A model generated the notes under the pieces. It saw only the letters and a program-made list of their open reading frames with translations. It had not been told where the DNA came from and made no database searches. Source: Phaeocystidibacter luteus (GTDB lineage: Bacteria > Bacteroidota > Bacteroidia > Flavobacteriales > Schleiferiaceae). From it: a stretch of DNA of 64,000 nt. Made by a program: the position numbers and the translations under genes. Positions 1 through 64,000 of the stretch are shown here, one piece after another (position 1 is the first letter of the stretch; the number at the start of each line of letters is the position of its first letter). The stretch covers positions 1-64,000 of the forward strand of contig NZ_WBVO01000014.1 in assembly GCF_008933115.1 (NCBI RefSeq), written 5' to 3'.

Positions 1-112
1 GCGCTTCGCGCAAGGCAGCTGGGCTGCAAGGGTGCTTCGCACAAGACGCTTCACGTAAGGCAGCTGGGCTGAAAGGGAGCTTCGCACAAGACGCTTCGCG
101 TAAGCTGGAAAC
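1..112. repeat. Array of 11-nt mini-hairpins separated by AAGG/AAG
   Basis: The segment is built from 11-nt units that each form a 4-bp stem with a 3-nt loop, for example GCGC-TTC-GCGC, GTGC-TTC-GCAC, ACGC-TTC-GCGT and CAGC-TGG-GCTG. They are joined by AAGG, AAAGG or AAG spacers, giving a period near 15 nt. The array runs off the left edge. Its grammar resembles the larger palindrome arrays at 49.6, 59.2, 61.1 and 62.5 kb, but the units differ. No coding capacity is supported. Confidence 0.75.
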
Positions 113-211
113 ATCCACCACGCATCCCTGCGTTCTCTGCCCACCAAGAGTATTCTTTAATTTCTCTGCGAGCCATCTCTGTGAGCTCCGTGTCTCTGTG
201 TGAGGTTCCAT

Positions 212-241
212 AAAAAAAAGCCCCGCAACAACTGCGAGGCT
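212..241 (-). terminator. Rho-independent terminator after tRNA-Pro
   Basis: On the minus strand GCCTCGCA pairs with TGCGGGGC (one G.T pair) around a 5-nt loop, followed by a run of eight T. It lies directly downstream of the tRNA-Pro gene. Confidence 0.8.
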
Positions 242-247
242 TCTTTG

Positions 248-321
248 TCGGGAAGACAGGATTCGAACCTGCGACCCTCCGGTCCCAAACCGGATGCGCT
301 ACCGGACTGCGCCACTTCCCG
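248..321 (-). tRNA. tRNA-Pro(TGG)
   Basis: The minus strand folds into a 74-nt cloverleaf with a fully paired acceptor stem (CGGGAAG/CTTCCCG), a T-loop GTTCGAATC and anticodon TGG in the loop TTTGGGA, which specifies proline. The discriminator base is A and no CCA is encoded. A terminator follows immediately. Confidence 0.95.
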
Positions 322-629
322 TCCCAAACGGGGCCGCAAGATAGCACAGATTTTCCGACTCATGCAACGGTCTGATGAAAAAAGTGAGAAGAAATTTTCC
401 GCTTAGTAAGCTCGATGTTCAGAAGTGGTCGAAAGTGAGGCAGTTAGTGGGATAGCGAACGATTTACACAGCTATTCATTTTCTTCATTTTGCCGTGGTT
501 TGATATGTGCGTTGGCGAGGAATTGAACGAAGTTTCTAGCCTAGTATTCATTTGAGGGGCATTTTTCACCTGAAGAAAGAAGAAAATGCGATTCATTTCT
601 TAAGTTAGATTTCCGATTCTGAACCACAC
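322..629. other. Intergenic, no gene seen
   Basis: Between tRNA-Pro and the PAS kinase I see no convincing gene. A weak hairpin (GCATTTTTC ... GAAAATGC) lies near 557-588 and may belong to the leader of the kinase gene, but no clear TAnnTTTG promoter box was found. Confidence 0.5.
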
Positions 630-3239
630 ATGAACTACCTCCACGAAGAGCTCACACAGCTTCTAAAGGAAGACGAAGGCATATTTCAGTTTATCCAAGA
701 ATCTGCTTTAGATGGACTTTGGTACTGGGATTTGTCCAGTCCCGAAGATGAATGGATGAGCGAGAATTTCTGGACCACCTTGGGGTATGATCCATCTACA
801 AAACCACACAAGGCAAGCGCCTGGCAAGATTTGATCAATCCTGATGACGGTGAGAGCGCATTGAAACTAGCTCAGCAGCATTTTGCAGATCCTTCTGTAC
901 CCTATGATCAAGTGGTACGGTATAAACATGCCAACGGGTCTACTGTATGGATTCGTTGCCGTGGAATGGCCATTCGTGATGAAAAGGGTGCGCCAATTCG
1001 CATGCTTGGAGCTCACACAGATATCACAGAGCAGAAGGAACAAGAGTTGAAACTCGATAGAGAGTTGCAATGGTTCACAAATATCTTGGAGTCTAGTTCA
1101 ATCGCTACCTGGCGACTGAGGTTGGATACCGGTGAGGTGCATGTCAACTCGGTTTGGGAGAAGTCTTTCGGACTGTACATCCCCGAAGATGGCGTTATCA
1201 ATATCTCTGACTGGAAAGCGCTTGTTCATGAAGAAGATGTGGCTCTCTTTGACGATTGCATAGCGTCATTCAAAGAGGGAAAATCTACTACGGTTGAGTT
1301 GAGGTTTGAAATCAATGGTGACATACATTGGATCAAATCGCAAGGTGAGCCCTATTTTGAGCAAGGCGAGGATTGGGTGCTCGGTATCTGTCTAGATGTC
1401 TCGCTCGAAAAATCCAAGGAGATTGAATCTCAACAAAGTAACGAACTGTATTATGCCTTTATCTCGCATGCTCCGAGCGCGATTGCGATGTTCGACAATG
1501 ACATGCATTACATCGCTGCGTCGGATCAATGGATGAGGGACTATGGTCTTGTTGGAAGAAATATCATCGGTCAGTCACACTACGATGTATTCCCTGAAAT
1601 TGGCGACGATTGGAAGGAGATTCACAAGAAGTGTCTGAATGGACACATCGATAAAGTCGACGAGGCTCCATTCGAACGTGCAGATGGGGCGTTGCAATGG
1701 CTCAGATGGGAGGTAGGTCCCTGGCGCAGAGGGGGTGTTATCGGCGGACTCATCATGTACACTGAGGATATCACCAAGAGAAAGAACGAAGAAGCGTTGC
1801 TCCTTCAGTATAAGAACCTACTTGAGAGTTCAAATAAAGTCGCTAGAATTGGAACCTGGGAGGTGAATCTCGAAGATATGACCTCTACGTGGAGTGACAC
1901 CACCAAAGAGATTCACGGAGTTCCAAGTGATTATCAATCGAACGTTGAAACAGGTATAAATTTCTACAAAGAAGGCGAAAGTCGAGATAGAATAACCGAG
2001 GTTTTTAACGCAGCGGTTTCGAAAGGAGAGAGGTTCGATGAAGAGTTGATCATCGTTGATGCAAAAGGTGAGGAGAGATGGATACGTACCGTCGGGATTC
2101 CAGAAATGGCAGAAGGACAGTGTGTGAGGGTTTATGGCATTTTTCAAGATATCGACAAGCGAAAAAGAGCGGCTGAAGTGCTTGCCGCTCAGGAGGAGCT
2201 CTTTAGAAATACGTTTGAATATGCCTCCATTGGAATGGCTCTCGTTGGGCTCGACGGTACTTGGATGCGTGTGAATAAAAGAGTAGCCGAATTCCTGGGG
2301 TATTCTCAAGAGGAGCTTCTGGAATTGACGTTTCAAGAGATCACTCATGTGGAAGACTTAGGGAGTGATCTTGAGCTTCTTGGACAATTGGTTGATGGGA
2401 AGATTGAGCACTATCAGCTCGAAAAAAGGTATATACATAAAGACGGCCACCTTGTTTGGGGCTTGCTGGCTGTTTCATTGGTTAAAAATGAAGAAGGCGA
2501 ACCGCTTCACTTCATCTCACAGATCACAGATATTACAGCGCAGAAGGAGCTTTTAAACGTGACTTCCAATCAGAATGAGCGATTGATGAATTTCGCGCAC
2601 ATCGTTTCGCACAACCTACGATCGCACTCTGGGAACCTTTCGATGCTCTTGGATCTGTTTGTTCAAGATGAACCGGCGTTTGTGGACAGTCCATACTACT
2701 CGATGTTTAAAAGTGCATCCGAGAATCTATCGGAGACCATAGCGAACCTCAACGAGGTGGTAAGTATGCAAACCACCTCACAAGAAGCGCTTCAATCGAA
2801 AGAGCTTTATGGGTTTGTCGTTTCCGCGCTTAAGAATGTGGAGGGGTTGCTGACTGACGTCACTGCCGAAGTTGACGTTCAGATTGATAAGAGCTTGGAA
2901 GTGCTGGTTATCCCCGCATATCTCGATAGTATATTGAACAATCTGATTACGAATGCCATAAAGTACCGTTCGAAAGAAAGAAGATTAAAGCTGACATTCT
3001 CAGTGACTACAGGTGATGAGGATGTTCGGCTGGCGGTTGCGGATAATGGATTGGGAATCGACCTAGAGCTCCATGGGCACAAGATGTTTGGGATGTATAA
3101 AACCTTCCACAAGAATCCCGAGGCGCGCGGAATTGGGTTGTTTATATCAAAGAATCAAATTGAAACTATGGGTGGCGATATTGACGTTGAAAGCGAAGTT
3201 GGAAAAGGCACCACATTTACACTTACATTGAAGAGATGA
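630..3239 (+). CDS. Multi-PAS sensor histidine kinase
   Basis: This 869-aa protein has no signal peptide or evident membrane segment, so it is probably a cytoplasmic sensor. Five PAS/PAC repeats run from about residue 18 to 642, each ending in a PAC-type DIT or similar (for example GAHTDITEQKE near 125-135 and ISQITDITAQKE near 640). The dimerisation/phosphoacceptor region follows, with the predicted phospho-histidine at H661 in FAHIVSHNLRSH. The ATPase domain shows the N box (NNLITNAIKYRS), G1 box (VADNGLGID), F box (KMFGMYKTFH) and G2 box (ARGIGLFI). The family autophosphorylates on His and passes phosphate to a response regulator; the next gene, overlapping by 4 nt (ATGA), encodes one. The ligand or cofactor sensed by the PAS domains cannot be told from sequence. 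Confidence 0.93.
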   Translation: MNYLHEELTQLLKEDEGIFQFIQESALDGLWYWDLSSPEDEWMSENFWTTLGYDPSTKPHKASAWQDLINPDDGESALKLAQQHFADPSVPYDQVVRYKHANGSTVWIRCRGMAIRDEKGAPIRMLGAHTDITEQKEQELKLDRELQWFTNILESSSIATWRLRLDTGEVHVNSVWEKSFGLYIPEDGVINISDWKALVHEEDVALFDDCIASFKEGKSTTVELRFEINGDIHWIKSQGEPYFEQGEDWVLGICLDVSLEKSKEIESQQSNELYYAFISHAPSAIAMFDNDMHYIAASDQWMRDYGLVGRNIIGQSHYDVFPEIGDDWKEIHKKCLNGHIDKVDEAPFERADGALQWLRWEVGPWRRGGVIGGLIMYTEDITKRKNEEALLLQYKNLLESSNKVARIGTWEVNLEDMTSTWSDTTKEIHGVPSDYQSNVETGINFYKEGESRDRITEVFNAAVSKGERFDEELIIVDAKGEERWIRTVGIPEMAEGQCVRVYGIFQDIDKRKRAAEVLAAQEELFRNTFEYASIGMALVGLDGTWMRVNKRVAEFLGYSQEELLELTFQEITHVEDLGSDLELLGQLVDGKIEHYQLEKRYIHKDGHLVWGLLAVSLVKNEEGEPLHFISQITDITAQKELLNVTSNQNERLMNFAHIVSHNLRSHSGNLSMLLDLFVQDEPAFVDSPYYSMFKSASENLSETIANLNEVVSMQTTSQEALQSKELYGFVVSALKNVEGLLTDVTAEVDVQIDKSLEVLVIPAYLDSILNNLITNAIKYRSKERRLKLTFSVTTGDEDVRLAVADNGLGIDLELHGHKMFGMYKTFHKNPEARGIGLFISKNQIETMGGDIDVESEVGKGTTFTLTLKR

Positions 3240-3625
3240 ATAAAGTTGATGTCGCTTGTATAATAGACGATGATCCGATCTTCGTTTTTGGCGCTAAAAA
3301 AGTTATGGAGCTTGCAGATTTCGCGAAGAGCTTCATGATTTACCACAATGGTTTAGACGCAATTCAAGCCTTGGAGCCTATTCTACGTTCGGGGGATGGT
3401 GCTCCAGATGTGATCTTGCTAGACTTAAACATGCCCGTGATGGATGGCTGGCAATTCCTCGACAAGCTGATTTTAATTCCTACGGCGCAGCAAGTGACCT
3501 TATACATCGTTACGTCATCGATCGATCCAGCCGATGTAGAGAAAGCGAAGCAGTACGAGCTGGTGAGTGATTACATTGTGAAGCCAATTACAAAGGAGCA
3601 TTTGGTTGAGATGGTGAAGGGATAA
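3236..3625 (+). CDS. Single-domain response regulator (receiver only)
   Basis: The 129-aa protein is a bare receiver (CheY-like) domain with no output domain. The acidic cluster is at D11-D13 (IIDDDP), the phosphoacceptor is D63 in ILLDLNMP, the conserved Thr is T93 (IVTSS) and the conserved Lys is K116 (IVKPI). Its ATG overlaps the kinase stop codon, so the two are almost certainly translationally coupled and form one two-component pair. With no DNA-binding domain it probably acts by protein-protein contact or as a phosphorelay shuttle. The real output is unknown. Confidence 0.93.
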   Translation: MNKVDVACIIDDDPIFVFGAKKVMELADFAKSFMIYHNGLDAIQALEPILRSGDGAPDVILLDLNMPVMDGWQFLDKLILIPTAQQVTLYIVTSSIDPADVEKAKQYELVSDYIVKPITKEHLVEMVKG

Positions 3626-3777
3626 AGGTGGAATTCTTCATGATTTGTCGCGGTAGATTTATGTATGCATCGCTGAGCTATAAGTTGTTGCTCATGTTAA
3701 CTTTAGTGCAAAAGCCACATAGAGCACCCTTCATCTCAATGAGTGATATACTTTTGGGAAATCACATCGCGTAACGT

Positions 3778-4167
3778 ATGAATAAGTTTCGGAACAGTCC
3801 TGTAATGAGGATGGTGTATGGCCTGATGGGGCTGTATATGCTGAACCTCAGTGTGGACTCATCCGATCTATATCCGAATCACATTCCGGAGGATCTCAGT
3901 ATCAACGATCAAGAGAGCATTGTTGAGTTTTTCGTAGAAACTGTATTGGGTTTCGATGAGGCCATCGATGAGCATGATGAATCCGATTTTGATCATTCAG
4001 AAATTGTCAAGGTATTCAAGCTTGATTATTTCCCCACTGATTCTCGGAACCAATTAGTTGTCACCACAGACAATCAGTCGAAGGGCGCTTCGATGTACCA
4101 GTTTCATTCATCCCACTGGGTAGTAGGTACGGAAACCCCACCGCCCCAAATGCCGCTTGTTTTTTAG
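3778..4167 (+). CDS. Hypothetical protein, paired with the next envelope gene
   Basis: I do not recognise a domain in this 129-aa protein. A hydrophobic stretch at residues 8-25 (VMRMVYGLMGLYMLNLSV) could be an N-terminal membrane anchor or uncleaved signal, and residues 55-75 are very acidic (DEAIDEHDESDFDH). The ATG at 3778 follows a non-coding gap of about 150 bp. Only 57 bp separate it from the following gene on the same strand, so the two are probably co-transcribed. From memory, similar small proteins accompany the downstream family in other Bacteroidota, but I cannot verify that here. Function unknown. Confidence 0.7.
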   Translation: MNKFRNSPVMRMVYGLMGLYMLNLSVDSSDLYPNHIPEDLSINDQESIVEFFVETVLGFDEAIDEHDESDFDHSEIVKVFKLDYFPTDSRNQLVVTTDNQSKGASMYQFHSSHWVVGTETPPPQMPLVF

Positions 4168-4224
4168 AGTCATTTTATTCGTTGAACCGCTCTGGTTCAC
4201 AGTGCTTTTTTTAAACAAGTTTAC

Positions 4225-5076
4225 ATGAGATATAAAGTAATCTTGACGATTGCCACTTTGTGGTTGTCGTCAGCTTCCGTGTACAGTCAAATTACGGATG
4301 CGAGCAAGGATAGTCTTTTTATAGTTGAGGTTGAAGATTCGGGTCAGCCGGATAAGGTTTTGCATGCGGAGCCGCTTTACATTGATTTGATTCGAGACCT
4401 TGGAGCAAGAAAGGGGGAGCGAGAGTGGAACGTTGGATTTGGGATATCAGACAACCTGCGTTTTGATACGTATGAAGCTCTAGTTGAGTATGAATGGGCT
4501 CCGGTAGATAGGCTTGGTTTGGAAATCGAACTACCCTTTACGTTCTACGCCCCTCTGGGTGGTGATGGTAGGGATTCTATACCATCGAATAGATTGAATA
4601 GCGTGAAGCTTGCTGCGCAGTGGTCCTTCTTCGTGAGTGAAGCGTATTCCACTTCCATGGCGATCGGATACATAAATGAGTTCGAGCTTTCCAGTTTCAA
4701 TCAGTTCAAAAGCCCTTTTGTTGTTGGGAATGTATACAATCCATTTTTTGTCGTGGCCAAGAGATGGGGAAACAACTATCACACGTTGATCTACACAGGG
4801 CCGCGAATAGAGCAACACTTCGAATCGAATAGTTGGCATTCAACGTATGACATAAATACCAACTTTCATTACATGATACCTGGGACGAGAAATTTTCTAG
4901 GTGTTGAGTTTAACAAGGAGTTGTCGACTAATGATTTTGACATGACCATCAGGCCGCAGATGCGACTAGGGATAACCGATGATGTGATGATAGGGATTGT
5001 GGTAGGAATTCCGGTCAATAGGGAGAACGAGAGGTTTAGCTCGTTTATCAGGCTTATTTGGGAGCCTGGTCACTAA
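4225..5076 (+). CDS. Predicted outer-membrane protein (HAEPLYIDLIRDLGARKG family)
   Basis: The 283-aa protein begins with a clear signal peptide (hydrophobic core ILTIATLWLSSASVYSQ, cleavage near residue 21). The mature part has the motif HAEPLYIDLIRDLGARKG at about 47-64, which I recall as a signature of a conserved Bacteroidota family of unknown function. The rest alternates short amphipathic strands with aromatic ends (for example YNPFFVVAK, YHTLIYTGPR, LGITDDVMIGIVVGIP), consistent with an outer-membrane beta-barrel. It probably forms a unit with the 129-aa gene just upstream. No substrate can be assigned. The hydrophobic C-terminal strand ending RLIWEPGH fits an outer-membrane insertion signal loosely. 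Confidence 0.75.
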   Translation: MRYKVILTIATLWLSSASVYSQITDASKDSLFIVEVEDSGQPDKVLHAEPLYIDLIRDLGARKGEREWNVGFGISDNLRFDTYEALVEYEWAPVDRLGLEIELPFTFYAPLGGDGRDSIPSNRLNSVKLAAQWSFFVSEAYSTSMAIGYINEFELSSFNQFKSPFVVGNVYNPFFVVAKRWGNNYHTLIYTGPRIEQHFESNSWHSTYDINTNFHYMIPGTRNFLGVEFNKELSTNDFDMTIRPQMRLGITDDVMIGIVVGIPVNRENERFSSFIRLIWEPGH

Positions 5077-5641
5077 TGAATAAGTAGAGGAATACTGTCG
5101 AATGTATGTACGTGTTGTACGGGGCGTTATGTGGCAGTGTTCCTCGTTTTTCTGTGCGATACTATTCGAGCTTTCGCGAGAATTCCGGAATGGGTTACAC
5201 AAGGGCGTTGTTAAGTAAGGCAGGTGTCTCGAATTACACTGAGATTGACGCCTTTGGTTCGGTTCTTTAAAATTATATGATTGGTTTAGAGAAGATGAGA
5301 GGTGTTGCCCGTTGATTACCGGAGTATTTGTTTATGACGTCTCTAGCGGAGGGCAGTGGACTAGCTATTTTCATGCGCAGTGGGGAAAATTGGGTGTACT
5401 GATTCCAGATATTGTTAAGGCTTATTGTCGAAACGGACCAAAACTAGAAGAGGCCAAAGATTTCTCTCTGGCCTCAAGCTAATTAACGTTCTATTCAACT
5501 GAATTAAGGCAGTCTCATATAACGTGGTGCAAGTTACGAATTCGCTAGTGAAATGAAATTGATGAGTGAGATGTGAAGACTATTTGAAAAGAATTTTTAC
5601 ATTGAAAAAGCTAATTAATGTTTTATTCAAAATTTCTTTTC
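5077..5641. other. Intergenic, no gene seen
   Basis: About 565 bp of AT-rich sequence without a convincing gene. A hairpin at 5450-5475 (GAGGCCA ... TGGCCTC) has a 7-bp stem but no T-run, so it is not a standard terminator. No mobile-element or RNA signature was recognised. Confidence 0.5.
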
Positions 5642-6895
5642 ATGAAAAAGAACTGTATTGACGTGGGATCATCTCTCATGTCCATCGCAATTTTTTTGAT
5701 TGCGACAACACTATCGTCTTGTACCAAAGATTTGCATTTGGATGATGTGTCAAATGCTAATGAATCTTTGAGTTCTCAAACGACGAACTATTCAAACGGC
5801 TGGAGTATAAATTCTATCGGCTCGAGTATATCAACGAGAATCAATAGTATGATTACTGCCGATGAAAAGGAGTTCTGGGGCGCTATGCATTCGATTGTCT
5901 TATCGTTTGTGGACCTTGCCGAGAACAATTCAAACTTTGTTATTGATCTCTTGGCTTCAGCTGGAGCTTCGGAAGCGGTAAGTCTTGAAATTTTTTTTCA
6001 AAATTACTCAACTTATTCATCAACCGTTAGTACCAACCTCTATAATGATATAGGGTTGACACTTGCCGAATTCTTAGAGAATGAGTATACATTCAACGGT
6101 AGTGTTCAAATCCCTTACGTATCTGTGCCTAATGATGGCGGGCTTTCTGAGGAAGGGGAGATTCTCGGTGTCTTGGGTTTTGAAGGCGACGCGGACGATA
6201 CATATGGTGATATGTATCCAGGGGTCATGGGAGAAGATGAGGTCTTAGTCACATTTGATCCTGAACAGATGGCCAAAACACAAGATTTGCTAACAGTGTT
6301 AATCGTGATTGGGTTGATTGCTGTCCCAATTATTTTGAATAATCAGTTTGGAACAGGAGGGGTAGCTGTTGCCGCGCCTAGCTCGTATGAGTCAGGGTCA
6401 GGAACTTTTGGGTTAAGTTGGCCTAGTTGTGCAGAGTATGGGGCGGATTTAGAGAATACAAAAATGAGAATTAAGATGCGAAAGGAGATAATCTCTAATC
6501 ATACAGAGTTAGAGATGTCGTTTACTTCTTTTGAGAGATTCGGTTCGACTACATCATTTATAGAAGACTTGCCACGTGCGTTAAGGGTAAAGACAATTCA
6601 TAAGAATGATGTGAATACGACAACCTTTACTAATCTGTATTCATTTGGTGAATTTGGAACTGCATATACAACAAATAATGATTTAGCGGTATACGGTGTG
6701 TATTATGACTATGATTGGATTGCGGGGAAATGGACCTTTGAAACATCTTTCAATGACCATGTGGGAAGGGTGACTTTCAGGTCAAATGAGCATGATTATA
6801 TGAGATGGAAGGTTGATAAGTTTGAATGGTGTTTTGGAGAGTATTCGAATTATTCGAATAGTGGGATTGAATTTCAAAAGAAAGCAGGTTCTTAA
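5642..6895 (+). CDS. Hypothetical lipoprotein
   Basis: I chose the ATG at 5642 (MKKNC) over an in-frame ATG at 5618 because it places a lipoprotein signal correctly: basic start, hydrophobic core, then LSSC with the lipid-modified cysteine at residue 27. The 417-aa product has a Ser/Asn/Thr-rich N-terminal part. A strongly hydrophobic segment near residues 217-236 (LLTVLIVIGLIAVPIIL) could be a membrane helix or buried strand. The C-terminal part, rich in aromatic residues, has no domain I recognise. The coding sequence looks more AT-rich than the core genes, in line with the accessory nature of 5-12.6 kb. A hairpin follows the stop. Function unknown. Confidence 0.75.
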   Translation: MKKNCIDVGSSLMSIAIFLIATTLSSCTKDLHLDDVSNANESLSSQTTNYSNGWSINSIGSSISTRINSMITADEKEFWGAMHSIVLSFVDLAENNSNFVIDLLASAGASEAVSLEIFFQNYSTYSSTVSTNLYNDIGLTLAEFLENEYTFNGSVQIPYVSVPNDGGLSEEGEILGVLGFEGDADDTYGDMYPGVMGEDEVLVTFDPEQMAKTQDLLTVLIVIGLIAVPIILNNQFGTGGVAVAAPSSYESGSGTFGLSWPSCAEYGADLENTKMRIKMRKEIISNHTELEMSFTSFERFGSTTSFIEDLPRALRVKTIHKNDVNTTTFTNLYSFGEFGTAYTTNNDLAVYGVYYDYDWIAGKWTFETSFNDHVGRVTFRSNEHDYMRWKVDKFEWCFGEYSNYSNSGIEFQKKAGS

Positions 6896-6920
6896 ATGAA
6901 GCATGTATCCCTCATGATTA

Positions 6921-6952
6921 CCTCTGGAGATAGTTTTCTCCAGAGGTTTAAA
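6921..6952 (+). terminator. Probable terminator hairpin
   Basis: CCTCTGGAGA pairs perfectly with TCTCCAGAGG across a short T-rich loop and is followed by TTTAAAC. The T-tract is short, so termination may be weak. Confidence 0.55.
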
Positions 6953-6960
6953 CATTACCT

Positions 6961-7476
6961 ATGAAAAGATCTGAAATTATTTCTTTTTTGATTGTCTCGA
7001 TTTCTTTGTGCTTGAGTACGGGTTTGTTTGGACAAGAGAAACAGCTCTGGATGACTGCAGCCGGTGGATACAATTTTCAATCGGCTAGATTTACCTTAAA
7101 GGCGACTTTGCAATACCCATCAGTTCGTTACATCACAATAGGTGCTGAGTTATCACACGCTGGAAGGAACTATGGAATTTGGGACCTCAATACGGGTGAA
7201 TTCGATGAGAAGATAGCGTGGATTACTGGCTCTTTCATTCGTGTAGACTATCATCCTGCTTATCATTGGTCATCTAATCCTACCTGGGACCCGTATGTCG
7301 GAATTGGAGGGGGAGTTTATACCTATTTTTTTGAAAAAGCTCCAGGTTATTATGACTTCAGTATAATGCTAGGTACTCGATATTGGATTGATCATAGGTG
7401 GGGAATAGACTTCGAGTTAGGAATTCGAGAAAAGATTGGATTCAATCTGGGAGTTTCTTACAAGTTCTTCGAGTGA
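6961..7476 (+). CDS. Small outer-membrane beta-barrel protein
   Basis: The 171-aa product starts with a signal peptide (ISFLIVSISLCLSTGLFGQ, cleavage near residue 24). The mature 147 residues look like an eight-strand barrel of the OmpA/OmpW size class: alternating patterns such as VRYITIGAELSH, WDPYVGIGGGVYTYFF and IDFELGIREKIGFNLGVSYKFF, the last ending in the aromatic residue typical of outer-membrane barrels. It lies 65 bp after the lipoprotein gene, with a hairpin between them. No function can be assigned. Confidence 0.75.
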   Translation: MKRSEIISFLIVSISLCLSTGLFGQEKQLWMTAAGGYNFQSARFTLKATLQYPSVRYITIGAELSHAGRNYGIWDLNTGEFDEKIAWITGSFIRVDYHPAYHWSSNPTWDPYVGIGGGVYTYFFEKAPGYYDFSIMLGTRYWIDHRWGIDFELGIREKIGFNLGVSYKFFE

Positions 7477-7515
7477 TTTGAAGTTGTGTGGTTATGCAAC
7501 CTATGATGCTTCGGG

Positions 7516-7583
7516 CTAAAGGTTTTGTTTATTTAAGGATTCCGCGAGTGCCTTACGATCACAGGGTTTTAGAGCTTTTTTTC
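7516..7583 (-). pseudogene. Truncated start of IS3-type transposase orfB
   Basis: Reading in the -1 frame across the A7G run at 7575-7582 (minus strand AAAAAAAG) continues orfA into KKALKPCDRKALAESLNK, which resembles the beginning of IS3-family OrfB, then hits TAG at 7516-7518. The roughly 270 residues of the DDE integrase are absent. The slippery run is the usual site of programmed -1 frameshifting in this family, so its survival marks this as an IS3 relic. Confidence 0.7.
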
Positions 7584-7835
7584 AATGATGTCCTTTAAGA
7601 TCCGATGATCTAGACTCAGATCAGCATACATCTGCTTGAGCTTGCGGTTCTCCTCCTGTAAAGCCTTGTACTCTTGAAGCTGCTTGGCATCCATCCCTTC
7701 GTACATACGCTTCCAGGAGTAAAATGTGGGTGATGCAATACCGTGTTCTCGACAAATATCCATCGTCGATTTACCTGCCTCGTACTCCTTCAAGATGTTC
7801 ACAATCTGGCGCTCAGTAAACTTTGACTTCTTCAT
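7569..7835 (-). CDS. IS3-family transposase OrfA (orphan)
   Basis: The 88-aa product (ATG at 7835; in-frame TTG codons lie just upstream) is a typical IS3/IS911 OrfA. A helix-turn-helix occupies residues 5-45 (FTERQIVNILKEYEAGKS ... CREHGIASPTFYSWKR), followed by a leucine-zipper-like coiled coil (YKALQEENRKLKQMYADLSL). OrfA binds the insertion sequence ends and, fused to OrfB by frameshifting, forms the active transposase. Here OrfB is almost wholly missing, so the element cannot move by itself. OrfA alone may still bind DNA. Confidence 0.88.
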   Translation of the reverse strand: MKKSKFTERQIVNILKEYEAGKSTMDICREHGIASPTFYSWKRMYEGMDAKQLQEYKALQEENRKLKQMYADLSLDHRILKDIIEKKL

Positions 7836-7865
7836 AATCAACAATTTAAAATTATACTTTTAAAC

Positions 7866-7880
7866 TGTCTCAAAACGGGG
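7866..7880 (-). mobile_element. Possible terminal inverted-repeat remnant of the IS3 relic
   Basis: About 30 bp upstream of orfA the minus strand reads CCCCGTTTTGAGACA, resembling the ends of several IS3 elements. No matching copy is seen on the other side, as expected if the orfB side was deleted. Confidence 0.35.
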
Positions 7881-8082
7881 AAGGCTTCATTTTTGGGGAA
7901 GTTTACCAAAAGACATTATTTCATCGATTCTGTTTTCACAGGCGTATGATGCCGTCACCTTTAGTTTGCCTTCGTTGAGCCTGGTTAAGTTTAATCATTC
8001 TTTAATTCTATAAAATTTTAATAAATATCATTTGTAACTGTTTTTGATGTACATTGTGGATTATTTACCTAATTCTCTCGCA

Positions 8083-8754
8083 ATGAATTGCTTTAAATTG
8101 ACAGCAATAATTGCTGTTTGCTCTCCTTTGGCTGCTTTAGCAGGAAATCCATATGCTGTGACTGGTAACACACAAATAGCCAACTATTCTGATGGCTCGT
8201 CGTGCAGATATTGGAATGTCCGCGTTTTTAATGACAATGGAACGCCTAATGATCCTTCTGATGACATTTTACTCGCCTGTGGCACGGTTTGGGAAGCTGG
8301 GTGCCCTCCATCAACTGGGGTTTCGCTAGTTGACACCGATGAGCTTTCTGATGGGCAGTTCTATGGAGGAATAATTGTCGAGGCCGATGAAGAGAATGGA
8401 ATTTTCGAAGTTTTGGTGACTAAGATTGGCTCTGGCTATGCAGAAGGAATGACTACTGCAACAATGGCTCAATGTGGATCAAGTAAGCATGAAACGGATA
8501 ACGCCGTGGAGTCAGAGACGCTAGAATGTGAGGCGCTATACAACCCCGACGGTCAAACCTACATCCGAGTAAACAAGAACTCTACTTGTGAATTTGTGAA
8601 CACAGCAGGACAAGTTGTTGGAAGTCTCGAATTGAACTCAGGAATCAATGATTTGTCATCAATTGGCTTGACGAAAGGCGTCTATATTGCAAGAGTATCT
8701 ACTCTCAATGAAGAATTTCCAGAGGAATTGGTTATCAAAGTTTCAATTCGCTAA
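8083..8754 (+). CDS. Secreted protein with T9SS C-terminal sorting domain
   Basis: I prefer the ATG at 8083 (MNCFKLTAIIAV) because it starts a normal signal peptide ending near LAALAG; an upstream in-frame TTG/ATG at 8044/8047 would add an unneeded 13 residues. The 223-aa product has an acidic, cysteine-containing domain with the phrase DNGTPNDPSDDILLACGT. A C-terminal module of about 75 residues follows, with the T9SS type A pattern GQVVGSLEL ... LTKGVYIARVS ... VIKVSIR. The protein should be exported by Sec and then moved across the outer membrane by T9SS. The next gene encodes a shorter paralogue sharing DNGTP..DD. Function unknown. Confidence 0.8.
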   Translation: MNCFKLTAIIAVCSPLAALAGNPYAVTGNTQIANYSDGSSCRYWNVRVFNDNGTPNDPSDDILLACGTVWEAGCPPSTGVSLVDTDELSDGQFYGGIIVEADEENGIFEVLVTKIGSGYAEGMTTATMAQCGSSKHETDNAVESETLECEALYNPDGQTYIRVNKNSTCEFVNTAGQVVGSLELNSGINDLSSIGLTKGVYIARVSTLNEEFPEELVIKVSIR

Positions 8755-8766
8755 TCTTACTCTCTC

Positions 8767-9181
8767 ATGAAAAAGAATATTAACCACAGTCCTTCTGGGA
8801 TTGTTTGCTAGTTTTTCGGCTTATTCTGCTCCTTACGCTTTGTACATAGATTTCGCATCATTTGGAGGGTGTAATGCTTATCTGGTTTTTATTCTTGACG
8901 ACAATGGCACCCCCCTAATTACAACTGACGACGTCATTTTAGGTGGTAACTGGATTGTGCATTGTCCACACCCAGGTCTTCCTGATCCTTGTAATTCTGT
9001 CGAAGATCCACAGGGAACGGACACATTTACGGCGGAACTTGATTACGTGACACAGGAACCTATTTACGATGAGGAGAATAATATCATCGGATACCAAGAT
9101 GTATACCATGTGAGGATAGAGAATCGAATCACTGAAACTACTGAGGAGGAGGGTGATATTGTTCTAGTTACTTGTGAGTGA
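8767..9181 (+). pseudogene. Paralogous secreted protein, +1 A frameshift in signal peptide
   Basis: An open frame from 8801 encodes about 126 residues (FASFSAYSAPYALY ...) but has no good start codon. Upstream, ATGAAAAAG at 8767 is in another frame and stops after 14 codons. Removing one A from its A5 run restores a perfect signal peptide: MKRILTTVLLGLFASFSAYSA. The mature part shares ILDDNGTP..TTDDVILGG with the preceding gene but ends at LVTCE without a T9SS sorting domain. It is either a fresh frameshift mutation, phase variation at a short homopolymer, or a sequencing error. The restored protein would be about 137 aa. Confidence 0.75.
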
Positions 9182-9205
9182 TTCACATGTCTAGTAAAAT
9201 TCAGC

Positions 9206-9234
9206 AAGGGGTGCAATGTGCACCCCTTTTTTGT
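9206..9234 (+). terminator. Rho-independent terminator
   Basis: AAGGGGTGCA pairs with TGCACCCCTT around a 3-nt loop and is followed by a T-run, 25 bp after the stop of the frameshifted gene. Confidence 0.88.
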
Positions 9235-9371
9235 TTCTAAATGAAGTTTGCTTCAAGCTGCTTACCAATCAGAAGTCTACTTACATTGTAATCCGCTCTC
9301 GATAGAAGAATTGAAGGAACTAAGGAAGAGTTAGTGATGTTAGTCTAGTAATTGTATTAACCCATTTCATT

Positions 9372-9893
9372 ATGAAGAAAATTCTACTAATTGTTACGTG
9401 GTTATTAATCTCTTTGGGTGGTTATGCACAGGTCGAATGGACTAAATCGATAAAGGCAAGAAGGTCGCTTCCAACCGAGAAGATTGACACGTTTTACTAT
9501 TGCATCACGCCAGTTTTAGATTCAACAATGGCTGAAACTGGGTATAATGCCTTATTGTCGATAGAAATCGACAGAGAATTGTTAGTTAGAATTGTGGATT
9601 CTACAGGAAGGGTTGTTTATGAGGGCTGGGATGTTAGCTCTGGACCTATGCGATGGGATAAATCAGTAACGGTATGGGTGGATTCGAATGGAGTGTTGAT
9701 AGATTCAACTGAGTTCACAGCCATTGTGACATCAAATATTCTAGTTTTTATTGAAAGACAAAATGAGTATTTGAGAGCTTTAGATCAGCCGGTGCTAGAG
9801 GTAACTGTGAAGTTCGATGCGAAGTTACCTGTAGACAATGGGCAAAAATGCTACATCCGTTTTCCTACACTAGCCTGGATTCGCTCGAAATAG
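9372..9893 (+). CDS. Hypothetical secreted protein
   Basis: The 173-aa product begins with a signal peptide (MKKILLIVTWLLISLGGYAQ, cleavage near residue 20). The mature domain has the strand-rich phrase LLVRIVDSTGRVVYEG followed by W-rich segments, suggesting a compact beta-sandwich or lipocalin-like fold, but I recognise no family. No sorting domain is visible at the C-terminus (ending TLAWIRSK). It stands alone, with a terminator upstream and about 230 bp of non-coding DNA downstream. Confidence 0.65.
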   Translation: MKKILLIVTWLLISLGGYAQVEWTKSIKARRSLPTEKIDTFYYCITPVLDSTMAETGYNALLSIEIDRELLVRIVDSTGRVVYEGWDVSSGPMRWDKSVTVWVDSNGVLIDSTEFTAIVTSNILVFIERQNEYLRALDQPVLEVTVKFDAKLPVDNGQKCYIRFPTLAWIRSK

Positions 9894-10127
9894 CAGTCTA
9901 TTGAGGGAAACGTGCTTACCAATCAGGTGACTCACATCTCCATGTCTTGTTTTCTCACTAAGGGGCCATTAACAAAAAGCTGTTTGTTGATTAGATTTAT
10001 ATCAAATTCAAGACATCACAGCTTTTCTCATTTCTTGAGCTCAGATAAAAATTATTTTCTCAAGGTGGTTGATTTTGGGACACCGAATTAATATTGGTAA
10101 CTTTTAATGTATTAACAATCTTTCAAG

Positions 10128-10379
10128 ATGAGTGATCTAGGAAAGCTACTTTATGGAGAAGAAGCCGAAGATAAGCTTGAGCTTTTTAAAAGAAAACAAG
10201 CTGAGATATTCAGTAAGTATCGCAGTTTTTTTGAACATGAAAGGATTGACCCTGCAAAATCCTATCTTCTTTCGTGGGACTCAAGTGGTGTTCATTATAA
10301 AATTACCGAACCATTAGTAGAACGAAAAATGGGAAAAGAATTAGAAGCTACTTTTACGGAGGTTTTTAAGTCTACATGA
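10128..10379 (+). CDS. Small hypothetical protein
   Basis: The 83-aa product is charged and probably helical in its first half (KLELFKRKQAEIFSKYRSFF), with no signal peptide or membrane segment. The ATG at 10128 follows AT-rich non-coding DNA. The gene sits just outside the tRNA-fragment repeat that bounds the next island. No family is recognised, and it could be an orphan of the accessory region. Confidence 0.5.
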   Translation: MSDLGKLLYGEEAEDKLELFKRKQAEIFSKYRSFFEHERIDPAKSYLLSWDSSGVHYKITEPLVERKMGKELEATFTEVFKST

Positions 10380-10452
10380 ATAAAAGTGAGTAACGTAGAT
10401 CGGTACAAAGAAGATTTGGCTTAGTTCATATTGACGGGTTGCATTATACCTA

Positions 10453-10499
10453 CACAAAACTCAAAAGCCATGTGTTAGCCATGGCTTTTGATTTTTGTG
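10453..10499. terminator. Long inverted repeat, bidirectional terminator-like
   Basis: CACAAAACTCAAAAGCCATG at 10453-10472 is nearly the reverse complement of CATGGCTTTTGATTTTTGTG at 10480-10499, giving a stem of about 20 bp with a short loop. The right arm belongs to the 58-bp direct repeat shared with the DNA flanking tRNA-Arg. Confidence 0.6.
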
Positions 10500-10540
10500 A
10501 TCCCGACAGGATTCGAACCTGTGACCGTCTGCTTAGAAGG
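10483..10540. repeat. attL-like copy of the tRNA-Arg 3' end
   Basis: This 58-bp segment matches 12558-12615 with a single mismatch (10492 versus 12567). Positions 10498-10540 correspond to the 3' 43 nt of the tRNA-Arg gene, including the T arm and part of the anticodon arm; after that the sequences diverge. A tRNA 3'-end duplication is the classic scar of integration by a tyrosine recombinase. Confidence 0.75.
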
Positions 10541-10627
10541 TAGAATCGATAGGGTATTAACACTCTTTAATTCAGGTTGTTACATGGTTCATGGAGAAAA
10601 AATTGACAACAAATTGTACAACATTCA

Positions 10628-11116
10628 CTAGGGTTGAACCAAATCCAATCTGGTAGCCAACTCTTCTTCATTTACGACTTCACTTGATGAGATAATCCAA
10701 TTCAAGTCTGTTTTGTTGCCTCTATTCTTTTGAAGCGAGGCGTAATTATACTGAAAAGTTGAATCAACCCTGTGCACTTTGATTGCGACTGGGGCGTCAT
10801 AATCAGCTGTAACCCCGCCTCGAGTTCCACCTTCACCATTCTGTTGGAAGATCACTATGAATACTGTGTTCGGGTACTCACTTCGCAGCTCATCAAATCG
10901 TGTATTGGGTATCTCGAGTTTTTGCCATGAGTCGATTACTACAACATCAAACTGGGCTGCAGCTTGCTTAACAGTATCGATGCTAGAAGGAGCTTCACCG
11001 GCTATGTATAATCTCGAACAGTTCTTATCCTTGATATTACGTTCGATAGAGCTCATTGTGTCTTTGCTCGCCACTCCGCCTTGTTCCAGGTCAATGAAGG
11101 AGCTTGCCCTGCCCAT
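10628..11116 (-). pseudogene. RecA/DnaB-like ATPase fragment lacking the Walker A region
   Basis: The 162-aa product looks like the C-terminal two thirds of a RecA-fold ATPase of the DnaB/RadA/RepA type. FIDLEQGG near residue 7 resembles the segment after the P-loop helix, VVVIDSWQ (about 59-66) is a Walker B-like strand, and VFIVIFQQNGEGGTRGG (about 85-101) resembles the following strand and mobile loop. No Walker A GKS/T sequence precedes it. Upstream in the same frame a stop codon occurs four codons before the ATG, so the N-terminus is missing. Such ATPases are common in replication modules of mobile elements, in line with its place in a tRNA-bounded segment. The family assignment is tentative. 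Confidence 0.5.
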
Positions 11117-11305
11117 GTCTGAAAGTTAAAATGGACCGATCAATCGATACCATACGCAATCACGGTTCAGAAAAATGAACCTTTCGGAGAAATTTCAACT
11201 AATGTGAATCGTTCGATACGCTGTAACAAGTGTGAACCAGAATCGGTTCTTCGGGGTGCTCTCTTTTTGATTGTTGTTTATGGTCTATCGATTTATTATT
11301 ACTTC

Positions 11306-11899
11306 ATGAAGTTATTGAAATGCTCAATTCCGCTTTTATTCTTGCTGAGTTTCTCTACGAAGTTATACTCTCAGAGTAAGATGAAGATTGACTTGGGTGC
11401 ACCAATCTCGATTCACGAGTCTCATCTCATTGAATTCGCTTACTCAATGAAGATGAGTTTTTCAAGCTATGTTTTCGACAAAGTTAGAATGGGAATTGGT
11501 GCTGGATTTATTAATTCACAGACGATTACAAACGGTATTGTAGTTGGGTACAATCGCACCCACATGACATCACTCTTTCAGGTGAGTTACGACTTGATTC
11601 AGAAAAATAGATTTACACTAGTTGCCGAGTACGGTATAGGTGCTAGTTATACTAATGCCCAGTTGAGTCGATTCTCAAGTGAAGTCGAAACAGGATTCCA
11701 TATGCTGAATACATTTTCTTTGAATCTTGAATATCAATTTTCAAACAAATGGGATGGTGTGTTATCAACTGGGTACATGTTGATGAGTGGTGAATTTGAA
11801 CCAGATTACAATGGAAGCCCTGCGTATTACAGAGTAGGCAATACACAAGTTGGAGAGTACGTGCAGGTTGTCCTAGGGCTCCAGTATACTCTTATGTAA
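11306..11899 (+). CDS. Predicted outer-membrane beta-barrel protein
   Basis: The ATG at 11306 (MKLLKCSIPLLFLLSFSTKLYSQ) gives a standard signal peptide with cleavage near residue 23; an in-frame start at 11204 would add 34 unlikely residues. The 197-aa product alternates short strands typical of small barrels (IGAGFINSQ, FTLVAEYGIGASYT, WDGVLSTGYMLMSG) and ends in VQVVLGLQYTLM, close to an outer-membrane C-terminal signature. It is the only apparently intact gene inside the tRNA-bounded segment. Function unknown. Confidence 0.72.
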   Translation: MKLLKCSIPLLFLLSFSTKLYSQSKMKIDLGAPISIHESHLIEFAYSMKMSFSSYVFDKVRMGIGAGFINSQTITNGIVVGYNRTHMTSLFQVSYDLIQKNRFTLVAEYGIGASYTNAQLSRFSSEVETGFHMLNTFSLNLEYQFSNKWDGVLSTGYMLMSGEFEPDYNGSPAYYRVGNTQVGEYVQVVLGLQYTLM

Positions 11900-12047
11900 C
11901 CCATTGGTAAGTCCGTGTGTGTGTTGTGATATCGTTCTCTTGCCCGCTGCATGCAAGAATCCAATGTGTGTGGATCGAGTACTCTTGCAAAACTCAAGCT
12001 AAGAAGCCAACAGACTTTCGTCTCCAGCGAAGTGTCAAAGGAGGATA

Positions 12048-12460
12048 GGATTCCGCTCGTGCCTCGCGGCATCCTTGGGTTGGTATTTTGCCCGCACAAA
12101 ACTCAAAAGCCGACTCTGTCTGCGATGGGGTTGTCGGTTCAGTTATGGTTTCGGTTTACTACAGGATTCCGCTCGTACCTCGCGGCATCCTTGGGTTGGT
12201 TTTTTAGCCCACACAAAACTGAAAAGCCGGCTCTGTCTGCGATGGGCTGTCGGTTCAGTTATGGTTTCGGTTGTATACAGGATTCCGCTCGTACCTCGCG
12301 GCATCCTTGGGTTGGTTTTTTGCCCACACGAAACTCAAAAGCCGGCTCTGTCTTCGATGGGGCTGTCGGTTCAGTTATGGTTTCGGTTGTATACAGGATT
12401 CCGCTCGTGCCTCGCGGCATCCTTGGGTTGGTCTTATACCCACACAAAACTCAAAAGCCA
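12048..12460. repeat. Tandem repeat, 116-bp unit, about 3.6 copies
   Basis: Units begin with GGATTCCGCTCGT at 12048, 12164, 12280 and 12396, an exact 116-bp period, with a few substitutions between copies; the last copy breaks off near 12460. Each unit contains CACAAAACTCAAAAGCC or a one-base variant, the same string as in the inverted repeat at 10453. Because 116 is not a multiple of three and all frames shift between units, coding function is unlikely. Confidence 0.9.
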
Positions 12461-12535
12461 GCATCGCTGCGCGCTGCAACTGACTTTTTTTAATTGTCAA
12501 TTTACACTCGAGCAAGCTCGGTGACATTACCAATC

Positions 12536-12564
12536 AAAAAAAGCCAGGGCTACGCCCGGCTTTT
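12536..12564 (-). terminator. Terminator after tRNA-Arg
   Basis: On the minus strand AAAGCCGGGC and GCCCTGGCTTT form a stem with one bulged T and a GTA loop, followed by a T-run. It lies 9 bp downstream of the tRNA-Arg 3' end. Confidence 0.75.
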
Positions 12565-12572
12565 GAGTTTTG

Positions 12573-12646
12573 TGATCCCGACAGGATTCGAACCTGTGAC
12601 CGTCTGCTTAGAAGGCAGATGCTCTATCCAGCTGAGCTACGGGACC
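12573..12646 (-). tRNA. tRNA-Arg(TCT)
   Basis: The minus strand gives a 74-nt cloverleaf with acceptor stem GGTCCCG/CGGGATC (one G.U pair), D-loop AGCTGGATAGA, anticodon TCT in CTTCTAA and T-loop GGTTCGAATCC, with discriminator A and no encoded CCA. Its 3' 43 nt are repeated at 10498-10540, so this gene is the likely attachment site of the neighbouring segment and was left intact. Confidence 0.95.
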
Positions 12647-12780
12647 GAAGTGAGCGGCGAAATTAAGAAGTTTTGTCCATTTAGAAGGGGTGTGACTTGA
12701 ATTTTCGTGTAAGGCGGTGTGGATATTTGATTTGTGGTGGAATTACTATCTTCAAAATCAAACTCAACCCTTCCATTTCA

Positions 12781-13788
12781 ATGAAACGTTTTCTTTCCCT
12801 TACTGCCCTTGTAGCGCTTGTTGTAGCCTGTTCTTCCAAAGAGCAGAACGCACCTGAGCCGACCGCCGAGCCTGTTGATGCTCTGCCTTCTTGGAATGAT
12901 ACCGAAACCAAATCAACCATACTTGAATATGTGCAAGCGGTTACCGATGAAGGTTCACCTAGTTTTATTCCAGTTGAAGACCGATTGGTGACCTTTGATA
13001 ACGATGGAACGCTTTGGGCAGAGAAGCCTGTTTACTTTCAGCTTTATTATGCGCTGGATAGAATTTCCTACATGGCAAAAGATCATCCCGAATGGGAGAA
13101 TGAAGAGCCATACGCTTCTGGAATAAACAAGGACTTACACGGAATTGCCGCACAAGGGTATGCGGGGTTATTCGAGCTTATTGGGGCAACGCAAGGGGGT
13201 ATGACCACCGATGAGTATCATTCGCAAGTAAAGGCATGGCTAGACACCGCTGTGCATCCCACCACAAATCGTCCCTACACCGAGATGGTTTATCAGCCCA
13301 TGATTGAGCTGATTCACTACCTACAAGACAATGATTTTAACGTCTATATCTTCTCTGCCGGAGGAATCGATTTTATGCGAGTTTGGGCCACGGAAGTCTA
13401 TGGAATTCCCAAGGAAAAGGTGATGGGTAGCTCCATGAAAACACAGTTTTCACTCGAAGGCGGTGCTCACCTGGAAAAGCTTGACCAGTTAGATGCCGTG
13501 CGCGATAAGGAGGCGAAGCCAGAGTTTATTTATCTGGTAACAGGCGGCAAGCCTGTGATTGCAGGAGGGAATAGCGATGGTGACCTTGCCATGCTCCAGT
13601 ATACAGCCACTAACACGCATCCATTCCTCAACTTATATGTGCATCATACAGACTCGGTACGAGAATGGGCCTACGACCGTGATGGTCATGTTGGTCGACT
13701 TGATGCAGGGTTGGATGAAGCCGTTGCGCGAGGCTGGACCCTTATTGATATGAAATACGACTGGAAGGTTATCTTCCCAAATGAATAA
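12781..13788 (+). CDS. HAD-superfamily phosphatase lipoprotein
   Basis: The ATG at 12781 starts a lipoprotein signal ending VVAC, with the lipid-anchored Cys at residue 17, so the enzyme is periplasmic. An upstream in-frame ATG at 12697 was rejected. The 335-aa mature enzyme has HAD motif I FDNDGTLW (nucleophile D73, acid/base D75), motif II with a conserved Ser in IFSAGGIDF, and motif IV GGNSDGDLAML with the metal-binding acidic pair. The insertion after motif I (YFQLYYALDRI) is shared with a bacterial family of haloacid-dehalogenase-like phosphatases; the substrate is unknown, probably a phosphoester. A cytochrome c lipoprotein gene follows after 12 bp and is probably co-transcribed. Confidence 0.85.
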   Translation: MKRFLSLTALVALVVACSSKEQNAPEPTAEPVDALPSWNDTETKSTILEYVQAVTDEGSPSFIPVEDRLVTFDNDGTLWAEKPVYFQLYYALDRISYMAKDHPEWENEEPYASGINKDLHGIAAQGYAGLFELIGATQGGMTTDEYHSQVKAWLDTAVHPTTNRPYTEMVYQPMIELIHYLQDNDFNVYIFSAGGIDFMRVWATEVYGIPKEKVMGSSMKTQFSLEGGAHLEKLDQLDAVRDKEAKPEFIYLVTGGKPVIAGGNSDGDLAMLQYTATNTHPFLNLYVHHTDSVREWAYDRDGHVGRLDAGLDEAVARGWTLIDMKYDWKVIFPNE

Positions 13789-13800
13789 ACGATATCCCTT

Positions 13801-14127
13801 ATGAAACGCACAATTTCTATTCTTGCTGTACTCACTTTAGTAGCCTGTGGCTCTGCAAAGCTTGCAGCTCCTACTCAGGCAGATGTGGATAAAGCTTCAG
13901 ATGCTTACCCTGGGTATACCTTGGCTCAAATGAACGAAGGTAAAGGACTTTATGAGCAGAAATGTGATAAATGCCACGGACTGAAGGATCCTACCGCCTT
14001 TAGTCCAGAGCAGATGCGTGAAATCACTCCTAAAATGGTGGAGATGGCTAACGAACGTCAGCAGTCGATTTCTGCAGATCAAGCTGAACTAATCGAAAAA
14101 TACTTGGTCACGGCTTCAATGAAATAG
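13801..14127 (+). CDS. Small c-type cytochrome lipoprotein
   Basis: The 108-aa product has a lipoprotein signal (LTLVACGS, Cys16) and one haem-binding motif CDKCH at residues 55-59; M79 or M82 could supply the distal Met ligand. The size matches a mono-haem class I cytochrome c. It should be attached to the periplasmic side of a membrane and carry electrons, or serve as the electron-transfer partner of an unidentified enzyme. Its maturation would need the ccm genes found at 45.2-50.4 kb. It lies 12 bp after the HAD phosphatase gene. Confidence 0.9.
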   Translation: MKRTISILAVLTLVACGSAKLAAPTQADVDKASDAYPGYTLAQMNEGKGLYEQKCDKCHGLKDPTAFSPEQMREITPKMVEMANERQQSISADQAELIEKYLVTASMK

Positions 14128-14129
14128 CA

Positions 14130-16400
14130 CTAAAGCACTTTTACAACGTAGTATTCTTTGGCGTTCTTAAGAATTACTATCCCTTCAAATCTTTTGGAGG
14201 TTGGAAGTCTTGCTTCTCCTTGACTAAATGTGACGTCAGTCTCGTGAATGAGCTGACCATTCCAGTTAAGCAGTTGGCAAGTGAATGTTTCGCTTGATTC
14301 GCTCAATCTAAGTACAAGTTGGTCTTGAGCATTGTGTGCGGCTAATTCAGAAACTTGAAACTCTGGTATTTCTATTCCAGTGCTGAAGGTCATCAATCGA
14401 AATCTCTGAACTGGCGCAGTTGAATCGATGACGAAAGCATAACTCCTTTGCGCAGTTAGGTCGACAACATTCATAGTGTGAAGATCTAGGAGATAGATGT
14501 TCAAAGGGAAGTATGTCAGTTGATCATCGTCTAGCGTAATGGTCGCATTGGCTCCTTCCTTGGTGCTGAAGCAGGACAAGTACGTTTCAATTGTGGAGAA
14601 ATTGATTGGCCATGCTTGATTATCGACTCTGATGCTGTCTGCAGTTGTTGAGTAAAAGAAAGGGATGTTACCCCCGCCTTGGAAAGCGTAAGTATCAAAT
14701 CGGTCTTTATTCGTGCTAGCGTCCTTTAGGAATGCAAAGGAGTGTGTCTTTGTAAATCCATCAACCGTAGCTGTGAGGCGGAAGCGCGGGATATCTGAAG
14801 TTTCCGTTTTGCCCAAGTATTCATTTCCTGAAGTGGCTCTAGAATCAATAGGCTTAATCAATGAGCCAGAACTATTGGAAGAACGTACGAAGAATGCTTG
14901 GATTGGGCTGATTCCAAATGCGCCACCTACGGCAGAACTGTAAGAAACGTAGGCGCCCGTGCCGCTGCCAGCCGTTGGATCCCAAATGTATACGGCGGCA
15001 TCCATATTGGACAGATTGGCTCCATCGTTGTCTAGTAGATCCCAATCTAAATATTCTGGAAAAGGATTTCTAACAAGGTTCCAACCGTCTTCCACACCGG
15101 TCGTCCAACCCGTAGCAGAATTACCCGGAGGATTTCCAGCGGGGTCGTGATAACTCAAGGCATCTGTCTCTTGAGCATTATTCATGTTGGTCGCGGTAAT
15201 TGGAATAGTCATTAATTGAGCAGAAGGGAAGTAGATCGCATATCCTACACTACCGAAGTTGGCGCCGGACGACGTGAGTACCCATCCGCTAGTTGTTGCG
15301 TCCCATGCGTAGATGTTTGCGGTAGCGCCGCTATAGCTAAGCGACATGCCATTATTGAATGAAATATTGCTAAGCGTAACAGTTCCAGGAGCAGAAAAGT
15401 GGTGCCATCCAGCCTCGTTTACTTGAATCTGATATTGAATTGTGCCCGAGCCCGAAAAAGAAGCGCTTGAAGGGATGGTTGCGTAACCAGAATTTGAGCC
15501 TTCGAGAACAATGGTCCCTGAAGTATTAGTGTGAATCGCGCCATAGGCTAAGAGACTCGAATTGGTTGCGTCGTCAACAGTTAGGGTGACTCCGTCTTGG
15601 ATAGTCAAGCTATCTCCGACAGTAAGTGCTCCATCCGTAGCCGTGTTGTAAGCGCCTGCAATAAAGGCGTCGGTGCTGGTGTTAGGTGTTCCATTATCCC
15701 AACTTGAACCGTTCCAAGTGGTGTTCACAAGGTCAATAGACGCGATGATTGGAACGGATAAAGAACTTGCGGTGGTTCCGTTCGTCCAGTTTGATCCGCT
15801 ATCAATGTAGTTCAATGCTTCATCTTTCGAAGCTGAAGTTCCTGACGGGCTGAGTGACGTCGTGGTAATATTGGCATTGTTAGATCGGTTCACAGCACAG
15901 TTCTCGGGAATCCCATAGGTTGAGCCGAGAACATTGAAGTTTCCGAGCGCAATGACCCATATATAGGTTCCAGTTGGATCACTGTTGAAAGTAGAGGCTG
16001 AATGAACCGTGAGAATTGTGCAGGTTCCTGTGTTGTTTCCTTGGAAGTCGAAACTGAAAGAAGTGCCGTTTGAAGCCACCGCATTCGAGAAATAATTTCC
16101 CCCTGTGGCTATGGATGGAGTGGTAGCTAAGTTTTCGATGAGGATATAGCTGTTGGCAGGCATTCCTCCGGCACCTATAGTAATGGTGGTATTGCCCGAA
16201 CCACCGTCAGCGCCTGGATCCCATGAAGAGCCGTTCCATATACGCTCTGTGATGTGCAGCACTGTTCCCTCGGGAATGTACGCGAGTGAAATGTACATCA
16301 TCTCGGTCGTTGAGATACCTACGACAGCGAGATCTCCAGGCTCTTGAGCGCGCGCGGTGAATCCTACGAAAACGAGGACGGCTAGAATTAACTTGTACAT
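14130..16400 (-). CDS. Large secreted T9SS-type protein
   Basis: The 756-aa product starts with a signal peptide (MYKLILAVLVFVGFTARAQ, cleavage at 19). Residues about 20-200 form a domain with phrases such as GDLAVVGISTTE and NTTITIGAGGMPANSYILIENL, resembling a surface domain seen in Bacteroidota exported proteins. A long Ser/Thr/Gly/Asn-rich beta region follows. The last 75 residues (ELAAHNAQDQLVLRLSESS ... FEGIVILKNAKEYYVVKVL) look like a divergent T9SS sorting domain. It converges with the cytochrome gene, with 2 bp between stops. A surface or adhesive role is inferred only from the architecture. Confidence 0.8.
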   Translation of the reverse strand: MYKLILAVLVFVGFTARAQEPGDLAVVGISTTEMMYISLAYIPEGTVLHITERIWNGSSWDPGADGGSGNTTITIGAGGMPANSYILIENLATTPSIATGGNYFSNAVASNGTSFSFDFQGNNTGTCTILTVHSASTFNSDPTGTYIWVIALGNFNVLGSTYGIPENCAVNRSNNANITTTSLSPSGTSASKDEALNYIDSGSNWTNGTTASSLSVPIIASIDLVNTTWNGSSWDNGTPNTSTDAFIAGAYNTATDGALTVGDSLTIQDGVTLTVDDATNSSLLAYGAIHTNTSGTIVLEGSNSGYATIPSSASFSGSGTIQYQIQVNEAGWHHFSAPGTVTLSNISFNNGMSLSYSGATANIYAWDATTSGWVLTSSGANFGSVGYAIYFPSAQLMTIPITATNMNNAQETDALSYHDPAGNPPGNSATGWTTGVEDGWNLVRNPFPEYLDWDLLDNDGANLSNMDAAVYIWDPTAGSGTGAYVSYSSAVGGAFGISPIQAFFVRSSNSSGSLIKPIDSRATSGNEYLGKTETSDIPRFRLTATVDGFTKTHSFAFLKDASTNKDRFDTYAFQGGGNIPFFYSTTADSIRVDNQAWPINFSTIETYLSCFSTKEGANATITLDDDQLTYFPLNIYLLDLHTMNVVDLTAQRSYAFVIDSTAPVQRFRLMTFSTGIEIPEFQVSELAAHNAQDQLVLRLSESSETFTCQLLNWNGQLIHETDVTFSQGEARLPTSKRFEGIVILKNAKEYYVVKVL

Positions 16401-16576
16401 GGTTTCTGTGGTCTATTGATAGTAATCCAATGTACCAAGAAATCATTTAATGGTAGAAATTGAAACCTTAGTTCGACTAATTATCGATTTCCCTCTATGA
16501 ATGTTGGGATTTCTTCGATGAGTTGAAAATCAACGAAATGCGAATAATCCTCGAAGGAATTCCAATAATCGATTAT

Positions 16577-16978
16577 TTAATCCAAACTCTTCAAGAATCT
16601 AGAAAGAGACTCTCCTGCAGGGATTTCAAGTTTCTTTCTGATTCTATGTCGAGCCACGTCTACCGAAGCTGCCTTAATGGACAGGTTGGTAGCGATGGAC
16701 TTGGAACTTTGTCCAAGTTTGAGCAAAGTACAGATGCGCAATTCGTGAGAGGTTAGAGATGGGAACGCACGCTGCAACTTTTGCAAAAAATTTTCCTCAG
16801 TTATTTCTGAGAATTGAGATTCGACGTAGAAGCTGGAGGTTGCACGCTTCTTACGCTGAATGAGTTGTTTCATTTCTTCCAGATAGTACGGGTCAGAGGT
16901 CCGCTGGAAGGCCGAAAGTCGATCTTCAATCCTTTCTATAAAGGCATGATGATCTTCTATGAAGTCCCGGATTTGCAT
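16577..16978 (-). CDS. LuxR-type helix-turn-helix protein
   Basis: The 133-aa protein has a charged helical N-terminal half (EDRLSAFQRTSDPYYLEEMKQLIQRKKR) and a C-terminal LuxR/GerE-type HTH at about residues 68-130 (LTSHELRICTLLKLGQSSKSIA ... VDVARHRIRKKLEI). No receiver or membrane domain is present. It resembles the C-terminal output end of larger Bacteroidota regulators in which a coiled helix precedes the HTH, so it may be a stand-alone regulator or a shortened version. It lies upstream of the 756-aa secreted protein gene on the same strand, 176 bp away, and may regulate it. Confidence 0.8.
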   Translation of the reverse strand: MQIRDFIEDHHAFIERIEDRLSAFQRTSDPYYLEEMKQLIQRKKRATSSFYVESQFSEITEENFLQKLQRAFPSLTSHELRICTLLKLGQSSKSIATNLSIKAASVDVARHRIRKKLEIPAGESLSRFLKSLD

Positions 16979-17158
16979 TTTATTGAGAAGTCTTTGTTGA
17001 TACTATCTATACGTGTAGTAAGAACGATGCGTTGGGGGGAAATTGGATTTTTTCTGAAAACAGTTTGAATTGCCGCTAATTATGGGCTTTGTTGCTGCCT
17101 AAGCATAACGTTTCCATAACCTGGGGATAAAAAAATGTAGGGTTTATCCTTCGTTTCT

Positions 17159-17189
17159 ATTGTAATCGTTGAGTATTCAACTATATTTG
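17159..17189 (+). promoter_or_regulatory. Bacteroidota-type promoter of the first giant adhesin gene
   Basis: A TTG at 17160-17162 and TATATTTG at 17182-17189 are separated by 19 bp, matching the Bacteroidota primary-sigma consensus (TTTG/TTG, 19-21 bp, TAnnTTTG). The ATG follows 61 bp downstream. Confidence 0.65.
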
Positions 17190-17250
17190 GAATGCACGAA
17201 TCGTTTTGAGAGGACGATTTTTGTTAAATTATTCACACAAATTCTTCGCC

Positions 17251-20200
17251 ATGAGAAAAATTTTACGCAGTTGCGTAGGGTTGTTGGCGTGTTTGGCATT
17301 TAGTAGTGTCGCACACGGACAAGCTTACGTTATTACTCCTTCGGCGACCGATGCTGGTAACCCTGGGGGTGTTCGTACTTCCGGTGACTTTACCACAACC
17401 GGTGGCACGAGCATTTGGACTGGCGCGCAGGCGGCCCAGTCGTGGTCGGCGGCACAAGCGCTCCCATTTGCATTCGATTTTTACGGTAGCCCGGTGACCC
17501 ACTATATTGTGGCGAGCAACGGGCTTTTGTCGTTTGATACGACAAATGCAGGTGCGGCGGTTAATACCGCTCTTAATACTAATGGCTCACTACCAGATGC
17601 CAACCTTCCTGATAAGACGGTTGCGTATTTCTGGGAGGACTTCACTGGTGTGACTTCATCTTCAGATGATGTTTACGCTATTGTGGAGGGTACCGCTCCA
17701 AACCGTCAGCTTTGGATATTGAACTACTCCATGAAGGTGGGTTCATTGTCTTACGGTTATTGGGCACTAGTTTTGGAAGAGACGACGAACAAGATTTATG
17801 TCATGGACATGAATTACTTCTTCGGTTCTCCGCACACGGCTACAGTAGGTATTCAAGTGGATGGTACGACTTCGTACCAGACAAGTAATTCACCAAACGA
17901 GGCATTCAACTCGGGTGGTTCTGGTAATGCTGATAACGAGTATTATGAGTTCACTTATTACGGCGCAGGTGCTGTGATTCCACCGGTGAATGTGACTGTA
18001 ACTCCAGGTTCATCTACGGCTACAATCAACTACGACCTCGGTACTGCTACCGGTGGTGAGATTGAGTATGGATCTCCTGGTTTCGTACAAGGCGCAGGAA
18101 CGACCGTAACGATGAGCACTACAACGGCTCACACTCTCACGGGTCTTTCTCCGGCGACCTCATACGAGTTCTACGTTCGCTCTAGCTCAGGTGGTAACTT
18201 CTCTAGCTGGGTAGGTCCTTACAGCTTCATCACTACGTGTGTTACTGTAAACTCATTCCCTTATCTAGAGAACTTCGACGGATCAACTTGGTCTTCTACA
18301 ACGACTTACGATCCGTGCTGGAATATAACTCAGTCTTCTACGTATCGCTGGCAAGTAAACAGCGGTGGTACAGGTTCAGGATCTACTGGTCCTACTTCTG
18401 ACGCCTCTGGTGTTGGCCAATACATTTATACTGAAGCTTCTTCAGGCGGTACAGGTTCATTCGCTTGGGCAGAGATGCCACCAATGGACCTTACTTCACT
18501 TACACAACCAGAATTGACATTCATGTACCACATGTATGGTGCAACTATCGATCGTCTCGACATTGAGGCTTCACTCGATAGCGGTACTACATGGATGGTA
18601 GTGGATAGCATTGTTGGTCAACAGCAAACTTCAAACGGTTCTGCTTGGGAAGCTGCTATCGTTGATTTGGATAGCGTAAACTCAGCTTATACTCTTATTC
18701 GCTTCTCTGCAACACGCGGAACAAGCTTCACTGGGGATATCTCACTTGATGAGGTTCGCATTCGTCAGACTCCGCCTTGTCCAGATCCAACTGGATTCGC
18801 GTCATCTGACTTGACACCAACTTCTGTGAACATCACATTTGTAGGTGCAGGTGCAACGAGCATCGTAGAATGGGGTCCACAAGGATTCGGTGGCGGAACA
18901 GGTACTACTGTATCTGCAATGAACGACACCGTGCCAGTTACAGGTCTACCTCCGGGTACTTGTCTCGACTTCTACATTCAGTCTGACTGTTCTGGAGCAG
19001 GTAATGGAGTTTCTGTAATTGCTGGTCCATTCACTATTTGTACTCCTTGTAATGCAGCTCCATTGCCTTACACTGAAACATTTGACGTTTGGCCATTGGA
19101 TTGTGAAGACCCGGCAGCAGGTACTGAGCCTTGGGTAAGTCGTAATGGTTGGGCGGAAGCTAACTATTGGTCGAACAATGAAGATGACTTCATTCTACAA
19201 ATGCAGAATGTGATTATCTCTGCGGATGCTCGCGTTAAGTTTGACTGGTCTCACCTTTACAATACATTCTACCCAGAAGATGACTTGGCGATTCTTTCTC
19301 GTCCAGTTGATTCAACTACTTGGGATACACTTTGGTACCGCGTAGGTGCTACATTTGACTCTCAAGACGGTGCAGCAACAACTTCACCTGGTTCAGGTGT
19401 GAGTGAAATCATGTTGCTTCCACTTCACTACACAGGACAAGAAGTTGAGTTCCAGATCAATGGACACTCTGACTTTGGGCCACGAGCTTATGTAGATAAC
19501 TTCGTTGTTGAAGAAGTTCCTGCATGTCTCGGTCCAATTGGATTCACAGTTGTTGCATTGACTGATACTTCAGTTGCCATCACATGGACAGCCGATACTT
19601 CTGCATCAACTTCTACAGTTGAGTGGGGTGAGTCTGGATTCGCTCAAGGTACAGGTACAATTGTATCGGGTACGGGTGATTCAGTTTACATCTCTGGTCT
19701 TGATCCGAGCACTTCGTACGAGATTTATGCCATGGTAGATTGTGGTAGCAGTATGTCTGCAAACAACGGTCCATTCGCATTCCGTACACTTTGTCCTGTT
19801 TATTTCTCTGCTCCGTATAACGAGGACTTCACTTTGAGTTCTTACGGTGCAGCCGATGCGAACAACTCATTTGAAAACTGTTGGACAGTAGATCTTAATA
19901 CGGGAATGCGTTGGGAATCTGAAGATTCTGAAGGTTCCAATGAGAACTCGTCTAGCACAGGTCCGTTCTTCGATAACACGACCCCATCTACCGCTGGTGG
20001 AGGATATATGTTTATGGAGACTTCACCAACTGCAACAGATGCAGGCTTGTATTCTCCAATGATCGAAATGTCATCACTTACAACCCCAACTCTAAGTTTC
20101 GCTTACCACATGTACGGTGCAACTATGGGTACGTTGTCTGTTGATATTTGGAACGGCTCTATTTGGGTGATGGACGCATGGACACTTTCTGGACAGCAGC

Positions 20201-23200
20201 AAACTGCTGGATCAGATCCATGGACAATGGCTTCTGTGCCTTTGGCAGCCTTCGTAGGTGATACCATTCAGATTCGTTTCAGAGGTAATAAGACTACCTC
20301 GTTTACTTCTGACATGTCTATCGATGACGTATCAGTTGCTGATGGTCCTAGCTGTTCAGTTGTATCAGGTGGTTTTGCTGAGAACATTACTTCTTCAGCA
20401 GCTGACTTGAACTGGTCTGCATTTACATCTTCTGATTACGATATCGAGTGGGGTCCTTGTGGATTCACACCAGGTACAGGTAACGGTACAGTTGTAAACA
20501 ATGTAACTCCAGGTTACACACTTAGCGGTCTTGCACCGAACACGTGCTACGAGTTCTACGTAACGAATAATTGTGATCCTACGAATACACAGTACGGACC
20601 ATACTCATTCCTTACTGCTTGTTTGGCTCAGTTGAGCGGAACATATACTGTAGGTGGTCCTGTAGGTCCGAACAACTTCGCCAACCTTGATACTGCTATT
20701 GCAGAATTGATTTGTGGTGTGAGTGGTCCGGTTACCTTCCAGATTATGTCGAACGACAGCATCTTCAGTACACTTCAAATCGGCGACGTAAGTGGTGTGA
20801 GCAATACCAATACGATCACATTCGATGGTATGGGTTCTGCAACACTTTACGGTAGCGGATATGTTGGTCCAATGTGGAACCTCGAAGGGTCGAAGCATAT
20901 CGCAATCAAGAATTTGACAATGATTGATAGCTCTGCTTCTAACGTGGGTATTCGCATGTCGATGAACACGGACAGTGTAACCATCGAGAATAACACGATG
21001 ATCATCAGCCCAACTGCTACAAGCACATTGTCTGCTGGTATCGCAATTACTGGTTCTGCGACTAGCCTTTCTGGTACGAATTCAGATTGTAACTACATCA
21101 CTATCAAGGATAACGACATTCAAGGTGGTTACTATGGTATCACTGCTTACGGTGGTGCTAACACAACTACTAAGATTGACGGAATCACTGTTGAAGGTAA
21201 CACGGTTACTAATCACCAGTCTTACGGTATTCGTATTTACTATTACGACGGAGTAGAGGTTAACAACAACCACGTGAGTGGTCACCGTAACCCAACATTC
21301 TGCTACGGTATGTACTTGTACTACAACGACAATATGGATGTTGAAGAGAACTTCGTAACTGGTGCTACGTATGCTGCATACATGCCAGGTATGAACGTAT
21401 CTGATGCGAACGGTGTGGCGAACATTGTGAACAACATGTTCATGGGACTTCACCCATCGTCTAGTACAACATCTGCCGTTTACGTAACTGGTAACAGCCA
21501 CGACGTAAATGTTTACCACAACAGTATTTCTAACATTGGTGGTTACGGTTGGAGAGACTTCAACACGACTGGTTACGACTTCCGTAACAACGTTGTTGTA
21601 GGTTCTAACTTGGCGATGGACATGAACGCGGCACCAGATTCTGCGAACGATGTCTTTGACTACAACTTGTACTACAGAACTACTGCGGGTAACTTGGTAG
21701 AGTGGAGCACTGGCTACGCTGACCTTGCTGCATTGCAAGCGGCTCAGCCAAACCACAACCAAAACTCTATTAGTGGTGATCCAATCTTTGTTGGCCCGTC
21801 TGATCTTCACCTTATCGGTGCAGTTGCGAATGACGTAGGTGACAACTCAGTAGGTGTTACTGTTGATATTGATGGAGATGCACGTCCAGCTACCGGATCT
21901 ACTATTGTAGATATGGGTGCTGACGAATACACTCCACTACAGTGGGATGCTGAAATGATTGCATTGTACGAGCCATCTTCAGGTGGTTGTGGCGACTCTT
22001 CAGTTACTGTATCTGTGATTGTTGGAAACCTCGGTTTGAACACGATCACAAGCATGACTATCAACGCGAACGTTTCAGGTGCTGCTACAGCAAACTTGAG
22101 TACGACGTACGCAGGTAGCTTGCCTTCAACTATGCAGGATACAATTACTGTTGGGACATTCAACATCTACAATGGTGGTACTGTTAGCATCGACGCTAAC
22201 TTGGTACTTGCCATGGATGGTGATAGCAGCAACGATACACTTCCAGCAAGCTCATTCGATTACATTTCATTCGATCCGATTGCACTTCCAGGTGATACCG
22301 TTTGTGAAGGTGCTACTGTAGAACTATACGCTCAGGCACAATCTGGTGTACTACACGGATGGTTTGCAAATCAGAATGATACAGTTGCAGTTGCTACTGG
22401 AGACACCCTTAGTGTAACGGCTGATCCAAATCAGACTACGTACTACTTGGGTTACTTGACTAGCGGTCTTGATAGTATCGAAACTACATTCGCTCAGAAC
22501 AATGGTTGTGGCGCGGGTAACATGTTCGATGTATCGTTGAACAAGCAAATCGTAATGGAAGGTGTGGTTATTCACAGCGGTGACGCTGCAGGTACTTCAT
22601 CTACAGTAGATGTGTACTACTTGTCAGGTTCTTACGTAGGTAACGAAACCAACATGGCTAGCTGGACATTGCACGAAACAGTAACCTTTACTTCTAATGG
22701 TAATGGTGTTCCTTCTCGTGCAGAATTCACAACACCATTGGTTCTTCCTGCGGGTAGCTACGGTATGTACATGCAAGCGAACGTACGTTACACGAACGGT
22801 TCGCAAGTATTCAGCAACGGTGATATGACTATCACAACGGGAGCAGGTTTGTGTACTGCATTCAGCTCGCCAATTAACGGTCGTATCTGGAACGGACGTA
22901 TCCTTTACCGTGGATCTAACGCTTGTAGCCAAGACAAGATTCCAGTGACTTACGGAATTACTCCTAAGCCAACTGCATCTTTCACTGCTACTTACACAGG
23001 TGGAAACGGTACGGGTGACTACAGCTTTGACGCGTCTGCTTCAACTGCTGCTGACTCAATCTACTGGTCATTCGGTGACCCTGCGAACAGCACGGGTAAC
23101 GGTACTACAACGACCTTCACGTATGTAGATAATGGTGACTACGTAGTTACTATGATTGCATTCAACGATTGTGGTTCTGATACCATCACTGATACTGCTA

Positions 23201-23487
23201 TGGTTCGTGGAATTGGATTGAACGAGCTCTCAGGAGTTAGCGATATCCGTCTATTCCCTAACCCTTCTAGTGGGGCCGTTACTTTGAGCCTCAACTTGGT
23301 AGACGCGCAAGAAGTACTTCTTGAAGTAGTGAATCTACAGGGACAAGTTCTTTACACCGAGCAACTCGGTAGAGTAGAGGGCGAGTACCAGTGGAGTGCC
23401 GACCTCGGCAACCTACCTAAAGGTGCGTACTTCGTACGTCTAACAGGAGATACAGGAGTTAAGACATTGCCGCTTTCGCTGCACTAA
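17251..23487 (+). CDS. Giant T9SS adhesin-like protein 1 (FN3/MAM/beta-helix/PKD)
   Basis: The ATG at 17251 (MRKILRSCVGLL) starts a signal peptide ending near residue 24; an in-frame start at 17206 is rejected. The 2078-aa product has an N-terminal domain (about 25-240), then fibronectin-type-III-like modules beginning near 242, 507, 754 and 1032, alternating with MAM/jelly-roll-like modules beginning near 331, 603 and 853. A right-handed beta-helix (about 1127-1560, regular NNTM, NDIQGG, NTVTNH turns) follows, then a CARDB/Ig-like part (about 1563-1720), a PKD domain near 1907-1985, and a T9SS type A sorting domain from 1997 (RLFPNPSSG ... LPKGAYFVRL). It should be exported by Sec then T9SS and displayed on the surface. 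Substrate or partner unknown; adhesion or polysaccharide binding is inferred from the domains. Confidence 0.88.
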   Translation: MRKILRSCVGLLACLAFSSVAHGQAYVITPSATDAGNPGGVRTSGDFTTTGGTSIWTGAQAAQSWSAAQALPFAFDFYGSPVTHYIVASNGLLSFDTTNAGAAVNTALNTNGSLPDANLPDKTVAYFWEDFTGVTSSSDDVYAIVEGTAPNRQLWILNYSMKVGSLSYGYWALVLEETTNKIYVMDMNYFFGSPHTATVGIQVDGTTSYQTSNSPNEAFNSGGSGNADNEYYEFTYYGAGAVIPPVNVTVTPGSSTATINYDLGTATGGEIEYGSPGFVQGAGTTVTMSTTTAHTLTGLSPATSYEFYVRSSSGGNFSSWVGPYSFITTCVTVNSFPYLENFDGSTWSSTTTYDPCWNITQSSTYRWQVNSGGTGSGSTGPTSDASGVGQYIYTEASSGGTGSFAWAEMPPMDLTSLTQPELTFMYHMYGATIDRLDIEASLDSGTTWMVVDSIVGQQQTSNGSAWEAAIVDLDSVNSAYTLIRFSATRGTSFTGDISLDEVRIRQTPPCPDPTGFASSDLTPTSVNITFVGAGATSIVEWGPQGFGGGTGTTVSAMNDTVPVTGLPPGTCLDFYIQSDCSGAGNGVSVIAGPFTICTPCNAAPLPYTETFDVWPLDCEDPAAGTEPWVSRNGWAEANYWSNNEDDFILQMQNVIISADARVKFDWSHLYNTFYPEDDLAILSRPVDSTTWDTLWYRVGATFDSQDGAATTSPGSGVSEIMLLPLHYTGQEVEFQINGHSDFGPRAYVDNFVVEEVPACLGPIGFTVVALTDTSVAITWTADTSASTSTVEWGESGFAQGTGTIVSGTGDSVYISGLDPSTSYEIYAMVDCGSSMSANNGPFAFRTLCPVYFSAPYNEDFTLSSYGAADANNSFENCWTVDLNTGMRWESEDSEGSNENSSSTGPFFDNTTPSTAGGGYMFMETSPTATDAGLYSPMIEMSSLTTPTLSFAYHMYGATMGTLSVDIWNGSIWVMDAWTLSGQQQTAGSDPWTMASVPLAAFVGDTIQIRFRGNKTTSFTSDMSIDDVSVADGPSCSVVSGGFAENITSSAADLNWSAFTSSDYDIEWGPCGFTPGTGNGTVVNNVTPGYTLSGLAPNTCYEFYVTNNCDPTNTQYGPYSFLTACLAQLSGTYTVGGPVGPNNFANLDTAIAELICGVSGPVTFQIMSNDSIFSTLQIGDVSGVSNTNTITFDGMGSATLYGSGYVGPMWNLEGSKHIAIKNLTMIDSSASNVGIRMSMNTDSVTIENNTMIISPTATSTLSAGIAITGSATSLSGTNSDCNYITIKDNDIQGGYYGITAYGGANTTTKIDGITVEGNTVTNHQSYGIRIYYYDGVEVNNNHVSGHRNPTFCYGMYLYYNDNMDVEENFVTGATYAAYMPGMNVSDANGVANIVNNMFMGLHPSSSTTSAVYVTGNSHDVNVYHNSISNIGGYGWRDFNTTGYDFRNNVVVGSNLAMDMNAAPDSANDVFDYNLYYRTTAGNLVEWSTGYADLAALQAAQPNHNQNSISGDPIFVGPSDLHLIGAVANDVGDNSVGVTVDIDGDARPATGSTIVDMGADEYTPLQWDAEMIALYEPSSGGCGDSSVTVSVIVGNLGLNTITSMTINANVSGAATANLSTTYAGSLPSTMQDTITVGTFNIYNGGTVSIDANLVLAMDGDSSNDTLPASSFDYISFDPIALPGDTVCEGATVELYAQAQSGVLHGWFANQNDTVAVATGDTLSVTADPNQTTYYLGYLTSGLDSIETTFAQNNGCGAGNMFDVSLNKQIVMEGVVIHSGDAAGTSSTVDVYYLSGSYVGNETNMASWTLHETVTFTSNGNGVPSRAEFTTPLVLPAGSYGMYMQANVRYTNGSQVFSNGDMTITTGAGLCTAFSSPINGRIWNGRILYRGSNACSQDKIPVTYGITPKPTASFTATYTGGNGTGDYSFDASASTAADSIYWSFGDPANSTGNGTTTTFTYVDNGDYVVTMIAFNDCGSDTITDTAMVRGIGLNELSGVSDIRLFPNPSSGAVTLSLNLVDAQEVLLEVVNLQGQVLYTEQLGRVEGEYQWSADLGNLPKGAYFVRLTGDTGVKTLPLSLH
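17335..18542 (+). repeat. About 1.2-kb exact repeat, copy 1 (5' part of adhesin 1)
   Basis: Wherever I compared it, this stretch is identical base for base to 23743-24950 in the next gene, a constant offset of 6408 bp. Identity includes third codon positions, then decays downstream through scattered mostly synonymous changes (18543, then the CTCGAC/CTCGAT and GTGGAT/GTAGAT codons) into ordinary paralogue divergence. The signal peptides just upstream differ. Confidence 0.85.
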
Positions 23488-23511
23488 ATCTTAACTAAGT
23501 ATATAGATATA

Positions 23512-23542
23512 GCCCCGTCAGGAAACTGGCGGGGCTTTTTTA
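23512..23542 (+). terminator. Rho-independent terminator of adhesin 1
   Basis: GCCCCGTCA and TGGCGGGGC form a GC-rich stem around GGAAAC, followed by TTTTTT, 25 bp after the stop codon. Confidence 0.9.
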
Positions 23543-23564
23543 GTTACATGAAAAATGGTTGCAA

Positions 23565-23596
23565 TTGTAATTTCCTCGATTAAAAACCTATATTTG
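23565..23596 (+). promoter_or_regulatory. Bacteroidota-type promoter of the second giant adhesin gene
   Basis: TTG at 23565-23567 and TATATTTG at 23589-23596 are separated by 21 bp, and the ATG lies 63 bp downstream. Spacing to the start is nearly the same as for adhesin 1, so the duplicated genes appear to keep separate but similar promoters. Confidence 0.6.
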
Positions 23597-23658
23597 AGAG
23601 TATCTGCCTACATGGTAGATGTCGCGCAATTATTCATTTTCAACACAAAATCATCGCT

Positions 23659-26600
23659 ATGAGAAATTCTCTACGCTGGTGCATGGCATTGCTTGCCATG
23701 ATTGCTTTCAGTCCGATGGCATTCAGTCAAGCTTACGTCATCACTCCTTCGGCGACCGATGCTGGTAACCCTGGGGGTGTTCGTACTTCCGGTGACTTTA
23801 CCACAACCGGTGGCACGAGCATTTGGACTGGCGCGCAGGCGGCCCAGTCGTGGTCGGCGGCACAAGCGCTCCCATTTGCATTCGATTTTTACGGTAGCCC
23901 GGTGACCCACTATATTGTGGCGAGCAACGGGCTTTTGTCGTTTGATACGACAAATGCAGGTGCGGCGGTTAATACCGCTCTTAATACTAATGGCTCACTA
24001 CCAGATGCCAACCTTCCTGATAAGACGGTTGCGTATTTCTGGGAGGACTTCACTGGTGTGACTTCATCTTCAGATGATGTTTACGCTATTGTGGAGGGTA
24101 CCGCTCCAAACCGTCAGCTTTGGATATTGAACTACTCCATGAAGGTGGGTTCATTGTCTTACGGTTATTGGGCACTAGTTTTGGAAGAGACGACGAACAA
24201 GATTTATGTCATGGACATGAATTACTTCTTCGGTTCTCCGCACACGGCTACAGTAGGTATTCAAGTGGATGGTACGACTTCGTACCAGACAAGTAATTCA
24301 CCAAACGAGGCATTCAACTCGGGTGGTTCTGGTAATGCTGATAACGAGTATTATGAGTTCACTTATTACGGCGCAGGTGCTGTGATTCCACCGGTGAATG
24401 TGACTGTAACTCCAGGTTCATCTACGGCTACAATCAACTACGACCTCGGTACTGCTACCGGTGGTGAGATTGAGTATGGATCTCCTGGTTTCGTACAAGG
24501 CGCAGGAACGACCGTAACGATGAGCACTACAACGGCTCACACTCTCACGGGTCTTTCTCCGGCGACCTCATACGAGTTCTACGTTCGCTCTAGCTCAGGT
24601 GGTAACTTCTCTAGCTGGGTAGGTCCTTACAGCTTCATCACTACGTGTGTTACTGTAAACTCATTCCCTTATCTAGAGAACTTCGACGGATCAACTTGGT
24701 CTTCTACAACGACTTACGATCCGTGCTGGAATATAACTCAGTCTTCTACGTATCGCTGGCAAGTAAACAGCGGTGGTACAGGTTCAGGATCTACTGGTCC
24801 TACTTCTGACGCCTCTGGTGTTGGCCAATACATTTATACTGAAGCTTCTTCAGGCGGTACAGGTTCATTCGCTTGGGCAGAGATGCCACCAATGGACCTT
24901 ACTTCACTTACACAACCAGAATTGACATTCATGTACCACATGTATGGTGCTACTATCGATCGTCTCGATATTGAGGCTTCACTCGATAGCGGTACTACAT
25001 GGATGGTAGTAGATAGCATTGTTGGTCAGCAGCAAACTTCAAACGGTTCTGCTTGGGAAGCTGCTATCGTTGATTTGGATAGCGTAAACTCAGCTTATAC
25101 TCTTATTCGCTTCTCTGCAACACGCGGAACAAGCTTCACTGGGGATATCTCACTTGATGAGGTTCGCATTCGTCAGACTCCACCTTGTCCAGATCCAACT
25201 GGATTCGCGTCATCTGACTTGACACCTACTTCTGTAAATATCACATTCATTGGTGCTGGTGCAACGAGCATTGTTGAATGGGGTCCACAAGGTTATGGTG
25301 GCGGTACAGGAACTACTGTATCTGCAATGAACGATACTGTACCAGTTACAGGTCTACCTCCAGGCACGTGTCTCGACTTCTACATTCAGTCTGACTGTAC
25401 CGGAGCGGGTAATGGTGTGTCTACCGTTCAAGGTCCGTTTACTATTTGTACTCCTTGTAATGCGGCAGCTATGCCTTACCAAGAGACGTTCGACGTATGG
25501 CCTTTGGATTGTGAAGACCCTGCGGTTGGAACATCTCCATGGATTAACGACGGAGGATGGGCTGAGGCTCAAAACTGGTCGTTCAACAACGCCGACTTCA
25601 TCATGGATATGCAAGATGTAGTCATTTCTGTGGACGCAAGAGTTGTGTTCGATTGGTCTCACCAGTACAACGCATCTTATCCAGATGACGACTTGGCGAT
25701 TCTTTCTCGTCCAAGTGATTCAACTACGTGGGATACATTGTGGTACGGCAAGGGAGTTTCTTTTGATTCTCAAGACGGTGCTGGACCAACTTCAAAAGGT
25801 AGTGGTGTAAATGAGATTGTACTCCTTCCATCACACTATACGGGTCAGACTGCTCAGTTCCAGATCAACGTTCACTCCGACTGGGGTCCGAACACGTACA
25901 TCAATGATTTCACAGTAGAGGCAGTTCCGGCTTGTCTTGAGCCGATCGGCTTCAGCACACTGAACATCCAGCCAGATTCAGTATTCTTCACATTCACAGC
26001 CGATACAACAGCTAGCTCTTACGCTATCGAATGGGGTCCTTGTGGATATGCGCAGGGTACGGGTATGACTGATACCATTTACAATGATTCAGCCGGCTTG
26101 GGTGGATTGATGGCAGCAACATGCTATGATTTATACATCCAAACGTTCTGTTCACCTTCAGGACAAAGTATTTGGGCGGGTCCATTCTCATTCTTCACAG
26201 CTTGTGATACTCTTCCACTTCCATGGACAGAGGACTTTGAGAATGCGGCAGTACCAGCTCATCCAGTTTGTTGGGATCTTGAAACCAGTAACTCATTCTA
26301 TGTGAATACGGTTACGGGCACAAGTGGTTCGAACCCTGGTGCGAATAGTGGCACAAATTATTTGCTACACCGCTACAGTTTCAATAACGAATGGTGGTCG
26401 TTTACCCCAGAGTTTAACCTACAAGCCGGTCAATCTTACCAAGTGAGCTTCTGGTATCAAACAGAAGGTACAACTGCGTTTGACGAAGTTCGCCTTGCAT
26501 TTGGTCCGGGACAGACATCTGCGGATATGACGTACCAGATTACTTCTCAAACAGGTGTGAGCTCTACTACGTATACTCAGTTTGTAGCAACGTTCATTCC

Positions 26601-29600
26601 ACCACAGAGTGGTATCTACCACATTGGTTTGATGACTAGAACTTCTGGTTTCAGCGGTGCAATGAATATCGATGACTGGAACCTTCAATTGGATCCAAGT
26701 CCATGTCCTAACGTTTCTTCACTTGCTTCACAGATTGTAAGTGAGAACGAGGTGGATCTAGTTTGGGGTGGTACTTCTGCTCACACGTCATTTGACGTAG
26801 AGTGGGGTCCAGTTGGCTTCGTGGTAGGAACGGGTGCTGGTAACCAGTACTACGGTCTTACAAGCCCAACATTGAACCTCGATACACTTAGTCCAAACAC
26901 GTGCTACGAATTCTATGTTCGCGCAGACTGCGGATCTGGACCGGGAGCGTGGGTTGGACCAGTACAATGGTGTACTCCTTGTGCTGCGATTAATACCTAT
27001 CCGTACACTGAAGACTTCGATGGAAATACCTGGGGTCTTACAAGCACTTACGACCCTTGTTGGGAAGTGACGGCGGCCAATGGTTACACATGGTTGCTCG
27101 ATAACAACTCTACTGGTTCTGGTAATACCGGTCCTACAGGAGACGTGAGCGGATCTGGTAACTACATCTATAGTGAGGCTAGTTCCGGTGCAGTAGGTTC
27201 AGAAGCTTTGCTTCAAAGTGTGGCCTTCGACCTAACCGTGCTAACTACGCCAGAGTTGAACTTCTACTACCACATGTACGGTGCGACTATCGGAACATTG
27301 TATGTAGATGCATCTATGGATAATGGACAAACTTGGATGGCGATTGACAGTATTGTTGGTCAGCAACAAACTTCTACGAATGATCCTTGGGCGAAGCGTA
27401 TCACTGCCATTCCTTCTTCGGTAGTTGGTTCTAGAACCACATTCCGTTGGAGAGCGAGTAGAGGTACAAGCTTTACCGGAGATATTTCTGTTGACGAAGT
27501 GACTGTTCAAGAACAGCCTACTTGTCCACAGCCATTGTTCCTGACTCCAATGAGTGAGTCTACAACTACATTGTCGTTCTACTTTAACCCTGGTGGTGCA
27601 GCGAACTTCAACGTGGCTTATGGTCCGGCTGCAACTACGCCTACACCTGGTGCAGGTACATGGGTAAACGCGACAAATGATACCGTAACGCTTACTGGTT
27701 TAACTCCAGCAACGCTTTACAACATTTGGGTTCGCGATAGCTGTGGCGCGGGTGATGTGTCATTGTGGACAGGTCCAATTAGCATGCAAACCCTTTGTGT
27801 GCCATACACTACTCCTTTCATTGAAGGATTTGGCGCATGGCCACCAACTTGTTGGGATGTAAACGCTGGTACTCAGACTTGGACTAGCTTCAACGGATGG
27901 GCTCAGGCTCAGAACTGGAGCTTCAACGGAGCAGACTTCTTGATGAATACTCCTCAAGTTATCTTGAGTGATTCATCTGAATTGAGCTTCAAGTGGTCTC
28001 ACCAGTACAATTCATTCTATCCTGATGCAGGATACGTTCGTGTTCGCAACGTAAACAGCATGGTTTGGGATACGCTTTGGTCTAGAGAAGGAACTGCATT
28101 CGAGTCTAATGACGGTGCAGGAGCTACATCTCCAGGTTCAGGTGTAACTGAATTCATCAGTATTCCGAACTATGGAGCGGGTGATACAATCATCGTTCAA
28201 TTCTGGAGTGCTTCTGCATGGGGTCCAAACTGGTATGTAGATGACGTAAGTATCTATGATCGTCCAGCTTGTGCTGCTCCATCGAACTTCAACTTCGTGA
28301 TGTCTACTGCTACGACGGCTGATCTTTACTGGACCGCAGGTTCAGCAGGTGCAGCAGGATGGGTAGTAGAAGTAGGAGCTCCTGGCTTCCAGCCGGGCGG
28401 TGGTACTGCTACCATCGTATCGAACGATACCACCACAATTACTGGTTTGATGGGTAACACCGACTACTGTGCTTACCTCACTGAACTTTGTCCAGGTGGT
28501 GCCGATTCAAGTACTACAATCGGACCAGTTTGCTTCCGTACGGCATGTGTTCCTTATGGTATTCCTTATTCTGAAGACTTCAGCGGTTCTCCTTTGGATC
28601 CTTGCTGGTCTACAAGCAATACAGCGAATAACATTTCTGCGAACGCATTCTGGAAGTTGACAGATGTGGCTTGGCCAAACTACGGTGCACAAGGTCAAAC
28701 TGACCATACAGGCAACGGTGGATATGCTGTAGGTGTTGACGCCTCAGTACCGAACGATGCTTCCATGGATAGTGTCCTCTTGTTCTCACCTTATATTGAT
28801 ATCACTGGTCAGACCTCTTTGGAACTCAGCTTCCACATGTTCTCTGATGCAAGCCAGTACACAAACCCTAGAAACGTATTTACGGTTGCGGGTTGGACTG
28901 GTACTAGCTGGGTGAACATGTACACATGGCAAGGTGATAGCTCTGTATGGTTCGAGGTTAAGATTCCACTCAGTGGATATGGCCTCGCGGATACAACTAG
29001 ATTCATGTTCCATGTAGATAAGTCGGCGTCAGGTACATTCTACAACGATATCCTCATCGATGATATCTTCGTTCAGGTGCCGCCAACTTGTCCTACGCTT
29101 GGACCTGTTTCCTTCACGAACCCTACAATGACAGGTTCTACTGCAACTTGGGATACTACGGCTTCGCCGCAGACCTATCAGATTGAGTATGGCCCAGTTG
29201 GATTTACTCCAGGTTCAGGTACATTGATATCTGTTCCAACGAACACGCATACGTTTACCGGCTTGCCGAATAACAACGTTGTTCAGGAAATGTATATCCG
29301 TCCAATTTGTAGCGGTAACGATACAGGATATTGGTCTGGACCTACGATCATTGAGAAGATGGCTCAGCCATGTGATGACTTCGAAGATTACAGCATCGGT
29401 ACACTCGGTGATGCATCTTACTTAGTTCTTCCTTGGGCAGGTGACGGCGGTGATGCTGAGATTGTATCTCAAGGTGGTTCTCAAGCAATGCATATCTACG
29501 ATTCAGGTCCTGCAGGATTTGCAGACGTAGTTGCAGTGTTCGACACCATGACTTCTGGTACACACAACATCTCATTCGACTTCCAGTTGGGTACGGGTGC

Positions 29601-30720
29601 AGGAGGTTACTACAACATCCTACACAACTACACAGGTATCGCAAACGTTTGGGCTATCGAAGTGTATGTTGATGCCAACGGTACCGCAACTGTTAATCAG
29701 GGTACAAATGGTACCGGTGTGCTAGGTACGTATACAATCAATACTACCGGTTGGAACACTATTGAGCACGTGATTGATTTGGACAACGATACTGCGTACA
29801 TTGTTGTGAACGGCACGACTACTACGGTAGGATGGCAGTTCTCATTGGGTAGCGTGAACCAAGCTGATCGCTTCAATGCGGTTAATTTCTACTCAGCTGC
29901 CAATGCGGGTCAAACTCCGAACTATTACGTAGATAACTTCTGCGTATGTTCTGTACCAGGTATGGTGATGGCTTCGAACACGACTTGTACTACTATTGAA
30001 GTAGACTGGACGTCTAGTCAATCAACATCAACACTTGAGTACGGTCCTGCAGGATTTACTCCGGGTTCAGGTACAATGGTTAATACCGCTGCACCATACA
30101 CCATCACAGGTCTTACTGCGAATACCGCGTACGACATCTATGTGGGTGACGAGTGTAATGGAGATACCTTGTACAACATGTTCTCTGAGACTACTGCTAA
30201 CGGTCCGCTTCCGAGCGTGAACCCAACTGCAACTCAGGATTCAGTGAACTTGACTGCGGGTTACTACTCATTCAACTCTGGAGCTGCGAATGCGGACAGC
30301 GTGAGCTGGTCGTTCAGTGACGGAAGCGTGATGAGTGGAGATCCAGTTAGCAAGATGTTCTCTTCGAATGGATACGACACTGTTTATGTGACTGCCTACA
30401 ACGATTGTGGATCTACTACTCAAGCCTTCGGGTTCCTTGTAGTAGGCATCTCGGTTGAAGAGTCAGCATTCGGTAGTTCGTTGAACATCTTCCCTAACCC
30501 AAGCACTGGTGTCATCACTTTGAGCTTCGAGTTAGGAAACCAAGCAGAAGTTTCTGTGAATGTTGTGAATGCCCTTGGCCAGCACATCATGGAGATTGAA
30601 CTTGGAGATGTGAACTCCTACGAAGGACAAATTGATCTTAGCCACCTACCTAAGGGTGTCTACATACTACAAGTAAATGCCGATGCGGCAACGGTTACTC
30701 AACGAGTAACGCTGCACTAA
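23659..30720 (+). CDS. Giant T9SS adhesin-like protein 2 (FN3/MAM repeats)
   Basis: The 2353-aa product has a signal peptide ending AFSQ (about residue 24), then the same N-terminal domain as adhesin 1. About eight FN3-like modules follow (starts marked by C-P-x-P or similar, with WGPxG...G.GT and L.P.T.Y..YV signatures), alternating with about seven MAM/jelly-roll-like modules (starts FPYLENFDG, MPYQETFDVW, YPYTEDFDG and others). There is no beta-helix. A PKD-like segment precedes a T9SS type A sorting domain from about 2275 (LNIFPNPSTG ... LPKGVYILQV). Residues up to about 430 are encoded by DNA identical to adhesin 1. It is a surface-exposed exported protein; a binding role is inferred. 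The gene is bracketed by its own promoter and terminator. Confidence 0.88.
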   Translation: MRNSLRWCMALLAMIAFSPMAFSQAYVITPSATDAGNPGGVRTSGDFTTTGGTSIWTGAQAAQSWSAAQALPFAFDFYGSPVTHYIVASNGLLSFDTTNAGAAVNTALNTNGSLPDANLPDKTVAYFWEDFTGVTSSSDDVYAIVEGTAPNRQLWILNYSMKVGSLSYGYWALVLEETTNKIYVMDMNYFFGSPHTATVGIQVDGTTSYQTSNSPNEAFNSGGSGNADNEYYEFTYYGAGAVIPPVNVTVTPGSSTATINYDLGTATGGEIEYGSPGFVQGAGTTVTMSTTTAHTLTGLSPATSYEFYVRSSSGGNFSSWVGPYSFITTCVTVNSFPYLENFDGSTWSSTTTYDPCWNITQSSTYRWQVNSGGTGSGSTGPTSDASGVGQYIYTEASSGGTGSFAWAEMPPMDLTSLTQPELTFMYHMYGATIDRLDIEASLDSGTTWMVVDSIVGQQQTSNGSAWEAAIVDLDSVNSAYTLIRFSATRGTSFTGDISLDEVRIRQTPPCPDPTGFASSDLTPTSVNITFIGAGATSIVEWGPQGYGGGTGTTVSAMNDTVPVTGLPPGTCLDFYIQSDCTGAGNGVSTVQGPFTICTPCNAAAMPYQETFDVWPLDCEDPAVGTSPWINDGGWAEAQNWSFNNADFIMDMQDVVISVDARVVFDWSHQYNASYPDDDLAILSRPSDSTTWDTLWYGKGVSFDSQDGAGPTSKGSGVNEIVLLPSHYTGQTAQFQINVHSDWGPNTYINDFTVEAVPACLEPIGFSTLNIQPDSVFFTFTADTTASSYAIEWGPCGYAQGTGMTDTIYNDSAGLGGLMAATCYDLYIQTFCSPSGQSIWAGPFSFFTACDTLPLPWTEDFENAAVPAHPVCWDLETSNSFYVNTVTGTSGSNPGANSGTNYLLHRYSFNNEWWSFTPEFNLQAGQSYQVSFWYQTEGTTAFDEVRLAFGPGQTSADMTYQITSQTGVSSTTYTQFVATFIPPQSGIYHIGLMTRTSGFSGAMNIDDWNLQLDPSPCPNVSSLASQIVSENEVDLVWGGTSAHTSFDVEWGPVGFVVGTGAGNQYYGLTSPTLNLDTLSPNTCYEFYVRADCGSGPGAWVGPVQWCTPCAAINTYPYTEDFDGNTWGLTSTYDPCWEVTAANGYTWLLDNNSTGSGNTGPTGDVSGSGNYIYSEASSGAVGSEALLQSVAFDLTVLTTPELNFYYHMYGATIGTLYVDASMDNGQTWMAIDSIVGQQQTSTNDPWAKRITAIPSSVVGSRTTFRWRASRGTSFTGDISVDEVTVQEQPTCPQPLFLTPMSESTTTLSFYFNPGGAANFNVAYGPAATTPTPGAGTWVNATNDTVTLTGLTPATLYNIWVRDSCGAGDVSLWTGPISMQTLCVPYTTPFIEGFGAWPPTCWDVNAGTQTWTSFNGWAQAQNWSFNGADFLMNTPQVILSDSSELSFKWSHQYNSFYPDAGYVRVRNVNSMVWDTLWSREGTAFESNDGAGATSPGSGVTEFISIPNYGAGDTIIVQFWSASAWGPNWYVDDVSIYDRPACAAPSNFNFVMSTATTADLYWTAGSAGAAGWVVEVGAPGFQPGGGTATIVSNDTTTITGLMGNTDYCAYLTELCPGGADSSTTIGPVCFRTACVPYGIPYSEDFSGSPLDPCWSTSNTANNISANAFWKLTDVAWPNYGAQGQTDHTGNGGYAVGVDASVPNDASMDSVLLFSPYIDITGQTSLELSFHMFSDASQYTNPRNVFTVAGWTGTSWVNMYTWQGDSSVWFEVKIPLSGYGLADTTRFMFHVDKSASGTFYNDILIDDIFVQVPPTCPTLGPVSFTNPTMTGSTATWDTTASPQTYQIEYGPVGFTPGSGTLISVPTNTHTFTGLPNNNVVQEMYIRPICSGNDTGYWSGPTIIEKMAQPCDDFEDYSIGTLGDASYLVLPWAGDGGDAEIVSQGGSQAMHIYDSGPAGFADVVAVFDTMTSGTHNISFDFQLGTGAGGYYNILHNYTGIANVWAIEVYVDANGTATVNQGTNGTGVLGTYTINTTGWNTIEHVIDLDNDTAYIVVNGTTTTVGWQFSLGSVNQADRFNAVNFYSAANAGQTPNYYVDNFCVCSVPGMVMASNTTCTTIEVDWTSSQSTSTLEYGPAGFTPGSGTMVNTAAPYTITGLTANTAYDIYVGDECNGDTLYNMFSETTANGPLPSVNPTATQDSVNLTAGYYSFNSGAANADSVSWSFSDGSVMSGDPVSKMFSSNGYDTVYVTAYNDCGSTTQAFGFLVVGISVEESAFGSSLNIFPNPSTGVITLSFELGNQAEVSVNVVNALGQHIMEIELGDVNSYEGQIDLSHLPKGVYILQVNADAATVTQRVTLH
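23743..24950 (+). repeat. About 1.2-kb exact repeat, copy 2 (5' part of adhesin 2)
   Basis: Counterpart of 17335-18542; see that entry. The left boundary is sharp: two mismatches at 23739 and 23742 and then wholly different signal-peptide DNA. Confidence 0.85.
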
Positions 30721-30743
30721 GCATAACGAGTAGATAATGCACG

Positions 30744-30773
30744 AAGCCCCGGCCATTTGGTCGGGGCTTTTTC
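30744..30773 (+). terminator. Rho-independent terminator of adhesin 2
   Basis: AAGCCCCGGCC and GGTCGGGGCTTT form the stem around ATTT, ending in a T-run, 24 bp after the stop. Confidence 0.88.
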
Positions 30774-31024
30774 TTTACTAACTATTTAGAAGTATAAAAC
30801 GGAGTTCGAGTTGGGACGTCGTAAGTAAATATTGACAAGCTTGACAATAGGTCGTGATAACTTGCCGCGATTGCTAACAACCCGTGAGAATTTAAACGTT
30901 GATTGTGGCTTTATTCCACAATCTAGTTCAGAGGATAGTAAGTAGGGAATACTGTCTGTCTGTGAGCGATTAAGGCCTCTGGGGAGGAAGCGCACATTAT
31001 TTACTTCACACAAAAACTTCGTTT
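30774..31024. other. Intergenic leader of adhesin 3, no gene seen
   Basis: This AT-rich spacer holds no convincing ORF. Unlike the first two adhesin genes, I could not find a clear TAnnTTTG box within 60-80 bp of the start, so adhesin 3 may use a different promoter type. Confidence 0.45.
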
Positions 31025-34000
31025 ATGAGGAGAATTTTACAATTCGCCGCTGTAATGATATTGTCGACGGTTTCGGCCTTCGCGCAATGTGATTATACGG
31101 TCGACATGTACGACAGCTACGGAGATGGGTGGAATGGAAATACGATTACCGTAGATAACAACGGTACTACTTCCAGCCAAACACTCTCGGGTGGGTCGTT
31201 CGGATCCTTTACTGTTTCTGTTAATACAGGAGACAGTTTGAAAATTACCTGGAACGCAGGTGGTTCATTTACCTCGGAGGTAACATTCAATGTAGTGAAT
31301 GCCGATGGTAACGTTATTTATTCATCTCCGCAGGGGAACTTAATGACAGCAGGAACCGTGGTATTTGCACATCAGGTTACTTGTCCGTCACTATTGACTC
31401 CAACATTGGATGGCTTTACTGCATTCCCAACAGAGGTTTCTGTAGATCTAACGTTCCGCGGAACGGCTACGGATTTCGACCTTGAGATTGGAACTGCGGG
31501 ATTTGCACAGGGTAGTGGTATTTCGTACACTTCAACAACTTCACCGATCCTAGCTACTGGACTTGCTTCTGGAACGCTTCACGATTTCTACTACCGTTCA
31601 CGCAATGCTACCGATACTTCAGCTTGGGTAGGGCCGGTTAACTTCCGCACTCCTTGCTCTGCTGTTACCGCGTATCCATTCGCTGAGAATTTTGATGGTT
31701 CTACTTGGGCGCAAAATGGCTCATCTTGGTCACCAAACAGCTCTTATGATTCTTGCTGGACAGCTAACCCTACAAGTGGTCACTCTTGGCAAGTTCAAAT
31801 CAGCTCTCCATCCACAACAAGAGGTCCTGCACAGGATGCCTCTGGATCGGGACAATACGTGTACACACACAACAGTTCTAGCTCGCCGCAACAAGCGTAT
31901 CTAACACTCCCTTACTTAGATCTTTCGAGCTTGACTACTCCTGAACTCTCTTTCGCGTACTTCATGTACGGTACTTCTATCAATGGAATGTACGTTGAGG
32001 CTTCGGTAGATACGGGTAACACTTGGGTTGTTCTAGATAGCATCATCGGTTTGCAACAAACTTCACAGAGTGATTTCTGGCAGGAGCTTTTTGTAGATCT
32101 AAGCTCTGTGAACACTAGCTTTACGATGCTTCGCTTCCGTGGCGAGTACGGAGGTTTCTCCGGTGATATCGCTATTGATGAGGTTCTTATTCAAGATCAA
32201 CCGGCTTGTCCTAAGCCATTCGCAGCTTCATTTAGTGGCCACAGAGCTACAGAAGTTACCATGCACTGGAAGTCAAATTCATCTTCTGACTACGTGGTTG
32301 AATGGGGACCAAGAGGATACCTTCAAGGTACCGGACTTCAGTTGACAGTGACAGATACCTTCGCGGTAATCACCGGACTTGCAGCTGATACAGAATACGA
32401 TTTCTACGTGTACGCTGACTGTTCGGCTTCCGTTAATGGAACATCTGATTTGGCTGGTCCGTTCGGAACACGCACTCTTATCGCTCCTTACCACTTGTTC
32501 ACAATCGACAACTTCCTTCCAGATAACCGTTGGTATGAGTTTGACGGTGTGCTTACAGATTCTGTGCATACTTTCAACTCTACATGGTCTAACTGGAATC
32601 AAGACGGATTCTTGCAAAATGGTTTCAGTGGAGCAGTAGGTATTTCATTCGGTACGGGTTCTTGGTCAATCCCTCTTCATGAGTGGTTTGTTACTCCGCG
32701 TATTGACCTCGACTCTTCTATGACCTACCAAATGACCTTCGACGCAGGTATGTCGGATGGTACAGGTTCTACAGCTGGTGATTTCGAACCTACCGATACG
32801 ATGTTCGTAGTGGTTTCAACTGATGCCGGAGAAACTTGGAGTCGCTCCAATGTTGCATTCACAATGCACGATGGCAACAACCCAGGTAACTCTACAAATA
32901 CGTATGCGGTTGACTTAAGTGCATATACCAATGTAGTTCGTGTTGGTTTCTATCTCAAGAAGACGGTGGTTCACCCAGTTACCGAGTACTTGACAATCGA
33001 CAATATTCGATTCGAGACCATTCCAGCTTGTACAAATCCAAATACATTCTCGGGTAACTACAGTGGATTGGACAGCGTTTCATTTGCATGGAACGGCGAT
33101 TCAACTGCTTCACACATGATCGAATATGGTCCTTGTGGATTCACCCAAGGATCTGGAATGTTCGATTCCATTTCTACTGGATTGAGCATGGGTATCGGCG
33201 GACTAACTGCGAGCACCTGTTATGATATCTACATCCAAGCGGATTGTGGAACTTCACAGAGTGCATGGGCAGGTCCATTCACCATCTACACTGCGTGTGA
33301 TACGCTCAATACTCCGTTCGTAGAAAGCTTCGAATCAGCAATTTCTCCTGATCTCATGCCATGTTGGGGTAAGCAGTCGTTCTCGGCAAACTACTTCAGC
33401 GTTGCAACCGGTACTTCTGGGGCATTCCCTGGATCAAGAACGGGTGTGAATTACCTCAACTTCAACAACAGCTGGGGATCTGACGTATGGGTGTTTACTC
33501 CTGAGGTTCAGATGTACAGCGATTCAGCTTACATTTTCAGCTTCTGGTATCAAACTGCTACGGGAAGTAACGTAACTGAACTTCGCGCGGCTCTTGGTCA
33601 GGGTCAGACTCCTGTTGACATGCAGTACACTTTGTACACGACCGCTGGAGCAAATGCTACGACCTACACTTTGGTAGAAGCTCAGTTCATTCCACCGGCA
33701 GACGGTGTTTACAACCTCGGAATCTTGGTTGATCAGTCTGGTAGCGGTTCGCAGGTGAATATTGATGACATCGGTCTACGTGCAGACACTTCTGCTTGTG
33801 CCGCTCCATCATTCCCATCTTCACAAGTTGTGAACTCAAACGAGGTGAATATCCAGTGGGCTTCGGCTATCAATACGGGTAATGTTGATGTCGAATGGGG
33901 TCCTATCGGATTCAACCCTGGAACGGGTAATGCCTATGGTACTGTGTCTGTAGCGGGCGATTCATTGAATATCGATACGCTTCAGAGCAACACTTGCTAC

Positions 34001-36931
34001 CAATTCTATGTGAAGGCAAGCTGTAACCCTTCAAACAACGACTGGATTGGTCCATTCCAATTCTGTACTCCGTGCGACGCTACTAACATGCCTTACGCAG
34101 AAGACTTCAACAGCTGGCCACCGAATTGTGTTGACATCAACGTAACAGGTCGTCCTTGGCAGCAGTCTAACGGCACTTGGGCAACGGCAAACTTCTATAG
34201 TGTGAATGATGATTTCATGGCGATGAAGATGCGCAATGTCAACATCACAGGCCAAGCTCGCGTTCGATTCAAGTGGTCTAGTCACTACTTTACATTCTAC
34301 CCGAATGACGAGATGAACCTACTTGCTCGCCCTACAGGTCAAGCAACTTGGGATACAATCTGGCATGCGAAAGGTGCAACCTTGAATTCAAACGACGGAG
34401 CAACGTCTACCCAGCCAGGTAGCGGTGTTCAAGAACTCTTCGTTCTTCCAGCATCCTACATTGGTCAAGAAGTTGAATTCCAGTTCGACGGATTCTCTGA
34501 CTGGGGTCCTCACGTGTTCATCGATGACTTCATTGTCGATTCGCTTCCTTCTTGTCCAGAGCCAATTTCTGTAAGCAACTATGCGGGTACCGAGACTTCG
34601 GCTTCAGGTACGGTATGGTTCGTTGATGGTGGTGCTGCCAACTTCAACCTTGCTTACGGTCCGGCTGCTTCAACAACTACACCTTCACAGGGTATGATGA
34701 TGAACGCCACAAACGATACTGTAACGATTACAGGTCTACTTGATGCGACGACCTACAATGTTTGGGTTCGCGACAGTTGTGCTCCTGGTGATGTATCTGT
34801 TTGGACAGGTCCAACTCAGTTCACAACGAAGTGTTTGCCACTCAACATCCCTTACTACGAAGGATTTAGCGCATGGCCTCCGGCTTGTATGGACGTTGAC
34901 CAAGGTCAGTCTCCATGGATGAGCTATAACGGTTGGGCTGAGGCTAACTTCTACAGTAACAACGATGCTGACTATGACATGACCACACCTTATCTCATTC
35001 TCAGCGATTCAGCTGAATTGAGCTTCAAATGGTCAAGCCATGCGTTGACGTTCTATCCGTACGATTCAGTTCAGGTACGTGTGCGTGAGATCAACGGTCC
35101 TTGGACTACGCTTTGGTCACGTGCAGGCGACAGCTTGAACTCGTTCGACGGTGCGAACAACGGTGCTCCGGGTTCGGGTATTACTGAATTCCTCGATATC
35201 GACTTTGGTGCGGGCGACACAGTTCAGATTGGTTTCTTTGCTCACTCTGACTGGGGTCCAGACCTCTTTATCGACGACATCAATGTATACGAACGTCCGG
35301 CATGTGATGCTCCGAGCGCGTTTGCTGCTAGTGCTGCTTCTGATACATCAGCTACAGTAACTTGGGAAGCTGGTAGCGCAGGTGCTACTACTTGGTGGGT
35401 TGAGTACGGTCCAGCTGGATTCCAAGCTGGTAGCGGTACTTCAGTTCAGGTATCGAACGATACGGCTACGATTACTGGTCTACTTCCAGCAACGGAGTAC
35501 TGTTTCTATGTGACTGAGATTTGCCCTAACAGCGGTGACTCTTCAGCGACAATTGGACAAGTATGTATGGTAACAGATTGCCCTATCAATGGGTATTTGG
35601 CACCGTACTTCACTGATCTTGAGATTTTGACCCCGGGTGTTTCTCAAACGGGTCAGTTGGATAACTGCTGGTCGTTCAACAACCCTTCTTTTGCACGTTG
35701 GGAAACTGAAGATGCGGAAGGTGTGAACGAGAACTCATCGGCTACAGGTCCATTGTACGACCACACAACACCGGGTGTTGCTGGCGGTATGTACGTGTTC
35801 ATGGAAACTAGTTCAGGTTCTCAAGGGGATACTGCAGTATTCTCAAGCCCATGGGTTGATGTATCTGCAGTAACTAATCCTGGTGTAGACTACTGGTACT
35901 TCATGTACGGTGCAACTATGGGATCATTGAAGGTTCAGGTTCGCGATAACGCATCTGGATCTCAGTGGGTAACTATTGACACAATTGTTGGTCAGCAGCA
36001 AACTGCACAAACCGACCCTTGGTTGAACCACAAAGTGAGCTTCCCAGCTTCAATTGGTTCTACAGTTCAGGTTAGATTTATCGCAGCTCGTGGTAGCAGC
36101 TATACAGGTGATGTGAGCTTGGATGATATCTTCATCGGTCAAGTTTCAGCTTGTAATGTTACCGTGACCGGACTTGCTACAGGCAATGTAGCTTGTACTT
36201 CAATGGATGTGTCTTGGACTTCTCCAGCGGCGGGTTCATTCATCGAGTATGGTCCTGCTGGATTCACTCCAGGTTCTGGTACATCGGCATACGCAGCATC
36301 TCCATACAGCATCACAAACCTTACTCCGGGTACGGCTTACGACGTATACGTGGGCGACACGTGTGGTGGTGATACGCTTTATGCTCCAGTTGTTATGGAT
36401 ACTACTGACAATGGTCCACTTCCTACTTTGAACATTTCTGATGTTCAGGATTCTGTGGGCGCAACAGTTGCTATCTACACCTTTGATGCGGGTGCTACGA
36501 ATGCTACTTCTATTTCTTGGGACTTCGGTAACGGAGTAACGGATACTGGAATGGTGAGCACTCAGACCTTCAATACGAATGACTCAGTATCTGTGACGGT
36601 TACTGCTTCAAACGATTGTGGTGATACAACGGCTACTTACTGGTATGTTGTGTCTGGTATCTCTGTTGAAGAGGTTGCTTTCCTTGGTAATTTGGCCATC
36701 TACCCGAATCCATCAACTGGATTTGTAACGATGCAGCTAGATATGCCAGAGGCATCTGAAATCGAGTTTACATTGATCAATGGACTTGGTCAGCCAGTGA
36801 TGACAGAATCACTTGGTCGCACTCAGTCGTTCAACGGTCAGTTTGACTTGAGCACTTTGCCTAAGGGAGTATACTTTGTTCGAATCACTACTGAGCATAC
36901 ATCATCTACGCAGCGCATCGTGTTGCAATAA
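31025..36931 (+). CDS. Giant T9SS adhesin-like protein 3 (FN3/MAM repeats)
   Basis: The 1968-aa product has a signal peptide (MRRILQFAAVMILSTVSAFAQ) followed by an N-terminal domain unlike the other two: CDYTVDMYDSYGDGWNGN, a short DSxGDGWNG module common at the start of T9SS cargo proteins. About seven FN3-like modules (for example starting CPKPFAA, CAAPSFP, CDAPSAF) alternate with about six MAM/jelly-roll-like modules (YPFAENFDG, TPFVESFES, MPYAEDFNSW, IPYYEGFSAW). A PKD-like segment (WDFGNGVTDTG) and a T9SS type A sorting domain (LAIYPNPSTG ... LPKGVYFVRI) end the protein. It is a paralogue of the two preceding genes by module content but with diverged DNA. Cell-surface or secreted; ligand unknown. 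Confidence 0.88.
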   Translation: MRRILQFAAVMILSTVSAFAQCDYTVDMYDSYGDGWNGNTITVDNNGTTSSQTLSGGSFGSFTVSVNTGDSLKITWNAGGSFTSEVTFNVVNADGNVIYSSPQGNLMTAGTVVFAHQVTCPSLLTPTLDGFTAFPTEVSVDLTFRGTATDFDLEIGTAGFAQGSGISYTSTTSPILATGLASGTLHDFYYRSRNATDTSAWVGPVNFRTPCSAVTAYPFAENFDGSTWAQNGSSWSPNSSYDSCWTANPTSGHSWQVQISSPSTTRGPAQDASGSGQYVYTHNSSSSPQQAYLTLPYLDLSSLTTPELSFAYFMYGTSINGMYVEASVDTGNTWVVLDSIIGLQQTSQSDFWQELFVDLSSVNTSFTMLRFRGEYGGFSGDIAIDEVLIQDQPACPKPFAASFSGHRATEVTMHWKSNSSSDYVVEWGPRGYLQGTGLQLTVTDTFAVITGLAADTEYDFYVYADCSASVNGTSDLAGPFGTRTLIAPYHLFTIDNFLPDNRWYEFDGVLTDSVHTFNSTWSNWNQDGFLQNGFSGAVGISFGTGSWSIPLHEWFVTPRIDLDSSMTYQMTFDAGMSDGTGSTAGDFEPTDTMFVVVSTDAGETWSRSNVAFTMHDGNNPGNSTNTYAVDLSAYTNVVRVGFYLKKTVVHPVTEYLTIDNIRFETIPACTNPNTFSGNYSGLDSVSFAWNGDSTASHMIEYGPCGFTQGSGMFDSISTGLSMGIGGLTASTCYDIYIQADCGTSQSAWAGPFTIYTACDTLNTPFVESFESAISPDLMPCWGKQSFSANYFSVATGTSGAFPGSRTGVNYLNFNNSWGSDVWVFTPEVQMYSDSAYIFSFWYQTATGSNVTELRAALGQGQTPVDMQYTLYTTAGANATTYTLVEAQFIPPADGVYNLGILVDQSGSGSQVNIDDIGLRADTSACAAPSFPSSQVVNSNEVNIQWASAINTGNVDVEWGPIGFNPGTGNAYGTVSVAGDSLNIDTLQSNTCYQFYVKASCNPSNNDWIGPFQFCTPCDATNMPYAEDFNSWPPNCVDINVTGRPWQQSNGTWATANFYSVNDDFMAMKMRNVNITGQARVRFKWSSHYFTFYPNDEMNLLARPTGQATWDTIWHAKGATLNSNDGATSTQPGSGVQELFVLPASYIGQEVEFQFDGFSDWGPHVFIDDFIVDSLPSCPEPISVSNYAGTETSASGTVWFVDGGAANFNLAYGPAASTTTPSQGMMMNATNDTVTITGLLDATTYNVWVRDSCAPGDVSVWTGPTQFTTKCLPLNIPYYEGFSAWPPACMDVDQGQSPWMSYNGWAEANFYSNNDADYDMTTPYLILSDSAELSFKWSSHALTFYPYDSVQVRVREINGPWTTLWSRAGDSLNSFDGANNGAPGSGITEFLDIDFGAGDTVQIGFFAHSDWGPDLFIDDINVYERPACDAPSAFAASAASDTSATVTWEAGSAGATTWWVEYGPAGFQAGSGTSVQVSNDTATITGLLPATEYCFYVTEICPNSGDSSATIGQVCMVTDCPINGYLAPYFTDLEILTPGVSQTGQLDNCWSFNNPSFARWETEDAEGVNENSSATGPLYDHTTPGVAGGMYVFMETSSGSQGDTAVFSSPWVDVSAVTNPGVDYWYFMYGATMGSLKVQVRDNASGSQWVTIDTIVGQQQTAQTDPWLNHKVSFPASIGSTVQVRFIAARGSSYTGDVSLDDIFIGQVSACNVTVTGLATGNVACTSMDVSWTSPAAGSFIEYGPAGFTPGSGTSAYAASPYSITNLTPGTAYDVYVGDTCGGDTLYAPVVMDTTDNGPLPTLNISDVQDSVGATVAIYTFDAGATNATSISWDFGNGVTDTGMVSTQTFNTNDSVSVTVTASNDCGDTTATYWYVVSGISVEEVAFLGNLAIYPNPSTGFVTMQLDMPEASEIEFTLINGLGQPVMTESLGRTQSFNGQFDLSTLPKGVYFVRITTEHTSSTQRIVLQ

Positions 36932-36952
36932 TTTGGTGAATCTCTCAGACTT

Positions 36953-36987
36953 TAGCCCCGGCGGATTTCCGTCGGGGCTTTTTTTTG
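36953..36987 (+). terminator. Rho-independent terminator of adhesin 3
   Basis: AGCCCCGGCGGA and TCCGTCGGGGCT pair around TT and end in eight T, about 20 bp after the stop codon. All three adhesin genes end in similar AGCCCCG...CGGGGCT terminators. Confidence 0.92.
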
Positions 36988-36993
36988 ATTCTT

Positions 36994-37128
36994 GGACTGA
37001 TAGACTGATAGACTGCAGGACCGATAGACTGCAGGACCGATTGACTGCAGGACCGATTGACTCATGGTCTCATGGACTGTCAGACTTATGGACTGATAGA
37101 CCTCTGGACTAGTGGGCCTCTGGACCTA
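36994..37128. repeat. Degenerate GGACTGATAGACT / CAGGACCGAT repeats
   Basis: Short units repeat irregularly: GACTGATAGACTGATAGACTG, then GCAGGACCGAT three times, then GGACTGTCAGACTTATGGACTG. The spacing drifts between 7 and 15 bp. Confidence 0.8.
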
Positions 37129-37779
37129 TCTTGTTGGATTCAGAGACGGCAGGGGAGAGAATGGCGTGGGCTTCTGTACGAGGTGGAATAGGGGGCCAAC
37201 AGCCCCGCCCCGGTCTCAAGCTACGATTTCGTTGGCCTTTAGTCGTGCAATAAACGTTTACAAACGGATAGATATTAACCAATTGTGTCTGTCCACGGTT
37301 TGTCCACCGCGAAAGAGCCGTTGTCAACGATTTGTCCCCATGAGAAATGGCATTAAGTCTGGAACTCTTCCGAACTTCACCACGAGGGGCGGGGTGGGAA
37401 CCCCCCGAACGGACTCCCCTGTATGGACCCCTGAACGCCCCTCTGAACGGCTCCCTTGGTCAATATCCTTCCGGCACTTGGCCAGCTTACATTCCCCGTC
37501 TTGACTCTCCCTCTCTGGATTCCGCCTTCCAGCCTCAACCTCCACCTAAAATTTCTAGAAGCACATACTAAAGTTACGCGCTTGTTGGATGTATGATGGC
37601 GCAATTAATTGATGCTTTTCTTCAGCTATATCCCGCAGCTTCCCCAGATGTCACAGCCATAATTCTATCGACCAATGCCCAAGCCACTGCTTTTCTACCT
37701 CAAGCCCATCGCCTAATGATAACGCCTGCCGCCTAGCGCCTGATTCCCAATGCCTGTAGTTTTACGGACAGACTTCCTT

Positions 37780-37861
37780 CAGTCCAATACTCTAAAAGTC
37801 CAACAGTCCATAAGTCCATAAGTATGACGGTCCATAAGTCCAAAGGACTATATGTCCATCC
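37780..37861. repeat. AGTCCATAAGTCC repeats, complementary to the set at 37.0 kb
   Basis: AGTCCAATACTC, AGTCCAACAGTCC, ATAAGTCCATAAGT and GTCCATAAGTCC follow each other. Their reverse complement has the same GGACTxxxGGACT character as 36994-37128, so the two blocks form a loose inverted pair around the spacer. Confidence 0.7.
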
Positions 37862-37872
37862 CCCAAAACCCC

Positions 37873-37880
37873 TACTTTTG
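37873..37880 (+). promoter_or_regulatory. -7 box giving a near-leaderless mRNA
   Basis: TACTTTTG fits TAnnTTTG and ends only 5 bp before the ATG of the Smr gene, so transcription should begin at or within a few bases of the start codon. Confidence 0.5.
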
Positions 37881-37885
37881 CCCCC

Positions 37886-38590
37886 ATGGAAATAGGCGAT
37901 AGGTTTCAATTTCTGGACGATATCGGTGGAGGTACAATTTTGGAGATCGACCGAGGCAGAATTCTCGTGGCGTGCGACGACGGGCGAGAGCTTTGGGTCG
38001 ATCAACGCGAGATAATGCCCGAGGATGTTTACGTAGTTCCAGAGGTTAAGCCCGAAAAGAGTGAAAGCTCAACCGCCTATTGGGAGATTGGTGCTAAAGT
38101 TGGCTATCTGAATGAGCCTGGAGGCGGTATCATCGTTGGCGAGGGCGATAAAGGGTATCTAGTTGAAGATGAGGATGGGTTCGAAAGATGGTTCCCCAAA
38201 CAGTTACTTGTCTTGATGGATTCAGATGTCATGAAGCAACTTGAAGAATCCGAAGCAGAGAATAAAGATCGACGTGTTAGAACACATAATGTCAAACCGA
38301 AAAAGCAGAGTGCAATTCTTGAAGTAGATTTGCACATTCATGAACTTCTGGAATTTGACTCTCACTTGTCGGATCACGAGAAGCTCATGCATCAGTTGAC
38401 GGTTGCACGTCACCAAGTCGACAAGGCACGCTCGGGACACTACAAAAAGGTCATTTTGATTCATGGAGTAGGCAAGGGTGTCCTTAAAGAGAAGCTTCTC
38501 GAGATGCTAGAAGGAATAGAAAAGGTGGAGTATTACGACGCTTCGCTTCAGAAGTATGGAAAAGGAGCGACGGAAGTAGTCTTTCGTTAG
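37886..38590 (+). CDS. Smr-domain protein (DUF2027-type)
   Basis: The 234-aa protein has two small N-terminal beta-barrel-like repeats (IGDRFQFLDDIGGGTILEI at 2-20 and IGAKVGYLNEPGGGIIVGE near 71-89) and a C-terminal Smr domain at about 145-234. Smr signatures are VDLHIHELLE (the DLH motif) and HGVGKGVLKEKLLEML (the HGxGxG motif). Smr domains related to the MutS2 C-terminus bind nucleic acids and can be nucleases, though in this stand-alone Bacteroidota family the substrate is not known to me. It lies directly upstream of the RNase P RNA gene. The ATG sits 5 bp after a TAnnTTTG box, suggesting a leaderless transcript. Confidence 0.88.
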   Translation: MEIGDRFQFLDDIGGGTILEIDRGRILVACDDGRELWVDQREIMPEDVYVVPEVKPEKSESSTAYWEIGAKVGYLNEPGGGIIVGEGDKGYLVEDEDGFERWFPKQLLVLMDSDVMKQLEESEAENKDRRVRTHNVKPKKQSAILEVDLHIHELLEFDSHLSDHEKLMHQLTVARHQVDKARSGHYKKVILIHGVGKGVLKEKLLEMLEGIEKVEYYDASLQKYGKGATEVVFR

Positions 38591-38610
38591 CTCGAGTTCT
38601 TTGAAGATTT

Positions 38611-38984
38611 ACCGCGGACCATGTCGCTGGTTGGCTAAGGCCGACGAGAGGAAAGTCCGGACAACACAGAGCACCACGCTTCCTAACAGGAAGGATCCCG
38701 GTTCCGGGAGACAGCAAGTGCAGCAGAGAGTAGACCGCCTCAACTTCGCGTTGAGGTAAGGGTGAAAGGGTGGGGTAAGAGCCCACCGGTATGGATGGCA
38801 ACATTCATAGCCAGGTAAACCTCGTGGGTTGAAATGTCGCGTATACCGATGCGCCGTCGCAAGACGGATAAGAGCTGCTCGCTCAATGTCGGGGGGTAGG
38901 CAGATAGAGCCTCATGGTGACATGAGGCCTAGATAAATGACGTGGATTGTTTCGGCAATAACAGAATCCGGCTTATGAGCGGTA
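38611..38984 (+). ncRNA. rnpB: RNase P RNA (class A)
   Basis: The catalytic RNA that trims tRNA 5' leaders. The conserved core is plain: GAGGAAAGTCCGGACAACAC near 38647 (CR I and 5' strand of P4), AGAGTAGACCGC, GGGTAAGAGCCCACCGG, CCAGGTAAACCTCGTGGGTTGAAA, GGCAGATAGAGCC and the closing ACAGAATCCGGCTTAT near 38961 (CR V and 3' strand of P4). The 5' ACCGC pairs with the 3' GCGGT to close helix P1, which sets the ends used here to within a few bases. Length (about 374 nt) is normal. A terminator follows. Confidence 0.96.
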
Positions 38985-38997
38985 TCTTTCAAAAACA

Positions 38998-39030
38998 AAG
39001 CGCGGGAAGTAATTCTCGCGCTTTTCTTTT
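38998..39030 (+). terminator. Terminator of rnpB
   Basis: GCGCGGGA pairs with TCTCGCGC (one G.T) around AGTAAT, followed by TTTTCTTTT, about 12 bp after the end of RNase P RNA. Confidence 0.85.
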
Positions 39031-39047
39031 ATCTAGTCGTTCCAGTG

Positions 39048-39055
39048 TATCTTTG
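39048..39055 (+). promoter_or_regulatory. -7 box giving a probably leaderless mRNA
   Basis: TATCTTTG fits TAnnTTTG exactly and is followed after only 4 bases by the ATG of a 58-aa ORF. Confidence 0.55.
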
Positions 39056-39059
39056 AAAC

Positions 39060-39236
39060 ATGGGATTGAGAAGCAAACTCGCACAATACAAATCGGTGTA
39101 TAAGCGCGCCGGTTGGAAAGGGCTAGCCAAGGAGCTCGGACCTGTCGCGGCCATTAGCCTCTTTCTTTTCTTCCTCATCAAAGGCCTCATTTGGCTCGCC
39201 ATTTTCTACGGCGGCTACGAGGCTATCAGTTCATAA
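39060..39236 (+). CDS. 58-aa single-span membrane protein
   Basis: This small ORF reads MGLRSKLAQYKSVYKRAGWK, then GLAKELGPVAAIS and a hydrophobic helix LFLFFLIKGLIWLAIFYGG, ending EAISS. The basic N-terminal half plus one helix at about residues 30-52 suggests an inner-membrane protein with a cytoplasmic amphipathic N-terminus. Support for reality comes from a TAnnTTTG promoter box just upstream, the rnpB terminator before it, and sensible codon use. Its stop overlaps the convergent CDGSH gene by 6 bp. Function unknown. Confidence 0.72.
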   Translation: MGLRSKLAQYKSVYKRAGWKGLAKELGPVAAISLFLFFLIKGLIWLAIFYGGYEAISS

Positions 39237-39704
39237 ACGGTTATGCGTGCCGTCGCAATACGGCGGATTTGAAGTTTGTTTACACTGACATAGCCATGCC
39301 TTTTCAGGCTTCTCATTCTTGATGACAACAGGCTTTACATCCGTTTTTTGATGCGTATTGTCACAGAACGGCTGCTCCCCTGATCGTCCACACGCACACC
39401 ACAAATACGGTTTTCCTCCTTCTAGCTCAACTTCTGCTGGATGCTTTTTTGCGATAACACTGCCATTGGATTCACTCTTCGTCACCTCTTCTCCCGCCAT
39501 ACGCAGGGCGCCAGATGGACATTTGTGAACCTGATTGACGATTTTATCTGAATCAACACCTTCGACCTGTATCCACGGACGATCCTTTGGCTTGAACACC
39601 TCGGGCAATCCACGCCAACAATTTTCTGAATGAATACACAGATGAGCTCTCCATTCTACGGTAACTTCACCGTTGGAATACGTCTTTACTTTTTCTTCTG
39701 CCAT
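39231..39704 (-). CDS. Iron-sulfur protein: Fer4_19-like domain plus two CDGSH motifs
   Basis: The 157-aa protein combines three potential metal sites. Residues 15-70 resemble the divergent monocluster ferredoxin domain (Fer4_19) with C23, C29 and C62 (HLCIHSENC ... HKCPSGAL). Then come two CDGSH-type 2Fe-2S motifs with 3-Cys/1-His ligands: C103/C105/C114/H118 (CACGRSGEQPFCDNTH) and C139/C141/C150/H154 (CQCKQTSNPPYCDGTH). Such proteins are thought to carry or transfer Fe-S clusters or electrons in the cytoplasm; the partner is unknown. No signal peptide. It converges with the 58-aa membrane protein gene. Confidence 0.9.
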   Translation of the reverse strand: MAEEKVKTYSNGEVTVEWRAHLCIHSENCWRGLPEVFKPKDRPWIQVEGVDSDKIVNQVHKCPSGALRMAGEEVTKSESNGSVIAKKHPAEVELEGGKPYLWCACGRSGEQPFCDNTHQKTDVKPVVIKNEKPEKAWLCQCKQTSNPPYCDGTHNRL

Positions 39705-39762
39705 GAATAAAAGTTAGACATTCCATATTGAATCGACAACAGCTTTAAGTATCTTGAATCTG

Positions 39763-40851
39763 ATGAAGAAGCCAAACTCCAAAAGAAAGCGCAATAAACG
39801 CGGTAAAAGAAGTGTCAAAATCGGCACCGCACCAGGTAGTCTCATTTACGTTGGTGAAAAGCGTGTCGAGAAGGTCAAGGCCCAATTAATTCGGTATGAT
39901 ACAGACGATTTCGAGGAGAATCAAGAACTCGATCTGACACAACACATGGGCGATATGATCAATGACAAGCACGTTCATTGGATCAATCTCCACGGCATTC
40001 ATGATGTCGATTTGATACAGCGCGTCGGTGGATATTACTCCATCGATAAACTCATTCTGGAGGATATGCTGGATACAACTCAGCGTCCGAAAGTAGAGGA
40101 GTTTCCAAACTGCTTGTTCTTCACTCTCAAGAGTTTGGCTGACATCGATGGCGTTGAATTTGAAATCGAGCAAATTAGCTTCATCCTAACCAACAACACG
40201 GTTATCTCGCTTCAAGAGAAACCAGCAGATATCTTCGAAAGTATTCGTGAGCGATTGAGAAACAAAATCGGGCTCGTTCGAATGAGAACCGCCGATTATC
40301 TCTTGTTCTTATTGCTAGATGCCGTAATCGATGAGTACTTCGTGCTTTTGGAGAACTTCGAGAATGTCATTGAAGATCTTCAAGAAGAAGTGGCTACTCG
40401 TCCAGCCGAAGATACCCTTGTAAGAACGGATCATCTCAAAAGATCGTTGGCGCTATTGCGCAAATCGGTCAACCCACTTAAAGATGCTGTTGGACTGCTC
40501 AACAAAGGTGATATCCAATTCATTAGTGAAGACTGGCTCAAGTTCTACAGCGATTTGAGCGACAGTGCACTTGAGGTGATTGACTCGGTGGAATACTACC
40601 GTCAAATGATCGAATCGGTCGAGAATCTGTACATGTCGCAACTTTCGCAGAAGAACAACGATACGATGAAAGTCCTGACGGTCATCGCCACGATTTTCAT
40701 TCCCCTCACCTTTGTTGCAGGTATTTACGGAATGAACTTCGAGTATATGCCTGAACTGGAATGGAAGTATAGCTACCCGCTCTTTTGGGCAATTATGCTT
40801 GCAATCACTCTGGTGATGATTCGGTACTTTCGGAAGAAGGACTGGTTTTAG
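39763..40851 (+). CDS. corA: CorA-family magnesium/cobalt transporter
   Basis: The 362-aa product (ATG at 39763; an in-frame TTG at 39754 is less likely) has the CorA layout: a long soluble cytoplasmic domain, a long pore-lining helix and two C-terminal membrane helices. The signature GMN is at residues 323-325 in YGMNFEYMP, at the end of TM1 (VIATIFIPLTFVAGIYG), followed by TM2 (LFWAIMLAITLVMIRYF) and a basic tail. CorA pentamers take up Mg2+ (and Co2+) through the inner membrane, gated by cytoplasmic Mg2+. The basic N-terminus (KKPNSKRKRNKRGKRS) is longer than usual. The 3' end overlaps the convergent antiporter gene by 47 bp. Confidence 0.93.
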   Translation: MKKPNSKRKRNKRGKRSVKIGTAPGSLIYVGEKRVEKVKAQLIRYDTDDFEENQELDLTQHMGDMINDKHVHWINLHGIHDVDLIQRVGGYYSIDKLILEDMLDTTQRPKVEEFPNCLFFTLKSLADIDGVEFEIEQISFILTNNTVISLQEKPADIFESIRERLRNKIGLVRMRTADYLLFLLLDAVIDEYFVLLENFENVIEDLQEEVATRPAEDTLVRTDHLKRSLALLRKSVNPLKDAVGLLNKGDIQFISEDWLKFYSDLSDSALEVIDSVEYYRQMIESVENLYMSQLSQKNNDTMKVLTVIATIFIPLTFVAGIYGMNFEYMPELEWKYSYPLFWAIMLAITLVMIRYFRKKDWF

Positions 40852-42301
40852 CCAGCTTTCTAATTTTGATTCCAAAGAGGGCAAAAGCGATGCTCATCAA
40901 CGGACTAAGCCAGTTGAACATGGCGTAGATGAAGTATTCACCCGTAGCGACACCAAGTACACTACTCTGATAAGCTCCGCATGTATTCCATGGAATAAGC
41001 GCACTGGTTACGGTACCGCTATCTTCTAGAGATCTTGAAAGATTCTCCGGTGCAAGCCCTCGCTCCTTGTAGATGTCGCGGTACATCTTGCCTGGAATCA
41101 CAATAGCAAGGTATTGGTCGGACGCCGTCAGATTCAAGAATAATCCTGTTCCAACCGTCGCAGAAATAAGTCCAGCTGCACTTTTTGCAAGCGACACGAT
41201 CGCCTGAGAAATTCGTCGAAGGAACCCAGCCGATTGCATAGCCCCACCAAAGAACATGGCAGAAATAATGAGCCAAATCGTGTTCATCATCCCGGCCATA
41301 CCACTGGTAGAAAGAAGGTCGTCAAGTTGACTTTCGCCAGATCCTAAATCAGCACCTTCAGTAAGGCCTTTCATGACGCCCAAGTAACCTGATCTGAAGT
41401 CAAGTTCACTCACTCCAGCTACAGATGCCACAATTTCGGGTTGAAATATCAAGGCGAAGATGCCACCAGAAATGGCACCAACAAGTATGGCAATCACTGC
41501 ATCAACTTTAAAGAGTATGAGCGCAATTGTGGTGGCAGGGACCAGCATCAACCATGGTGTGATGTGGAAATTCTCAAGAATTACATCTGAGATGGCCTGC
41601 GGGTTTTGAGTAGATTCATTCACTTCTCCGAAGACTCCGATGAGTGTGAATACCACGATGGTGATAAGGATGCTTGGTACCGTCGTGATGGTCATATACC
41701 GAATGTGAGTAAACAAATCCGTTCCAGCCATCGCCGGAGCGAGGTTTGTAGTGTCACTGAGTGGTGACATTTTATCGCCAAAATACGCACCGCTAATCAC
41801 AGCACCCGCTGTTACGGGCGGAGCGAAGCCTAAGGCAGACCCAATACCCATCAGGGCCAAGCCAATTGTCGCTGTGGTGTTCCAACTACTTCCCGTTCCC
41901 ATTGAAATCAATGCTGAAACGATAATCGTAGCCGGTAAAAAATAGGAGGCGTCCATGATCTGAACCCCATAATGGATGAATGCGGGAATCACACCTGAAA
42001 TCAGCCACCCTCCTGCCAATGCGCCAATGGCAAGGAGGATTAGAATCGCTTTCGAAGTTTCCATGATGCTCTTCGCAACACCCTCAAAAACGTCCTGCCA
42101 ATTTTTACCAAATCGTATGGCCATGATTCCAGCAAGCAGACCCGAAATAATCAAGATGATTTGGTTACTACCAGCTAGTGGGTCATCCGGGTTGTCAGGA
42201 TGAACGTTTGAATAAATGAAAACATTGAAGCCTAACGCTACAATCAGAAAAATAACGGGCGTTAGAGCCATTCCCAAGGAAGGGCGTTTTGCGGCGACCA
42301 T
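40805..42301 (-). CDS. nhaC: NhaC-type Na+/H+ antiporter
   Basis: The 498-aa protein has about 11-12 predicted membrane helices and matches the NhaC/ArsB-NhaD superfamily: repeated GTGSSWNTTATIG near 135-147, GAYFGDKMSPLSDTTNLAP near 170-188 and, in the second half, LEDSGTVTSALIPWNTCGAY. These are the conserved ion-path segments of NhaC proteins, which exchange external protons for internal Na+ (or, in related members, malate/lactate). It is monocistronic by position, with its 3' end overlapping corA on the opposite strand. A near-consensus -7 box (TATCTTGG) lies upstream on the minus strand. Confidence 0.9.
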   Translation of the reverse strand: MVAAKRPSLGMALTPVIFLIVALGFNVFIYSNVHPDNPDDPLAGSNQIILIISGLLAGIMAIRFGKNWQDVFEGVAKSIMETSKAILILLAIGALAGGWLISGVIPAFIHYGVQIMDASYFLPATIIVSALISMGTGSSWNTTATIGLALMGIGSALGFAPPVTAGAVISGAYFGDKMSPLSDTTNLAPAMAGTDLFTHIRYMTITTVPSILITIVVFTLIGVFGEVNESTQNPQAISDVILENFHITPWLMLVPATTIALILFKVDAVIAILVGAISGGIFALIFQPEIVASVAGVSELDFRSGYLGVMKGLTEGADLGSGESQLDDLLSTSGMAGMMNTIWLIISAMFFGGAMQSAGFLRRISQAIVSLAKSAAGLISATVGTGLFLNLTASDQYLAIVIPGKMYRDIYKERGLAPENLSRSLEDSGTVTSALIPWNTCGAYQSSVLGVATGEYFIYAMFNWLSPLMSIAFALFGIKIRKLAKTSPSSESTESSPE

Positions 42302-42340
42302 ACTATTGTGTGAGATTTACCGCCAAGATAGTAAATGATG

Positions 42341-42919
42341 CTAAGCCTCGTTAGGCCAAGCACGAAGGGCTTCCCAAACTTCTTTAGTTGGCAGACCTAC
42401 CACGTTGTAATACGAGCCTTCCATCTGTTCGATGCCTATCATGCCTATCCATTCTTGAATCCCATAGGCCCCGGCTTTATCAAACGGCTCAAATGTGTTG
42501 ATGTAGAATGAGATCTCGTCTTCACTCAATTCCTTGAACCTTAGATTGGTAATGACGTGATATGTACGGATGTGATCTTTGTCTGCCAAGCAAAACCCAC
42601 TGATAACTTGATGGGATTTACCTGAGAGTTTCTCCAGCATTTCACGCGCAGCGCGGGCATTTTTTGGCTTTCCAAAACGATGGTTATCCTGCCAAACTTC
42701 GGTATCTGCAGTGAGCAATAATTCCCCTTCAGCAAGTGAATTTCTCAGCGCATTAGCTTTTGATTTCGCTACCCATTCTACGGTTTCTGCCGGCGAAAGG
42801 GTAGCGGGTGCACTTTCATCTGCATCACTAACGCGAATGTCAAACTGCAATCCCATATCGGTCAGCAATTGTCTTCTGCGAGGTGAACCAGATCCGAGTA
42901 TGAGTTTTAAGGAGGTCAT
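42341..42919 (-). CDS. maf: Maf-family nucleoside triphosphate pyrophosphatase
   Basis: I start it at the ATG at 42919 (MTSLKLILGSGSPRRRQ); an in-frame start at 43006 would run into the upstream gene. The 192-aa enzyme has the Maf signature SGSPRRRQLL at 9-18, the catalytic LTADTEVW and the conserved YGIQEWIG segment. Maf proteins hydrolyse non-canonical or house-cleaning NTPs such as dTTP/UTP to NMP and pyrophosphate. It is the last gene of a four-gene operon, 2 bp after the prenyltransferase stop. Confidence 0.92.
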   Translation of the reverse strand: MTSLKLILGSGSPRRRQLLTDMGLQFDIRVSDADESAPATLSPAETVEWVAKSKANALRNSLAEGELLLTADTEVWQDNHRFGKPKNARAAREMLEKLSGKSHQVISGFCLADKDHIRTYHVITNLRFKELSEDEISFYINTFEPFDKAGAYGIQEWIGMIGIEQMEGSYYNVVGLPTKEVWEALRAWPNEA

Positions 42920-42921
42920 AC

Positions 42922-43908
42922 TTAGGCGGCTAAGAGAAGTAAGACAACGGGTGTGAGCAAGCCCATGAACATCTGGATTTTCATCCCGGTAGATATCATT
43001 CCCCATTGCTCCTTCTTGTGCACTTTCGGGAGGTAGAATAGGAAGGCCAGAAGCGGAATGACCAAGAATACGAGGATGTAGAACAAGGCGGTTTTATCTT
43101 CCGACCACTGAGAAATGACCCAGCTCAATCCTAGGATTTCTAAAGCGGCCACAACCGCGATAATCACCTTTGCCATCATCACCGTACTGCGAGTAGCAAC
43201 GGTTTTGTACCCGACGCGTTTATCCCCTTCAATATCCTCCATATCCTTCACCAGTTCACGCAAGAGGGTACTGATAAAGGCGAAGCCAGCAAGAACAGAT
43301 ATCAATATAAAATGCTGAGAAATAGGATGGTCTACAACAGGAACGGCAATGTCGTATTCATTTAAGCGCAGTGCAGTTGGTAGCAAGGCGAACATGCCAA
43401 CTGCCCAAACGTTCAAACCTGCTAATAATGAAATGAGCAAGTTTCCGATGAGGTAGCGAGCTTTGAAATCTATCGCGTAAAGCCATAAAACGGCAAGGCT
43501 CAGTCCGTGTAGATAGATATAGTTGAGATGATCTATGGCGTAACTCACGTAAGCGCCTGCGGCAAGTCCCAGTATGGCAAGCGTGTAGAAGGCGCGCATG
43601 GCCAGCTTTTCGGAGATTTTCACGCCTACGGTTCTCCTTTCGGGCTTGTTGATTTCATCAGCCTGCTGGTCATATACATCGTTGATGATATACCCTGCAG
43701 CCGCAACTAGACCGAGAGAAAGCGCGAGAATGATTACCTGAACGGTATCAAGGGCGAGCACATATGACGACTCGATTCCCTTCACTTCGGCGATGCCAGA
43801 AACGTAGTCTCTGTACACATCCAAGAACCCGAAGTACAGGATGAGAGGGATGGCAATGACAAAGAGTACATTGCTGCCGCGTATAAGTTTCCACCAAGCT
43901 GTTACCAT
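42922..43908 (-). CDS. UbiA-family prenyltransferase
   Basis: The 328-aa membrane protein has eight to nine hydrophobic helices and the first Asp-rich motif N76-D77-xx-D80-xxx-D84 (INDVYDQQADEINKPER), with the second in ELVKDMEDIEGDKRVGYKT near 216-234. UbiA enzymes attach a prenyl chain from a polyprenyl diphosphate to an acceptor using Mg2+. In Bacteroidota this operon copy is usually annotated as geranylgeranylglycerol-phosphate geranylgeranyltransferase-like, but the acceptor is not certain. The gene overlaps the end of kdsC by 7 bp and is followed immediately by maf. Confidence 0.88.
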   Translation of the reverse strand: MVTAWWKLIRGSNVLFVIAIPLILYFGFLDVYRDYVSGIAEVKGIESSYVLALDTVQVIILALSLGLVAAAGYIINDVYDQQADEINKPERRTVGVKISEKLAMRAFYTLAILGLAAGAYVSYAIDHLNYIYLHGLSLAVLWLYAIDFKARYLIGNLLISLLAGLNVWAVGMFALLPTALRLNEYDIAVPVVDHPISQHFILISVLAGFAFISTLLRELVKDMEDIEGDKRVGYKTVATRSTVMMAKVIIAVVAALEILGLSWVISQWSEDKTALFYILVFLVIPLLAFLFYLPKVHKKEQWGMISTGMKIQMFMGLLTPVVLLLLAA

Positions 43909-44426
43909 GTGTGATCGCCGTCTTTCATCCAGTTGTCTTGAACCTTCAACGTTTGTTCAATGATATCTCGTACACAGCCCTTGCCACCCGCTTTTTGAGA
44001 AACATAATCGCAAATTGCTTTGATTTCAGGAGCTCCATCGGCAGGAGTACAAGCCACTCCGGCCATTTGTAGCACTTCAAAATCTGGGATGTCATCCCCC
44101 ATGTAGAGAACTTCCTCACGCTTTAGGTCGTACATCAAGAACAATTCTTCCATGGCCTCCTTCTTGTCAGATGCGCCCATCCAAATGTCTTTCACGCCCA
44201 ACCCTTGCATGCGTTCACGAACGGCTTCGCTTCTTCCGCCGGTGATGATGGCTATTCGGTATTCCTTCCTCATGGCGAGTTGAAGTGCATATCCATCCTT
44301 GCTGTTGAAAGCGCGGTACGGTTGCTCTCCAGGAATCAGCAAAACGCTTCCATCCGTGAGTACACCATCCACATCAAAAACGAATGTGGTTACATGATTG
44401 AGAAGTTCCTTATAGTTCTGTTTCAT
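43902..44426 (-). CDS. kdsC: KdsC-like HAD phosphatase (KDO-8-phosphate phosphatase)
   Basis: The 174-aa protein is a compact HAD of the KdsC/YrbI type: motif I FVFDVDGVLTDGS (nucleophile Asp at 18, general acid Asp at 20), motif II IITGGRSEAV, and motif IV MGDDIPDFEVL. The lack of a large cap domain matches KdsC tetramers, which remove phosphate from 3-deoxy-D-manno-octulosonate-8-phosphate in LPS core synthesis. The conserved Bacteroidota neighbourhood (DUF2520 protein, ubiA, maf) supports a housekeeping role. It overlaps the upstream gene by 17 bp. Action on another sugar phosphate cannot be excluded. Confidence 0.85.
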   Translation of the reverse strand: MKQNYKELLNHVTTFVFDVDGVLTDGSVLLIPGEQPYRAFNSKDGYALQLAMRKEYRIAIITGGRSEAVRERMQGLGVKDIWMGASDKKEAMEELFLMYDLKREEVLYMGDDIPDFEVLQMAGVACTPADGAPEIKAICDYVSQKAGGKGCVRDIIEQTLKVQDNWMKDGDHTW

Positions 44427-45177
44427 TTCTATTTTGAATGCTTTTGCTCAGTACTTTGTAGAGCGTGGCTTGTTCCTCATCCATTAAGCTCAGATGCTTG
44501 TCCATGGTCGATGCATCATTACGCATGGCTGGGCCTGTTTGATGACTTTTCGACTTCGATTCGAGCGCAAGGTCGGCTGTTTTTTTGATAAGAGGAACTA
44601 GCAAGTCGTACGGGAGATTATACTTCTCCGTAATGCGCTGTGTTTCAGTATTGATATGATTCACGAAGTTGTTCGCCCAGACTGCAGCTGCGTGAAGTGC
44701 CAAGCGCTGCTGACTATCAAGTTCCCTCACGTCGTGGCTTATTTTCGAGGCGAGATTTTTTAGTGACTCTACCGCATCATCGCTAGTGCCTTCAATCAAC
44801 ATGGGTACTTTGGTGAAATCTGTTTCTAATCCTTTTTTCATGGATTGAAGAGGGTAGAATACTCCCTTGGGGCCAGAATGAGCGTTAAGCGTTTGGATAG
44901 AGGCAGGTCCGCTCACGTGTGCAATCAGGACACTCTTATTGAAAGGACAGTCTTCGAGTACTTTTTCTATGGCATCGTCGCGAACACCTAACAGCACAAT
45001 GCCGGATGAAATGGTGTCAACATTGGAAAGCGGAATATACTGTGAACCCAGTGCATTGGCTAGTTCTCGACCTTCATCTTCATTTCGCGCGGCAACATAA
45101 TCAACGGTCATTCCCGCCTTTTTCAAGGCTGTTCCCAATACCCAAGCTGCATTTCCAGATCCGATGATGCTTACCAT
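44410..45177 (-). CDS. Rossmann-fold DUF2520 protein
   Basis: The 255-aa protein starts with an NAD(P)-binding motif GSGNAAWVLGTAL (5-17) and has the layout of ProC/KARI-like dehydrogenases: an N-terminal Rossmann domain with a second strand VDYVAARNEDE, then a helical C-terminal DUF2520 domain from about 125 (HAAAVWANNFVNHI is its hallmark). The reaction is not known to me; the family is annotated as F420-dependent or pyrroline-5-carboxylate reductase-like. It is the first gene of the operon with kdsC, ubiA and maf, and a near-consensus -7 box (TATATTCG) lies just upstream. Confidence 0.87.
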   Translation of the reverse strand: MVSIIGSGNAAWVLGTALKKAGMTVDYVAARNEDEGRELANALGSQYIPLSNVDTISSGIVLLGVRDDAIEKVLEDCPFNKSVLIAHVSGPASIQTLNAHSGPKGVFYPLQSMKKGLETDFTKVPMLIEGTSDDAVESLKNLASKISHDVRELDSQQRLALHAAAVWANNFVNHINTETQRITEKYNLPYDLLVPLIKKTADLALESKSKSHQTGPAMRNDASTMDKHLSLMDEEQATLYKVLSKSIQNRNETEL

Positions 45178-45238
45178 TCTACGAATATAGGATTAGCGTT
45201 TCAATGAAAGAGGCTGCTACAGGTGCTAACCTATGCGT

Positions 45239-47653
45239 CTATTTCTGACGAACCCTTGTGTATACGGCTATAAACGAACCGATTCCCATAGTGATACATC
45301 CTAGCCAAAGTAGGTTGATATATGGGAATACAATGGATTTGATGATGATGAAGTCTTCCACTTCACTCGCGCGCTCCCAAATCTTGAGTGTGATCCCTTC
45401 AGCTGCTGCATTGGGTTGTTCAAAACGGAATCTCAATCCAAGTTCCTCAATTTCAGCATCGAGTTTTACTTCGCCTTGCGGAGTGAGTTCATACGTTGGA
45501 ATGGCCGTGAACTGTTCGTTGTTCATGGTGGTGATTTCAACCTGAACACCAAACTTGGCACCATTAATCTGACGATCTAGGGTGTCGATTCGGTAGATGA
45601 TAACCGAATCAATGCGCATCATGTACTTGCGGTAGAGGAGTTCCTCCATTCCACGAGTAGCATTCACTTCCACTTCGCGCTGCCATTCGGAGTACCGCTC
45701 TGTGGAGTCACGTGGGTCGTAATACGTGAGGTGGGTGTAAATATCTTTATCGAGATAGTGCTTTGTAGACGGCTCTACTACTTGTCCCATAGTTTCATTC
45801 TCCTGTACAAAAGGCTCTAGAATGAAGGAAACTTCGCTGGCCCCTGGCTCCCAGAATCGAAGCGGGAAGTACACATTTTCCCCCTCGCGGTATTCGTCGA
45901 ACCATTGCACGCGATACCCCGCCATGTTGAGCGTATCGCCGCGATCGAGAACAAGGTTTTCGTTCACATCGAAATCCTCAGCAATAAACTTATCGTTTTG
46001 CGAAATGATGTGCTGTTTCCCTTGAGAAATAAGCGTTCCGAGCATGATGAGGCCAAATCCAACGTGAGCCACAGATGAACCCGTGATTGTCTTTGCACGC
46101 TTTCCAATTCTCAGCCAGAAATCAAGGTTCGACATGATTGCCCAGAACGAGACAAACATGAGGAGGATGTAAATTGGATTCTCCCAATTCATGCGAATCA
46201 CAGTAATGGTGGTGAATACAATCGACAAACCAATGGAGAACAAAATTCGCTTGCGGAAAATGGCACCCGCGGTATTGCGGTAGTTGAGTAATTGTCCGAA
46301 GGCAATCAAAAGAGTAATCACAATGGCGAAGGGCAGTTGCCAGCGGTTGTAATGTGCTATGGCATCGGTAGGAGGAGCAAGTTTACCATCGGCGATTGGA
46401 ATCCATCCTTCTGGTCCAAACAAGGCGTCCCAAACCGGCATGGAGGTGCTGATGGTGATTTGAAGACCTGACAACAGGAGTACGAGTGATCCAATAAACA
46501 TCCAGAACTCTCGCGAAGACAGGTGGTCTTCTTTTGATTCGGATTTGATACTGCCAAATCGGAAAAAGTACAATCCGAAGGCAATCACAACAAAGGAGAG
46601 CAGGTAAACGAGTAGTTGCCCTGATAAACCAAGGTCCACGAAACTGTGTACAGATGAATCTCCGAGGATTCCACTTCTCGTCAAGAAGGTAGAGTAGAGG
46701 ATAAGGATGAAAGCCAGTAACGTCAGGATGTACGCTGTGTGAATTGATCCACCTCGGTTCCTTTGAATGAGGAGCACGTGTGCGGCACCGACCATGATGA
46801 GCCACGGTACGAGTGAAGCATTCTCGACTGGGTCCCAGGCCCAGAAACCACCAAAGCTAAGTGCTTCGTAGGCCCATGCACCGCCCATCAAGATTCCAAT
46901 TCCAAGAATTCCCACTGAGAAGAATGCCCATGGAATGGCAGGCTTTACCCACTCTTTGTGGTTGTTTTTAAGTAGACCCGCTATGGCAAACGCGAATGGA
47001 ATTACCGTTGAGGCAAAACCTAAGAAAAGCGTAGGCGGGTGGATCGTCATCCAATAGTTTTTGAGGAGTGGGTTCAACCCTTCTCCGTCCGCAAAAGCTG
47101 GAATAACATTGAGGTAGTTCGCCTCTTTTGTCCACGGTAGGCCAACATATTCTGGCAATTCACGGATGAGGACGAATGGACTTTGACCTAGTTTAAAGTC
47201 CCCCAGGTACACTCCCATGATCATGGTTGCCAAGAAAGCTTGCACTAACACGAGGGTGAGCATGGTACCCGACTCCCATTTCTTAGCGGAGAACATCAGG
47301 AAGAAACCAAGTACGGCATGCCAGAACATCCAAAGGAGGAAACTACCTTCCTGACCTTCCCAGAAGCTGGAGAACATGTACTTGAAAGGGAGGTCGTTGG
47401 ACGTATGGCTCCAGACATAATGATACTCATAGTAGTGGTTGAGCATCATGTAGAAGAGCGTGGCAACGATGCCAAAAACGCTTAGGCCGTGGGTGATGAA
47501 TGATGCCCTTGCTAGCTTTTTCCATTCTGGTCTGTCGGCATGATCCCAAAACTTGATGTAAGAGAAGGCCGATAGGAGAGCGGCTGTAAAGCTGAGGATT
47601 ACAAAAAATCGTCCCAGGTTTCCAGCAAAGAGGTGTTCACCAATATATTCCAC
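45239..47653 (-). CDS. ccmF: Cytochrome c biogenesis haem lyase CcmF
   Basis: The 804-aa polytopic protein is CcmF/CcsA-like. The tryptophan-rich WWD haem-handling motif is visible as GGFWAWDPVENASLVPW near 268-284, with conserved flanking histidines in neighbouring helices (for example WMTIHPPTLFLG). About 14 membrane helices are followed by a large periplasmic C-terminal domain. CcmF ligates haem from CcmE to the CxxCH cysteines of apocytochromes. It is the last gene of the ccmC-ccmD-ccmE-ccmF cluster; the CxxCH lipoprotein at 13.8 kb is a likely client. No ccmG or ccmH is seen in the window. Confidence 0.93.
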   Translation of the reverse strand: MEYIGEHLFAGNLGRFFVILSFTAALLSAFSYIKFWDHADRPEWKKLARASFITHGLSVFGIVATLFYMMLNHYYEYHYVWSHTSNDLPFKYMFSSFWEGQEGSFLLWMFWHAVLGFFLMFSAKKWESGTMLTLVLVQAFLATMIMGVYLGDFKLGQSPFVLIRELPEYVGLPWTKEANYLNVIPAFADGEGLNPLLKNYWMTIHPPTLFLGFASTVIPFAFAIAGLLKNNHKEWVKPAIPWAFFSVGILGIGILMGGAWAYEALSFGGFWAWDPVENASLVPWLIMVGAAHVLLIQRNRGGSIHTAYILTLLAFILILYSTFLTRSGILGDSSVHSFVDLGLSGQLLVYLLSFVVIAFGLYFFRFGSIKSESKEDHLSSREFWMFIGSLVLLLSGLQITISTSMPVWDALFGPEGWIPIADGKLAPPTDAIAHYNRWQLPFAIVITLLIAFGQLLNYRNTAGAIFRKRILFSIGLSIVFTTITVIRMNWENPIYILLMFVSFWAIMSNLDFWLRIGKRAKTITGSSVAHVGFGLIMLGTLISQGKQHIISQNDKFIAEDFDVNENLVLDRGDTLNMAGYRVQWFDEYREGENVYFPLRFWEPGASEVSFILEPFVQENETMGQVVEPSTKHYLDKDIYTHLTYYDPRDSTERYSEWQREVEVNATRGMEELLYRKYMMRIDSVIIYRIDTLDRQINGAKFGVQVEITTMNNEQFTAIPTYELTPQGEVKLDAEIEELGLRFRFEQPNAAAEGITLKIWERASEVEDFIIIKSIVFPYINLLWLGCITMGIGSFIAVYTRVRQK

Positions 47654-47667
47654 GGTAGATAGGTGCT

Positions 47668-48078
47668 TTAGAGAGCTTCGTCTGAGTAGGAATTGTCGTT
47701 CCCATTCATTCGATTCTGATCGTTGTATTTAGATGGACATTTCATGAGGATTCGAGTAGCTACGAATCCAGTGTCGGTGGCGAATCCGGTCATGGTTATG
47801 GACTCACTTCGCTCAAAATCTTGAGGCTTCGGCTCGTTGTAGTAAACCGTTCTAGACATTCCACTGTCGTCAACTGCTGTAAATCGAAGCATAGTGGTCT
47901 TTGGCGTGAAATGAATTTCGCTTGTGGTATCTAGACTTCCAACTACGGTGTACTCTTCGCCCATGTTGTTTTCTGCCAGCTTGAAGTTTACGTATACGCT
48001 GGCATCGCCAAACGTAGAGAGGATACCTCCGATCAAAACTGCAACAACAATCAATAAGATGATGTGCGACTGTTTCAT
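47668..48078 (-). CDS. ccmE: Haem chaperone CcmE (CxxxY type)
   Basis: The 136-aa protein has an N-terminal membrane anchor (HIILLIVVAVLIGGIL) and the OB-fold beta barrel of CcmE. The haem-binding site, HxxxY in Escherichia coli, is here CPSKY (C114-Y118), i.e. the CxxxY variant. CcmE receives haem from CcmC in the periplasm and hands it to CcmF. The C-terminal tail is short and polar. Overlaps ccmD by 4 bp and precedes ccmF by 14 bp, so the genes are co-transcribed. The Cys variant is known from some archaea and sulfate reducers. Confidence 0.88.
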   Translation of the reverse strand: MKQSHIILLIVVAVLIGGILSTFGDASVYVNFKLAENNMGEEYTVVGSLDTTSEIHFTPKTTMLRFTAVDDSGMSRTVYYNEPKPQDFERSESITMTGFATDTGFVATRILMKCPSKYNDQNRMNGNDNSYSDEAL

Positions 48079-48275
48079 GCCTGGTCTTTTTCGATTCTGT
48101 TCAACTTGCGTTCGAGTCGAATCATGTTAACAACAATACCGACGAAAATGATTAGCACTACACCGAGAACAACGTAGATTTTGCCGTTGCTTCGCATGGT
48201 GTCGGCCATTTCAACGTCATCTTGAGCGAGTGTTACAAAGCTCAAGAGAAGAGCAAAAAGACTAGTCAAGTATTT
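48075..48275 (-). CDS. ccmD: CcmD-like small membrane protein
   Basis: I start it at the ATG at 48275 (MKYLTSLFALLLS), which gives 66 residues; an in-frame ATG upstream lies inside ccmC. It carries an N-terminal signal-like helix, a short acidic linker (DDVEMADTMRSNGK), a membrane helix (IYVVLGVVLIIFVGIVVNMI) and a basic C-terminal coil (RLERKLNRIEKD). The position between ccmC and ccmE and the size fit CcmD, which helps release haem-loaded CcmE from the CcmABC complex. The extra N-terminal hydrophobic segment is typical of Bacteroidota versions. Confidence 0.8.
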   Translation of the reverse strand, partial: KYLTSLFALLLSFVTLAQDDVEMADTMRSNGKIYVVLGVVLIIFVGIVVNMIRLERKLNRIEKDQA

Positions 48276-48954
48276 CATTTGTAATGTCTTCTGAATCATT
48301 ATACTGTGAAAGCATGCCAATGCGATAGCGGATTTGAGCAATCCATACTCCGAACAGAATCCAGCCGATTACGGCAGGATAAAAAACGGCGCGCATGTTA
48401 TTGTCGAGATCGTATGTTCCAAAACCCGGGTTCCCTCCGTTTCCTGGGTGCAATGATTGTGTGAGTCTCGGTAGGATACCGATGAACACAATCATGAGGA
48501 CGAATGCGAAGATGTTGTAGATAGCGCTAATTCGGCCTCTTTGATCGGGATTCTTTAGTGATCCGCGAAGGATGAAATATGCCCCGTAAATGAGCATGGT
48601 AATGGCGGTTCCGTTCAATTTGGGATCGGGTGGAAAGTAGTCTCCCCAAGTGAATTTGGCCCAAAGCATGCCCGTTACTAATCCGAGGATAGAGAAAAAC
48701 AAACCCGTTTCTGCGAAAACCGTCGCTCTCATGTCAGACTTTGCCGAGCTATTCGAAAGATGCATGACGGAGAAAATAACGGAGATGAGCATGAGAGGAA
48801 TCATGGTAAACCACATAGACACGTGGAAGTACAAATTCCGAATGGACTCGTTGAGGATCGGTAGCCGAGGGACATCGTTCATGAGCCCGGCGTATAGACT
48901 GTAGAAAATCAGGGCGATACCCAGACCTTTCCACCAATGTTTTGAGATTGCCAA
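48262..48954 (-). CDS. ccmC: Haem exporter permease CcmC
   Basis: The protein has six predicted membrane helices and the CcmC WWD-like segment in KFTWGDYFPPDPKLN near 110-125, with conserved histidines in FHVSMWFTMI. It presents haem to CcmE in the periplasm. The start is uncertain: the longest frame opens with TTG at 48987, but a perfect TAnnTTTG promoter box (48975-48982) lies inside that extension. I therefore prefer the downstream TTG at 48954 (LAISKHWWKGL), giving 230 residues. Overlaps ccmD by 14 bp. The partner ccmB is separated by about 830 bp of repeat-rich DNA. Confidence 0.87.
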   Translation of the reverse strand: MAISKHWWKGLGIALIFYSLYAGLMNDVPRLPILNESIRNLYFHVSMWFTMIPLMLISVIFSVMHLSNSSAKSDMRATVFAETGLFFSILGLVTGMLWAKFTWGDYFPPDPKLNGTAITMLIYGAYFILRGSLKNPDQRGRISAIYNIFAFVLMIVFIGILPRLTQSLHPGNGGNPGFGTYDLDNNMRAVFYPAVIGWILFGVWIAQIRYRIGMLSQYNDSEDITNEILD

Positions 48955-48974
48955 AGCGCTACATTTTTGCAGGC

Positions 48975-48982
48975 CAAAGGTA
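48975..48982 (-). promoter_or_regulatory. -7 box of the ccmC-ccmD-ccmE-ccmF operon
   Basis: The minus strand reads TACCTTTG, an exact TAnnTTTG, about 20 bp upstream of the preferred ccmC start. It gives the ccmC-F operon its own promoter, independent of ccmB. Confidence 0.55.
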
Positions 48983-49219
48983 CACAAAATCTGCCTTTTT
49001 CACTTTCCAAACGGAGAACATTAACGGTGTTCGTGTCCCCTTTTCGTCCCCCTGCTTCGTACTACTATTACCTTGGGTTGGAAGGTGATCTCATTCCCAG
49101 AGATTACAATCATCTACAGAGAACTGCCAGATCGTTCGCTGGCTAAGATTCCAACCTGGGCGGTTGCAAGGAAGAGGAGGTTTAGGCCTTCTCTTTTTTT
49201 TTTGATTCATGGGATGAAT

Positions 49220-49316
49220 GGAGGTTCCGACTGGAAGGAGGAATCCCGAGAGGCGAAGCTGATTCGGGAGTTGGAGATTTAGAGGGTTAGAGGGTTCGAG
49301 GGTTGGACAGCAGAGT
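49220..49316 (+). repeat. Repeat family A, single copy (about 97 bp)
   Basis: GGAGGTTCCGACTGGAAGGA at 49220 continues through ATCCCGAGAGGCGAAGC and GGGAGTTGGAGATTTAGAGG to about 49316. Its reverse complement occurs as tandem 101-bp units at 59502 and 104-bp units at 62933. It lies at the far end of the composite element at 49.2-49.8 kb. Confidence 0.85.
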
Positions 49317-49328
49317 TATGTCCAAAGG

Positions 49329-49512
49329 GCCACGGACTGAAGTCCCGTGGCATTTGAAGTTCATCCCCGAAAGAGAAGGCAATGCAACTGGCTCAGGCAC
49401 CACGGGCTAAAGCCACGTGGTAGTTGGAGAAGCCTTTTTGGCACCACGGGCTAAAGCCCTGTGGTAATTGTAGCAAGCTTTGGTCGTACCACGCGCTGAA
49501 GCCCTGTGGTAC
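49329..49512. repeat. Repeat family B: palindromes CCACGGGCTAAAGCC...GTGG, 44-bp spaced
   Basis: Palindromes of about 24 bp (CCACGGGCTAAAGCCacGTGG and variants) begin at 49329, 49399, 49443 and 49487; the last three are spaced exactly 44 bp apart. Each can form a stable hairpin on either strand. No ORF is supported in this spacer. Confidence 0.85.
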
Positions 49513-49558
49513 TTGGATTCAAGTCGAGCCCGAGGCTATAGCTTAAGTAGAATGGATA

Positions 49559-49780
49559 GGCCTATCTTGCCGAGGAACGAGGCCTTATTGACCGCCAGAG
49601 GCGTCAATCCTTGCGGCCGAAGGACGCCTTGCGCATGCCGAAGGCAGGCGCCTTATCCTCCGCCGAAGGGCGGAGCGATTCCTTTCGACCGCCGCAGGCG
49701 TCGATCTTTCGCCTCCGCGACAGCGGAGCGCGATCCTTATCCGCCGGCAGGCGGATCCTTTTCCGCCCCTAGGCGGAACC
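49559..49780 (-). repeat. Palindrome-module array (composite element, copy 1)
   Basis: Read on the minus strand, about nine modules, each an imperfect palindrome of 12-24 bp, are separated by AAGG or AAAGG: two TCCGCC..GGCGGA units, GCTCCGCTGTCGCGGAGGC, GACGCCTGCGGCGGTC, TCCGCCCTTCGGCGGA, TGCCTTCGGCA, GCGTCCTTCGGCCGC, TGACGCC..GGCGGTCA, then the constant terminal module GGCCTCGTTCCTCGGCAAGA ending TAGGCC (49559-49584). The head abuts the ccmB stop codon with 2 bp between. Short ORFs here are read-through of repeats. Confidence 0.88.
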
Positions 49781-49782
49781 AA

Positions 49783-50439
49783 TCACTCCCTCCACATATA
49801 TGGATACAACACCACCGACAACACCCCAGTAAGGATATTCAGCAGCAAGAGCACTCCAAAGAAACTTAAGCTTTCTTCAAAAGGAGTTCCCAATGCAGCC
49901 TTCTTAGAGCCCGCAATGAGCGTTGCTGCTAATGGCAAGAGGAGCGGGATGCTCAAAATCGCCATTAGGGTTGTGTTGTTGTTGGTTTTTGAGGCTATGG
50001 CTGACATTAATGTGAGCGTCGTGGAGAATCCTACGGCGCCGAGTAGTACGAAAAGCAGCATCTGACCATCATCTGCGATGGGGTCGCCTAGGAGAAGCCT
50101 AAACAATCCAAATGTGAAAAGCGAGATGATCAGCATTTGTACAACGTTGTACAACAGTTTGGAAAGTATCACAGCATTAGGGCGAACGAGCTGGGCGTAG
50201 TACCAAAACCTATGCTGAGATTCAGCCGAAAAAGAACGGGTAGAGGAGGTTATTGCCGCGAAAATGGTAATGATCCAGTAGAGGGCTACCCAGGTCTGAC
50301 GATCATTAATGTCCCTGAAAATAAGATAGGCAATGTATGTGGTGCTCACTACGTAGAGCAAAGTGGCGAAAATCGCATATCGCTGACGAAAGTCTAGCGT
50401 CAGGTCCTTTTTAATGAGTGCAACAACCTCTTTCCACAT
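49783..50439 (-). CDS. ccmB: Haem exporter permease CcmB
   Basis: The 218-aa protein has six predicted membrane helices and the CcmB layout: a basic amphipathic N-terminus (VALIKKDLTLDFRQRYAIF), then FAAITSSTRSFSAESQHRFWYYAQLVRPNAVILSKLLYN, the conserved segment of ABC-2-type CcmB permeases. CcmB works with the ATPase CcmA and CcmC in haem-loaded CcmE release. No ccmA is present nearby; upstream lies an unrelated divergent gene. A near-consensus -7 box TATCTTCG lies just upstream on the minus strand. Downstream, the composite repeat element intervenes before ccmC, which is normally adjacent. Confidence 0.9.
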   Translation of the reverse strand: MWKEVVALIKKDLTLDFRQRYAIFATLLYVVSTTYIAYLIFRDINDRQTWVALYWIITIFAAITSSTRSFSAESQHRFWYYAQLVRPNAVILSKLLYNVVQMLIISLFTFGLFRLLLGDPIADDGQMLLFVLLGAVGFSTTLTLMSAIASKTNNNTTLMAILSIPLLLPLAATLIAGSKKAALGTPFEESLSFFGVLLLLNILTGVLSVVLYPYMWRE

Positions 50440-50566
50440 GCTGCGAAGATAAGCCAGAATGAGAGCATAGCACTCTATGGCAATATATTTCTGAGGTTTT
50501 GTCCCTTTCTACACAGAGACCCCGTACATCATGCAGACTCTTTAATCGCTCTCAAAAAATTGACCT

Positions 50567-51736
50567 ATGAAAAAAACGATAATCCTCACTTTATTCTTCT
50601 TACTGGGCGTTGCGCTAAGCGCGCAGGATAGTGTGCACGTGAGCATTCGGCTTGAACACCCTAATAGCGCCCCAATTGGAGATTATACAGTTCAAGTTAA
50701 CGATATCGGAATCGACACAAACCATACCCAAGGAGTGTTCACTTGGACGGATGTGAATGGAGAAAAAACGATGGACATAATGCCAATGACCACTATTGGT
50801 TATATAGTCGTTAAGGCGGTTGATTGTCAGAGTAATTTCTATACTTCCGATACCGTATTCTATAATGCAACCTCTGGGAAAGACACGCTCAATGCCAATC
50901 TTGTACTTCCTTGTGTGGATACTTGTGTAGGCAATGCCCAAGTGACGCAGGACAATCCCAATACATTTACTTTTCACTATTATGGTACTGGGCAGTGGAG
51001 ACCGGGTTCTTATGTATGGAACTTCAGCAACCATTATTCATCATCGAGTGATTCAGTCACACGAACTTTTTATAGTTCGCCCGTCTATGCAACGTTGATA
51101 AATAAGGGGTGTGTTATAGCATCAGATACTCTTGTGGTTTCTGTTGGAAATACCGGATTTGGAACCGCGGAGTTTATTGTAGACACAGTTAACAGTTTTG
51201 GTGGTCAAGTCGTTCTGTGGAACACTTCGATTGATACTTCAGGATCCAGGGCAGATTCTTCAGCATTCTTCTGGAACTTCGGAGATGGAAATACATCGAA
51301 CTTAAAATTCCCGACACACCAATATTCTAGCGGTGGTCCATTTCAAGTATCCCTCACACATTCGATGTACAAGAACGGGTTTCTAGTATTTGAAGATACA
51401 CATGTCGATACACTAGGAATGGACTCCACAGGACAGATAATTTACAAGAATGGATTCTTGCTCAGAGTTTTAGATCCGAATGGTTTCAGCTTGGAGGAGC
51501 TGACTCCCGATCTGGTTCGGATTTATCCTCAACCAGCAGGTGAATGGATTCAAATTGAAGCCGATAGAGAGATTAACTCCGTTGAACTCGTAGATCTCAA
51601 TGGACGAATGTTGAAAAAATGGACTCCAAATGATTCGTCAGTACGACTGGATGTTTCCTCAGAAATGACCGGTTACTACCTCGTGCGAATCGAAACAGAG
51701 TCTGGGATAGTCGTTAAAAAATGCATACTGCGCTAA
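50567..51736 (+). CDS. Secreted T9SS protein with PKD-like domains
   Basis: The 389-aa product has a signal peptide (MKKTIILTLFFLLGVALSAQ). Two PKD-like domains are suggested by YVWNFSNHYSSSSDSVTRTF (near 146) and FFWNFGDGNTSNLKFPTHQY (near 236), the xWNFGDG...HxY motif of PKD folds. A T9SS type A sorting domain runs from about 312 (VRIYPQPAGEWIQIEA ... MTGYYLVRIET ... KKCILR). Export by Sec and T9SS to the surface is expected. Function unknown. The gene lies 74 bp before the sigma factor gene but ends in its own sorting domain, so the grouping may be incidental. Confidence 0.85.
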   Translation: MKKTIILTLFFLLGVALSAQDSVHVSIRLEHPNSAPIGDYTVQVNDIGIDTNHTQGVFTWTDVNGEKTMDIMPMTTIGYIVVKAVDCQSNFYTSDTVFYNATSGKDTLNANLVLPCVDTCVGNAQVTQDNPNTFTFHYYGTGQWRPGSYVWNFSNHYSSSSDSVTRTFYSSPVYATLINKGCVIASDTLVVSVGNTGFGTAEFIVDTVNSFGGQVVLWNTSIDTSGSRADSSAFFWNFGDGNTSNLKFPTHQYSSGGPFQVSLTHSMYKNGFLVFEDTHVDTLGMDSTGQIIYKNGFLLRVLDPNGFSLEELTPDLVRIYPQPAGEWIQIEADREINSVELVDLNGRMLKKWTPNDSSVRLDVSSEMTGYYLVRIETESGIVVKKCILR

Positions 51737-51810
51737 AATTAACAGATAATACATCCTCCATAATTGTAGGATGGCGCGTATATATTAACGGGCTATCTTA
51801 CACACTCGGA

Positions 51811-52386
51811 ATGAAGGAGAAAAACACATTCAAGGAGTTGGTGGTCGAATGTTTGAAAAACAATCGACGCGCTCAAGCTGCGCTTTATGAGCAGTGTTTT
51901 CCAGCTTTGATGAAAGTGTGTAGACGTTATCGTCGTCAGGACGAGGACGCCCGCTCCCTCGCGAATGCGAGCTATCTCAAAATTCTTCTCAATCTAGATA
52001 AGTACGATGTCGAGCAGCCATTTTTGCCTTGGGCGATGACGGTAGCCGTACGTGCATGTATCGACGAGTTGAGAAAGAATAGAAACTACAACGAGCAAAT
52101 TCTCCTCAGCGATGAGGAACGCCCTTTTAGAGATGATTTCAAGGATTCTATCTCTAATGATGTGCTCGAAACTATCTCTTCTGAAGAGGTAGACTTGATA
52201 ATGAATGAACTTCCGGATAGACAAAAGATGGTGTTCAACTTGTTTGAGTTTGAAGGATATAAGCATGAGGAAATTGCCGAAATGCTCGAGATATCTGTCA
52301 GAACTAGCAAGCGATTACTCCACATGGCGCGCGAAACCCTCCGCCAGATGTTGATCCGCAGGTATGACCTTAAAGACGTGATTTGA
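51811..52386 (+). CDS. ECF-type RNA polymerase sigma factor
   Basis: The 191-aa protein (ATG 51811; an in-frame start at 51721 lies within the previous gene) has region 2 at about 10-85 (YEQCFPALMKVCRRYRRQDEDARSLANASY, with the conserved acidic DEDA) and region 4 at about 130-180 (LPDRQKMVFNLFEFEGYKHEEIAEMLEISVRT), the latter a helix-turn-helix for -35 recognition. No region 3, as usual for ECF. Its stop overlaps the start of a gene for an N-terminally cytoplasmic, membrane-anchored protein, the typical place of an anti-sigma partner. Confidence 0.92.
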   Translation: MKEKNTFKELVVECLKNNRRAQAALYEQCFPALMKVCRRYRRQDEDARSLANASYLKILLNLDKYDVEQPFLPWAMTVAVRACIDELRKNRNYNEQILLSDEERPFRDDFKDSISNDVLETISSEEVDLIMNELPDRQKMVFNLFEFEGYKHEEIAEMLEISVRTSKRLLHMARETLRQMLIRRYDLKDVI

Positions 52387-54155
52387 TGAGAAGTAACCTA
52401 GCCACATGGATGAAAGGGAAGCTCGATCAAATCAATGATCGCGCAACCTCGGCCGATTGGGCCAACATGGAGGAAATGCTCAATGCACATCCTTCCTTTG
52501 CAGCAGCACCTAAGCCATGGTATAAGACAAACCTCGGCATTGGCGGACTGATTACCGCGGCAGCTATCCTCATCGGTTTGACCACTTGGGTGATGTTCCC
52601 TGTGGAGGAATCCGACATGGTACCGACACTCGAAAATAGCATCGTAAATGACGCTCCGGCCGAAGTATACGAGGAGCCTCAAATTGAAGATGTGAGTTCG
52701 ACTTCGAGTGATCAGGCTTCAGAAGCTTTCACACCACAGATACCATCTTCAAGCCCTTCAAGCCCTTCAACATCACGTGGAGCATCACCAGCCGATGAGT
52801 CAGTTGTTGCAGATGCGAACATAGGAGAAGGCACTACCCAAGAAGATAATCCATCAGGAGGTAATCTTGATGAATCGAATACGAGCATTGTGAATAGCAG
52901 CTCAACTTCACTCGTTTCAACTCAAAATACTGAAGGCTTGAGGGAAGTCGTGCCGACTGATGTGACTGAAACTTCACCCGAGGTTTCGCAGGAGTCTACG
53001 GTTGCGGAAAACTCAACTTCTGCACCACAATCCTCGAGTTTCGATATACCGGAGTCTGATTCAAATAACTCTGATGAAGCGGGTAGCAATGGTAGTACAT
53101 CCGTGGGAGGTATTGCTATGGTTTCTGGGACCGAGATGAATACTTCATCTGAGGCTTCGGCGCCTGTAACACAGTCAGATAGAGGAAATACAGGGTCGTC
53201 AAATACCACAATCCCTTCAGCAGGAGGCAATTCGAATGCAGTTGGAAGTGAAGGTAGAGAAGGATCTTCTAACGAGACAGGCAGTGAATCTATCGCCGAG
53301 GTTTCAGAGGATGAATCACCGGATGAAGGAACTAGCAGCACACCAGCAATTGCAAATGAGGAAAGCAATTCTGCACAGCCAGAATCGTCGAGTGCAGCGC
53401 CAGTGATTCGCTCCATGCGCAGTGAAAACGCAATTGAGTTCTCTTTAGCTGCCTATGGAACATACGACCTAGGTGGCGGCGAGCAATCCAACGAGAATGG
53501 TAGAAGCTACGAATGGAATGCGCCATTGGGCTACGGAATCGAAGTTGAGGCAAGTTGGAAAGGGTGGACGGCAAGCTCCGGAGTGATGTATCACGATGAG
53601 GCAGCGACGTATAGTGCGAGCTCATTCTCCCTAGATACGAACCGCAGTGCCGCCTATTGGTATGAGGCAGATACACAACAAGTGACCATCATTGATTCTA
53701 CATGGGTTATTCAAGGAATCAACCAGGGATATTGGCAGGTGGATACCACGGTTCGAAATGTAATCAACCACGAGTTGAATGAACGCCTTCAGTATTCTCA
53801 AACGACAACTACGTCACAAACGAATTACCGCTGGGCAGGATACCGCCTCTCAGCTCCTCTATTAGTTGGTAAGCGATGGGATATTGGCCGTTTTACGACG
53901 GGAATCCATGCTGGACCGGTTTTCACCTTCCGCAGTGCCACCCTCTTCACAAATGAATCTTTCCAAACGAATTACACGGAATTTGGAACGGATCTTCTTG
54001 TTAGAGCCGAGGTTGGATACAGGATTACGGATCATTTTGACCTGTTTGGTAGAGCTTCTTATCGCACGAATGCCACAGCCAACACACTATACGGCAAGGC
54101 CGCATGGAGTCAGGCTCAGATACCAGTGTCGTTTGGTATGCGCTATCGATTCTGA
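52386..54155 (+). CDS. Sigma-coupled membrane-anchored protein with predicted C-terminal barrel
   Basis: The ATG at 52386 overlaps the sigma stop (TGATG); an in-frame TTG at 52383 is less likely. The 589-aa protein has a cytoplasmic start of about 50 residues (LATWMKGKLDQINDRATSADWANMEEMLNAH) that suits an anti-sigma interaction, one membrane helix near 56-75 (LGIGGLITAAAILIGLTTWVMF), then a Ser/Thr/Glu-rich low-complexity linker of about 270 residues. A C-terminal region of about 220 residues of alternating aromatic strands ends QAQIPVSFGMRYRF, strongly suggestive of an outer-membrane beta-barrel. The polypeptide would thus link cytoplasm, inner membrane, periplasm and outer membrane. I infer envelope sensing that controls the sigma factor; this is unproven. 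Confidence 0.78.
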   Translation: MRSNLATWMKGKLDQINDRATSADWANMEEMLNAHPSFAAAPKPWYKTNLGIGGLITAAAILIGLTTWVMFPVEESDMVPTLENSIVNDAPAEVYEEPQIEDVSSTSSDQASEAFTPQIPSSSPSSPSTSRGASPADESVVADANIGEGTTQEDNPSGGNLDESNTSIVNSSSTSLVSTQNTEGLREVVPTDVTETSPEVSQESTVAENSTSAPQSSSFDIPESDSNNSDEAGSNGSTSVGGIAMVSGTEMNTSSEASAPVTQSDRGNTGSSNTTIPSAGGNSNAVGSEGREGSSNETGSESIAEVSEDESPDEGTSSTPAIANEESNSAQPESSSAAPVIRSMRSENAIEFSLAAYGTYDLGGGEQSNENGRSYEWNAPLGYGIEVEASWKGWTASSGVMYHDEAATYSASSFSLDTNRSAAYWYEADTQQVTIIDSTWVIQGINQGYWQVDTTVRNVINHELNERLQYSQTTTTSQTNYRWAGYRLSAPLLVGKRWDIGRFTTGIHAGPVFTFRSATLFTNESFQTNYTEFGTDLLVRAEVGYRITDHFDLFGRASYRTNATANTLYGKAAWSQAQIPVSFGMRYRF

Positions 54156-54176
54156 ATGTTGAGGTGAACGATTTTC

Positions 54177-54184
54177 TACCTTTG
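54177..54184 (+). promoter_or_regulatory. -7 box upstream of the glutathione peroxidase
   Basis: TACCTTTG matches TAnnTTTG exactly and ends 23 bp before the ATG at 54208. A TTG at 54159-54161 is somewhat too close (15 bp) to be an ideal -33 box. Confidence 0.5.
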
Positions 54185-54207
54185 GGGTTATCAGTAAAAA
54201 CAATTCA

Positions 54208-54804
54208 ATGAAATACCTGGTACCCATCTTTCTTGCTGCTACAGTAGCATGCTCGAATCAAAGTGAACAATCGACCCAGATTGCAGAGAATACCACCACA
54301 GAATCAACTCCAGAAACTCCAACTATGAGCTTTTACGATTTTGAGGTTACTGACCTCGAAGGCGAATCCTTCAATTTCGAATCACTCAAAGGGAAACGTG
54401 TCCTCATTGTAAACACAGCAAGTGAATGTGGCTATACGCCACAGTATGCGCAGCTTCAAGAGTTGTACGAAGAGTATGGTGGTGAATCCTTTACCATTGT
54501 TGGTTTCCCAGCCAATAACTTCGGCGGGCAAGAGCCTGGAAGTGATGCCGAAATCAGATCCTTCTGTAGCAAGAACTACGGTGTGTCTTTTCCAATGATG
54601 AGCAAGATCTCAGTGAAGGGTGACGACATGCACCAGGTGTATCAATGGCTTACTCAATCAGATATGAATGGAGTGAGCGATGCAACCGTTCAATGGAATT
54701 TCCACAAGTTTCTCATCGATGAAAACGGCAATTGGGTGGCATCCCATCCTTCTAGTGTAACTCCACTCGACGAAAAGATTACCTCATTCGCGAAAGGGGA
54801 GTAA
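54208..54804 (+). CDS. Glutathione-peroxidase-family lipoprotein
   Basis: The 198-aa product has a lipoprotein signal (LAATVAC, Cys15), then a Thr/Glu-rich linker and a thioredoxin-fold peroxidase domain from about residue 40. The peroxidatic cysteine is C74 in NTASECGYTPQY; the Trp/Asn of the catalytic set is in VQWNFHKFLI near 171-180. It uses Cys, not selenocysteine. Such enzymes reduce peroxides with thioredoxin as the electron donor. The lipid anchor places it in the periplasm, where it would need a matching reductant. It sits just before bshB1, another thiol-related gene. Confidence 0.9.
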   Translation: MKYLVPIFLAATVACSNQSEQSTQIAENTTTESTPETPTMSFYDFEVTDLEGESFNFESLKGKRVLIVNTASECGYTPQYAQLQELYEEYGGESFTIVGFPANNFGGQEPGSDAEIRSFCSKNYGVSFPMMSKISVKGDDMHQVYQWLTQSDMNGVSDATVQWNFHKFLIDENGNWVASHPSSVTPLDEKITSFAKGE

Positions 54805-54876
54805 TCCTCGATGTTAGAACATCTATTTTAAAAAGAATTCCCACCTTTGCGGCTGGGAATTTTTTTATTCGAAGAC

Positions 54877-55593
54877 ATGAAGCTTGATATTCTCGCATTT
54901 GGCGCGCATCCCGACGATGTTGAACTCGGAGCTGGCGGCACGCTCGCAAAGGCAGTAGACCGTGGTAAGAAGGTTGGAATTGTCGACCTGACAAAAGGCG
55001 ACCTCGGTACACGCGGTACGCCTGAGATTCGCCTTGTCGAAGCGCAGAATGCGGCAGCAGTTTTGGGTGTTCATGTTCGCGAGAATTTGGGATTCCGCGA
55101 TGGCTTCTTCAAAAATGACGAAGAGCACCAACGAGAGGTCATTCGAATGATCCGAAAATACCGTCCAGAGGTTGTTATTTGTAATGCACCAAAGGACCGT
55201 CACCCCGATCACGGTAGAGCTTCAGAACTGGTTGTGGAAAGCAACTTCTACGCTGGGCTCAGAATGATTTCTACGCAAGAAAATGGCGAGGAGCAGGAAG
55301 CATGGAGGCCAAAAAAGGTGTACCACTACATTCAGTTTCTAGATCTTCCAGCAGATTTTAGTGTAGATGTAACTGGGTATGTGGAGAAGAAGATGGAATC
55401 TATCCACGCGCATGCTTCTCAGTTTTACGACCCCAATTCTGACGAACCAAAAACGGTCATCAGCTCCAAACAGTTCCACGATTCGATAACGGGACGAATG
55501 GTAGAGTGGGGCCGAATCATCGGAGTAGATCACGCCGAAGGGTTTATCGTTGACCGCACTATCGGGGTAAACGAAATCACCGACTTTATTTAA
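54877..55593 (+). CDS. bshB1: N-acetyl-glucosaminyl-malate deacetylase, bacillithiol pathway
   Basis: I start it at the ATG at 54877 (MKLDILAFGAHPDDVE); an in-frame ATG at 54847 adds ten hydrophobic residues. The 238-aa enzyme is a zinc-dependent PIG-L/LmbE deacetylase: metal motif AHPDDVELGAGG (His12, Asp15) and the third ligand in RHPDHGRA near 113-119, plus TKGDLGTRGTPE near 49-60 typical of BshB1. It removes the acetyl group from GlcNAc-malate in bacillithiol synthesis; bshA and bshC are not visible in the window. Its 3' end overlaps the convergent glycosyltransferase gene by 8 bp. Confidence 0.88.
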   Translation: MKLDILAFGAHPDDVELGAGGTLAKAVDRGKKVGIVDLTKGDLGTRGTPEIRLVEAQNAAAVLGVHVRENLGFRDGFFKNDEEHQREVIRMIRKYRPEVVICNAPKDRHPDHGRASELVVESNFYAGLRMISTQENGEEQEAWRPKKVYHYIQFLDLPADFSVDVTGYVEKKMESIHAHASQFYDPNSDEPKTVISSKQFHDSITGRMVEWGRIIGVDHAEGFIVDRTIGVNEITDFI

Positions 55594-56707
55594 TCACTTC
55601 GCGATACAACTCCTGCCATTGCGAGGCGATAACTTCTGGTAGGAAAGGTTCAATCTGCAACATGACTTGTTCTGCGGAAGGGTAGGGTGTTGCTTTTGCC
55701 TCGCGCATGGCGTGCAGCAAATCAATATCGTCATCTACATTCGTCCAGCGTACGAGTGAATCGCGCATGAAGGTTTCGGGTCCACCGCATTTCGTGCAGA
55801 TAAGGTGCTTGCCCAGGGCTACCGCTTCTAGGCAGACTATGGAGAAGGTTTCACGTCGGCTGTTAACAATCATCGTATCGACAGCCGATAATTGACGGAG
55901 AGACTCTGCATGCTCGAATCTCCCAGCAAAGTGAACGGATTCATGTAGCCCGAACTCGGTGGCCAGTCCCTTGAGCTTTTCTTCATCTTTTCCACCTCCT
56001 ACAATCGTAAGCTTCGAACCTGGAGATTCTTCGTAAAAGGTTCTGAAGGCTTTCAAAACTCCACTGATATTCTTGATTTTATCGTCTAAATCAGCCAGAA
56101 CTCCGAAATGGGAAGCATCGTTCTTCGGTGTACTCATGGCGATGCCTTCCAAATCCACAGAATTTGAAATCACATGGACATCTTTACGTCCCGTGGTATG
56201 GATGATGGCATCTGCAAGGAATCCGCTTACTGCCGTTACGGCTTTCGCCTTTTTGATAAGCGCTGTAGAAAGTGACTTGGCGATGGCTCCTTTGGCGTCG
56301 AATCGTCCGTCGAGATAGCCAGACCAATGTTCGGTGAGAATGAATGGAATTCCCTGAGCTGCGGCATATTCAACGATAACCCACTGGTCGTTGTCGGCAA
56401 TGTGAAGGTGAATCAAGTCGGGCTTTTCGCCTGCAAAGGCTTCATCGATAATTTTCCGAATGGAGGCCCATTTCCTGTTGACGTTTTGGATGCGCTTACC
56501 CTTGGGGAAGTACGCTCTCATCACCGGGATATCCTCTTCGCGGTCGAAAGTCCAATGATGCTCTTCATCGGTGCCCCAGTACAGGACAGCGTGTTGGGCG
56601 AAGGACTTACAAATTCGAATCTGTTGTTGAATAAACACGCCGTTTTGTGGATCCAGTGCGTTTGGATACCATTTGGCGAGATGCAGAATTTTCGGATTAG
56701 GCTTCAA
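55586..56707 (-). CDS. GT-B glycosyltransferase (family 4-like)
   Basis: The 373-aa protein has the GT-B double Rossmann layout. The N-terminal domain has HLAKWYPNALDPQNGVFI (2-25) and DLIHLHIADNDQWV (about 96-109); the C-terminal domain has LTIVGGGKDEEKLKGL and HFAGRFEHAESLRQLSAVDTMIVNSRRETFSIVCLEAVALGKHLI, including the E-x7-E-like retaining-enzyme motif. It probably transfers a sugar to a lipid or polysaccharide at the inner leaflet; the acceptor is unknown. Its 5' end overlaps the 3' end of the transporter gene by 11 bp, so the two form an operon. It is not BshA, as it lacks that family's N-terminus. Confidence 0.88.
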   Translation of the reverse strand: MKPNPKILHLAKWYPNALDPQNGVFIQQQIRICKSFAQHAVLYWGTDEEHHWTFDREEDIPVMRAYFPKGKRIQNVNRKWASIRKIIDEAFAGEKPDLIHLHIADNDQWVIVEYAAAQGIPFILTEHWSGYLDGRFDAKGAIAKSLSTALIKKAKAVTAVSGFLADAIIHTTGRKDVHVISNSVDLEGIAMSTPKNDASHFGVLADLDDKIKNISGVLKAFRTFYEESPGSKLTIVGGGKDEEKLKGLATEFGLHESVHFAGRFEHAESLRQLSAVDTMIVNSRRETFSIVCLEAVALGKHLICTKCGGPETFMRDSLVRWTNVDDDIDLLHAMREAKATPYPSAEQVMLQIEPFLPEVIASQWQELYREVIK

Positions 56708-57695
56708 GAGTCGGTTGGATTACACTGATCAGTCCATACATCACAACGAGTTGGATGATAAAGATAAGCGTTCCGAAGAGGAGTCGACGTGGCCCTTCAT
56801 TTTTAAGCTTCCCGAATTGGATTTGCCAACCTATTGCAACCATGGCAATGGTCAAAAGGTACTTCTCAATATCGTGAAGAACCGAGGTGATGTTTGTGGG
56901 CAGAACTTCGATGTAGCCTACAACGGCGGTAAGAACAAAGAGCCATAAGAATGTGGGAATCAGCTTCAAACTCGGCTTATTGCCGTTTTTGCGTCCCACG
57001 GAGAGCGCAACAACAATGGCGATTGGAAGTAGCATGGATACTCTGAACAACTTGATGGTGGTAGCCCATAGACCAGTTTCGGGATTCACGGCCTCGCCCG
57101 CCGCAACGGCCTGTCCGAGTGCTTGAAGCGTTCCGCCGGTCATCAAAGCGCCAGGAATAGTATCCATATCCAATGCCAATACAATGGGAGGCACGGCGAA
57201 CAGACCAATGATTCCGAGTATGTTTATTACGGCGATTCCCATCCCGGTAGACTTTGCGTCGGCCTTGGTAATTCCGGAAATAGCGGCGATGGCAGATGCG
57301 CCACACACGGCATTTCCTATACCGATGAGGAGGCCATCCTCTCGATTCAATTTGAAGAGGCGATAGAGAAGTAGGGCAGAGAAGATGGTTACTACCATAA
57401 CCAACAAGACAATCAGAGCGCTATCCCACGGAGCTGAAGAGTTCAAGCTCTTGCCGGTAGGTATCCCCATGAGAATAATGGCATAGGCAAGAATTGTTTT
57501 CTCACCGAATTTAATACCGGGCTTCAGATTCTCGAGATCCGGATGAACCGCGAGATTTCCGCCTATCATCCCGAGGATTAATCCCCAAACAACCGGGCTC
57601 AATCCACCCACATAATTTCCCAGTGTGAGTGCGATTACACTGAGTAGTGTGATAAATGCTACACCGCGAACGTGCTTAATTTGAGGCTTCTCCAT
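56697..57695 (-). CDS. YeiH/UPF0324-type membrane protein (putative sulfate/anion exporter)
   Basis: The 332-aa protein has about 10 predicted membrane helices and the conserved YeiH phrases LKPGIKFGEKTILAYAIILMG (55-75) and IGNAVCGASAIAAI (about 128-141), the family's core glycine-rich segment. The family (PF03601) is often called a putative sulfate exporter, but the transported molecule is not firmly known. It is the first gene of a two-gene unit with the glycosyltransferase (11-bp overlap). A near-consensus -7 box TACCTTCG lies upstream on the minus strand. Confidence 0.85.
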   Translation of the reverse strand: MEKPQIKHVRGVAFITLLSVIALTLGNYVGGLSPVVWGLILGMIGGNLAVHPDLENLKPGIKFGEKTILAYAIILMGIPTGKSLNSSAPWDSALIVLLVMVVTIFSALLLYRLFKLNREDGLLIGIGNAVCGASAIAAISGITKADAKSTGMGIAVINILGIIGLFAVPPIVLALDMDTIPGALMTGGTLQALGQAVAAGEAVNPETGLWATTIKLFRVSMLLPIAIVVALSVGRKNGNKPSLKLIPTFLWLFVLTAVVGYIEVLPTNITSVLHDIEKYLLTIAMVAIGWQIQFGKLKNEGPRRLLFGTLIFIIQLVVMYGLISVIQPTLEA

Positions 57696-57770
57696 ATTGA
57701 AGGCGAAGGTACACTGGAATTGCTCAATTATTTTGTGATATCGATTTGGAAGTACGTGTACATTTTGTTT

Positions 57771-57778
57771 TATATTTG
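57771..57778 (+). promoter_or_regulatory. -7 box of tRNA-His
   Basis: TATATTTG matches TAnnTTTG and lies 12 bp upstream of the mature 5' end, with a TTTG at 57745-57748 about 22 bp further up as a candidate -33 box. Confidence 0.6.
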
Positions 57779-57790
57779 CGCTCCCAAAAT

Positions 57791-57865
57791 GGTGGTTGTA
57801 GCTCAGTTGGTTAGAGCGCTGGATTGTGGTTCCAGAGGTCGCCGGTTCGAACCCGGTCTTCCACC
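57791..57865 (+). tRNA. tRNA-His(GTG)
   Basis: The cloverleaf has anticodon GTG in GATTGTGGTT and the conserved AGCTCAGTTGGTTAGAGC D arm. As expected for tRNA-His, a G at -1 (57791) faces the discriminator C73. Unusually the acceptor stem GTGGTTG/CTTCCAC has two adjacent U.U mismatches. No CCA is encoded. Confidence 0.92.
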
Positions 57866-57866
57866 C

Positions 57867-57905
57867 AAAATCCTCTCAGTAGAAATACTGGGAGGATTTT
57901 TTTTT
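57867..57905 (+). terminator. Terminator of tRNA-His
   Basis: AATCCTCTCAGTA and TACTGGGAGGATT form a long stem closed by a GAAA tetraloop and are followed by nine or more T. Confidence 0.9.
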
Positions 57906-57960
57906 GCGGATATGTTTCGTGCTTATCGCTTTATGTAGTTGAAGACCAATCACTACCGCT

Positions 57961-58335
57961 ATGCAACCTACGAAACTGGACAAACAATTGTTCCTTGAAT
58001 TGATTCATGATTTTGAGAACCTGCGTCAGTGGGTTTACAAGGGAAACAAGCCTGCAATTATTCACTTCACCGCAGAATGGTGTGCTCCATGTAACGAAAT
58101 GCGCGAGCGACTTCAGAAGTTGGCCGTAGAGTATAATGGAGCGGTTGAATTTTACGAAGTGAATGTAGATGAAGAAGAGGAACTCGCGATTGAATTTGGG
58201 ATAGTAAACATTCCATCGGTATTGTTTATACCCGAGCATGGTGAGCCAATGATGCAACCTGGACCTGTCGCCGAACAGGTATTGAAGGGTGTTATCGATA
58301 AAGTATTACTTGAGCTTTTTAGATCCGCTGGTTGA
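57961..58335 (+). CDS. Thioredoxin-like protein
   Basis: The 124-aa protein has the thioredoxin fold with the active-site WCAPC at 40-44 (catalytic C41 and C44) in FTAEWCAPCNEM, and the cis-proline region NIPSVLFIP. No signal peptide, so it is cytoplasmic. It probably reduces protein disulfides and is recycled by the thioredoxin reductase encoded at 60-61 kb, which is not in the same operon. The N-terminal 30 residues are longer than the minimal thioredoxin. It follows tRNA-His and its terminator, so it has a separate promoter. Confidence 0.88.
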   Translation: MQPTKLDKQLFLELIHDFENLRQWVYKGNKPAIIHFTAEWCAPCNEMRERLQKLAVEYNGAVEFYEVNVDEEEELAIEFGIVNIPSVLFIPEHGEPMMQPGPVAEQVLKGVIDKVLLELFRSAG

Positions 58336-58371
58336 GAGGAGACCTGAGAGATGAAGAGAGAGACGGCGGAT

Positions 58372-58407
58372 GCCGCGCCTTCTGGAAATGGAGGCGCGGC
58401 TTTTTTC
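58372..58407. terminator. Terminator between convergent genes
   Basis: GCCGCGCC and GGCGCGGC form a perfect 8-bp stem around a 13-nt loop, followed by TTTTTT on the plus strand. It separates the thioredoxin gene from the convergent NUDIX-like gene. Confidence 0.85.
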
Positions 58408-58408
58408 T

Positions 58409-59107
58409 TTAAAAGATAAAGGGATATCCCTTTAGCGTCATCTTGCGGTACTTCGGCTCATCAAACATGTACAGCTGCGCTGGCTTCTTGTTTTCAGAAG
58501 TTGGACTCGTCTTCTTTTCTAGATCAATAAGCATATCTGAGGATAGAATCTTACGTCTGAAATTCCGTTTGTCAAACGATTTGCCCAGGGCACATTCGTA
58601 CAACACCTGTAGTTGGTTTAGAGTGAATTCTTTGGGCAGTAGACTGAATCCAATAGGGCGACGCTTCACTCGTCGCTTTAATCGCTCCTTGGCGAAATCA
58701 AGAATATCGTCGTGATCATACGCCAACGGGGGAGTGTCGTTCATTCCATGCCATGAATATCCCGACTTCTTCAAATGATTCTTCAGCTTGTTGTCCAACT
58801 TCGCCAAGCCATAGAACGCGATGTTCACCACCCTTCCTTCTGGATTGCGGTAGAGTTTCGCAAAGGCGTTGAGTTGTTCGAGGTACCAATCACTCACTCC
58901 GGTAATTTTTGTGATGAGTTCGCGTGCGGTTTGCTCCACATCATGGTTTGCCTTTACAATTACGCTGGGTAGTATGTGCGCTCCTTGGAAAGGCGGGTTT
59001 TGCTTTTCGCTTAACAACACATTTAAATTCTGGCCGTCGAAACCAAAGATTACAACACTGGTAGCTAGGGCGGCATGGTAGTCGGACTGTTGGATATCTA
59101 CGCGCAT
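58409..59107 (-). CDS. NUDIX-like winged-helix regulator (NrtR-like)
   Basis: The ATG at 59107 (MRVDIQQSDYHAALATSVV) is the true start; a longer frame to 59326 is only read-through of the palindrome array. The 232-aa protein has an N-terminal NUDIX-fold domain (VIFGFDGQNLNVLLSEKQNPPFQGAHILPSV) in which the Nudix box is degenerate (TARELITKITGV lacks the second Glu pair), and a C-terminal winged-helix domain from about 140 (RPIGFSLLPKEFTLNQLQVLYE). This is the NrtR type, in which the dead NUDIX domain binds a nucleotide or sugar effector such as ADP-ribose and the C-terminus binds DNA. The regulated genes are unknown. A perfect TAnnTTTG box lies 27 bp upstream. Confidence 0.85.
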   Translation of the reverse strand: MRVDIQQSDYHAALATSVVIFGFDGQNLNVLLSEKQNPPFQGAHILPSVIVKANHDVEQTARELITKITGVSDWYLEQLNAFAKLYRNPEGRVVNIAFYGLAKLDNKLKNHLKKSGYSWHGMNDTPPLAYDHDDILDFAKERLKRRVKRRPIGFSLLPKEFTLNQLQVLYECALGKSFDKRNFRRKILSSDMLIDLEKKTSPTSENKKPAQLYMFDEPKYRKMTLKGYPFIF

Positions 59108-59133
59108 GGCATTGGGGTGTGTGGTGTTAGTGT

Positions 59134-59141
59134 CAAAGTTA
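59134..59141 (-). promoter_or_regulatory. -7 box of the NUDIX-like regulator
   Basis: The minus strand reads TAACTTTG, an exact TAnnTTTG, and lies between the palindrome array and the start codon. It supports the start at 59107. Any -33 box would fall at the edge of the repeat array. Confidence 0.6.
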
Positions 59142-59150
59142 CACAAAGTA

Positions 59151-59319
59151 TTCCGCCTGGCGGCGGAAAAGGATCCGCCTACCGGCGGAAAGGATGCCTC
59201 CCTGTGGTCGGCAAAGGGATCCGCCTCCCGGCGGATAAGGATCGCGCTCCGCTGTCGCGGAGGCGAAAGGTCGACGCCTGCGGCGGTCGATAAGGCCTCG
59301 TTCCTCGGCAAGATGGGCC
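59151..59319 (+). repeat. Palindrome-module array (composite element, copy 2)
   Basis: Modules in order: TCCGCCTGGCGGCGGA, TCCGCCTACCGGCGGA, TGCCTCCCTGTGGTCGGCA, TCCGCCTCCCGGCGGA, GCTCCGCTGTCGCGGAGGC, GACGCCTGCGGCGGTC, then the constant module GGCCTCGTTCCTCGGCAAGA...GGCC at 59294-59319. Most junctions carry AAGG. Relative to the copy at 61.1 kb the four modules before the terminal one are missing. Confidence 0.88.
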
Positions 59320-59366
59320 TGACCATTAGAATTAAGCTTTAGCCTCGGGTTTAACTTGAATTCAAG

Positions 59367-59480
59367 TACCACGGGGCTTTAGCCCGTGGTACCAAAAAGA
59401 CTTCCTCCGAATGCTACATGGCTTTAGCCGGTGGTATCGGTAAGGCCCATCCAATTGCCACCGGGCTTTAGCCCGTGGCC
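59367..59480. repeat. Repeat family B palindromes, 44-46 bp spaced
   Basis: TACCACGGGGCTTTAGCCC at 59367, CTACATGGCTTTAGCCGG at 59414 and GCCACCGGGCTTTAGCCCG at 59457 are three imperfect palindromes ending GTGGTA or GTGGCC. A further degenerate one (CCACGAGGCTATAGCCTGAGG) is near 59821. Each could form a hairpin. Confidence 0.85.
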
Positions 59481-59501
59481 CATTAAGCTTAGCTCCGCTG
59501 T

Positions 59502-59760
59502 CCAACTCTCGAATCGGCTTCACCTCTCGGGATTCCTCCTTCCAGTCGGAACCTCCAACCGTCCAACCCTCTAACCCTCCAACCCTCTAACCCTCTAAAT
59601 CTCCAACTCCCGAATCGGCTTCGCCTCTCGGGATTCCTCCTTCCAGTCGGAACCTCCAACCGTCCAACCCTCTAACCCTCCAACCCTCTAACCCTCTAAA
59701 TCTCCAACTCCCGAATCAGCTTCGCCTCTCGGGATTCCTCCTTTCAGTCGGAACCTCCAA
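59502..59760 (-). repeat. Repeat family A: three tandem units, 101-bp period
   Basis: Units starting CCAACTC(C)CGAATC at 59502, 59603 and 59704 repeat every 101 bp, with CTAACCCTCCAACCCTCTAA fill between them; the third ends near 59760. This is the reverse complement of the block at 49220. The rest of the spacer up to 59945 shows no gene and contains a short CTCAAGC tandem (59910-59930). Confidence 0.85.
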
Positions 59761-59945
59761 AGAAAGCACAGGCTAAAGTCCAGAGCCAATTGACCTACAG
59801 GATAGAACTGACATCCGATTACCACGAGGCTATAGCCTGAGGATTCCAACATGTCAAAATCACAACTTTACTGCGTAAGTCAGAGCCTTCGTTTCTTCGC
59901 CTCAAGCCTCAAGCCTCAAGCCTCAAGCCTGTCGTCTGACGCTTC

Positions 59946-59982
59946 AAAAAAAAACCGCCCAACTCCACAGAGCCAGGCGGTT
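59946..59982 (-). terminator. Terminator of trxB
   Basis: On the minus strand AACCGCCTGG and AGTTGGGCGGTT form the stem around the loop CTCTGTGG, followed by nine or more T. It lies 34 bp beyond the trxB stop. Confidence 0.85.
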
Positions 59983-60015
59983 CAATATTTCGATAGCCCG
60001 GGGGCTATTGGGTAC

Positions 60016-60993
60016 TTAGTTGCTAGCGGCAGCTACTTCTTCCAATTCGTATTCTGAAAGGTAGCGCTCAGCTTCAAGCGCAGCCATACAACCGGTGCCG
60101 GCTGCGGTAACAGCCTGACGATAGATTTTGTCTTGGGCATCGCCAGAAGCAAATACACCCGGTTTTACCGTGGTTGTTGTGCCTGGCTTTGTTTTCAAGT
60201 ATCCTACTTCGTCCATCTCAAGCTGACCCTTGAAGATGTCGGTGTTTGGTTTGTGACCAATAGCTACGAAGAAACCTGTAGCTGGGATAACTTGCTCTTC
60301 GCCGGTTTCACGATTACGCACTCGCGCACCTTCAACAACGTTTTCACCCAAAACTTCAACGGTCTCGGTGTTCCACATCACTTCGATGTTCGGGTTGTTA
60401 AATACGCGGTGTTGCATCGCTTTAGAGGCGCGAAGTTCATCGCGACGAACAAGCATGGTTACTTTAGGGCAAAGCTTAGCAAGGTATGTAGCTTCCTCAG
60501 CGGCAGTGTCACCACCACCTACGATGATTACTTCCTGACCTTTGTAGAAGAAACCGTCACATACCGCACAACCAGAAACTCCGTGTCCAGATAAACGCTT
60601 CTCACTTTCAAGTCCGAGGTACTTAGCAGATGCACCCGTAGAAATAATCACAGAACGAGCCTGAATTTTCTTCGTTTGATCTACGGTTAGGGTATGGTAA
60701 CCGCCTGGAGTGTCATTGAACTCAACCTCGGTAACGAGTCCGAAGCGCACGTCGGTTCCAAAACGTTCCGCTTGCTTTTTGAGGTCTTCCATCATGGCCG
60801 GACCATCAATTCCTTCTGGATAGCCAGGGAAGTTTTCTACCTCCGTAGTGGTAGTGAGCTGTCCACCTGGCTCCATTCCTGTGTACATAATCGGCTTAAG
60901 GTCTGCTCGCGCCGCGTAAATAGCTGCGGTATATCCAGCAGGACCACTACCAATAATCACACATTCATGTCTTTCGATATTATTGTCGCTCAT
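60016..60993 (-). CDS. trxB: Thioredoxin reductase
   Basis: The 325-aa flavoenzyme has an FAD-binding GSGPAGYTAAIYAAR (15-29), the redox-active CAVC at 142-145 (SGCAVCDGFF), the NADPH-binding GGGDTAAEEA near 156-165 and a C-terminal FAD motif (GVFASGDAQD). It moves electrons from NADPH to thioredoxins; the WCAPC protein encoded at 57961 is a likely partner. Length and motifs are those of bacterial low-molecular-weight TrxB. It has its own promoter and terminator, with a repeat element upstream. Confidence 0.95.
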   Translation of the reverse strand: MSDNNIERHECVIIGSGPAGYTAAIYAARADLKPIMYTGMEPGGQLTTTTEVENFPGYPEGIDGPAMMEDLKKQAERFGTDVRFGLVTEVEFNDTPGGYHTLTVDQTKKIQARSVIISTGASAKYLGLESEKRLSGHGVSGCAVCDGFFYKGQEVIIVGGGDTAAEEATYLAKLCPKVTMLVRRDELRASKAMQHRVFNNPNIEVMWNTETVEVLGENVVEGARVRNRETGEEQVIPATGFFVAIGHKPNTDIFKGQLEMDEVGYLKTKPGTTTTVKPGVFASGDAQDKIYRQAVTAAGTGCMAALEAERYLSEYELEEVAAASN

Positions 60994-61024
60994 GTCTCTA
61001 GTTTTGAGTCGTTTTTTGCTTTGT

Positions 61025-61032
61025 CAAAAGTA
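61025..61032 (-). promoter_or_regulatory. -7 box of trxB
   Basis: Minus-strand TACTTTTG matches TAnnTTTG, 32 bp upstream of the ATG. A TTG at 61055-61057 (22 bp upstream) is a candidate -33 box. The repeat array starts about 30 bp further upstream. Confidence 0.6.
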
Positions 61033-61084
61033 GGGCAAAGTTCATTGATGTTAACAATGACGTTATTGATTGTTTGGACTTACA

Positions 61085-61279
61085 GGGGATCCGCCTGGCG
61101 GCAGAAAGGATTCCGCCATTCGGCGGAAAAGGATCGACGCCTTCGGCGGTCGAAAGGAATCGCTCCGCCCTTCGGCGGAGGATAAGGCGCCTGCCTTCGG
61201 CACGCGCAAGGCGTCCTTCGGCCGCAAGGAATGACGCCTTCGGCGGTCAATAAGGCCTCGTTCCTCGGCAAGATAGGCC
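61085..61279 (+). repeat. Palindrome-module array (composite element, copy 3)
   Basis: Modules in order: TCCGCCTGGCGGCAGA, TCCGCCATTCGGCGGA, GACGCCTTCGGCGGTC, TCCGCCCTTCGGCGGA, TGCCTTCGGCA, GCGTCCTTCGGCCGC, TGACGCCTTCGGCGGTCA, then the constant terminal module at 61254-61279. AAGG or AAAGG separates most modules. Short ORFs on both strands are read-through and not genes. Confidence 0.88.
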
Positions 61280-61326
61280 TAACCATTCGACATAAGCTTT
61301 AGCCTCGGGTTCAACTTGAATCCAAG

Positions 61327-61443
61327 TACCACAGGGCTTTAGCCCGTGGTACCAAAAAGACTTCCTCCAACTGCCACAGGGCTTTAGCCCGTGGTACGAA
61401 AAAAGCTTCCTCAAAATGCCTCCGGGACTTCAGCCCGAGATAT
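61327..61443. repeat. Repeat family B palindromes, about 45-bp spaced
   Basis: TACCACAGGGCTTTAGCCC at 61327, GCCACAGGGCTTTAGCCC near 61373 and CCTCCGGGACTTCAGCCCG near 61418. A short piece of family A (TTCCTCCCTTCAGTCGGAAC) follows at 61452. No gene is supported between 61033 and 61610. Confidence 0.85.
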
Positions 61444-61610
61444 CGAAAAGGATTCCTCCCTTCAGTCGGAACCTTCAACGCTCTCAAGACTTCAGACTTA
61501 GGACCCAGCTTTCGTTTCTTCGCCTCATGCCTCATGCCTCATGCCTCACGCCTTTCGCCTCTCGCCTTTCTCTCCATTTCTTTCCCTACCTTTATCTAAA
61601 TCTCGCTCTC

Positions 61611-62510
61611 ATGAAGAATCTACTATTCGCTTTTACTGTTCTCTGTAGTTTTAATGCCTTTGCCCAAGGAGATTCGTCTTCCGTGGGGTTGACCTTAAAA
61701 ATGGCCACTGAAGAAATGATGCCGCCGTGGCAATGGGGCATGTGGAGCACGTTTACAGTTGATCGTGATACCACTATTGGAGGTCAAGTTTACAATGTGG
61801 TCGAGTACGACTCACTTGCCGAGTTCATGTTTGTCACAGATAGCCGCGGTTTCGGAACGGAGGGGACATTTTTCATGCGAAAAGATGCGAACGGAGTACT
61901 TTATGCACGATTTGATAGCGCCATGTGTAACGGAGCTGGAGTTTCATATAATTCTGATATCAAAGTCCTCGATTATTCCATGCAAGTAGGAGATACGATT
62001 CAGTATCGCAATCTCATATCTACCGTTACGGCAGTTGATACTTTTTATCGAAATGGACTTCCTTACCGAATCATTGAACTCGACAATGGTTTGGAAAGGT
62101 GGTATGAAGGATTTGGCAGCAATCGTACTGTACTCCGAAAATGGCTCGTGGAATTTGAACACAGAAGTCGTATTTACTGCGTTACGGATGTCAATGGAAT
62201 TGTATTAGAACCATGGAAGTATTATGACTCCGTTTATACATGTGATTACAAGCTTAGCGAAACGGAAGTGGAATCACCTGTCGAGCCCAAGCTATTAGTC
62301 CAGAACGGCAACCTCATTCTCTCCGGATATTCAAAGGATGTATCCAAGGTCGTAATGTTCAACTCAGCTGGGCAAAAAGTTCAAGAATGGGATTTCCATG
62401 GCCATCAGAACATCGAGGATTTCCCAATGACTCTCAAAGATACCCACGCACCTGGACTTTACGTGGTTTATGTGTCTGGTTTGAAGAGTTTTAAGGTTTG
62501 GGTTGAGTAG
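61611..62510 (+). CDS. Secreted T9SS protein
   Basis: The ATG at 61611 (MKNLLFAFTVLCSFNAFAQ) starts a signal peptide; an in-frame ATG at 61416 lies in the repeat element. The 299-aa product has a central domain (MMPPWQWGMWSTFTVDRDT, DNGLERWYEGFGSN, CVTDVNGIVLEPWKYYD) of a type I have seen in Bacteroidota exported proteins without known function. A T9SS sorting domain follows from about 225 (PKLLVQNGNLILSGYS ... APGLYVVYVSG ... FKVWVE). The gene is flanked on both sides by composite repeat elements, the downstream one beginning at the base after its stop codon. Confidence 0.82.
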   Translation: MKNLLFAFTVLCSFNAFAQGDSSSVGLTLKMATEEMMPPWQWGMWSTFTVDRDTTIGGQVYNVVEYDSLAEFMFVTDSRGFGTEGTFFMRKDANGVLYARFDSAMCNGAGVSYNSDIKVLDYSMQVGDTIQYRNLISTVTAVDTFYRNGLPYRIIELDNGLERWYEGFGSNRTVLRKWLVEFEHRSRIYCVTDVNGIVLEPWKYYDSVYTCDYKLSETEVESPVEPKLLVQNGNLILSGYSKDVSKVVMFNSAGQKVQEWDFHGHQNIEDFPMTLKDTHAPGLYVVYVSGLKSFKVWVE

Positions 62511-62703
62511 GGTCGCGCTCCGCTGTCGCGGAGGCGAAAGGTCAACGCCTGCGGCGGTCGAAAGGTGCCTCCCTACGGTCGGCAAAGGAATCCGCCTACC
62601 GGCCGATAAGGCGCCTGCCTTCGGCATGCGCAAGGCGTCCTTCGGCCGCAAGGATTGACGCCTTCGGCGGTCAATAAGGCCTCGTTCCTCGGCAAGATAG
62701 GCC
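62511..62703 (+). repeat. Palindrome-module array (composite element, copy 4)
   Basis: Modules in order: GCTCCGCTGTCGCGGAGGC, AACGCCTGCGGCGGTC, TGCCTCCCTACGGTCGGCA, TCCGCCTACCGGCCGA, TGCCTTCGGCA, GCGTCCTTCGGCCGC, TGACGCCTTCGGCGGTCA and the constant terminal module at 62678-62703. Begins at the first base after the stop codon of the preceding gene. Confidence 0.88.
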
Positions 62704-62749
62704 TGACCATTCGACATAAGCTATAGCCCCGGGTTCAACTTGAATCCAA

Positions 62750-62913
62750 GTACCACGTGGCTTTAGCCCGTGGTATCAGTAAGGGCCACTCCAAATGCCA
62801 CAGGGCTTTAGCCCGTGGTACGAAAAAAGTTTCCTCAAAATGCCTCCGGGACTTCAGCCCGAGGTATCGGTAAGAGCCACTCCAATTACCACAGAGCTTT
62901 AGCCCGTGGCCCA
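62750..62913. repeat. Repeat family B palindromes, about 45-bp spaced
   Basis: TACCACGTGGCTTTAGCCC near 62750, GCCACAGGGCTTTAGCCC near 62796, CCTCCGGGACTTCAGCCCG near 62842 and TACCACAGAGCTTTAGCCC near 62887. Confidence 0.85.
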
Positions 62914-62932
62914 TTAGTCTTAGCTCCGCCGT

Positions 62933-63200
62933 CCAACTCCCGAATCGGCTTCGCCTCTCGGGATTCCTCCTTGCAGTCGGAACCTCCAATTCTAACTCTG
63001 CCGTCCGACCCTCTAACCCTCCAACCCTCTAAATCTCCAACTCCCGAATCGGCTTCGCCTCTCGGGATTCCTCCTTCCAGTCGGAACCTCCAATTCTAGC
63101 TCTGCCGTCCAACCCTCTAACCCTCTAACCCTCTAAATCTCCAACTCCCGAATCGGCTCCGCCTCTCGGGATTCCTCCTTGCAGTCGGAACCTCCAAAAA
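62933..63200 (-). repeat. Repeat family A: three tandem units, 104-bp period
   Basis: Units starting CCAACTCCCGAATCGGCT at 62933, 63037 and 63141 repeat every 104 bp, the last ending near 63197. Each contains CGGGATTCCTCCTTxCAGTC and CTCTAACCCTCTAA-type fill. Same family as 49220 and 59502. Confidence 0.85.
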
Positions 63201-63261
63201 TTTCTGCTCCCCTTTCCGTATTTTGTGTTACCCAAGCACAACCCAACACCACACCTTTGTA

Positions 63262-63275
63262 TCTCAAATTTGAGA
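63262..63275. promoter_or_regulatory. 14-bp perfect palindrome, possible operator
   Basis: TCTCAAATTTGAGA is a perfect inverted repeat, 2 bp upstream of the AraC-type gene's ATG and just downstream of a CACCTTTG box (63252-63259) that resembles a -7 element. The place suits a repressor or autoregulatory site. Confidence 0.45.
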
Positions 63276-63277
63276 AG

Positions 63278-64000
63278 ATGTCAGAAGAAGTTATCCGTAT
63301 CAAGTCCATTTCACAAATGCACGAGCTCGTTGGAGCGCCCAAGCCTAATCATCCGCTCATCAGTGTGGTGCTAAATGAAGACATGGGTGAGTACAAGAGC
63401 ATTCCTGCAGGTACAAGCCTTTCCATGAATCTCTATCAGATTTGGTTAAAAGGTGGTCATTGTGGTGTGCAATACGGTCGGAAGCATTACGATTTCGAAG
63501 AAGGAGTGATGACTTTCACCCCGCCCAATCAGGTGATGACAATGACGGAAGATACGGCCGTGGACGGTGATGGCGGATGGGGTATATTCTTTCATCCAGA
63601 TTTAATTCGGACATCCCCTCTAGGTGAGAATATCGACGCATATTCTTTCTTCAATTATGAGTCGCACGAAGCTCTTCATCTTTCGGATAAAGAGAAAAAG
63701 ACGCTGCGCGATTGTGTGGACAATATCATCGAGGAAATCACAGATAGAATCGATGATCACAGTCAACGTGTAATTGTTTCAAACCTCGAGCTTCTATTGA
63801 ATTATTGTGCGCGTTATTACGACCGACAATTCAACACCAGAACTACAGCTCACAAAGCCATAGTTACTCAGGTTGATGCCATTCTCAAGAAGTACATTGA
63901 TGAGGGCGAATTGTCCATGAATGGGCAACCTTCCGTGAACGTGTTGGCAGAACGCGTACATCTTTCAGCTAACTACCTGAGCGATCTCTTAAAAAAGGAA
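63278..64000 (+). CDS. AraC-type transcriptional regulator (partial, runs off the window)
   Basis: From the ATG at 63278, 241 codons run open to the window edge. The N-terminal 180 residues resemble the cupin-like effector domain of AraC regulators (YQIWLKGGHCGVQYGRKHYDFEEGVMTFTPPNQVM, then GWGIFFHPDLIRTSPLGENI). The start of the HTH domain is visible at the end (SVNVLAERVHLSANYLSDLLKKE, first helix-turn-helix), with LELLLNYCARYYDRQFNTR before it. The second HTH and the stop lie beyond the window. The ligand and targets are unknown. Confidence 0.88.
   Translation, partial: MSEEVIRIKSISQMHELVGAPKPNHPLISVVLNEDMGEYKSIPAGTSLSMNLYQIWLKGGHCGVQYGRKHYDFEEGVMTFTPPNQVMTMTEDTAVDGDGGWGIFFHPDLIRTSPLGENIDAYSFFNYESHEALHLSDKEKKTLRDCVDNIIEEITDRIDDHSQRVIVSNLELLLNYCARYYDRQFNTRTTAHKAIVTQVDAILKKYIDEGELSMNGQPSVNVLAERVHLSANYLSDLLKKE

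Follow-up and report, generated by a model that had tools for sequence, protein, structure and literature searches.

The intergenic sequence at positions 49220-49780 of a 64,000-nucleotide stretch of the Phaeocystidibacter luteus genome (the window, in what follows) raises the question of what kind of element assembles several different small repeats into one ordered unit beside genes. A reading of the sequence alone had suggested a mobile or retro-replicated element, or else a processed 3'-end or attenuation element, an interpretation that is partly supported by the comparisons described here. The composite is a real element. The best explanation, with a probability of about 0.6, is a BIME-like mosaic of tagged palindromes, in which hairpin families A, B and P are placed around a core, and which would have spread as single-stranded DNA with a transposase, TnpA, acting in trans.

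Composites of this type are intergenic, roughly 400 to 950 bases in length, and carry three small DNA hairpin families in one order. On the plus strand at 49220-49780, the A block is followed by B palindromes, linker L, module M and the P array; all of the modules that had been named are present, including the conserved linker placed after the terminal module. The sequence-only reading followed the minus strand and hence took the P end for the head of the unit, where the plus strand order begins with A; "P head" is retained here for that end. The features are:

49223..49308, plus strand: A block, with GGTTCCGACTGG..., a hairpin at 49244-49269, GTTGGA, and then a tract of GAGGGTTA-like octamers
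49330..49509, plus strand: four B palindromes as direct repeats, at 49330-49350 (degenerate), 49400-49420, 49444-49464 and 49489-49509
49512..49556, plus strand: linker L
49559..49584, plus strand: module M, GGCCTATCTTGCCGAGGAACGAGGCC
49587..49780, plus strand: P array, hairpin cassettes with C(C)TT(T) separators
49783-50439, minus strand: ccmB (Pfam CcmB)
59149..59758, minus strand: second composite, with three A, three B, L, M and a short P array
60016-60993: pyridine-nucleotide oxidoreductase gene, trxB-like
61085..61476, minus strand: third composite, its A block reduced to the first 24 nt
62511..63195, minus strand: fourth composite, its P head immediately after the ORF stop at 62510

The tetranucleotide TGGA occupies 49219-49222, just outside the A block. 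The B palindromes had been assigned a spacing of about 44-46 bp; the last three of the four at 49330-49509 do recur with a period of 44-45 bp. Family A had been recognized in three of the four window copies, and since the fourth, at 61.1 kb, keeps its first 24 bases, A is at least partly present in all four. Other repeats in the window include a 116-bp tandem array at 12047-12459 (3.6 copies, 93% matches), a tandem array at 36993-37110 with 8- and 16-bp periods, in style like the octamers beside A blocks, and heptamer arrays at 59899-59930 and 61520-61567, near two of the composites.

When the 561 bp of 49220-49780 were used as a query, 108 matches were found in the organism's own 3.21-Mb genome, the best other place at E = 5.5e-114. 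The sequence CCACGGGCTAAAGCCC, allowing up to two mismatches, is matched 60 times across the genome, a number that takes in other palindrome families too, versus 0 for the reversed pattern; together with the query match, this excludes chance. Scanning for the modules in 28 own-genome loci retrieved around matches identified nine composites, four of them in the window. They lie at 49, 59, 61, 62 and 64 kb of contig C6, at 793, 819 and 833 kb of contig C1, and at 79 kb of contig C24 (C6_49 and so forth, below). The larger ordered unit that had been proposed recurs in all nine, with A, B, L, M, K and P in that order on one strand and with some modules missing or truncated: C1_819 has no recognizable L, C6_59 is without K, beta, gamma and delta, and C6_62 is without delta. 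The order M-alpha-beta-gamma is kept in eight of nine composites and delta comes next in seven, while the distal cassettes are variable. Core identity among seven of the nine is 0.88-0.95, and the cores of C6_59 and C1_819 have 0.60-0.77 identity to those of the other composites. All 28 B units detected in the composites point the same way as the composite that contains them. A, P and B-like hairpins are also present outside composites in the same genome.

By reading of the sequences, the P end is a cassette border in 9/9 composites. TGGA lies just outside the A end in five of them; the A end is not sharp in C6_64, C1_819, C1_833 and C24_79, because the bases outside it are still repeat-like. 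Target-site duplications, which had been proposed as a sign of insertion, were not seen on inspection of the nine flank pairs. MITEs have terminal inverted repeats and target-site duplications, neither of which is found here, and a MITE was rejected on the grounds that the two ends come from different repeat families and that no duplication was seen in those flank pairs. IS200/IS605 elements, similarly, are not known to produce a target duplication.

The hairpins themselves have been compared by loop, stem and tag. Loops of the form [GC]CTAAAG[GC] number 165 in 51 own-genome sequences, and in 60 of them the lower stem is four pairs or longer. These 60 TAAA hairpins, from loci that were chosen for repeats, comprise 25 distinct stem sequences and are not independent, because they belong to few families. 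Of the 60, 59 carry one extra base on their 3' side, and 24/60 have [TC]GGA no more than 10 nt from the 3' foot (background, 6.5%). B is a member of this bulged-hairpin superfamily. For A, a pattern fixing both arms showed GNA directly before the 3' arm in 45 of 47 copies. GNA loops are stable in DNA; no paper on that stability was found in the portion of the open-access literature consulted.

P is a string of hairpins, with stems that are partly unrelated, between constant TCCTTT tags. The stems CATTTGACTTCAGTCAAATG and TACAGCCGATAGGCTGTA, for example, are unrelated to each other. With RNA energies, 58 of 80 unique P cassettes fold better than 95% of shuffles, and the pattern TCCTTTN{10,26}TCCTTT occurs 68 times in the genome versus 15 for its reversed form. 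With DNA energies, 30/63 unique TCCTTT-bounded segments here fold better than 95% of shuffles versus 1/55 elsewhere, the 55 comparison segments coming from a three-separator search of other genomes; by a cruder hairpin score, with flanking T residues trimmed, 16/63 segments reach p <= 0.05. The three-TCCTTT-separator pattern appears in 16 of 59 other family genomes at or near the reversed-control rate, and the strings found there do not fold. In the genome contig database, the 21-nt M core has 0 matches and the tagged P hairpin matches one Acidobacteria contig, which served only as a control locus.

Arrays resembling P, with no A, B or L alongside, occur at five places (C1:575, C2:120, C8:16, C24:1 and C25:131 kb), with an M-like match of 5 mismatches near C2:120. 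These free-standing arrays, and the folding of the TCCTTT-bounded segments, make it possible, at somewhat less than even odds, that P arrays form a hairpin-cassette system of their own, served by its own enzyme, and that the composite is a join of this system with a REP-like element. No second enzyme has been identified, and the conservation of M-alpha-beta-gamma order indicates that the parts of the composite now travel together. Such a joining is compatible with the BIME-like mosaic. Two P-type arrangements in the genome, one of them at C1:575 in this list, have particular features. Near-identical arrays at 20-155 and 8208-8343 of locus L187 (contig C9) are inverted and about 8.2 kb apart, and could bound a mobile segment. 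At C1:575 kb (L126, 960-1790), AAAGGAT-separated hairpins with unrelated stems lie beside an array with a period of about 112 bp.

The P head had been described as usually abutting a gene. In four of the nine composites it follows an ORF stop by 0-6 bp, and in the other five it does not (ORFs are mechanical calls, with uncertain start sites). The four distances are 2 bp in C6_49, where the array stops at 49780 short of the ccmB stop codon, 0 bp in C6_62, 6 bp in C6_64 and 0 bp in C1_793, the first two as originally given. Also as described, the P head of the second composite adjoins conserved sequence on the promoter side of the NrtR-like gene 58409-59326 (Pfam NrtR_WHD); that of the third adjoins CTGTAAG, conserved upstream of the gene 60016-60993. 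At C1:827 and C1:830, two arrays of P only have their ends next to TATCTTCG and TACCTTTG, sequences that resemble the TAnnTTTG promoter box of Bacteroidota. The fixed polarity that had been claimed holds for the internal order of modules; relative to genes, no consistent orientation runs through the nine composites.

Selection of the composite at stop codons, as an element acting in attenuation, in mRNA stability or at 3' ends, would fit the four composites just past an ORF stop, and also the ccmB site, where the element precedes sequence that is conserved after the gene in congeners. It does not fit the remaining five, two of which adjoin sequence conserved upstream of the next gene, or the retention of these genes without the element in congeners, and there is no match to the element in Rfam at the gathering threshold. 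Because the P head follows an ORF stop in only 4/9, such a role is not general. The element is not tied to the 3' ends of genes, and selection at stop codons is a highly improbable explanation for it. A transcript-level 3' element as the general reading, and a known structured RNA, were rejected on the ORF-stop count and the Rfam result, respectively. The suggestion of retro-replication fared no better: a retro-element was rejected on 0 matches to the RVT_1 reverse transcriptase family in the organism's own genome, in a search that finds matches in 3/14 control genomes, although a reverse transcriptase from a different family, or one supplied from elsewhere, could still have taken part.

A DNA match to the element is present in its own genome only, with 0 of 59 other genomes searched (among them two congeners, G001 and G002, the nearest relatives with sequenced genomes) containing one. 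The clearest element-free counterpart is the ccmB-ccmC gap, which is 275 bp in G001 and 176 bp in G002 versus 795 bp here; the element sits between the ccmB stop and AACCGCCCA, the sequence that follows ccmB in the congeners. Both congeners (loci L079 and L081) are also without the element at the 59-kb site, upstream of the NrtR-like gene, and at the 61-kb site, upstream of the trxB-like gene, and the P heads at 59 and 61 kb adjoin sequence common to both; the G001 gap length at the trxB-like site is not comparable, because the gene beyond trxB differs there. For the 62-kb site, both neighbors are found in G002 only (L081), with about 37 bp between the ORFs and no element. At C1:833, the counterpart in G001 has a shorter gap, and in G002 a contig break interrupts the site. 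For the P-only arrays, the C1:827 gap is about 545 bp here versus about 70 bp between matched flanks in G001, and longer, about 1.9 kb, in G002; the counterpart of C1:830 is shorter in G002 and longer, about 3.5 kb, in G001 (the two longer gaps were read at their ends only). Flanks differ by about 30% from those of the congeners, and the site-by-site comparison covered five of the nine composites (C6_49, C6_59, C6_61, C6_62 and C1_833). With regard to other repeats at these sites, locus L143 of G002 (contig C54), the counterpart of C1:827, has octamer-like repeats of its own where the P array stands here, and CATCCGT-like heptamer repeats lie upstream of the trxB-like gene in G001 (L079, about 3040-3170).

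The proposal of a mobile-like element is borne out to the extent that the composite is dispersed, ordered, absent from two congeners and matched by element-free counterparts where gaps were compared. Its copies are nevertheless strongly clustered, five composites lying within 15.4 kb of C6, while a stretch of about 41 kb on C1 contains three more together with two P-only arrays. Local duplication or gene conversion would likewise produce such clustering. A single origin followed by ordinary recombination (duplication, gene conversion and array slippage), with no transposase, would draw on the same clustering, on the variable unit numbers and on the lack of a TnpA gene beside any composite. The copies lie between different genes, however, the congener gaps that were compared are without the element, and no copied flanking genes were noticed on casual inspection; ordinary recombination by itself is regarded as unlikely.

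Tyrosine transposase genes, which had been suggested as something to look for elsewhere in the genome, are present and IS200-like. Three Y1_Tnp genes of 143-155 codons (at loci L036, L037 and L038) were found, and none is at any of the nine composites. All three pass the NCBIfam IS200/IS605 cut-off, and have scores below the cut-off, or no match, for its REP-associated model. Each is flanked on both sides by palindrome-containing repeats. The palindromes flanking L037 and L038 have the bulged architecture of B, while those of L036 do not; the B palindrome itself is absent from these flanks, the best match having 5 mismatches in 21 (L037) and none lying within the limit in L036 and L038. The Y---Q--HH motif reads YIENQVKHH in L036 and YVKNQRNHH in L038, with L037 deviating (YVRDQWCK), and WQ.GY occurs in all three.

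By these motifs and a length of about 148 aa, the genes appear to fit TnpA subclass 1.2, L037 deviating; the subclass has Y---Q--HH and WQ motifs and about 150 aa in the portions of PMC6006769 that deal with it. There it is tabulated as "no" for REP and reported without REPs and without IS properties. In contrast to that table entry, in 21/37 distinct Y---Q--HH TnpA loci three or more identical 14-mers, in the same or inverted orientation, are common to both flanks, and 16/37 have no shared flank repeats; in controls, sharing was seen at 1/13 other loci and 5/88 window positions. The 37 loci are motif-verified, with flanks of at least 1 kb, and include 12 from the family search (the organism's own three among them) and 25 best order-wide homologues, so that they are best matches and not a random sample. 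The count takes in L092 (no shared repeats) and omits L161 (motif not readable), L089, L100, L101 and L159 (short flanks), and L171 and L175 (duplicates). A hairpin-like sequence, AGCTCCGTAGGAGCGA, is found in the shared flank repeat of L164, L165, L170, L176, L177, L183 and L184, all order-wide TnpA loci.

Resemblance to REP/BIME systems includes many intergenic copies of short imperfect palindromes and, with the bulged group, the stem bulge; with systems that have TnpAREP (RAYT), it extends to motif mosaics with a short tag at one end and to tyrosine transposase genes flanked by related palindromes. The differences are that neighboring REPs alternate in orientation, whereas B units here all point one way, and that the TnpA genes score as IS200/IS605. 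In a REPtron the same palindrome family flanks the transposase gene, whereas the palindromes at L037 and L038 are related to B in being bulged but are not B. Canonical REPs have GTAG or CGTC 5' of the hairpin; this tag was found in 1/60 hairpins, and a canonical GTAG/CGTC REP was rejected. GTAG-/CGTC-tagged palindromic repeats, in the sections of PMC3733652 that describe them, likewise combine a constant short tag with differing palindromes, whereas here the tag is TCCTTT, the arrays are head-to-tail and neighboring stems can be unrelated. IS200/IS605 ends, according to the pertinent sections of PMC8266576, are hairpins with nearby short tags, as here; TnpA lies inside those elements, whereas the composite carries no TnpA gene. 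The same sections state that TnpAREP enzymes require a neighboring tetranucleotide as well as features of the hairpin, either a bulge or a loop. Among the titles and abstract openings listed from the open-access literature, no description of the composite or of TCCTTT-tagged hairpin arrays was found.

The modules, their order, the restriction to this lineage and the hairpin architecture that B has in common with repeats at two TnpA genes are direct observations. The favored BIME-like mosaic would consist of the A, B and P hairpin families joined in one order around the core L-M, with the whole unit copied, presumably on single-stranded DNA, into gaps between genes in this lineage. An IS200-type TnpA similar to subclass 1.2, recognizing hairpin plus tag in trans, is probably the mover, a step held less firmly than the mosaic as a whole. 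The best candidate enzyme would be encoded by the gene at position 16766 of contig C1 (G000:C1:16766, G000 being this genome), whose flanking palindromes have a GGGCTAAAGCCC core and a TTGGAT tag in common with B. Arrays might then grow and shrink by recombination between units, and a position beside genes would reflect tolerance by the host and not a role in expression. Against this mosaic and its TnpA stands the location of every composite away from a TnpA gene; in addition, A and B have a tag other than that of P (TCCTTT), and a single enzyme may therefore not serve both ends of the composite. Under a further proposal, which is advanced only tentatively and has the odds clearly against it, the composite is a mobile mosaic whose hairpins would each be recognized through shape and a constant tag (TCCTTT in P hairpins, TTGGA in those of A and B), not through the sequence of the stem. 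Stems would then drift while staying paired, and TnpA proteins of subclass 1.2 would move the composite in trans as single-stranded DNA.

If true, this proposal would add to the known tagged palindromic repeats both a new tag and a head-to-tail arrangement of unrelated stems. It would also connect flanking repeats, in one bacterial order, with an orphan TnpA subclass that has been tabulated as REP-free. The role of TnpA subclass 1.2 would then become testable by simple in vitro cleavage assays.
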